A DNA stretch of 24,757 nt, from the IMG/VR virus record IMGVR_UViG_3300032046_002930, positions 1-24,757 of that record. One strand, 5' to 3'. Made by a program: the position numbers and the translations under genes. The notes under the pieces are model-generated. The model saw only the letters and a list, made by a program, of their open reading frames with translations, did not search any database and was not told where the DNA came from. The number at the start of each line of letters is the position of its first letter. The stretch's first letter is position 1. The DNA comes from a virus. This document shows, in pieces, positions 1 to 24,757 of this stretch.

Positions 1-24
1 CCAGAAGTTCTTCTGCGACGTCAT
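1..24. repeat. Terminal redundancy, left copy
   Basis: These 24 bases recur exactly at 24734-24757. Joining the ends keeps the portal reading frame open, so the contig is a circular assembly or a circularly permuted genome of about 24,733 bp. Such an overlap can be an assembly k-mer overlap; it need not be a physical terminal repeat of the virion DNA. Confidence 0.95.
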
Positions 25-409
25 CCTGGACGTCGTAGAGAAAGCAGCACACCGCGCGCACATCCTCAATAGACTCCACTACCCACGCGCCCTAGAACCC
101 GGAGCCCCCAGCGGCCTCCAACTCAACTACACCGTCTCCGCCCTCAGAGAGCAAGACAGCTTCCAGGTAGCACGCGCAGCCTCAACCATCGTTGGCTACC
201 TCCGCCAGCTCAAAGACCTCGGCTGGATCACCGACCGCAAAGCCATCGAGCTTGCCTACAAGTTCGCAGGTGAGATCATCGACGTAGAGGCCATGCTCCG
301 AGACCTCAAACAAGCCGGCGTACAGCCCACCGACACACCCACCGGCGACGGGGATGGCGACAGCACCCCGCCGGATCGGGATCCGCTCGAGAAGAAACTG
401 TCACCATAG
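1..409 (+). CDS. Portal protein, C-terminal part (gene spans the contig ends)
   Basis: This is the last 135 codons of the portal gene that begins at 23733; codons are in phase from base 2 and the stop is TAG at 407-409. Across the join the gene is 1,410 bp, 469 residues, a normal portal size. The portal forms the dodecameric ring through which DNA enters the head. This part continues the helical region after the KFFCDV segment and ends in a low-complexity tail rich in D, G, P and T. The last 17 codons coincide with a 52-bp palindromic element (355-406), so the protein end appears to come from a repeat that entered the gene. Confidence 0.9.
   Translation, partial: QKFFCDVILDVVEKAAHRAHILNRLHYPRALEPGAPSGLQLNYTVSALREQDSFQVARAASTIVGYLRQLKDLGWITDRKAIELAYKFAGEIIDVEAMLRDLKQAGVQPTDTPTGDGDGDSTPPDRDPLEKKLSP
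355..406. repeat. TGGYGACA palindromic element, copy 1 (52 bp)
   Basis: Arms TGGCGACA (355-362) and TGTCACCA (399-406) enclose an inner palindrome CGGATC-GG-GATCCG (372-385). It is the only copy inside a coding sequence: it supplies the end of the portal gene, with the stop codon directly after the right arm. Its 52-bp length equals that of the copy at 7965. Confidence 0.85.
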
Positions 410-416
410 CGAGATG

Positions 417-437
417 CATCCTGAGTGCATCGAAGGA
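417..437 (+). repeat. CATCCTGAG...TCGAAGGA repeat, copy 1, supplying an RBS
   Basis: CATCCTGAG (417-425) and TCGAAGGA (430-437) match copies at 3692, 8020 and 11033. Its right half forms the Shine-Dalgarno sequence GAAGGAGG of the zinc-finger gene starting at 449. It follows palindromic element copy 1 by 10 bp. Confidence 0.8.
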
Positions 438-448
438 GGAGGCTAACC

Positions 449-757
449 ATGCCAGACTGCACCATCTGCGGAAAGCCCTACAAGAGCCGAAGCGGACTCG
501 CCGCGCACCGCAAGACACACGACGCCGAACCCGACGGGCCACCCCTCGACTTCGCGCCCACCGCCCACGACGCCGATCTCCTCAAGAGCCTCGACCCCAC
601 CCGCAACAAGTACCAGGACGCCAAGGCCCTCGATGACGCCTGCGCAGCACTAGGCATCCACCCCGACGACATCCTCAGCTTCAAGGTCTACGACGACAAG
701 GTGGTAATCGTCGCGGGGCCCACCGGGAAAAAGCTCTTCTGGACCCGCGAGGTATAG
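449..757 (+). CDS. C2H2 zinc-finger protein in the head module
   Basis: A 102-residue protein. ATG at 449 is preceded by GAAGGAGGAGG at good spacing. Residues 4-24 form a classical C2H2 finger: C-x2-C-x12-H-x3-H, from CTICGKPY to HRKTH. A linker follows, then a small mixed domain of about 55 residues (LDPTRNKYQDA to KKLFW) that I do not recognise. The gene lies between portal and capsid genes and ends one base before the capsid start at 759, so it is translated with the head operon. It could bind DNA or serve in head assembly; no function is established by sequence. C2H2 fingers of this canonical spacing are uncommon in bacterial viruses. Confidence 0.85.
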   Translation: MPDCTICGKPYKSRSGLAAHRKTHDAEPDGPPLDFAPTAHDADLLKSLDPTRNKYQDAKALDDACAALGIHPDDILSFKVYDDKVVIVAGPTGKKLFWTREV

Positions 758-758
758 C

Positions 759-2795
759 ATGACCCAGCCACAACAACTCGAGGAAACCATCAGACTCACC
801 CTCGCCTCCAATCTCACCGACAGGCCACGCTACGCCGTCACCCTTATCAAGGCCGGGCCCACCACCCATCGCTGGAACTTCCCGCCATCTGTACTGCAGG
901 CAGCAGCCGCCCGCTTCCAGGGCGCCGCCTGCTTCGTGGACCATACCAGCGGCTTCCTCAACGACAACGCCAGCATCAAAGACCTGGCCGGAGTCATCAC
1001 CGACGTAGCATGGGACGCCGCCGTCACCCCGTCGGGCGCACTCACCGCCCGCCTGTCACTCAACCGCACACCAGCCGCCGACTGGCTTGAGCTATTGCTC
1101 GACCAGATCATCTCAGACCGAGAGGAGGGCTTGCCTATACCAAACGTGGGACTCTCTGCGGACCTGTTCACCGGCTACTACCTGGACGGTGACACCAGAA
1201 TCGCGACGGAGATCCGCAGAGTCCAGTCCGTTGACGTTGTGTTCGACCCCGCCGCAGGCGGGGCGTTCGATCGCGTCCTCAACTCCATGAAAGGGGGAAT
1301 CACCATGAAGGACGACGCCACCAAGAATCCAGGGGCACAGCCGCCAGACTCGCCGCCCGCCTCGACGCCCCCCAGGGCCGAGGAGACACGAGTCACGCAG
1401 GACATCCAGCTCGGACACTCCGCGCAAGCCGACTCCACCAGCGCGGCAATCAACACCGCAGCCGCCATGGACGCAGCGGCACAGCAGGCCCAAGACCTGC
1501 TGCGCTCCCAATGTCAGACCGTGCTAGAGGGCGCTCTCACTTGGTGCGATCTGCCGCAGCCCATGAAGGACGCGATCAGGGCCCAGTTTGCAGGCCGCGC
1601 CTTCGCACCGGACACCCTCGACGCCGAGATCAAGCGCTACCGAACCATGCTCGCCGGCATGCTAGAGGACAAGGTCATCACCGGCGCAGGCCAGGCCATC
1701 GACGGCGCGCGCACCTCCGGCATGCTCACCAGCCTCGACCGCGTGCAGTTTGCCTTCGACCGCCTCATGGGCCTGCCCGTACCCGAGGCCCAGTCCGACA
1801 TCCCCAGGCTGTCGGGCATCCGCGAGCTCTACCTGATGATGACGGGCGATCACGACTTCTACGGGCGCTTCTACCCCGAGAGAGTCAAGCTCGCCAACGT
1901 CACCACGGCATCGATGACCTCCGTGGTCAAGAACGCCCTCAACAAAGTCTTGTTGCAGGCGTACAACGTCCGCCCCAGGTGGTGGGCACCCATCGCCCAC
2001 GAGGAGGACTTCGGCAACCTCAACACCATCACGTGGATGAAGAGCGGAGGCATCGGAGCCTTGCCCACCGTGACAGAGGGAGGAGCCTACACCGAGCTGG
2101 ACTGGTCAGACAACGAGGAGACAGGGACGTTCCTCAAGAAGGGCGGCTATATCGGCATCACCTTGGAGATGATGGACCGCGACGACGTAGGCTCGGTCAA
2201 GCGCATCCCGAGGGAGCTCGGCAACGCTGCCTGGCGCACACTCTCAGCCCTGGTCTCGGCGCTCTTCACCGACGACTCAGACGTGGGGCCCCACATGAGC
2301 GGCGACGGCCTCAACGTGTTTTCCGTGGCCACCCACGTCAACCTGCTCACCACGGCCCTGAGCGCCGCCGCATGGGACGTGGTAGTCCAGGCCGTGTACC
2401 AGCAGACGGAGCCGACGTCCAGCGCTCCCCTTGCCATCCGCCCGCAGTTCTGCCTGGTCCCCATCGAGCTTGAGAGGACGGCCCTCAGCATCTTCGAGCA
2501 GCCGTGGTCAGTGGAAGCTACCTACCACTACCTCGAGCCGAGGGCAGGCAGCGCACGAGTCGTCGTCGTGCCGGAGTGGACCGACCCCAACAACTGGGCC
2601 GCGGCCTGCGACCCCAACGACTGCCCGGGCATCTGCATCGGCTACAGGTACGGCCGAGAGCCCGAGCTGTTCCTCGCCGACGATCAGACCGTCGGCTCCA
2701 TGTTCACCAACGACGAGATGCGGATCAAGTGCCGCTTCTTCGTCGCCGTAGGTGTCGCGGACTACCGTCCGCTGCACAAGAACAACGTCGCCTAG
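759..2795 (+). CDS. Prohead protease-scaffold-major capsid fusion (HK97-fold)
   Basis: A 678-residue polyprotein. Residues 1-180 look like a capsid maturation serine protease: the stretch FPPSVLQAAAARFQGA leads to the candidate catalytic His62 (FVDH), and Ser133 lies in NVGLSAD. Residues 185-330 are a low-complexity and helical region suited to a scaffold or delta domain. Residues 340-678 resemble Mu gpT-like major capsid proteins, with the RPRWWAPI segment, then EEDFGNL and the GALPTVTEGGAYTELDW strand region. In most phages protease and capsid are separate genes; fusions are known but less common. An in-frame ATG at 1305 with its own Shine-Dalgarno could give a separate 496-residue scaffold-capsid product. 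The stop TAG (2793-2795) abuts a palindromic element. Confidence 0.88.
   Translation: MTQPQQLEETIRLTLASNLTDRPRYAVTLIKAGPTTHRWNFPPSVLQAAAARFQGAACFVDHTSGFLNDNASIKDLAGVITDVAWDAAVTPSGALTARLSLNRTPAADWLELLLDQIISDREEGLPIPNVGLSADLFTGYYLDGDTRIATEIRRVQSVDVVFDPAAGGAFDRVLNSMKGGITMKDDATKNPGAQPPDSPPASTPPRAEETRVTQDIQLGHSAQADSTSAAINTAAAMDAAAQQAQDLLRSQCQTVLEGALTWCDLPQPMKDAIRAQFAGRAFAPDTLDAEIKRYRTMLAGMLEDKVITGAGQAIDGARTSGMLTSLDRVQFAFDRLMGLPVPEAQSDIPRLSGIRELYLMMTGDHDFYGRFYPERVKLANVTTASMTSVVKNALNKVLLQAYNVRPRWWAPIAHEEDFGNLNTITWMKSGGIGALPTVTEGGAYTELDWSDNEETGTFLKKGGYIGITLEMMDRDDVGSVKRIPRELGNAAWRTLSALVSALFTDDSDVGPHMSGDGLNVFSVATHVNLLTTALSAAAWDVVVQAVYQQTEPTSSAPLAIRPQFCLVPIELERTALSIFEQPWSVEATYHYLEPRAGSARVVVVPEWTDPNNWAAACDPNDCPGICIGYRYGREPELFLADDQTVGSMFTNDEMRIKCRFFVAVGVADYRPLHKNNVA
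1290..1307 (+). promoter_or_regulatory. Internal ribosome-binding site and in-frame start for capsid part
   Basis: AAAGGGGGA (1290-1298) lies 6 bases before ATG 1305, in frame inside the protease-capsid fusion at the protease/scaffold boundary (residue 183). This resembles the nested scaffold start in lambda C/Nu3. Whether it is used is inference. Confidence 0.55.
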
Positions 2796-2837
2796 TGGTG
2801 ACACAGGTCCCGCCAGCTCGCGCGGCCCCAGTCACCA
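2796..2837. repeat. TGGYGACA palindromic element, copy 2 (42 bp)
   Basis: Arms TGGTGAC (2796-2802) and GTCACCA (2831-2837) are perfect inverted repeats. The left arm is followed by NAGGTCCC as in the copies at 8101 and 19068. It begins on the base after the capsid stop codon. Confidence 0.85.
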
Positions 2838-2874
2838 AACCCGTAGCCTAGCCCCTAGTGGGCGGGAGGTACAC

Positions 2875-3213
2875 ATGGTCACAGCAGCATGGATCGTCGC
2901 CACGATCACAGCCTTGCTCGCGCTCGCCCTCGAGCTCGTGCCAGGCCTCCGCAAGCGCTGGGACGCCCTCAGCTGGGAGCAAAAGCGCTTCGCCTGGCTG
3001 GTAGGATGCCTGATCCTCGGAGCGGCCCCGTGGATCGTCGGCTGCGCAGGCCGCATCTTCAACGCCTCAATCACCTTCGTGTCGTGGGCCGGCTCCTGCG
3101 AGATCAACACACTAGCAACAGGCTTGCAGCTCGGCTTCGTGGCCTACTTCGCATCGCAAGCCACCCACGGAGCCGCCCACGCCGTCAAGACCGTCACCGG
3201 GAAAGGAGAGTGA
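2875..3213 (+). CDS. Small membrane protein (holin-like candidate)
   Basis: A 112-residue protein. ATG 2875 follows GGGAGG at good spacing. Three hydrophobic segments are visible: about residues 3-22 (VTAAWIVATITALLALALEL), 40-57 (FAWLVGCLILGAAPWIVG) and 80-100 (LATGLQLGFVAYFASQA). A short charged loop (RKRWDALSWEQKR) separates the first two and the tail is basic. Size and topology fit a holin or another phage membrane protein, but the position among virion genes also allows a membrane-associated virion role. It ends four bases before the next start. I do not recognise the family. Confidence 0.8.
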   Translation: MVTAAWIVATITALLALALELVPGLRKRWDALSWEQKRFAWLVGCLILGAAPWIVGCAGRIFNASITFVSWAGSCEINTLATGLQLGFVAYFASQATHGAAHAVKTVTGKGE

Positions 3214-3217
3214 CACC

Positions 3218-3592
3218 ATGGCTAGCGAAGTCATGCGCACCATCGGCCTCCACCACGAGGCCATAGTCGCCACCAACGGCATCATCTGCTTCTCCGCCCT
3301 AGAGGAGATGACCGTCGTTGGTGTCAGCCTCTGCGCCAGCCTCTTCTCGGGCTCGCCCACCGGCTGCACCATCGACATCCAGGACGACACCGCCGACGTC
3401 ATCACCGCCATCACCGCCAACACGGCACTGACGCCGGGGACCTGGAAGTCAGTCCACATGGGAGGCACCAACGCCGCCGTCGTCATCGCCGCCGGCAGCG
3501 TCGTCGAGATCGACCTCAACCTGGCCGCCGGTTCCACGCCGACAGCCGTCATCGACGTGGTCATCTGGTATCTCGCCGGAGACCAGGGCTAG
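3218..3592 (+). CDS. Small virion protein (decoration or neck candidate)
   Basis: A 124-residue protein starting at ATG 3218 after GAAAGGAGAG. It is rich in A, T, V and I with alternating hydrophobic residues that predict a beta-sandwich (ITAITANTALTPGTWKSVHM, then VVIAAGSVVEIDLNLAAG). No membrane segment or catalytic motif is seen. It lies between capsid and connector genes and resembles in composition the 89-residue product at 4376, so head decoration, head fibre or neck are the likely roles. That is inferred from position only. Two stem-loops follow the stop codon. Confidence 0.8.
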   Translation: MASEVMRTIGLHHEAIVATNGIICFSALEEMTVVGVSLCASLFSGSPTGCTIDIQDDTADVITAITANTALTPGTWKSVHMGGTNAAVVIAAGSVVEIDLNLAAGSTPTAVIDVVIWYLAGDQG

Positions 3593-3604
3593 TCTGAGAC
3601 CTCT

Positions 3605-3682
3605 GCGCGGGCCTCACCACCCCGCGCACTGGCTATGAGCGGGGAGAGAGAGCGGCTTCGGGGGAACGCGCTCTCCCCGCTC
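3605..3682 (+). terminator. Two consecutive stem-loops after the small virion gene
   Basis: The first is GCGCGGG/CCCGCGC (3605-3611, 3621-3627; 9-nt loop). The second is a 12-bp perfect stem GAGCGGGGAGAG/CTCTCCCCGCTC (3637-3648, 3671-3682; 22-nt loop). There is no U-tract, so this could attenuate or protect the transcript rather than be a classical intrinsic terminator. Confidence 0.55.
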
Positions 3683-3691
3683 CCTAAGATT

Positions 3692-3734
3692 CATCCTGAG
3701 TAGTCCTGAGCTTGTCGAAGGACGTATCGAAGGA
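3692..3734 (+). repeat. CATCCTGAG...TCGAAGGA repeat, copy 2 (doubled), supplying an RBS
   Basis: CATCCTGAG (3692-3700), a second CCTGAG (3705-3710), TCGAAGGA (3715-3722) and another TCGAAGGA (3727-3734). The core CCTGAGCTTGTCGAAGGA is the common form of this repeat. The last GAAGGA is the ribosome-binding site of ATG 3739. Confidence 0.8.
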
Positions 3735-3738
3735 CACC

Positions 3739-4356
3739 ATGGAGTTTCACCGAGGCCTAGTCAGAGCGTACGACCCCGCCACACACACCGCCGCCGTCCT
3801 ACTGGCAGGCTCCATGTCCAGGACCATCCTCGGCGTTCCCGTCGCGCAAGAGATACCAGCCGCGCACATGCTCGCAGGCACTCCCTGCACCGTCGCCTTC
3901 TTCGCAGAAGGCTCACAATCCGTCGTACTCTCCACCTTCGGCGTCCCACCACCCCCCGCGACCACCCTCTACACCTACGAGGACACCGGCACCGACCTCA
4001 CCCTCAGCACCAGCTGGCAGACCGTGCCCAACCTGAGCATCACCATCACCCCACCCACCCCCCACCCCTGGACCGTCATCCTCATGGCACAAATAGTCCT
4101 GCGCAGTCTCAGCGCAACCGCTGAGTACGCCGAACACTACGCGCAATTCGCCAGAGACGGCTCCCTCGTGGGCACCATGGCTCAAGCCATGATCACCACC
4201 GCCTACGAGGGCTGCACGATACCTTTGCTCTTCAAAGATACCGTCACATACGCCGCACCCCGCACCTACACCATACAGGCCAAGAAAAGTGGAGGCAGCC
4301 AGACCAAGGCCGCCGCCTGGTCACGCATGACCATCATCGCCCTTCGCACCGCCTAG
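3739..4356 (+). CDS. Virion protein with OB-fold-like N-terminus (hub or spike candidate)
   Basis: A 205-residue protein. ATG 3739 with GAAGGA is preferred to an upstream in-frame TTG (3712), which lies inside the repeat. Residues 1-67 (HRGLVRAYDPATHTAAVLL to SVVLSTFG) have the look of the OB-fold that opens many baseplate or spike proteins. After a PPPPA linker comes a beta-rich region of about 125 residues (LSTSWQTVPNLSITITPP onward) like phage fibre or collar beta-sandwiches. It sits between small virion genes and the connector gene. The role in neck, spike or fibre is inferred. Confidence 0.75.
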   Translation: MEFHRGLVRAYDPATHTAAVLLAGSMSRTILGVPVAQEIPAAHMLAGTPCTVAFFAEGSQSVVLSTFGVPPPPATTLYTYEDTGTDLTLSTSWQTVPNLSITITPPTPHPWTVILMAQIVLRSLSATAEYAEHYAQFARDGSLVGTMAQAMITTAYEGCTIPLLFKDTVTYAAPRTYTIQAKKSGGSQTKAAAWSRMTIIALRTA

Positions 4357-4375
4357 AACCGAAAGGAGCACTCAC

Positions 4376-4645
4376 ATGCCCGAGACCTACCAGTACAGCT
4401 ACCTCGCAGCCAGCGCCCTCATCAAGATCGGCCCTGGCGTCATCCACACCGTCACCCTCACCGGCGGCTCCAACGCTGCGACCGTCGTGCTCGGAGATGA
4501 AGTCGCCACTGCAGGCGACGGCATCATCGGCCTCTCCGCAGCCGCCGGAGTCACCGTCCACGCCCGCCTCAACGTAGCCTTTGGCGTGGGCCTCTACGCC
4601 ACCATCACCGGCACCGCACCCCAGGTCACGGTAGCCTACCGATGA
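4376..4645 (+). CDS. Small beta-rich virion protein
   Basis: An 89-residue protein. ATG 4376 follows GAAAGGAGC. The sequence alternates hydrophobic and polar residues (GVIHTVTLTGGSNAATVVLG, VTVHARLNVAFGVGLYATIT) and ends in AYR, typical of small phage beta-sandwich head or tail fibre proteins. No cysteine, catalytic or membrane motif is seen. Its stop overlaps the next start as ATGA at 4642, so it is translationally coupled to the connector gene. Exact role unknown. Confidence 0.75.
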   Translation: MPETYQYSYLAASALIKIGPGVIHTVTLTGGSNAATVVLGDEVATAGDGIIGLSAAAGVTVHARLNVAFGVGLYATITGTAPQVTVAYR

Positions 4646-5301
4646 GCGAGCTGGCAGCACTCAGAGACCTGGTAGAAGGCGATCTCGACGACTCCGCAAA
4701 CGACACGTGGACCACCGCCGAGATTGACCGCGCCATCCAACGCGCCCTGTCAGACTACAGCCACGTGAGACCCCAACAGACCATCGCCAATCTCACCCTC
4801 ACAGCAGCCGGCCGAGACGTGGACATATCCTCCCTCACCAGCCTGATTCAAGTCCTCCGCATCTACCACCCCTACACCGTCCTCGACCCCGAGGACCCGC
4901 CCAACTGGCGCCGCTTCGAGCAGTTCGCCACCTACTGCACCATCCTCGACGGCAATGTCCCCGCCATCGGCGACGTGGTCCACGTCTACTACACCAAGCC
5001 GCAGACCATCCACGACCTGGCAGGCTCCACCGCCGTCACCAGCGTCGCACCCGAGCACGAAGAGCTAATCGTCCTGGGCGGAGGCGCCTACGCAGCCATG
5101 GAGAAAGCCCGCTCCGCAGTAGTCCAGGCCGGCATCTCCACCGACACCCCCAAGCACTGGCTATCCTGGGGCAAAGACCGCATGGCCCAGTTCGTCGACG
5201 CCCTCCGCAAGATCAAAGCCACCGAGACCCTCAAGCTAGACAAGCGCGTCCCCATCACAGGCACCGGATGGGTGCGCACCGACACCAGGGAGGAGATATA
5301 G
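4642..5301 (+). CDS. Head-tail connector (adaptor) protein
   Basis: A 219-residue protein with the pattern of adaptor proteins that bind below the portal ring. The N-terminal helix (MSELAALRDLVEGDLDD) is followed by TTAEIDRAIQRALSDYS, a beta-rich middle (TIANLTLTAAGRDVDISSL, VVHVYYTKP) and helical ends (EHEELIVLGGGAYAAMEKA). The order LRDLV...W...EIDRAI...YS is common in such proteins. It starts inside the end of the previous gene (ATGA). The stop TAG (5299-5301) is directly followed by a palindromic element. Function is assigned from family resemblance and position. Confidence 0.78.
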   Translation: MSELAALRDLVEGDLDDSANDTWTTAEIDRAIQRALSDYSHVRPQQTIANLTLTAAGRDVDISSLTSLIQVLRIYHPYTVLDPEDPPNWRRFEQFATYCTILDGNVPAIGDVVHVYYTKPQTIHDLAGSTAVTSVAPEHEELIVLGGGAYAAMEKARSAVVQAGISTDTPKHWLSWGKDRMAQFVDALRKIKATETLKLDKRVPITGTGWVRTDTREEI

Positions 5302-5344
5302 TGGTGACAATCACTGCCGGCTGCCAGTGATCATCTTGTCACCA
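5302..5344. repeat. TGGYGACA palindromic element, copy 3 (43 bp)
   Basis: A perfect 9-bp outer arm pair TGGTGACAA (5302-5310) / TTGTCACCA (5336-5344) encloses an inner stem TCACTG/CAGTGA (5311-5316, 5325-5330). It starts on the base after the connector stop codon and ends 10 bases before the terminase start. Confidence 0.88.
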
Positions 5345-5354
5345 AAGCCACGCC

Positions 5355-6863
5355 ATGGTGCTCACGCGACCCGTACACCACCTAGCAACCCGCATCCTCT
5401 CAAATATCCGATGGTTCTCCCGACTGGTAGTCAAGCGCCCCCTCCGCAACTACCAGCTCGCACCCGCAGACGCCATCCTCGACAGTGTCCTGCATGGCAA
5501 AGGTCTTTCCTTCGCCATCGTCTTTTCCAGACAGGCCGGCAAGAACGAGCTCAGCGCCCAACTTGAGGCCTACTTGCTCAACATCTTCCAACGCAAGGGG
5601 GGGCAGATCGTCAAGGCCGCCCCCACCTATAAGCCACAGCTCATCAACTCCAAGATGCGCCTGCAAGACGTGCTGGACAACCCATGGAACAAGGGACACG
5701 TCAAGACCCGCGAGGGCTACATCACCCAGCTCGGCAAAGCCTGCGTGATCTTCCTCAGCGCCGACCCTGCATCCCAGGTTGTAGGAGCCACCGCGTCACT
5801 CCTGCTAGAGTGCGACGAGGCCCAGGACGTCAACGAGGAGAAATGGGAAGTAGACTTCACCCCCATGACCGCATCCACCAACGCCACCAAGGTCTACTAT
5901 GGCACGGTCTGGACGTCCCGCACCATGCTCGCCAAGATCAGCAGGAACCTACTCGCCCTTGAAGCCACCGACGGCCAGCAGCGGGTGTTCTACGTCCCCT
6001 GGCAAGACGTGGCCGCCGAAGTACCAGCCTACGGAGAGCACGTCACCGCAGAGATCACCCGCAAGGGACGCCACCACCCCATGATCAAAACGCAATACTT
6101 CCTTGAGGAGATCGACTCCGAGGGCCGCATGTTCGACGACCGCAGACAGGCCCTCATGCAGGGCACGCACCCACGCCAGGCCACACCCACCGAAGGCGCC
6201 ATCTACGCAGCCACCCTGGACGTTGCCGGCTCAGACGAGGAGATGACCGGTGACGAGCTCAGAGAGGCCAAGCCCACCAAGGACTTGACCGTCGCCTCCA
6301 TCTTCCGCATCGACCTCGCCACCGTCAGGGATCCTCTACTTGCCGCCCCGTCCTACCACCTGGTGGACGTCTTCTCCGACGTCGGCACCAAGCACACCAG
6401 ACTCTACGGACAACTCCGCGCCTACTTCGAGCTCTGGAACCCACGACATATAGTCGCCGACGCCTCGGGCGTAGGCGCTGGCCTGGTAGCGTTCCTCGGC
6501 GCAAAGCACGCCTTCGGCAGCCGAGTCACCCCCTTCCAGTTCTCGCCACCCAAGAGGAAGTCAGACCTCGGGTGGGACTTCCTCAGCGTGGTGGAGACAG
6601 GACGCTTCAAGCACTACCGAGACGACGGCTCCCAGGACTGGCGCGAGTTCTGGGCCCAGGTCGAGCAGTGCAGGTACGAAGTCACCGAGGGCGAAGAGAA
6701 GCGCATGAGCTGGGGCGTACCCAGCGCGACCATCCACGACGACCGCTTGCTCTCAGCGGCCCTAGTCGCCGAGCTCGACAAGGTGCAGTGGGCCGTCCCC
6801 CTCCCGTCCCTCATCATCCACGCTCCCGACCCGTTAGACGCCATCGACCAGGCGAAGTTCTGA
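5355..6863 (+). CDS. terL: Terminase large subunit
   Basis: A 502-residue packaging motor and nuclease. The ATPase domain shows an N-terminal adenine-recognition-like stretch (LRNYQLAPADAILDS), a Walker A-type loop at about 55-63 (FSRQAGKNE, with N where S or T is usual) and Walker B at about 150-157 (LLLECDEAQD). The RNase H-like nuclease domain has acidic residues in LDVAGSDE (about 288), VADASGVGAG (about 366) and HDDRLLSAAL (about 460). Length is normal. ATG 5355 has no good Shine-Dalgarno; the palindromic element lies just upstream. The gene sits after the connector rather than next to the putative small subunit at 23371, which is not the usual order. Confidence 0.93.
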   Translation: MVLTRPVHHLATRILSNIRWFSRLVVKRPLRNYQLAPADAILDSVLHGKGLSFAIVFSRQAGKNELSAQLEAYLLNIFQRKGGQIVKAAPTYKPQLINSKMRLQDVLDNPWNKGHVKTREGYITQLGKACVIFLSADPASQVVGATASLLLECDEAQDVNEEKWEVDFTPMTASTNATKVYYGTVWTSRTMLAKISRNLLALEATDGQQRVFYVPWQDVAAEVPAYGEHVTAEITRKGRHHPMIKTQYFLEEIDSEGRMFDDRRQALMQGTHPRQATPTEGAIYAATLDVAGSDEEMTGDELREAKPTKDLTVASIFRIDLATVRDPLLAAPSYHLVDVFSDVGTKHTRLYGQLRAYFELWNPRHIVADASGVGAGLVAFLGAKHAFGSRVTPFQFSPPKRKSDLGWDFLSVVETGRFKHYRDDGSQDWREFWAQVEQCRYEVTEGEEKRMSWGVPSATIHDDRLLSAALVAELDKVQWAVPLPSLIIHAPDPLDAIDQAKF

Positions 6864-6873
6864 GGAGGCACAC

Positions 6874-7362
6874 ATGGAGACGTGGTACATCGCCCTACTA
6901 GCCTTGACAATCCTGATGGAAGCCCGCAGCCAGCCCGCCCTCGGCCAGGCCATGGTAGCACAAGTGGCGATCAACCGAGGCGGTCCGGACCTAGTAGAGC
7001 AAACCCTCTTCCAACCAAACCAGTTCGTACCATGGAACCCGGACATCTTCGCGCCAGCCCACGGCTTCAGACTGTGCGTCCTCGAGTGCGAATCGATAGG
7101 CGCCTTCCCCAACGACCCGGACTGCATCGACCGCTGCCTCGATGCCCGCTACCCCAACTGGACCCGCCGCCTCCGCATCCACGACCCCCACGCATGGGCC
7201 AACCTATGGACCATCGCGGCCGCCGTCTACTATGGCGACTGGACACCGCCGGCGCAGCTCGCCAACTGTACCCACTACGACAACCCCGCCTTCTGGCCCG
7301 ACGGACTTCCCCCTTGGCTCACCAACTGCAAGAAAGTAGGAGATCATGTGTTCTGCGACTAA
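6874..7362 (+). CDS. SleB/CwlJ-like cell-wall hydrolase
   Basis: A 162-residue protein of the Hydrolase_2 family, which cleaves peptidoglycan glycan strands. The catalytic region is MEARSQPALGQAMVAQVAINR, with the presumed catalytic Glu17 in the same place as the EARGE motif of the family. The family C-terminus is also present: NCTHYDNPAFW, then W..NCKKVGDHVFCD. Several cysteines suggest disulphides outside the cytoplasm, although no clear signal peptide precedes the catalytic helix. ATG 6874 follows GAGGAGG. It directly follows the terminase gene and overlaps the HNH gene by 17 bp. It may be a virion-associated lysin, since a second large lysin is encoded at 8617. Confidence 0.88.
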   Translation: METWYIALLALTILMEARSQPALGQAMVAQVAINRGGPDLVEQTLFQPNQFVPWNPDIFAPAHGFRLCVLECESIGAFPNDPDCIDRCLDARYPNWTRRLRIHDPHAWANLWTIAAAVYYGDWTPPAQLANCTHYDNPAFWPDGLPPWLTNCKKVGDHVFCD

Positions 7363-7636
7363 CACCACCTACCCCCAAGACTGGCCCCAAATCGCCTACG
7401 CCATCAAGGAGCGCGCCGGCTGGAGGTGCATCGTCTGCCACCACGCCCACGATCGCCAGGCCGGCTACACCCTCACCGTCCACCACCGCGACGGCAACCC
7501 CATGAACAACGCCCCCTCAAACACCCTGGCCCTCTGCCAGCGCTGCCATATGATCGCCGCCGGCATCCAGGCCCGCTATGGCCCGAGACACGCCGAGCAG
7601 CCAACCCTATTCGACCAGGAAGGAGACACACCATGA
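7346..7636 (+). CDS. HNH endonuclease-like protein
   Basis: A 96-residue protein with a typical HNH beta-beta-alpha-metal fold. Zinc ligands are C28-x2-C31 and C64-x2-C67, and the catalytic stretch is LTVHHRDGNPMNN (H46 H47) with N59 and the closing QRCH. HNH proteins next to terminase genes often support DNA packaging by nicking or cutting during termination; others are homing enzymes. The start lies within the end of the SleB-like gene, and the stop overlaps the next start (ATGA, 7633), so this is an integral operon member. That favours a packaging role over a free-standing homing gene. Confidence 0.88.
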   Translation: MCSATNTTYPQDWPQIAYAIKERAGWRCIVCHHAHDRQAGYTLTVHHRDGNPMNNAPSNTLALCQRCHMIAAGIQARYGPRHAEQPTLFDQEGDTP

Positions 7637-7833
7637 GCAACACCAGGCACTGTGTCGTCTGCAACAAGGAGATCCCCCCGCAAGAGCAACAGGGGGTCAC
7701 CACCCTCACCGCACGCCCCAGCGGCAGGACCGTCACCTTCTGCTCCGCCAAGTGCTGGGACACCACCATGAGGCGACTCACATCCCTCGCCCCCACCGCA
7801 CCCCCTAAGCCCCGCCGAAGGAGGTCAGCATGA
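7633..7833 (+). CDS. Small treble-clef-like zinc protein
   Basis: A 66-residue protein with paired cysteines HCVVC near the N-terminus and FCSAKC about 30 residues later, a C-x2-C...C-x3-C arrangement typical of small zinc-binding treble-clef or MYM/TRASH-like folds. The C-terminus is basic (PPKPRRRRSA) and could bind nucleic acid. ATG 7633 overlaps the HNH stop and the stop overlaps the next ATG (7830), both as ATGA. Function unknown; it may assist the HNH or terminase proteins. Confidence 0.75.
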   Translation: MSNTRHCVVCNKEIPPQEQQGVTTLTARPSGRTVTFCSAKCWDTTMRRLTSLAPTAPPKPRRRRSA

Positions 7834-7964
7834 GCGACCAAGCGTGGAAAGGCTTCGCCACCGGCATCTGCATCGGCCTCGTCATCACCCTGGCCGTCGG
7901 ACTCGCTACCGTGATCGTCGGCCAGCTCTGCATCGTGCACGGCATCGCACCCTGGTGCCCGTGA
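7830..7964 (+). CDS. 44-residue single-span membrane protein (holin candidate)
   Basis: ATG 7830 overlaps the previous stop and follows GAAGGAGG. The product has a polar N-terminus (MSDQAWKGF), one membrane segment (ATGICIGLVITLAVGLATVI) and a short tail ending in APWCP. Size and single hydrophobic segment fit a pinholin-like or other small lysis protein. It sits between two cell-wall hydrolase genes, which supports a lysis role. The stop TGA (7962-7964) is immediately followed by a palindromic element. Confidence 0.75.
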   Translation: MSDQAWKGFATGICIGLVITLAVGLATVIVGQLCIVHGIAPWCP

Positions 7965-8016
7965 TGGTGACACCGGGCGACAGCGGATCCACTCATCGTC
8001 CGCTGGCTTGTCACCA
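7965..8016. repeat. TGGYGACA palindromic element, copy 4 (52 bp)
   Basis: Arms TGGTGACA (7965-7972) / TGTCACCA (8009-8016) are perfect 8-bp inverted repeats. The inner stem is CAGCGGA/TCCGCTG (7981-7987, 7999-8005). It starts on the base after the stop codon of the 44-residue gene. Confidence 0.88.
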
Positions 8017-8019
8017 CTG

Positions 8020-8040
8020 CATCGTGAGCCCGTCGAAGGA
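8020..8040 (+). repeat. CATCSTGAG...TCGAAGGA repeat, copy 3
   Basis: CATCGTGAG (8020-8028) and TCGAAGGA (8033-8040), lying between palindromic element copy 4 and the conserved-loop hairpin. Unlike copies 1, 2 and 4 it does not lead directly into a start codon. Confidence 0.7.
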
Positions 8041-8041
8041 C

Positions 8042-8085
8042 GCGCGGCGGGCCAAAGATCAACAATAATACACGGCCCGCCGCGC
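8042..8085. repeat. Conserved-loop hairpin, copy 1
   Basis: A perfect 12-bp stem GCGCGGCGGGCC/GGCCCGCCGCGC (8042-8053, 8074-8085) closes a 20-nt A-rich loop carrying ATCAACAATAATAC. The loop core recurs at 13314 and 19148 on different stems. Confidence 0.88.
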
Positions 8086-8100
8086 TCGCAGGCTCACCAA

Positions 8101-8142
8101 TGGCGACAGAGGTCCCAGCCACGTAGCCGGATCCCGACGCCA
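8101..8142. repeat. TGGYGACA palindromic element, copy 5 (42 bp)
   Basis: Left arm TGGCGACA (8101-8108), then GAGGTCCC; right part GCCGGATCC and a degenerate right arm CGACGCCA (8135-8142). The inner spacing matches copies 2 and 12 exactly (8-8-10-8-8). Confidence 0.75.
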
Positions 8143-8165
8143 ACCAACACAGGAGGTTGACCACC

Positions 8166-8399
8166 GTGCTCACAACCACAGCCGTCCTTGCCCCACTGAT
8201 CGGAGACCTAGACGCAGCAGCACCCGGAACCTACCAGTTCTCCCTCGACGCCCTACGCGCCGCTGCCCAGGCCATCATCGAAGCCGCCGAAGACGACGCC
8301 CACGCCCGCTTGACCCATCAAGAGAGGCACTGGCGCACCCTCGAGGCCAGTTGGCTACAGGAGAGAGACAGGCTTCTCACCCACAAGGAGGGACCATGA
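8166..8399 (+). CDS. Hypothetical helical protein
   Basis: A 77-residue protein. GTG 8166 is chosen because AGGAGG (8151-8156) is 9 bases upstream; an in-frame TTG at 8157 abuts that site and is unlikely. The N-terminus is mildly hydrophobic (LTTTAVLAPLIGDL) and the rest is helical, charged and probably coiled coil (LRAAAQAIIEAAEDDAHARL, then ASWLQERDRLLTHKEGP). The stop overlaps the next start (ATGA, 8396). I do not recognise the family; it belongs to the lysis/late operon by position. Confidence 0.7.
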   Translation: MLTTTAVLAPLIGDLDAAAPGTYQFSLDALRAAAQAIIEAAEDDAHARLTHQERHWRTLEASWLQERDRLLTHKEGP

Positions 8400-8623
8400 A
8401 AGACCTCATCGACTACGCCAAGCGACACAGCCACCTCTGGCGCCACCAAGGCGACCACTACTGGCTCGCCCGCCTACACCAGGAGGTGGCCGAGCTCACC
8501 CTCACCCTCGACCACCAGCACCAAGGCCCCAGAAACCACGAGCTCCTCCAAATAGCCACCATCTGCATCAACTGGCTGCACAAAGAACACGCCCTTCAAT
8601 ACCCTGAGGAGGACACATGCTGA
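8396..8623 (+). CDS. Small MazG-like or hypothetical protein
   Basis: A 75-residue protein. ATG 8396 follows AAGGAGGG. The core LARLHQEVAELTLTLDHQ...HELLQIATICINWL recalls the helical EVAEL...A...W pattern of short MazG-like nucleotide pyrophosphohydrolases. The second acidic metal-binding pair is not intact (ELLQ in place of ExxD), so activity is doubtful. The stop overlaps the lysin start (ATG 8617 inside the last codons). Confidence 0.65.
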   Translation: MKDLIDYAKRHSHLWRHQGDHYWLARLHQEVAELTLTLDHQHQGPRNHELLQIATICINWLHKEHALQYPEEDTC

Positions 8624-10695
8624 GACCAGGACTCCACTTCCACAACGGGTGCCCGATCACACCCGCAGACCTCGACATGATCCGCAGGTGGTCGCCCCTT
8701 AGCTTGCTGCTCGCCATGGAGCAGGTCGTAGAGTCACAGACAGAGACCCTACGCGACGCATGGGAGCTCGCAGGGCGACCACCCCTCGTGCTCCGCCGCT
8801 ACTACTCCCCGCCCAAGGCAGGCGGAGGCACCACAGCGTGGAGCACCCACGCCGACCAGACCGTCGCCCTCGCCCGCCGCTGCATCGACGCCGGCATCCC
8901 CGCCAAGTACCTCATGCTCAAACCCTTCAACGAACCCAACATGCCATCCTGGGCCCAGTGGGAAGGCTTCGGCGACACCGAGGACGACATCAAACGCTAC
9001 AACGAGGCATTGCTCCTGTTCATCTCCATCGCCAGGCGAGACCTCCCAGGCGTCAGGATCGGCGGGCCCCACCTTACCGTCGGCAACCGAGACGTCCGCT
9101 ACCCGAACGACCCCGAGGCGGTCTACTACTACCACGGACGCGACGGCAAATTCGCCAGCTCACCCTGCGCCGCAGCCCTCAGTGCACTCGACGTCCACTT
9201 CGTCCACACCTACGGCATGGCACCAGGCCAGTACAAAGACCCCGCCCACGGTCTGCGGTTCCTCGAGTACATGAAGTACCTCCAACGCAAGCCCGTCTAC
9301 ATCGTCGAGGGCAGCTACGGGATCGGCTCCGGACAGGCCGCAGACCAGAACACGGTCCGCGGCCAGGAGACCGTCGCCTACCTCCGGCTCCTCGGCGATC
9401 TGTACCCCCAGGTGAAGGGCATCGCCCTCTGGATCGGCGGAGACCCAGGCACCGGCTGGTTCGCCTTCTGCCACGCCAACGGTCCCAACCCCGAGAGTCA
9501 CAGGCCCGTCGTGTACGCAGTCGAGGCCGCCTGCATCGCGGACGGCTCCCAGCCTCAGCCGGCACCCGTCCCTGTCCCCACACCCACACCCGCACCGACC
9601 ACCCCAACCTTCGTCGACTGGCACGGACTCACCGGCCCCATGATCGCCGCCGTCACCATCACACCCGCCCCCAAACCCACAGAGCCACGCTGGGCCATCA
9701 CCAAGATCGAAGTCCAGCCCGACGCCGACAAGATGGTCCTCTACGCCGTCCTCCCGCCAGGTGCAGCCGTCCAGGCCCGCTTCTCCTGGTCCACCGGTGA
9801 CACCTTCAGCGCACCCAAAGCAGACCCCTACGAGCCAGACGGCGCGCGCCAGTGGGCAGCATCGATGCCCATGTTTGCACCGTGGGGCGCCTACTCCGTG
9901 GAGATCGTGGGCAACAGCGAGAAGGTCAGCGGGCTCGGGCTCTACGGGTCGGACCTGGACGAACGCTTCAAGGGCCATCATCCGGTACTCGTCTACTTCC
10001 AGCGCGTCACTGGACAGCCAGCCCCGCAGCCGCAGCCAGCGCCGGAGCCCGAGCCCGCTCCGACACCGACGCCCACGCCCACACCAACGCCCGCTCCCAC
10101 ACCAGCTAGGCCCTACGATCTAGCACACGCGTTCTACCCCCATGGCATCACCGACATGGTAGACCTCCGCAACGAGATAGAGTCGTTCTCCAACATGCCC
10201 GAGCTCGCCAAGCTCTGGCGCCCGTTCACTCTCATTCGCCTCGTGATACTGCACCACTCAGGATCAGACCTCGCCACGCAGACACCCCTCAGCATCGCCC
10301 GCTACCACGTCAGCAAGGGCGCCGCCACCATCCCCTACCACTTCTGCATCGGCTTCGACGGCCGGCTCTTCTGGACAGGCCGCCTCATGTGGAGACTCCC
10401 ACACAGCGGCAAGGAATCCACCAACGCCGAGGGAGTAGGCGTCTGCGTCCTCGGACACTACGACAAGCAGCACCCCACCCCCGCGCAGCTGATCACCCTC
10501 AGACGCCTGATCTGGCGCGTGCTCCCTGAGTTCTGCGCCGGAGCATGGGACCAGTACCGCCCCCTCTACGTCATCCCGCACGGCCGCCTGGTCTACACCC
10601 TCTGCCCAGGAGCAAACCTGCTCGACGCCTTCATCTACGCCGGGCCAGGACCCGCCCTGATGCCCCCCTTTCCCTTCGACGAGACTAACGAGTGA
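8617..10695 (+). CDS. Multidomain lysin: glycoside hydrolase, beta-domain, amidase
   Basis: A 692-residue modular cell-wall enzyme. Residues 1-300 look like a TIM-barrel glycosidase, with candidate acid Glu106 in FNEPN and candidate nucleophile Glu231 in YIVEGSYG. A Pro/Thr linker (about 310-330) leads to a beta-sandwich of about 120 residues, then a second Pro/Thr/Glu linker (about 468-498). Residues 500-690 are an N-acetylmuramoyl-L-alanine amidase of the Amidase_2 type: HHSG (His546/547), the KGAATIPYHFCIGFDG core, and the PHGRLVYTLCPG metal-binding end. Start ATG 8617 follows GAGGAGG. Two enzymatic domains on linkers suggest an endolysin or virion-associated lysin; the glycosidase family is not certain. 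Confidence 0.9.
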   Translation: MLRPGLHFHNGCPITPADLDMIRRWSPLSLLLAMEQVVESQTETLRDAWELAGRPPLVLRRYYSPPKAGGGTTAWSTHADQTVALARRCIDAGIPAKYLMLKPFNEPNMPSWAQWEGFGDTEDDIKRYNEALLLFISIARRDLPGVRIGGPHLTVGNRDVRYPNDPEAVYYYHGRDGKFASSPCAAALSALDVHFVHTYGMAPGQYKDPAHGLRFLEYMKYLQRKPVYIVEGSYGIGSGQAADQNTVRGQETVAYLRLLGDLYPQVKGIALWIGGDPGTGWFAFCHANGPNPESHRPVVYAVEAACIADGSQPQPAPVPVPTPTPAPTTPTFVDWHGLTGPMIAAVTITPAPKPTEPRWAITKIEVQPDADKMVLYAVLPPGAAVQARFSWSTGDTFSAPKADPYEPDGARQWAASMPMFAPWGAYSVEIVGNSEKVSGLGLYGSDLDERFKGHHPVLVYFQRVTGQPAPQPQPAPEPEPAPTPTPTPTPTPAPTPARPYDLAHAFYPHGITDMVDLRNEIESFSNMPELAKLWRPFTLIRLVILHHSGSDLATQTPLSIARYHVSKGAATIPYHFCIGFDGRLFWTGRLMWRLPHSGKESTNAEGVGVCVLGHYDKQHPTPAQLITLRRLIWRVLPEFCAGAWDQYRPLYVIPHGRLVYTLCPGANLLDAFIYAGPGPALMPPFPFDETNE

Positions 10696-10774
10696 GGCAC
10701 TAGACCCGTGGGAAGCCACCGCCCTACAGACCCGCCTCCACACAGACCTTGGCTTCCACGCCGACCTCGAGCAG

Positions 10775-10816
10775 TGGTGACGACAACGCCGCCCCGGCGA
10801 CGTCTGCCTGTCGCCA
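10775..10816. repeat. TGGYGACA palindromic element, copy 6 (42 bp)
   Basis: Arms TGGTGACG (10775-10782) and TGTCGCCA (10809-10816) with an inner stem CGCCG/CGGCG around CCC. The left arm includes the stop codon TGG-TGA of the open stretch that ends at 10780. Confidence 0.75.
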
Positions 10817-10825
10817 CGCCATCGA

Positions 10826-10867
10826 TGGCGTCCGCAGCGAAGAAGCTGCTGCTGCACTCTGTCACCA
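10826..10867. repeat. TGGYGACA palindromic element, copy 7 (42 bp)
   Basis: Left arm TGGCGTCC (10826-10833), right arm TGTCACCA (10860-10867), inner stem GCAGC/GCTGC. The symmetry extends outside as CATCGA (10820-10825) / TCGATG (10869-10874). Confidence 0.75.
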
Positions 10868-10921
10868 ATCGATGTACCCTTATCTCTACTTCTTCATTGT
10901 CTTTATTCGTTGTACTTATTA

Positions 10922-10980
10922 GTGGTGCCCCCAGCACCAGTGGTGGTGCCCAGGGCACCAGTGGTGGTGCCCACAGCACC
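10922..10980. repeat. Three 21-bp iterons, each a 15-bp palindrome
   Basis: GGTGCCCCCAGCACC (10924-10938), GGTGCCCAGGGCACC (10945-10959; perfect palindrome) and GGTGCCCACAGCACC (10966-10980). Starts are exactly 21 bp apart, so all lie on one helical face. The AGTGGT-type spacer is also repeated. Confidence 0.9.
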
Positions 10981-11005
10981 ACACCTCAACAGACCTTGGT
11001 GGATA

Positions 11006-11014
11006 TGTGGATAA
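11006..11014 (-). promoter_or_regulatory. DnaA box
   Basis: TGTGGATAA, the exact complement of the consensus TTATCCACA, 25 bp after the last iteron. A chance match of nine bases is possible but unlikely in an AT-poor genome, and the context supports it. Confidence 0.7.
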
Positions 11015-11032
11015 CTCTGTCACCACAGGATA

Positions 11033-11054
11033 CATCCTGAGCACCGTCGAAGGA
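11033..11054 (+). repeat. CATCCTGAG...TCGAAGGA repeat, copy 4, supplying an RBS
   Basis: CATCCTGAG (11033-11041) and TCGAAGGA (11047-11054). The right half is the Shine-Dalgarno of the tail gene at 11064. An orphan TGTCACCA half-site lies 7 bp upstream, the same order as at 399-437 and 8009-8040. Confidence 0.8.
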
Positions 11055-11063
11055 GGCCCAGCC

Positions 11064-13205
11064 ATGCAGGACATCGGTGCAGCCCTTCTAGCCGCCCAAA
11101 AGAAAGCCAGGACCAACCCCATCTTCCAGGTGCTCCTCAGCGACAAACTAGGGCCCCACCAACGGCTCACCTGGACCGCGCTCTACACCGACGCCACCGC
11201 CGACTACCCCCACGCCATGCACATCTGCTCCGACAACTCCATCGTCAGAGTCAGGAGCAACGCCGGCACCGCTGAGTACCAGCGCGTCACTTCACCCACC
11301 ACCCCCGCCCAGTGGACCGCCTGGACCGCCGGCATGGGCACCTGCTCCACCACCAATCAGATGGCCCTCTGCAGCTCCGGAGCCAAGGTCTGGTGGTTCT
11401 ACATCAACAACGCCAACACTCTCCTCTACTGCCGCGAGAGCGCCAACTACGGAGCCACCTGGGGCGCCACCACCACCGTGCACACCTGCGCCGGCGCCTA
11501 CCAACTCGAGAGCATCGCCGCCGCCCACCGCACAGGCACAGACGCCATCGTGTTCTACTCCACCAAAGACACCGCCACCCCCAACACCTGCAACCTCTTC
11601 TACCGCAAACAGACCGCCGGCGCCTGGGGCGCTGCCACCACCTGGGGCAAGACAGCCTGCCAGCAGATCAGGGGCCTCACCTGCCACAAGACCGGCGACT
11701 ATAACATGCTCTACGGAGCCTACGTCGACGCGTACACCTTTTTCGGCATCGGTCCCAGCGCCGGCGTCGCCTGGGTGTGGGCCCTCTACGCCATCGCCTT
11801 CGGCACCGGAGTAGACGTCACCCTCGACACCTGGGCTAACCCCGTCCTCCTCGAAAGGACAGACACCGGCACCGCCTTCGCCACCGCCTGGCCGTCCCTT
11901 ACCTACGTCGATATGTTCCGCGCCGTCTTCTCCGCCTACCTCGAGGGCGAGGAGTATTCCAGGCTCCTCCGCATGCAAGGCATCTACGGCGCCACGTTCC
12001 TAGAAACCACGTGGACCGACCCCTGGCCCTTCCTCGCACTCGCAGGCACCTACGGATCAGTCATCGACTACCGCGTCGGGGGAGACGGCTACGTCTACGC
12101 CTCCCACTCCAACCGAGCCTACCGAGCCAAGGCCGCAGGCGACGGCACCGTCGACCTCGGAGCCAGGCTCCTCAAGTACAGGATCCTCGACAGGTGGTCC
12201 GGCTGGAAGGGAGCCGGCGTATCCGAGGACTACGGACAGAACGTCACCGCCGAGATGGAAGGCGAGATATGGCTGGACAACCAAGACGGCGCCCTCAACA
12301 CCCTCGGCTCCGGAACCTACATCGCCGTCAAGCGCGGCTCCATGCTCGAGCTCCGCCGAGGCTACCACACCACCACCGGCAACCAATACGCAGACTGGCC
12401 CACCTTCTGGATCGAGGACTGGGAGTACGTCGCAGACTTCGAGGGCAAATCCTACCTGGTACTCTACGTCATCGGTGGCTGGGGCCTACTCGCATCGATG
12501 GCCGCTCAGAGGCAGTACCTATGGCTCGACAACGTAGACACCGTGTGGACCATCGCAGAACGTTTGTTCGCACTCGCCGGCTTCAACCTCAGCAGCGCAG
12601 GCGAGGCCTCCGCCGTCATCGGCACCCTCAAGCCAGCCATCAACATCCTCCCAGGCGAGGACCTCCGAGGCGCAATCCTCAAGGTCCTCTCCAAGGTCCC
12701 GGACTTCGTGTACTGGGAGGGACACACCCCCTACGTCAAGCAACTCGCCGCAGCCGAGGCTAGCGACTACACCTATGGTGGCGCAGGCAACCACGTCATC
12801 ATCGCCGGCAGGTACGGAGTCCGCACCCCAGGCTTCAACCACATCGAAGTGTTCTCCACCATGGACGCCTACGCCATCCCCGTCTTTGGAGACGAAGTAG
12901 ACTACACCGAGATCAACCTGGTCGGACACCGCCTCCAGAAAATCTTCGACTACGCCTACGACACCAACGCAGAGTGTGACGCCCGAGCCGTGGCTCAGCT
13001 GCGCAAGCACGACGCCACCAAGACCAGGGGCCAGATCGAGACGCTACCAAACCTCGGCTTGCAGCTACTCGACGCAGTGACCATCACCGACGCCAGGGCC
13101 GGCGTGACGTCACAGGTCTACCGCGTGAGAGGCATTGAAGAAACCTTCGACACCACCAAGCCGCAACTGGTATTCCGTCAGCGAGTGCAGCTCTCCGCCA
13201 GGTAG
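11064..13205 (+). CDS. Large tail protein: beta-propeller plus baseplate-hub-like domain
   Basis: A 713-residue protein. ATG 11064 follows AAGGAGG at good spacing; upstream in-frame starts lie within the origin and repeat sequences. Residues about 40-390 contain repeated segments with aromatic/Gly/Asp-rich turns (VWWFYINNANTLLYCRESAN; TDAIVFYSTKDTATPNTCNL; GDYNMLYGAYVDAYTFFGIG; GDGYVYASHSNRAYRAK) as in sialidase-like beta-propellers. Residues about 395-713 (ILDRWSGWKGAGVSEDYGQN onward) resemble hub or gp27/gpP-like tail proteins with repeated beta-barrels. A receptor-binding or host-surface role is likely. As the only large tail gene it suggests a simple short tail. Confidence 0.78.
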   Translation: MQDIGAALLAAQKKARTNPIFQVLLSDKLGPHQRLTWTALYTDATADYPHAMHICSDNSIVRVRSNAGTAEYQRVTSPTTPAQWTAWTAGMGTCSTTNQMALCSSGAKVWWFYINNANTLLYCRESANYGATWGATTTVHTCAGAYQLESIAAAHRTGTDAIVFYSTKDTATPNTCNLFYRKQTAGAWGAATTWGKTACQQIRGLTCHKTGDYNMLYGAYVDAYTFFGIGPSAGVAWVWALYAIAFGTGVDVTLDTWANPVLLERTDTGTAFATAWPSLTYVDMFRAVFSAYLEGEEYSRLLRMQGIYGATFLETTWTDPWPFLALAGTYGSVIDYRVGGDGYVYASHSNRAYRAKAAGDGTVDLGARLLKYRILDRWSGWKGAGVSEDYGQNVTAEMEGEIWLDNQDGALNTLGSGTYIAVKRGSMLELRRGYHTTTGNQYADWPTFWIEDWEYVADFEGKSYLVLYVIGGWGLLASMAAQRQYLWLDNVDTVWTIAERLFALAGFNLSSAGEASAVIGTLKPAINILPGEDLRGAILKVLSKVPDFVYWEGHTPYVKQLAAAEASDYTYGGAGNHVIIAGRYGVRTPGFNHIEVFSTMDAYAIPVFGDEVDYTEINLVGHRLQKIFDYAYDTNAECDARAVAQLRKHDATKTRGQIETLPNLGLQLLDAVTITDARAGVTSQVYRVRGIEETFDTTKPQLVFRQRVQLSAR

Positions 13206-13207
13206 CC

Positions 13208-13390
13208 GCCAAGATCGTTCCCTCCGGTCCATGGCACAGGTGGTCTGACCTCACCCAACCCCGGCGCCAAGATCGTTCCCTCCGGTCCATGGCACAGGTG
13301 GCGCCTACACACCGTGCGGCGGGCCAATAACCAACAATAATACACAGCCCGCCGCACTCGCCGGTGCCAAGATCGTTCCCCTCCGGTCCA
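13208..13390. repeat. 36-bp direct repeats (two full, one partial)
   Basis: Identical 36-bp copies at 13208-13243 and 13266-13301 begin GCCAAGATCGTTCCCTCCGG and end in CACAGGTGG. A third, shorter copy with one inserted C lies at 13366-13390. The conserved-loop hairpin copy 2 sits between the second and third copies. The first copy starts 3 bases after the tail gene. Confidence 0.92.
13314..13357. repeat. Conserved-loop hairpin, copy 2
   Basis: An 11-bp perfect stem GTGCGGCGGGC/GCCCGCCGCAC (13314-13324, 13347-13357) closes a 22-nt loop with ACCAACAATAATACACA. The loop core matches copies 1 and 3. Confidence 0.88.
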
Positions 13391-13448
13391 CCCAAAACCC
13401 TGCCGATTCGGCTGCCGACGATGTTCACACTATGACTTTTATGTCGAG

Positions 13449-13490
13449 TGGCGACACGGACCCCACGAGCTGCACCTGCAGCTGTCACCA
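13449..13490. repeat. TGGYGACA palindromic element, copy 8 (42 bp)
   Basis: Arms TGGCGACA (13449-13456) / TGTCACCA (13483-13490), inner stem AGCTGCA/TGCAGCT around CC. First of three tandem copies. Confidence 0.85.
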
Positions 13491-13499
13491 CACCATCAG

Positions 13500-13541
13500 T
13501 GGCGACAACGATCGACGTGGCCACCATCGATGCCGACACCA
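13500..13541. repeat. TGGYGACA palindromic element, copy 9 (42 bp)
   Basis: Left arm TGGCGACA (13500-13507), degenerate right arm CGACACCA (13534-13541), internal ATCGA/TCGAT. Flanks extend the symmetry as AGTGG/CCACT. Confidence 0.7.
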
Positions 13542-13542
13542 C

Positions 13543-13583
13543 TGGCGACCCGCAACCGACATCTCCGCGGGATCCCGTCACCA
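13543..13583. repeat. TGGYGACA palindromic element, copy 10 (41 bp)
   Basis: Left arm TGGCGACC (13543-13550), right arm CGTCACCA (13576-13583), with GGGATCC next to the right arm as in other copies. It starts one base after copy 9. Confidence 0.7.
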
Positions 13584-13616
13584 ACGCCCGTCGGCTGCTA
13601 CGGCTCGCGTCGGCTC

Positions 13617-13641
13617 TTCGCACTAACGCTATTAGTGCGAA
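13617..13641. repeat. Perfect 10-bp hairpin
   Basis: TTCGCACTAA/TTAGTGCGAA (13617-13626, 13632-13641) with loop CGCTA. Confidence 0.85.
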
Positions 13642-13669
13642 AAGGCCGACCGGCTTCCCTCCGCGAGCC

Positions 13670-13692
13670 TCAACATAAACTCTTTATGTTGA
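13670..13692. repeat. Perfect 10-bp AT-rich hairpin
   Basis: TCAACATAAA/TTTATGTTGA (13670-13679, 13683-13692) with a 3-nt loop CTC. The AT-rich stem stands out in this GC-rich genome. Confidence 0.85.
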
Positions 13693-13740
13693 GCAGCCGA
13701 CAAAGACAACACCCACCACCGGCCCTCTCCATAGGCCGCA

Positions 13741-13812
13741 CTGCGGGCGCGCTGGCTGCACTACGCGCAGCCAGATCAGCAGGCGACAAAGCCGCCTGCT
13801 TCGCGCCCGCAG
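13741..13812. repeat. T-shaped (three-way junction) palindrome
   Basis: An outer 11-bp stem CTGCGGGCGCG/CGCGCCCGCAG (13741-13751, 13802-13812) encloses two hairpins: CTGGCTG/CAGCCAG (13752-13758, 13768-13774) and AGCAGGCG/CGCCTGCT (13778-13785, 13793-13800). Only 4 bases at the junction are unpaired. All stems are perfect. It could fold in DNA as a cruciform or in RNA. Confidence 0.85.
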
Positions 13813-13916
13813 CCAGTCACCCGCCACTTGTTCTCCAAAAAAGAAACCGAGAGCGCCCACACACGCCAAGGCCGCTCACCCCACAGCCAGGCCACTTCGT
13901 CCCACATCTCAAGCGC

Positions 13917-14090
13917 GGCTCCATCACCAAGGGCTCTCCGTCCCTCGACAACGGCGCCCTTTGTCTAACCATCTCAGTCCCGGCTCCATCACCAAGCGCT
14001 CTTCGTCTCCCACCAACGGTGCGGTTTGCCTAACGATCTTACGATGCCGGCTTCCACCAGCAAAGCCCGATCAGCGTACACCCAACGCCA
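13917..14090. repeat. Degenerate tandem repeat of about 66 bp
   Basis: Unit 1 (13917-13981) and unit 2 (13982-14048) both begin GGCTCCATCACCAAG and share GCTCT.CGTC, ACGG.GC and TTTG.CTAAC.ATCT. A partial third unit begins at 14049. Divergence is substantial, so the duplication is old. Confidence 0.65.
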
Positions 14091-14116
14091 CTTCGTCTCA
14101 CATCTCTAGCTATGGA

Positions 14117-14363
14117 GCGGGCCTACGGCCCGCAACATCTTATGCCCCCTGGCCGCTGGGTCCCAATCCCAACGGCCAGGGGGATCAGCGGGGGCAATCA
14201 AGGAAGGGCCTAAAAAGCGGCCCCTCAATGCCCCCGCACCCCCAAAATACAGGGCCGCAGGCCCCCCAAAAAAAACGGTCCGCCCCAAGGATGCGCCCCG
14301 CCGCGCCGCGCGCAAGGGTTTTCAACCCCCTAAAAAGCGGGGGCTAAAAAACGCCCTTGCGCG
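14117..14363. repeat. Cluster of GC stem-loops before the SLOG gene
   Basis: In order: GCGGGCC/GGCCCGC (14117-14133), CCCCCTGGCCG/CGGCCAGGGGG (14145-14183), GCGGGGGCA/TGCCCCCGC (14188-14237) nesting GGGCC/GGCCC, and CGCGCAAGGG/CCCTTGCGCG (14309-14363) nesting CCCCC/GGGGG. The two nested hairpins share the loop TAAAAAGC on different stems. Confidence 0.8.
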
Positions 14364-14435
14364 TCCGCAAAGGCCGGCGCTCAGTGGCGGGTCGCTTAAA
14401 GGGGGCGTTCCCGTTTTGGGGGGGCCTGCGGTGGT

Positions 14436-15242
14436 GTGGTGGGCCTCGGCCCTGGGGGCGCTGTCTCGCTCTCCTCTTCTGGTCAAATTGCGGTGGCTCG
14501 TCGGGGGGCGCGGCTCTCGGTGGCCCCGGTGCCCTGTGGGGGGTGGCTCGCGGTGGCCTTTGCCGCTTTCAACACTCGGGGGGTTCCGTCCGTGGCTGCT
14601 CTGCCTCTTCCGTCCGGTGTCGTGGCTCTTGTCGGCTCTCGCTCTCTCCCTGGCGCTCTGGGCGCTCGCGTTGGCCCTGTGGTGCGGTCCCTGCTGGGGT
14701 CCGGTCTCGCCGTTGCCGTCGGCTGCTCCGTTGGCGCTGATCAGGCGGTGTTGTCGGCGGCGCTGGCCTGGCTCTCCGGTCGGCCCGCCGCCGCTGTCTT
14801 CCTCTTGCTGCGCGTGTTCGCTGTGTTCGGTCCTGGCGGTGCGGGCGCGGTCCCGCCTGTCTCTGCCGTCTCGCCTGTGCTCTCTGCCGCCGCCGCCGGT
14901 GCCGCCGTCGTGTGGTCGGCGGGGGGTCCGCCGTCCGTCCCGGCTCGCGCGCGCCTTGCCCGCCGGTCGGCGTGCCTTGTGTCCGCGGTGGCGTCCGGTT
15001 GCGGTCTCGGTGGGCGCGGCTCTCTGGTGTGCTTCCTGGCGTCGCCGCTCTCGGCGGGGTCTCTCCTGTCGTGCCGCCTGGCCGCCGGTTTCGGTCTGCC
15101 CGTGCTCGTGCTGGCCGCCTTTGCCGGTGCGCCGCCTCTGCTGGCCCCCGGTGGCTCCTGGTCGCCCTGCTCCTGCTGTGGCCTGTGGTCGCCCTCGTGG
15201 CGTTGGGTTCCCGCTCCTCCGCTCCAGGCGCGTCTCTTCTAG
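14436..15242 (+). CDS. SLOG/DprA-like Rossmann-fold protein
   Basis: A 268-residue product if started at GTG 14436; the exact start is unsure. The SLOG (SMF/DprA-LOG) fold is recognisable from about residue 60: VVALVGSRSLP (nucleotide-binding loop), VAVGCSVGADQAVLSAAL, the ARLARRSACLVSAV helix, then LVCFLASPLSAGSLLSC and LAAGFGLPVLVLA. Such proteins bind nucleotides or DNA ends; DprA loads RecA on single strands, and other SLOG families sense nucleotide signals in defence systems. The coding strand is rich in G and T, unlike every other + strand segment here, and codons often end in T or G, so the gene is probably a recent acquisition. A reverse-strand open frame (15314-14322) is a low-complexity shadow. 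Confidence 0.75.
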   Translation: MVGLGPGGAVSLSSSGQIAVARRGARLSVAPVPCGGWLAVAFAAFNTRGVPSVAALPLPSGVVALVGSRSLPGALGARVGPVVRSLLGSGLAVAVGCSVGADQAVLSAALAWLSGRPAAAVFLLLRVFAVFGPGGAGAVPPVSAVSPVLSAAAAGAAVVWSAGGPPSVPARARLARRSACLVSAVASGCGLGGRGSLVCFLASPLSAGSLLSCRLAAGFGLPVLVLAAFAGAPPLLAPGGSWSPCSCCGLWSPSWRWVPAPPLQARLF

Positions 15243-15344
15243 CGCCGTCGCTCGCGTGCCCAGTGGGCCCGCTCGCTTTCGTGGTCTCTTATGGCCCTGG
15301 TCATCTGCGCCCATGGTGGCGCCAACAAAGAAAGGTGGTTCGCA

Positions 15345-15560
15345 ATGCTAAGCAGGTTCGATCCGTGGACGACAGGTACAGCGGCGGCCCTCGCGCCCCT
15401 GGTGGCAAGGGCAGCCCGCCGCGATGGTGGCACCGGCGCAGCGATCCGCGCGGCCGTCAGGATAGCGCGCCCCTACGATTGGCACCTGGCAGCCCTGGCC
15501 GTGGCAGCTCAACCGCCGAGGCGCAGGCACAACAACGAAGAGGAGACAAGAAATGACTAG
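15345..15560 (+). CDS. Hypothetical 71-residue protein
   Basis: ATG 15345 follows GAAAGGTGG. The product is alanine- and arginine-rich with two helices (TGTAAALAPLVARAARRDGG, GAAIRAAVRIARPYDWHLAA) and a polar tail (RRRHNNEEETRND). The last codons overlap the start of the SWIM gene by 8 bp. No family recognised. It is the first gene after the acquired SLOG gene with the normal C-rich composition of the phage. Confidence 0.65.
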   Translation: MLSRFDPWTTGTAAALAPLVARAARRDGGTGAAIRAAVRIARPYDWHLAALAVAAQPPRRRHNNEEETRND

Positions 15561-15996
15561 CCCGCAGACCATCGCAGCCCTGGTACAGGAAGGCAGCGCT
15601 CGGAAACCAGCCCTGACATCCAGGCTAGAACGCGCCGCCGACATCCTGCGAACCGACCCGCCGTACAAGGTCAACCGAGACAGCCGCCTGTGGCACGTGC
15701 CGTCGTGCCAGCGAGAGCGCGTCCTCTACCTGGTAGACAGGCTCAACGGCACCTGCACGTGCCCAGACTACAGGCAGCACGCAAATTGGAGAGCCAATGG
15801 CACCGACAGGCCCGCACGTGGCGCACCCGGTGGCATGTGCAAACACCGCCTCGCCGTCGAGATGATCTGCCGCCTGTGCTGCGAACCCGACCCGCAGCCA
15901 GCGCCGGATCCACGCGCGGCCCCTGGCCTGGACTGGCATCGCCAATCGCTCAGCATCGACGTCGCACAGTGCCCGTATCTCGCCCTTATGTGGTGA
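15553..15996 (+). CDS. SWIM zinc-finger protein
   Basis: A 147-residue protein. ATG 15553 follows GAGGAGAC. Residues 34-103 hold a SWIM-type zinc finger: after VNRDSRLWHVPS and YLVDRLNGT come C68-x-C70 (CTCPDY) and C96-x-H98 (MCKHRLAVEM), the CxC-x(n)-CxH signature. SWIM domains bind DNA or proteins and occur in helicases, transposases and Shu2-type recombination factors. Here the domain stands almost alone, followed by a Cys/Pro-rich tail (CRLCCEPDPQPAPDP). A DNA recombination or regulatory role is possible; the SLOG neighbour is also of recombination-linked type, which is suggestive only. Confidence 0.85.
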   Translation: MTSPQTIAALVQEGSARKPALTSRLERAADILRTDPPYKVNRDSRLWHVPSCQRERVLYLVDRLNGTCTCPDYRQHANWRANGTDRPARGAPGGMCKHRLAVEMICRLCCEPDPQPAPDPRAAPGLDWHRQSLSIDVAQCPYLALMW

Positions 15997-16011
15997 AGGA
16001 GAGACCAAACA

Positions 16012-16197
16012 ATGACCATCACAGAGAGCATGTACCAAGCCCACCTGCAGGCGATACGAGAGCAGGAGAAAGCAGACGCCGGCAAAACCCACCCCGCCGC
16101 CGAAACCCACCGCCTGTGGGCCGCCTACGTCGACGCCCACCCGCGATGGTGGGAACGCGAGGAACCAGCCCCCAACACCGACAGCGAGAGGAGATAG
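16012..16197 (+). CDS. Hypothetical 61-residue protein
   Basis: ATG 16012 follows AAGGAGAG. The product is hydrophilic, mostly helical (MTITESMYQAHLQAIREQEK) with an aromatic segment (HRLWAAYVDAHPRWWERE). No zinc, membrane or catalytic motif is seen, and no family recognised. It ends three bases before the next start, consistent with an operon of small accessory genes. Confidence 0.65.
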   Translation: MTITESMYQAHLQAIREQEKADAGKTHPAAETHRLWAAYVDAHPRWWEREEPAPNTDSERR

Positions 16198-16200
16198 CAA

Positions 16201-16680
16201 ATGCCAAGCAGACAATTGACCATAGAAACCTACTGGACAGCCGACACCCGCCGACACCACAGCCAGAAATCCCTGCTGAGACTCAAAGGCCGCTGGCTCC
16301 GCGAGGCCGGTTTCACGCCCAACACGACCGCCGCCGTCACAGTGCGCCCCCACTGTCTAACCATCACCACAGGAGGAAACCAAACCATGGCACAGCACCC
16401 GCCCACCCTCGACGACCTCATAGCGCAGGTCCACGCCGCAGTCGCCGCCGAACTCGACGCCCACCCGGAAGGCATCGACCCAAACACGCTGGCCACCACG
16501 CTTGCCCAAACCATAGCCCCCGCCGACCCCCAGGCCCTGCTAACCCTGGCAGCCCTCGACGACCCGGAACTCGGACAGCGCCGCCCCTGGCATCAACCAC
16601 TAGACGACGCCCCCCAGATCATCCGGGCCAATCTTATCGACAGGCTGTGGGAAGCCGCAGCCTACGCTATCCTGGACTAG
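16201..16680 (+). CDS. SymE-like domain fused in frame to a helical protein
   Basis: A 159-residue reading frame that looks like two former genes. Residues 20-58 (SQKSLLRLKGRWLREAGFTP to RPHCLTITTG) match the SymE-type pattern L+GRWLREAGF..n..V.V....L.I, a small AbrB-like fold known from SOS-induced toxins that bind nucleic acid. From residue 63 a new start (ATG 16387) with a perfect AGGAGG begins a 97-residue helical protein (PPTLDDLIAQVHAAVAAELD). No stop separates them. Either both the fusion and the C-terminal protein are made, or a stop codon was lost. SymE assignment is moderate. Confidence 0.65.
   Translation: MPSRQLTIETYWTADTRRHHSQKSLLRLKGRWLREAGFTPNTTAAVTVRPHCLTITTGGNQTMAQHPPTLDDLIAQVHAAVAAELDAHPEGIDPNTLATTLAQTIAPADPQALLTLAALDDPELGQRRPWHQPLDDAPQIIRANLIDRLWEAAAYAILD
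16371..16389 (+). promoter_or_regulatory. Internal ribosome-binding site and in-frame start
   Basis: AGGAGG (16371-16376) lies 10 bases before ATG 16387, inside and in frame with the SymE-like reading frame. It marks the old boundary of a second cistron and probably gives a separate 97-residue product. Confidence 0.6.
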
Positions 16681-16693
16681 CAACCACAGACAG

Positions 16694-16721
16694 GCGGGTG
16701 CAGGACCCAACCTGCACCCGC
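16694..16721 (+). terminator. Strong intergenic stem-loop
   Basis: A perfect 11-bp stem GCGGGTGCAGG/CCTGCACCCGC with a 6-nt loop, between the stop at 16680 and the start at 16739. There is no U-tract, so RNA stabilisation or attenuation is as likely as termination. Confidence 0.55.
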
Positions 16722-16738
16722 TGGAAAGGAGAGACACC

Positions 16739-16978
16739 ATGAACACAGCCGCAGCAGCAACAAGCCAACTAGCCCAGGCCCACGCCGAGACCGCCGAAGG
16801 AGGCGCCCAGGTGCGAACCCTGGCAGCCCAAGCAGCGGCCCCCATCGACCGAATCACCCTGCTACTGGCCGCGAACTTCTGCGGCACCGCAGCCCGCCAC
16901 CTGGCCGAGGCGTACGCCATCGTCCGCGACTACGACGCCGACAACCTTGACGCCCCCGAGAAAGGAGCACCAGCATGA
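16739..16978 (+). CDS. Hypothetical 79-residue protein
   Basis: ATG 16739 follows GGAAAGGAGAG. The product is alanine-rich and helical (SQLAQAHAETAEGGAQVRTL; ITLLLAANFCGTAARHLAEA) with an acidic end. No motif or family recognised. A stem-loop lies upstream and the stop overlaps the next start (ATGA, 16975). Confidence 0.65.
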   Translation: MNTAAAATSQLAQAHAETAEGGAQVRTLAAQAAAPIDRITLLLAANFCGTAARHLAEAYAIVRDYDADNLDAPEKGAPA

Positions 16979-17241
16979 CCACAGCATGGCAAGCCTACCA
17001 AGAACCCGTCGACCAACTCAACCGCGACTACCCCGACGACGACCACTCCTGGGACCGCGACATCGACCGCCTCCACGCCCAAGACGAACACGCCCACCCC
17101 ACGCGCCGCCCCCCAGGCACCACCGCCGCCCAATCCCCCATAGCGCACGCCCGCTACCTCGCCTACCTCGCCCGCACCGGACGCCCCTACCCCACGCACG
17201 CAGACACAAAAGGAGAACACGACCATGACAGCCACCTATAA
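16975..17241 (+). CDS. Hypothetical acidic, histidine-rich protein
   Basis: An 88-residue product beginning inside the previous stop codon after AAAGGAGC. It is rich in D, H, R and P (YPDDDHSWDRDIDRLHAQDE) with a short helix (AHARYLAYLARTGRPYP) and ends in EHDHDSHL. The last 17 bases overlap the next gene. No family recognised. The repeated D and H residues could bind metal, but no defined site is visible. Confidence 0.6.
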   Translation: MTTAWQAYQEPVDQLNRDYPDDDHSWDRDIDRLHAQDEHAHPTRRPPGTTAAQSPIAHARYLAYLARTGRPYPTHADTKGEHDHDSHL

Positions 17242-17815
17242 GCCGAGACAGTTCCGCATCTACCGCCTAGTGACAAAGACGAGGATACTCACGGTCGAGG
17301 ACGCTCTCAAGCTCGGGAAAGTCGCCTTCTCGCTCACCGAGTACAAGAAAGGAGCAGGCGCCGCCGTCTCAGTCACACACTACATGGACCACCAGCGAAC
17401 GGCGCTGCTGGCCTTCGACATCCTGCACCGCCCCGTCGCCAACCCGTGGTGGAACGGCGCCACCGAGTACAAGGGCACAAAAAAGGGCGCGGACCTCGAG
17501 GCCCGCACCATGACCCTTGAGCTCGTCGAGGGCACCGAGAACCCCGTCCGGCTTACCATCACCAACGGGCCCGGCGAACCCGCAGGCACAGCCGGCGCCA
17601 TCAAACCCAAGACCGGCACCGCCCAGGCGAAGGTAGTCACCCTCCTATCGTGGGAGCACGCGCGCGCGATGAGCCTGGCGATCCTGATGCACGTCCAGGC
17701 ATGGCAAACGATGACGTACTACAGCCGCATCCAGGAGGCCACGTGGCAGCCGCCAGACAACGGCGGGCCCCTACTGGTAGACCCCGAGACCGGCGAAGTC
17801 CTGGACTCGGCATAG
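17225..17815 (+). CDS. Hypothetical 196-residue protein
   Basis: The longest of the small accessory genes. ATG 17225 follows AAAGGAGAAC. The N-terminal 100 residues are beta/alpha (FRIYRLVTKTRILTVEDALK, GAAVSVTHYMDHQRTALLAF); the C-terminal third has a basic Gly-rich stretch (AGAIKPKTGTAQAKV) and a long helix (TLLSWEHARAMSLAILMHVQ). Conserved-looking tryptophans and an acidic tail (DPETGEVLDSA) recall single-strand-binding proteins, but I cannot assign the family. A long stem-loop follows. Confidence 0.75.
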   Translation: MTATYKPRQFRIYRLVTKTRILTVEDALKLGKVAFSLTEYKKGAGAAVSVTHYMDHQRTALLAFDILHRPVANPWWNGATEYKGTKKGADLEARTMTLELVEGTENPVRLTITNGPGEPAGTAGAIKPKTGTAQAKVVTLLSWEHARAMSLAILMHVQAWQTMTYYSRIQEATWQPPDNGGPLLVDPETGEVLDSA

Positions 17816-17824
17816 CCCAACACA

Positions 17825-17872
17825 TGCGGGCGCCGGAGAGCCCTCCAACAGGTCAGGATCCCGGCGCCCGCA
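17825..17872 (+). terminator. 12-bp intergenic stem-loop
   Basis: TGCGGGCGCCGG/CCGGCGCCCGCA (17825-17836, 17861-17872) with a 24-nt loop, between stop 17815 and start 17893. No U-tract. Confidence 0.55.
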
Positions 17873-17892
17873 AACCCCAAGGAGGCCCAATC

Positions 17893-18126
17893 ATGACACG
17901 ACGCCTCGGACTCAGCCCCCCGCTCCGGCTCAAAGGCAACGTGGCCGCCAACGCCGCAGACATCCAGACCGCCCTCGATGAAGGCTGTGTCGTCATCCTC
18001 AAACACGCCGACGGCGCACTCACTATGCAGCTCGCAAACCCGAGAAAGGAGGCCACCCATGGCAAACCAGACCAGCACCGACAAACAGCGCGACGCCGTC
18101 AACGCATCCCTGGCCGCCGCAGCTGA
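17893..18126 (+). CDS. Hypothetical 77-residue protein
   Basis: ATG 17893 follows AAGGAGG. The first 50 residues are well-formed (LSPPLRLKGNVAANAADIQT, EGCVVILKHADGALTMQL); the end is basic (RQTARRRQRIPGRRS) and overlaps the next gene by 68 bases in another frame, so the tail may have grown by loss of an earlier stop. No family recognised. Confidence 0.6.
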   Translation: MTRRLGLSPPLRLKGNVAANAADIQTALDEGCVVILKHADGALTMQLANPRKEATHGKPDQHRQTARRRQRIPGRRS

Positions 18127-18481
18127 GCGTCTCGACACCCTGTGTGTCGAGATCGACAACCTAGACGCCGCAGCCCAGGACCTGAGCCAGCAGGGCACCA
18201 CCCCCGCCAGCGCCTACTACCGCAAAGGCCGCTACCTCTACCTGATCCACCCCACCTGGCAGGGCACCCGAAAGCGCGAGTACATCGGCAGCGACCCCGA
18301 CAACGTCGCGGCAGCACTCGCCAGCATCGAACGCCACACGCGGCGCGAAGAGATCACGGCCCAGGCCAAGAAACTCCGGCTTGAGCTCGACCAACTAGAG
18401 GAGACCGCCGCCGCTCTCACAGACTCCGCTCGCATCTCTGGCCTGTACTACCACCACCAAGAGCGCCAGCGCAGGTGGTAG
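18059..18481 (+). CDS. Coiled-coil protein with basic YYRKGRY domain
   Basis: A 140-residue protein. ATG 18059 follows AAAGGAGG. Two helical segments (ERLDTLCVEIDNLDAAAQDL and ITAQAKKLRLELDQLEETAA) flank a small basic domain, SAYYRKGRYLYLIHPTWQGT then RKREYIGSDPDNVAAALASI. This arrangement recalls recombinase-associated or phage nucleic-acid-binding proteins in which a Y..GKY....GK+K..YIG segment lies between coiled coils. Exact function unknown. Confidence 0.75.
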   Translation: MANQTSTDKQRDAVNASLAAAAERLDTLCVEIDNLDAAAQDLSQQGTTPASAYYRKGRYLYLIHPTWQGTRKREYIGSDPDNVAAALASIERHTRREEITAQAKKLRLELDQLEETAAALTDSARISGLYYHHQERQRRW

Positions 18482-18501
18482 CAGCACATGTTCACAGTAA
18501 T

Positions 18502-18510
18502 TGATATAAT
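18502..18510 (+). promoter_or_regulatory. Extended -10 promoter
   Basis: TGATATAAT contains the TGnTATAAT extended -10 motif with a perfect -10 hexamer at 18505-18510, in a local AT-rich stretch. No good -35 lies 17 bp upstream (CAGCAC). It would drive only the gene at 18539. Confidence 0.6.
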
Positions 18511-18538
18511 GGGCACAGGCCCAAGAAAGGAGAGTGAG

Positions 18539-18781
18539 ATGGACTACACGCAGTTCGTTCACGAGTACATAAACGAGAAGGGCCAGCAACACTACGTCGT
18601 CGCTCAATGGAACCCGAACAGTGGCCAATATACGCGCCCACTGGACCGCACAGAGCGGCGGCTCACCGGATGCTCCGCGGAGTTCGGACCCCTGAGCTAC
18701 CATCAGTCGTTTCCAACAAGGCGCCAGGCACTCCGGCGAGCACGCTACCTATTCAGCCCTGACCCCGAGGAACACCGCTAG
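18539..18781 (+). CDS. Hypothetical 80-residue protein with its own promoter
   Basis: ATG 18539 follows AGAAAGGAGAG; an upstream in-frame ATG (18488) lies within the promoter and is not used by this reading. The protein is polar with Y, Q and R residues (MDYTQFVHEYINEKGQQHYV; TRRQALRRARYLF) and ends in PDPEEHR. No family recognised. A dedicated extended -10 promoter and a following terminator make it a self-contained unit, as expected of a gene expressed in the lysogen. Confidence 0.7.
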   Translation: MDYTQFVHEYINEKGQQHYVVAQWNPNSGQYTRPLDRTERRLTGCSAEFGPLSYHQSFPTRRQALRRARYLFSPDPEEHR

Positions 18782-18789
18782 ACCACAGG

Positions 18790-18817
18790 CGGGAGGAGGC
18801 AGCGCCGCCACCTCCCG
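18790..18817 (+). terminator. Stem-loop after accessory gene
   Basis: CGGGAGG/CCTCCCG (18790-18796, 18811-18817) nine bases after the stop at 18781. No direct U-tract. Confidence 0.5.
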
Positions 18818-18881
18818 GAAAAGGGGGGACAAATCCGCCCCTTGAACCCCCCCCTCGCACGCCCCGCGACGCCCCACTCAG

Positions 18882-18913
18882 CCGGCGAGCCCCCCGCCGG
18901 AAAGATTTTTTTT
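18882..18913 (+). terminator. Intrinsic terminator
   Basis: CCGGCG (18882-18887) and CGCCGG (18895-18900) are followed after AAAGA by eight T residues (18906-18913). It would end rightward transcription of the accessory genes before the leftward integrase operon. Confidence 0.65.
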
Positions 18914-18926
18914 CGCACCTCCACTC

Positions 18927-18962
18927 GCGCCCGCAATAATCAAAAATGAAAAATGCGGGCGC
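18927..18962. repeat. A-rich-loop hairpin
   Basis: A perfect 9-bp stem GCGCCCGCA/TGCGGGCGC closes an 18-nt A-rich loop, ATAATCAAAAATGAAAAA. The layout resembles the conserved-loop hairpins but the loop core differs. Confidence 0.75.
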
Positions 18963-18975
18963 TCGCTTCGGTGCG

Positions 18976-19005
18976 CGCAGGCATGGCTAGCCCGCCATGC
19001 CTGCG
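18976..19005. repeat. Perfect 11-bp hairpin
   Basis: CGCAGGCATGG/CCATGCCTGCG (18976-18986, 18995-19005) with an 8-nt loop CTAGCCCG. Confidence 0.85.
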
Positions 19006-19008
19006 ATG

Positions 19009-19050
19009 TGGTGTCTACTGCAGCTCGGCCGGCCGTCAAACCTGTCGCCA
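19009..19050. repeat. TGGYGACA palindromic element, copy 11 (42 bp)
   Basis: Left arm TGGTGTCT (19009-19016), right arm TGTCGCCA (19043-19050), with a central GGCCGGCC. An extra half-site TGTCACCA (19055-19062) follows. Confidence 0.7.
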
Positions 19051-19067
19051 AACCTGTCACCAACCCC

Positions 19068-19109
19068 TGGCGACAAAGGTCCCCCACCAGGTGGCGGATC
19101 CTGTCACCA
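19068..19109. repeat. TGGYGACA palindromic element, copy 12 (42 bp)
   Basis: Arms TGGCGACA (19068-19075) / TGTCACCA (19102-19109), with AAGGTCCC after the left arm and GCGGATCC before the right arm, as in copy 5. The inner palindrome is CCACC-AGGTGG. It lies 77 bp beyond the 3' end of the integrase gene. Confidence 0.88.
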
Positions 19110-19147
19110 ACCGAAGAAAGAACCCGCAGACACCCGGCCCACCACTC

Positions 19148-19182
19148 GGGCCAGCAAAGATCAACAATAATGCTGCTGGCCC
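19148..19182. repeat. Conserved-loop hairpin, copy 3
   Basis: A perfect 9-bp stem GGGCCAGCA/TGCTGGCCC (19148-19156, 19174-19182) closes a 17-nt loop with GATCAACAATAATGC. It lies 3 bases beyond the integrase stop codon. Confidence 0.88.
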
Positions 19183-19185
19183 TCG

Positions 19186-20700
19186 CTACCCCATCACCGC
19201 CCGCAGCCTTGGCACGCTCTCCGCGCCCGGACCCCTCCAGGCGCGCTCGACGCACCAAACCTCGGCCAGGTCCCGAAACAGCACCCGGAACCATGGCCGA
19301 GGGACCACCCTCGCCACCCCTCCGCTTACCACGCTCAACTCAACCCTCTCGAAAACCGACCGCAGCACCCTCCGCTGCTGAGCGGGATCCCCCGCGCGCA
19401 CCACTCCCCCGACGTCCGCCAACCGCTGCAGCGCCGCCTCAGCATCGTACACAGCGGCCCCTAGCCGGCCCTCCATCGACGACGTCACCGCCGCCAGCTC
19501 CGCCTTGCGCAAGTGGTACTCTTCACGCCCGATCTCCCCCTCTATCCGCAGCTCCCTCAATCGCACCAGCTTCTGCCGCTCCCGCTCCAACCCCTCCACC
19601 AACTCCGCGTTTCCAGGCTCCGCCTCCGCCCGCTGCCTCACCCGCTCCCTCACCATCCCCTCGATCTCCCTGGGCAGACTCAACCCGTCCAGCAAACCCA
19701 GAGCCTCCGCTTCCACGCCCACAGCATCCCAACTGCCCTTGCGCGACCGACAACTCCCTTCCGAGTGGCGATAGAAGTACCGCCCCCGCCTGCCCCTACC
19801 CATGCCCCACAGCCGGCCCCCGCACTCGTAGCAGTAACCCAGACCCGTCAGCAGATAGACCCGCGCCAACCCGCTGCCCTGGCGCCTCCTGGACCGCCTC
19901 GCCGCCAACACCCGTTCCGCTAGCGCCGCCCCGATCACTGCCTCGTGCGCACCGTCGTACAGCTGGCCATGCCCGTAACCACGCTCGCGACCCACCGGCA
20001 GCCGCCCGGCGTACAGCGAGGCATTCTGCAACACGCTACGCACCGACACCTCCGAAAAACGCTTTCCACCGTACCGATCACGGAACCGATACCCCCTCCT
20101 GTTCAAGTCCGCCGCCACCTCCACGTAGCTATACTCGCCCGTGGCGTACATCTCCGCCATCAACTCCACCACCCCCGCATCCCCGTTCCGCACCAGCAGC
20201 CCGCCCTCGCGATCGTACCCGAAAGGCGCGATCCCCACGTGCACCCCCCGCTCGCGCCGGTGCCGGACGCTATCCATCACCCGCTCACTCGCCAGGTCAG
20301 ACTCCAACGACGCCACCACCATCAGGATCGCCAGGAACGCCTTCCCAATCGCATTGGTCGTGTCGAACTGCTCATGCACACTCACCAGTTCGACGTTGTG
20401 CTTCTGCAGCGAGTCCAGAAAGACAAAAAAGTCCCTGGGAGACCGTGACGCCCTATCCAGGGAGTTGACCACCACCGCTACCACGCCACCACGACCCAAC
20501 TGCGCCTTCAGCTGGTGCCAACCCGGGCGATGCCTCTCCGACCGCCCCGACCGGTGTCCCTCCGCGTCCTCGTAGACCTCGTAGGACCACCCCTTCTCTT
20601 CGCACACCGCCACACAGTTCGCCAGCTGCCGCTCCGGACTCGCGCGGTCCTCCTCGTAGCGCACCATCGACCGGCGGACGTAGATCAAGGCCAGGGCCAC
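19186..20700 (-). CDS. int: Large serine recombinase (phage integrase)
   Basis: A 504-residue site-specific recombinase that should integrate and, with a directionality factor, excise the phage. Residues 1-145 are the resolvase catalytic domain with nucleophile Ser11 (YVRRS) and RASPERQLANC. The helical link contains ASLESDLASER, the Recombinase domain follows (about 155-270), then a zinc ribbon-like segment with C290, C293 and C317. A coiled coil (about 345-410, LVEGLERERQKLVRLRELRI) is where such enzymes control synapsis. Start GTG 20700 follows GGAGGCGG. It is the last gene of the leftward repressor operon. The C-terminal side faces a palindrome-rich region that may hold attP. Confidence 0.93.
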   Translation of the reverse strand: MALALIYVRRSMVRYEEDRASPERQLANCVAVCEEKGWSYEVYEDAEGHRSGRSERHRPGWHQLKAQLGRGGVVAVVVNSLDRASRSPRDFFVFLDSLQKHNVELVSVHEQFDTTNAIGKAFLAILMVVASLESDLASERVMDSVRHRRERGVHVGIAPFGYDREGGLLVRNGDAGVVELMAEMYATGEYSYVEVAADLNRRGYRFRDRYGGKRFSEVSVRSVLQNASLYAGRLPVGRERGYGHGQLYDGAHEAVIGAALAERVLAARRSRRRQGSGLARVYLLTGLGYCYECGGRLWGMGRGRRGRYFYRHSEGSCRSRKGSWDAVGVEAEALGLLDGLSLPREIEGMVRERVRQRAEAEPGNAELVEGLERERQKLVRLRELRIEGEIGREEYHLRKAELAAVTSSMEGRLGAAVYDAEAALQRLADVGGVVRAGDPAQQRRVLRSVFERVELSVVSGGVARVVPRPWFRVLFRDLAEVWCVERAWRGPGAESVPRLRAVMG

Positions 20701-20825
20701 AGCCCAACCGCCTCCAGCAGAAACCTAACCACCAACCCTATCCCGATCAGCACCATCAACCACCGAAAGGCGTCCTCATGCTCCTCCAGGAACCTCTCCG
20801 TGTAGCTACCCCTCCACTTCGCCAC
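20685..20825 (-). CDS. 46-residue membrane protein between repressor and integrase
   Basis: GTG at 20825 is preceded on the minus strand by GGAGGAG at 4-nt spacing. The product has a charged N-terminus (AKWRGSYTERFLEEHEDAFR), one membrane segment (WLMVLIGIGLVVRFLLEAVG) and ends LWPWP. It overlaps the repressor end by 20 bp and the integrase start by 16 bp, so the three genes are translationally coupled. The reading is too tidy to be chance: start, RBS, hydrophobic segment and stop all fit. A small inner-membrane protein made with the repressor in the lysogen could act in superinfection exclusion; that is inference. Confidence 0.75.
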   Translation of the reverse strand: MAKWRGSYTERFLEEHEDAFRWLMVLIGIGLVVRFLLEAVGLWPWP

Positions 20826-21222
20826 GCGACTCCTCCATCATCCGCCGCTCACGGCGCAATAGCACCATCTCGCCGTACTGCAGCCACTCCCTCAGCTCTC
20901 CCTCGTCCATGCTCGCCACCAGCACCCGCACAGCCTCCCCCAACCCCTCTAGTTGCTCCCACCTTACAACAGACGTTGGCAGACCAGCCAGCCTCAGGAT
21001 GTCGCTCTCGGGCACGCCGAAGTACCGCCCCAACCGATACGCCGACGCACTAGACGGCCTCCGAACCCCCTCCACATAGCTGTTCATCGTGTTCCTCGAC
21101 AGACCAGCCTCCACGCTGGCCCGGGTCACCCCCTTCCCCTTCAGCGCACACGCCTTCGTCAAGAACTCCGAGAGATCGTGACAATCCTGAGCGAGCCGGC
21201 TGATCTCCTCTTGCACGGTCAT
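20806..21222 (-). CDS. XRE-family repressor (CI-like)
   Basis: A 138-residue DNA-binding protein. ATG 21222 is chosen since it follows a G-rich RBS (GGGGTGAGGGG); longer readings run into the promoter region. The helix-turn-helix lies at about 25-75: LTKACALKGKGVTRASVEAG, LSRNTMNSYVEG, SSASAYRLGRYFGVPESDIL. The C-terminal part is helical (WEQLEGLGEAVRVLVASMDE) with no protease-like Ser/Lys pair, so induction by self-cleavage is not expected. It is divergent from the Cro-like gene at 21447, the standard immunity layout, and is the first gene of the leftward operon with the membrane protein and integrase. Confidence 0.88.
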   Translation of the reverse strand: MTVQEEISRLAQDCHDLSEFLTKACALKGKGVTRASVEAGLSRNTMNSYVEGVRRPSSASAYRLGRYFGVPESDILRLAGLPTSVVRWEQLEGLGEAVRVLVASMDEGELREWLQYGEMVLLRRERRMMEESRGEVEG

Positions 21223-21275
21223 CCCCTCACCCCCCTTCTTCCAGCAAAGCGACGCCGGCCGCTCCAACGCCACCG

Positions 21276-21304
21276 ACTCTACACCACATATCAACATTTG
21301 ACAA
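21276..21304 (-). promoter_or_regulatory. Leftward promoter of the repressor operon
   Basis: On the minus strand, -35 TTGTCA (21304-21299) and -10 TAGAGT (21281-21276) are spaced by 17 bp. The -35 overlaps that of the rightward promoter by five bases, so the two cannot both be occupied. Confidence 0.65.
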
Positions 21305-21326
21305 CATCCACGATTGGTGTTATAAT
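21298..21326 (+). promoter_or_regulatory. Rightward early promoter (perfect sigma-70 consensus)
   Basis: TTGACA (21298-21303) and TATAAT (21321-21326) with an exact 17-bp spacer. It drives the Cro-like, replication and following genes, and must be tightly repressed in the lysogen. Confidence 0.93.
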
Positions 21327-21341
21327 ACCAACCGGTGTTGG
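21314..21341. promoter_or_regulatory. Overlapping operators
   Basis: Two inverted repeats share half-sites: TTGGT (21314-21318) / ACCAA (21327-21331) spans the -10 box in an 18-bp near-palindrome, and CCAAC (21328-21332) / GTTGG (21337-21341) covers the start region. They are the likely targets of the repressor and the Cro-like protein. Confidence 0.7.
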
Positions 21342-21342
21342 C

Positions 21343-21528
21343 ATGATCGCGAAAACCAGCCATATCAGAACACAGCAAACCGACCACCTCTACCAGTTCG
21401 TGACGGTGCTCGCCGAGATCCTACTAGACCAGGAGAGGACCACACCATGCCACCAGCAAACCCGTGTCCCCCGCAAACCGCCTTCCGCCACTGGCTCCAA
21501 AGCAGAGGACTCAAGCATGCCTGGGTAG
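21343..21528 (+). CDS. Possible near-leaderless leader ORF
   Basis: ATG 21343 lies about 17 bases after the -10 box, so the transcript would start only about 10 bases upstream and no Shine-Dalgarno is present. The first 35 codons look protein-like (QQTDHLYQFVTVLAEILLDQ); the rest overlaps the Cro-like gene in another frame and looks random. A 61-residue product is possible, but this may also be an untranslated leader. Confidence 0.3.
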   Translation: MIAKTSHIRTQQTDHLYQFVTVLAEILLDQERTTPCHQQTRVPRKPPSATGSKAEDSSMPG

Positions 21529-21659
21529 CGACCCAGCTCGGCTACACCGCCGAATACTTCTCCCGCGTCCTCAGGGGCACGACCCCCCTGACCGCCGAGT
21601 TCCGCCAGAGATGCCGACACCGCCTCTCAATACCCGACGCCGCGTGGGACAAGGAATGA
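21447..21659 (+). CDS. Cro-like helix-turn-helix protein
   Basis: A 70-residue protein. ATG 21447 follows CAGGAGAGG. The sequence FRHWLQSRGLKHAWVATQL-GYTAEYFSRVLRG is a helix-turn-helix of the XRE/Cro type (AWVATQLGYTAEYFSRVL as the two helices), and the protein contains little else, as in Cro. It is the first well-supported gene under the rightward early promoter and its stop overlaps the replication gene start (ATGA, 21656). It probably represses the leftward repressor promoter and tunes its own. Confidence 0.83.
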   Translation: MPPANPCPPQTAFRHWLQSRGLKHAWVATQLGYTAEYFSRVLRGTTPLTAEFRQRCRHRLSIPDAAWDKE

Positions 21660-22471
21660 CAGGCCAACCACTTGAAGACATCGACTGTCAGGAAGTCACC
21701 CTCGAACCCACCCTGCACGGCTACCACGTCGCCTGGAACTACGGCCAACACTACTGGCTCCCCATCCTCGGCCCCGTCCCCTGGTGCACCTGGCAAACCC
21801 TGATCACCTTTTGCTTCGGACGCCGCGACTCCTGCTGGCCCTCCATCTCCCTCCTGGCCGACATCGCCGCCAAGGGAAACCGCAACCTCATCAAAGGCCG
21901 CTGGGCACAGAACCCCGAGCACCGCTTCAGGAGAAAGGGAGCCGTCGAGATCCTCGAAGACCACGGCCTGATCAGCATCGAACCGCGCGGCCCGGACGAC
22001 AAAAGGTATACGTTCCACGTCCTCAAGGAGCCACCGCTGCTCACCCCCGAGCAGGTGCAGACCCTACCGCCCAGGCTTCAAACCATGCACGCCGCCCTGC
22101 TTCACAAGTGCGGCATCAACCCCGACGACCACGCAGCCAAAGCCCAACGCGTCACCCCTGGTGCCCCCAGCACCACCCCCGACTACGCAGACCTCCGCCA
22201 ACTCGAGGAGGACTGGCGAACCATCCTCACCGACTGCCAAGCACAGATGACACCGGCGAACTACCGCACCTACTTCACCGGCACCACTCCCACCGCCTAC
22301 GACCCCACAACGCGCACGCTCACCGTGGAGGCGCCCAACCCCCTGATCGCCACCTGCCTAGAACGCCAGTTCTCCCAACTGGTGACACGCGCCGCCGCCG
22401 AGCTTGACATCCGCATCGACGGTTCCCCCATCCAGGCCGTCACCTACACCGCCAGGAGACTCAGCAAATGA
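21656..22471 (+). CDS. Replication protein with winged helix and DnaA-N-like domain
   Basis: A 271-residue protein. Residues about 40-125 look like a winged-helix DNA-binding domain (SCWPSISLLADIAAKGNRNL, AVEILEDHGLISIEP). Residues about 183-262 match the DnaA N-terminal domain pattern: W+TIL.....QMTPANYRTYF, a loop, RTLTVEAPNPLIATCLERQF, and a last strand IQAVTYTARRL. DnaA domain I binds DnaB helicase and partners, so this protein probably recruits host helicase to the phage origin, as lambda O/P do. A 15-bp palindrome identical to the first iteron at 10924 lies inside the gene (22160-22174). Start overlaps the Cro-like stop; stop overlaps the next start. Confidence 0.78.
   Translation: MTGQPLEDIDCQEVTLEPTLHGYHVAWNYGQHYWLPILGPVPWCTWQTLITFCFGRRDSCWPSISLLADIAAKGNRNLIKGRWAQNPEHRFRRKGAVEILEDHGLISIEPRGPDDKRYTFHVLKEPPLLTPEQVQTLPPRLQTMHAALLHKCGINPDDHAAKAQRVTPGAPSTTPDYADLRQLEEDWRTILTDCQAQMTPANYRTYFTGTTPTAYDPTTRTLTVEAPNPLIATCLERQFSQLVTRAAAELDIRIDGSPIQAVTYTARRLSK
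22160..22174. repeat. Fourth iteron palindrome, inside the replication gene
   Basis: GGTGCCCCCAGCACC, identical over 15 bases to 10924-10938. It may be a binding site for the replication protein within its own gene, as lambda ori lies in O, or a handcuffing site. Confidence 0.7.
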
Positions 22472-22845
22472 ACCGCTCCCAACCACACCTACCAAGCCTC
22501 GATCCCACCGACACCCCCCGACAATACCGATGGTACGACTGGCACATCGGACTACTAGAGCGAGGCTCACGCGCCAAGCTCGCCACCCCACAGATGATCG
22601 AGGACCTCACCACCCTCGCCGCCGACTGCGCCACCACCTACCAAGCCGCCACCGGCAAACCACCCTGCTACATCATCCTCCAAACCCCCGGCCGCATCCT
22701 CGGCCCACACTACCCGGGCCGACTCGCCGGCATGGACGTGCTCACCGACACCCGCCTCCCATTCGGCACCTTTGGCCTTGCACACGAGATGCTCCCCTCC
22801 GAACCCGTCCCAACAGCGCACCACAGGTGGCTCAGTGATACCTAG
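22468..22845 (+). CDS. Hypothetical early protein
   Basis: A 125-residue protein whose start overlaps the replication gene stop (ATGA). It contains a tryptophan-rich segment (RQYRWYDWHIGLLERGS), a helix (MIEDLTTLAADCATTYQAAT) and a beta segment (PPCYIILQTPGRILGPHY). No catalytic or membrane motif is seen and no family recognised. Tight coupling to the replication gene suggests a partner role, perhaps helicase loading, but this is inference from position only. Confidence 0.72.
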   Translation: MNRSQPHLPSLDPTDTPRQYRWYDWHIGLLERGSRAKLATPQMIEDLTTLAADCATTYQAATGKPPCYIILQTPGRILGPHYPGRLAGMDVLTDTRLPFGTFGLAHEMLPSEPVPTAHHRWLSDT

Positions 22846-22933
22846 CCCGCGCAAAACCACAACTTTCATACCACCACACGCCTTTGCCACCATAAGCCCG
22901 TCGGCGGCCTCTACGACCGCCCTGGGAGCCTAG
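22835..22933 (+). CDS. Possible 32-residue ORF in intergenic gap
   Basis: GTG 22835 overlaps the previous gene by 11 bases and the frame stays open to TAG 22931-22933. The product (IPSPRKTTTFIPPHAFATIS...) has no clear features, and the only upstream purine stretch (CAGGTGG) is a weak RBS. Kept as a low-confidence candidate filling a 97-bp gap. Confidence 0.25.
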   Translation: MIPSPRKTTTFIPPHAFATISPSAASTTALGA

Positions 22934-22942
22934 GAGCGCACC

Positions 22943-23251
22943 ATGCACAATGCGTCCAGTGCTATGATCATCGCCTCCATGACCACCATCACCGCCCTCA
23001 GTGCAGCCGCCTCCTGGTACTTCGCAACGCAGATTCACCGAGCCACGCCAGCCCGCACCGCCCTTTGTCTCTTGACGGCCTTCGTGTCCGTCCTCAACGC
23101 ACTGTGGGCCACCGTGTACGTCCTCTCACCCCCCGACAACCTGGTGCACCGCCTCTCACTCGCCGTCTTGATCGTGTCCCTTCTCGGCCTAGCAGCCACC
23201 GGCCTTATAGCAGCCCTCATACTCCGAAGGGAGGTCCGCCGTGACCACTGA
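22943..23251 (+). CDS. Three-span membrane protein (holin candidate)
   Basis: A 102-residue protein. ATG 22943 follows TAGGAG. Hydrophobic segments lie at about 7-30 (AMIIASMTTITALSAAASWY), 37-62 (TALCLLTAFVSVLNALWATV) and 70-95 (LSLAVLIVSLLGLAATGLIA), followed by a basic end RREVRRDH, a topology common in holins. It precedes the packaging and head genes; the lysin genes lie far downstream on the circle, so a holin role is possible but another membrane role cannot be excluded. The end overlaps the next gene by 11 bases. Confidence 0.75.
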   Translation: MHNASSAMIIASMTTITALSAAASWYFATQIHRATPARTALCLLTAFVSVLNALWATVYVLSPPDNLVHRLSLAVLIVSLLGLAATGLIAALILRREVRRDH

Positions 23252-23393
23252 CACCGCAGACTGCCGCCGCATGCCCTCCATCCTCGCAACGCTCTACTAC
23301 TGGGCATTCCGCATCCTGGTTGCCGCCATCCCCAACCCTTACGAGATCGACACCATGGTGGACATCCTCGATGGCAAAGACCAAGACGCCTAA
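23241..23393 (+). CDS. 50-residue protein upstream of the terminase-small-like gene
   Basis: GTG 23241 follows AAGGGAGG. The product begins TTDTADCRRMPSILATLYYW, has an amphipathic or membrane-seeking helix (ATLYYWAFRILVAAIP) and ends in an acidic segment (YEIDTMVDILDGKDQDA). The end overlaps the next start (ATG 23371) by 23 bases. Good RBS and overlaps on both sides support it as a real gene. No family recognised. Confidence 0.65.
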   Translation: MTTDTADCRRMPSILATLYYWAFRILVAAIPNPYEIDTMVDILDGKDQDA

Positions 23394-23736
23394 GACCACC
23401 GGCGCCCAACCCCTCAACACCAACGCCCTGCAGGGAGGCTTCTACTCGCGCACCTTCACCGACGAAGAAGTGCTCGAGATCGGGCGACTCGCGATCTCGG
23501 AGCTCTCCCTCAACGAGGAGATCGGCATGCTCCGCGTCCTGATCCGCCGCGTCCTACAATCCGAGCTGAAACCCGAGGACATCATCCAACTCTGCGGCAG
23601 GGCCACAGGCCAACTCCGCCGGCTCCTAGAGACCAGAGCCAAGTTGCTCCGCGAAGGTGCACCAGACAACGCCATCGATGAGGCCATGTCACAAGCCCTC
23701 GACGAACTAGCCGAAGAACTGGGGATCGACCTATGA
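23371..23736 (+). CDS. Terminase small subunit-like protein
   Basis: A 121-residue protein. The stretch NALQGGFYSRTFTDEEVLEI resembles the NALKHGFYS opening of many small-terminase-like phage proteins; the rest is helical (LNEEIGMLRVLIRRVLQSEL, GQLRRLLETRAKLLREGAPD) with an acidic end. Small terminase subunits bind phage DNA and regulate the large subunit. It directly precedes the portal gene and overlaps it as ATGA, a common position. ATG 23371 lacks a strong RBS but lies inside the preceding coding sequence, so coupling is likely. The large subunit is 6 kb downstream across the join. Confidence 0.7.
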   Translation: MAKTKTPKTTGAQPLNTNALQGGFYSRTFTDEEVLEIGRLAISELSLNEEIGMLRVLIRRVLQSELKPEDIIQLCGRATGQLRRLLETRAKLLREGAPDNAIDEAMSQALDELAEELGIDL

Positions 23737-24757
23737 CCATCAGAGACCGCATCGCAGACACACTCTTCGGCTCACTCATCGAGCAGCGCGTCCAGAACGC
23801 CGTCAAGGTGATCGACGACAAGTGGTGGCGCCAAGTCGGCGGAGCCGCCGGGCCCCAGGACAAAAAATGGTGGGAGCTCAAGACTGACCTCGACGACGCA
23901 CTTGAGGCCTGGCGCACCAACCCCCTGGCCTTCCGCATCGTCTCGCTCACCACCGACTACGTGGTGGGCGCCGGCATCCAGGTCACATCCAAGGCCCCCG
24001 CCGTGGACCACTTCGTCTCCGAACTCTGGACCCACCGCCTCAACAGGCTACACCTCCGCCTCTACACCTGGTGCGAGGAATTGACCCGCGCCGGAGACCT
24101 CTTCATCATCCTCTACACCAACCCCGCCGACGGCATGAGCTACTTCCGAGCCATCAACGCCGTCAAGATAGACCGGATCGAGACGGACCCCGAGGACCTG
24201 GAGAAAGAACTCCGCTACCACGAGCTCAGGGACGACAACCCCGTCGAGGGCAAGTGGTGGGACGCCTGGGAGACCGTCAAGGACGACCCCTCCAAACCCG
24301 CCCTCCTACACTACGCCGTCAACAGACCCGTCGGCTGCATCCGAGGCCAGTCAGACTTGACGCCCCTCCTCCCCTGGCTCCGCAGATACCGCGAATGGCT
24401 GGAGGACCGCGTACGAGTCAACCGCTACAAGAACGCTTTTCTCTGGCACGTCAAACTCACAGGGGCACAGACCGCAGACATCCAGGGCAAGCAGGCCCAG
24501 TACACCGAACCCCCATCCCCAGGCTCCGTCATCGTGACCGACGAGAACGAAGACTGGACCCCCGTCCAGCCCGAGATCCACGCCGAGGACGTAGAGGCCG
24601 ACGGCAAGGCACTCAGGCTAATGATCGCCGCCGGCGCAGGCGTCCCCCTCCACTACCTGGCAGAGGCCGAGAGCACCACCAGAGCCACCGCCGCCGAGAT
24701 GACCAGCCCCACCATGCGCCACTACGAGCACCGCCAGAAGTTCTTCTGCGACGTCAT
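23733..24757 (+). CDS. Portal protein, N-terminal part (continues at 1-409)
   Basis: The first 341 codons of the 469-residue portal. The N-terminus (MTIRDRIADTLFGSLIEQRV) and the core follow the portal pattern: WRTNPLAFRIVSLTTDYVVG, the CEELTRAGDLFIILYTNPAD strand, RAINAVKIDRIETDPEDLEK, and the helix LLPWLRRYREWLEDRVRVNR, then AAGAGVPLHYLAEAESTTRA before the stem helix. ATG 23733 overlaps the previous stop. The frame continues without change across the 24-base overlap into base 2 of this window, which is the best evidence that the ends join. Confidence 0.92.
   Translation, partial: MTIRDRIADTLFGSLIEQRVQNAVKVIDDKWWRQVGGAAGPQDKKWWELKTDLDDALEAWRTNPLAFRIVSLTTDYVVGAGIQVTSKAPAVDHFVSELWTHRLNRLHLRLYTWCEELTRAGDLFIILYTNPADGMSYFRAINAVKIDRIETDPEDLEKELRYHELRDDNPVEGKWWDAWETVKDDPSKPALLHYAVNRPVGCIRGQSDLTPLLPWLRRYREWLEDRVRVNRYKNAFLWHVKLTGAQTADIQGKQAQYTEPPSPGSVIVTDENEDWTPVQPEIHAEDVEADGKALRLMIAAGAGVPLHYLAEAESTTRATAAEMTSPTMRHYEHRQKFFCDV
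24734..24757. repeat. Terminal redundancy, right copy
   Basis: Identical to 1-24; see the left copy. Confidence 0.95.

Follow-up and report, generated by a model that had tools for sequence, protein, structure and literature searches.

A probable iteron-type replication origin in the late region of a Chloroflexota phage, with an iteron inside the initiator gene

The 24,757-nucleotide stretch of viral DNA analyzed here (the window; record IMGVR_UViG_3300032046_002930) very probably carries, at positions 10875 to 11014, the origin from which a circular temperate Chloroflexota phage replicates. The phage initiator, Rep, and the host DnaA would both act at this site, and the cassette would ancestrally have lain in the rep gene. 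This reading is built on sequence comparison. Origins of this kind are already known, and what is new is that the cassette sits in the late region and that rep retains a trace of it. A search of the literature on replication in this Chloroflexota phage lineage retrieved no paper, and the present analysis provides a testable origin and initiator for it. Within one family, the origin would be translated into a protein linker in certain members and would stand free, far from the gene, in others. The joining of a phage initiator to the helicase-loading domain of DnaA also opens the role of this domain I, in initiators of plasmids as well as phages, to direct tests.

The phage genome and its host

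The record presents a 24-bp terminal repeat at its ends, and the portal gene reads in frame across them. In the relative G003, whose own terminal repeat measures 127 bp, the portal gene is uninterrupted. The repeat and the portal gene that spans the ends show that the genome is circular, and the record is apparently a complete temperate phage genome of ~24.7 kb. It contains genes for portal, capsid, terminase, an amidase-bearing tail/lysin protein, and a serine integrase, together with a repressor-like gene. The host is probably a member of the Chloroflexota, because all 41 of the 41 relatives of the terminase found in genomes come from this phylum. Searches for DNA similarity to known phages, for the tail protein in known phages, and for Rfam families gave no match.

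The proposed origin is flanked upstream by the gene for the tail/lysin protein with a C-terminal amidase domain (8617 to 10695, plus strand; Amidase_2, E 2e-10) and downstream by a gene referred to here as the tail gene (11064 to 13205, plus strand), which has no family match and is conserved in relatives. An HTH repressor-like gene (20806 to 21387, minus strand) is divergent from rep and the early operon, the latter having a consensus promoter, TTGACA-17-TATAAT, with 12 of 12 matches (21298 to 21326, plus strand). The gene of a small HTH protein (21447 to 21659, plus strand; HTH_31, E 6e-6, just under the cutoff) overlaps the start of rep. Elsewhere in the window, positions 14416 to 15351 show an AT skew of approximately −0.97 and 75% GC on the plus strand and encode a low-complexity, possibly collagen-like protein, and positions 16201 to 16680 encode a SymE-toxin-like protein (PF08845, E 5e-11).

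A second element, dispersed and mostly intergenic, takes the form TGGNGACA-N26/27-TGTCNCCA or TGGNGACA-N36-TGTCNCCA, with spacings about one helical turn apart. It is found in the window at 355 to 406, 5302 to 5344, 7965 to 8016, 13449 to 13490, and 19068 to 19109, as well as in G003, G004, G005, L155, L228, and L229. Its half-sites number 21 in the window versus 2.4 expected from mononucleotide shuffles, and several copies are folded into hairpins with z as low as −3.9. These copies could be scattered repressor sites, sites for a late regulator, or REP-like hairpins.

Architecture of the late-region cassette

The original prediction named a 47-bp AT-rich tract, three palindromic iterons spaced by 21 bp, and a perfect DnaA box, and all three elements are present. 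The T-rich tract (10875 to 10921, 47 bp) has a GC content of 29.8%, versus ~64% for the genome, and no other part of the circle is as unstable, whether segments of 40, 47, or 60 bp are compared. It is the proposed DNA unwinding element and adjoins the repeats. Iteron 1 (TGGTGCCCCCAGCACCA, 10923 to 10939, an exact palindrome), iteron 2 (TGGTGCCCAGGGCACCA, 10944 to 10960), and iteron 3 (TGGTGCCCACAGCACCA, 10965 to 10981) are 17-bp palindromes of the form TGGTGCnnnnnGCACCA, spaced by exactly 21 and 21 bp. The exact palindrome TGGTGCnnnnnGCACCA has four matches in the genome, three in the array and one in rep, versus none in 100 dinucleotide shuffles. An iteron-type theta origin is expected to contain at least three direct repeats at a spacing of about two helical turns next to an AT-rich unwinding element, and this is the arrangement found, with three copies in the window and three or four in relatives.

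TTATCCACA (11006 to 11014, minus strand) is a perfect DnaA box, and the window has no other. It is preceded by a degenerate box-like site, ATATCCACC (10998 to 11006, minus strand), at the place where two boxes, full or nearly so, occur in G005 and L229. A lone DnaA box can arise by chance; its conserved position speaks against this, as the box starts 41 bp past the start of the last iteron in the window, G003, and G005 alike. The array is indeed far from rep, as originally noted; on the circular genome the distance is ~11 kb in one direction and 13.5 kb in the opposite one, rather than 10.6 kb. The cumulative skew that had been suggested as a check does not mark the site; GC skew is negative almost throughout the genome and has no minimum there.

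Conservation of the cassette at the late locus

Relatives have the predicted iterons near the tail gene. In G003, G004 (with its near copy G002), and G005, the order of T-rich tract, iterons, DnaA boxes, and tail gene is maintained, with three or four iterons at an exact spacing of 21 bp and one or two DnaA boxes. The Chloroflexota prophage contig L229 carries a degenerate cassette at the late locus, T-rich tract and boxes included. In iteron 1 of G005 (TGGTGTCCTGGACACCA), both arms are changed and the palindrome is kept by paired changes (TGGTGT..ACACCA), which supports symmetric recognition. This conservation, together with the presence of the motif in the rep genes of distant homologues (as detailed below), supports the prediction of an iteron-type origin between the lysin and tail genes.

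The array is absent before the tail gene in G001, L153, L155, L228, and L232. In prophage L228 and contig L155 the tail gene is present and the array missing, but neither contig includes Rep, and therefore nothing is concluded from them about a link between the array and Rep. Complete relatives are few, and the prophage contigs end short of rep, with L229 stopping before its place. A broad scan of viral contigs for a 21-bp GGTGCC pattern retrieved 119 stretches, among which a palindromic array with DnaA boxes occurs only in the known relative G003. The left end of contig L146 (1 to 2400; G001) has PEP-CTERM-like cellular proteins beside phage genes, suggesting an integrated copy.

The Rep initiator

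The rep gene (21656 to 22471, plus strand) encodes a putative winged-helix-type N-terminal half, a linker, and a C-terminal DnaA domain I. Its frame most likely starts at the ATG at 21656, giving 271 amino acids, and not at 21464. Rep matches a PHROG replication initiation family. The N-terminal half is winged-helix-like in an AlphaFold model and has weak matches to RepA-type N-terminal domains, and its match to Pfam HTH_36 is below threshold. The first model was poor in this half and was bettered with a second alignment; together these data suggest a winged helix.

The assignment of the C terminus as a genuine DnaA domain I is confident and upholds the prediction of a DnaA-N-like phage protein. 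Foldseek retrieved the DnaA domain I structure 4tps (E 1e-4, TM score of 0.92 to the target), and a profile search against the PDB gave a match at 1e-10. DnaA_N is matched by six of six homologues (best 2e-9), and by the window Rep alone at 4.7e-5, just under the cutoff. The residues with which Escherichia coli DnaA contacts DnaB are not obviously conserved in Rep when compared by eye.

The first search for Rep in genome contigs gave no match, and the homologues came from the terminase search and from six-frame searches. In Chloroflexota genomes, the Rep profile matches many open reading frames of 425 to 600 amino acids through DnaA domain I alone, which are taken to be host dnaA genes, judging by their length. 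These dnaA-type loci are rich in TTATCCACA (19 versus 0.4 expected) and TTATCCCCA (12 versus 0.35 expected), the same boxes that occur in the window phage and its relatives. A set of Rep homologues (L284, L285, L288, L289, and L167) shows a swapped domain order, with DnaA domain I first, and in L285, L288, and L289 the winged-helix half is duplicated.

Iterons within rep genes

The linker-coding part of rep contains one iteron (22159 to 22175), which agrees with iteron 1 at all 17 bp, rather than at the 15 bp originally reported for this copy, and encodes PGAPST. Distant Rep homologues carry the same motif, at a spacing of 21 to 22 bp, within their own rep genes, in the segment that codes for the interdomain linker. 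The rep gene of G008 shows a box-like TTATCAACA followed by three 21-bp-spaced iterons and an A-rich tract, an in-gene cassette that is the reverse complement of that in the window; for G008, the link between the rep contig and the tail-gene contig is unproven. The array in G036 comprises at least five degenerate units at 21-bp intervals, with an AT-rich stretch after them, and in G012, TGGTGCACCCAGCACCA and further units are followed by an A-rich stretch, while G014 has one unit. The window genome (G000) and G003 have one in-gene copy each. In the swapped-domain homologues L167, L284, L286, and L287, dyad repeats lie directly past the rep stop codon (the last three identified by eye).

A weight matrix built solely from 14 late-region sites was applied to 11 rep genes, and its top match falls in the rep linker in 10 of them. 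In nine of the 11 (G000, G003, G008, G012, G013, G014, G036, G067, and G156), no more than 5 of 300 synonymous-codon shuffles attain the single or triple score of the actual gene, with neither statistic corrected for multiple testing. G095 and G004 fail this test; the in-gene signal is weak or absent in G095 and G067, and G004 has no in-gene copy. Given that the same motif recurs in the rep genes of homologues, it is very probable that the iterons are the sites at which Rep would act in an origin.

In the phylogenetic tree, G008, with its in-gene array, is sister to the group of G004, G000, and G003, which have the late array, with support of 100/99 and 99/98. This is most simply explained if the array first lay inside the gene and the late-region array arose once. 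As the tree was rooted at its midpoint, the direction of the move is one that we infer.

Proposed mechanism and alternative explanations

Using its putative winged-helix half, Rep would bind, probably as dimers, to the three palindromic iterons spaced by 21 bp and would melt the adjoining T-rich tract. Host DnaA would occupy the box or boxes located ~37 bp from the last iteron, and the DnaA-domain-I tail of Rep would recruit or share the host helicase-loading machinery, domain I being the likely contact. We infer Rep binding, melting of the tract, DnaA participation, and helicase recruitment from iteron plasmids (PMC4980987) and from the domain content of the protein. The cassette would ancestrally have been located within the linker segment of rep, whereas in this clade the working copy would be that of the late region, between the lysin and tail genes, with one in-frame iteron remaining in rep as a trace of the former array. 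The fuller proposal, that the cassette left its initiator's coding sequence for the late region, with one in-frame iteron staying behind, and that Rep meets DnaA by a domain-I-to-domain-I contact, is offered only tentatively.

The dyads are typical of sites for dimeric regulators and lie at least 83 bp upstream of the gene start, which would suit operators bound by the HTH repressor, the small HTH protein, or Rep in the control of the late tail gene. This alternative, already raised with the original prediction, is weakened by the relatives in which the tail gene occurs without the array and by the lack of a sigma-70-like promoter within 10600 to 11200. The region of the repressor gene with the consensus promoter is far off and devoid of this motif. 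Control of the tail gene would account neither for the T-rich tract and the DnaA boxes nor for the motif in the rep genes of distant phages, and is improbable.

The motif in rep could instead mark the main origin, the late array being a second Rep site that works as a fork barrier or as a late origin triggering concatemeric replication. The two-site layout of phage SPP1, in the initiator gene and the late region, offers a precedent (PMC6316719). Little weight is given to this arrangement, because rep contains only one iteron in the window and G003 and none in G004, whereas array, T-rich tract, and DnaA boxes are all found at the late site. Plasmid iteron arrays can also act in copy control and partition, and the array might therefore be a site of incompatibility, handcuffing, or partition rather than an origin. 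This is very improbable: no partition gene was recognized among the scanned proteins, the phage has a serine integrase, and the unwinding element and DnaA boxes would be left without explanation.

Comparison with known systems

In the Bacillus phage SPP1, initiator sites are located in gene 38 (gp38) and in the late region (oriL/oriR), ~13 kb apart, and oriR is a proposed fork barrier or late origin for the switch to concatemeric replication (PMC6316719). The window phage similarly has initiator sites in the initiator gene (22159 to 22175) and in the late region (10923 to 10981) of a circularized genome, and both phages combine direct repeats with an AT-rich unwinding element. In SPP1, however, both sites are origins with similar repeats and an unwinding element, whereas the in-gene site of the window consists of one iteron and is not among the least stable segments. 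In this comparison, the window phage is characterized by DnaA boxes beside its array and by an initiator bearing a DnaA domain I.

The HTH plus DnaA_N plasmid initiators of Bacillota share with Rep a C-terminal DnaA domain I and have a winged-helix half, to which the probable winged-helix half of Rep would correspond. The comparators were RepA of the pHT01/pBS72 type (L327), a Bacillus halotolerans plasmid (L324), and gp4 of the Brevibacillus phage Jenst (L323); the replicon of the pHT01 vector is that of pBS72. Rep belongs with this type by its C-terminal domain and by sequence homology of its N-terminal half: residues 6 to 177 match Jenst gp4 in tblastn (E 4e-6), and homology to pBS72 RepA is found only by way of Jenst. 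In Jenst, the linker part of rep includes a pair of perfect DnaA boxes and a pair of repeats spaced by 22 bp (L323, 2031 to 2163), and L324 has three DnaA-like boxes and 22- to 24-bp repeats directly after rep. In these systems the boxes are found within rep or next to it, in contrast to the window array, which is ~11 kb away from it. The Jenst boxes and repeats fall inside an annotated replication initiation gene and are in themselves a probable unannotated origin.

Iterons within the initiator coding sequence, as in G008, G012, and G036, are also known from phage lambda, the ori of which lies inside gene O (PMC6022878). No protein similarity was found between lambda and the window phage, and the lambda ori is not shifted to the late region. 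In RepA_N plasmids such as pSK41, an N-terminal winged helix is followed by an origin in the linker part of rep and a C-terminal host-interaction domain, which in pSK41 is DnaD-like and binds DnaG (PMC5703833). The Rep family would have the same order of winged helix, linker-encoded origin, and host-interaction C terminus, but its C-terminal domain is a DnaA domain I. Membership of Rep in RepA_N was rejected, as six homologues gave no PF06970 match at E values up to 1. The cassette layout itself is shared with RK2 oriV, where DnaA boxes, iterons, and an unwinding element stand in a row (PMC4980987), although the initiator differs and the window is that of a phage.
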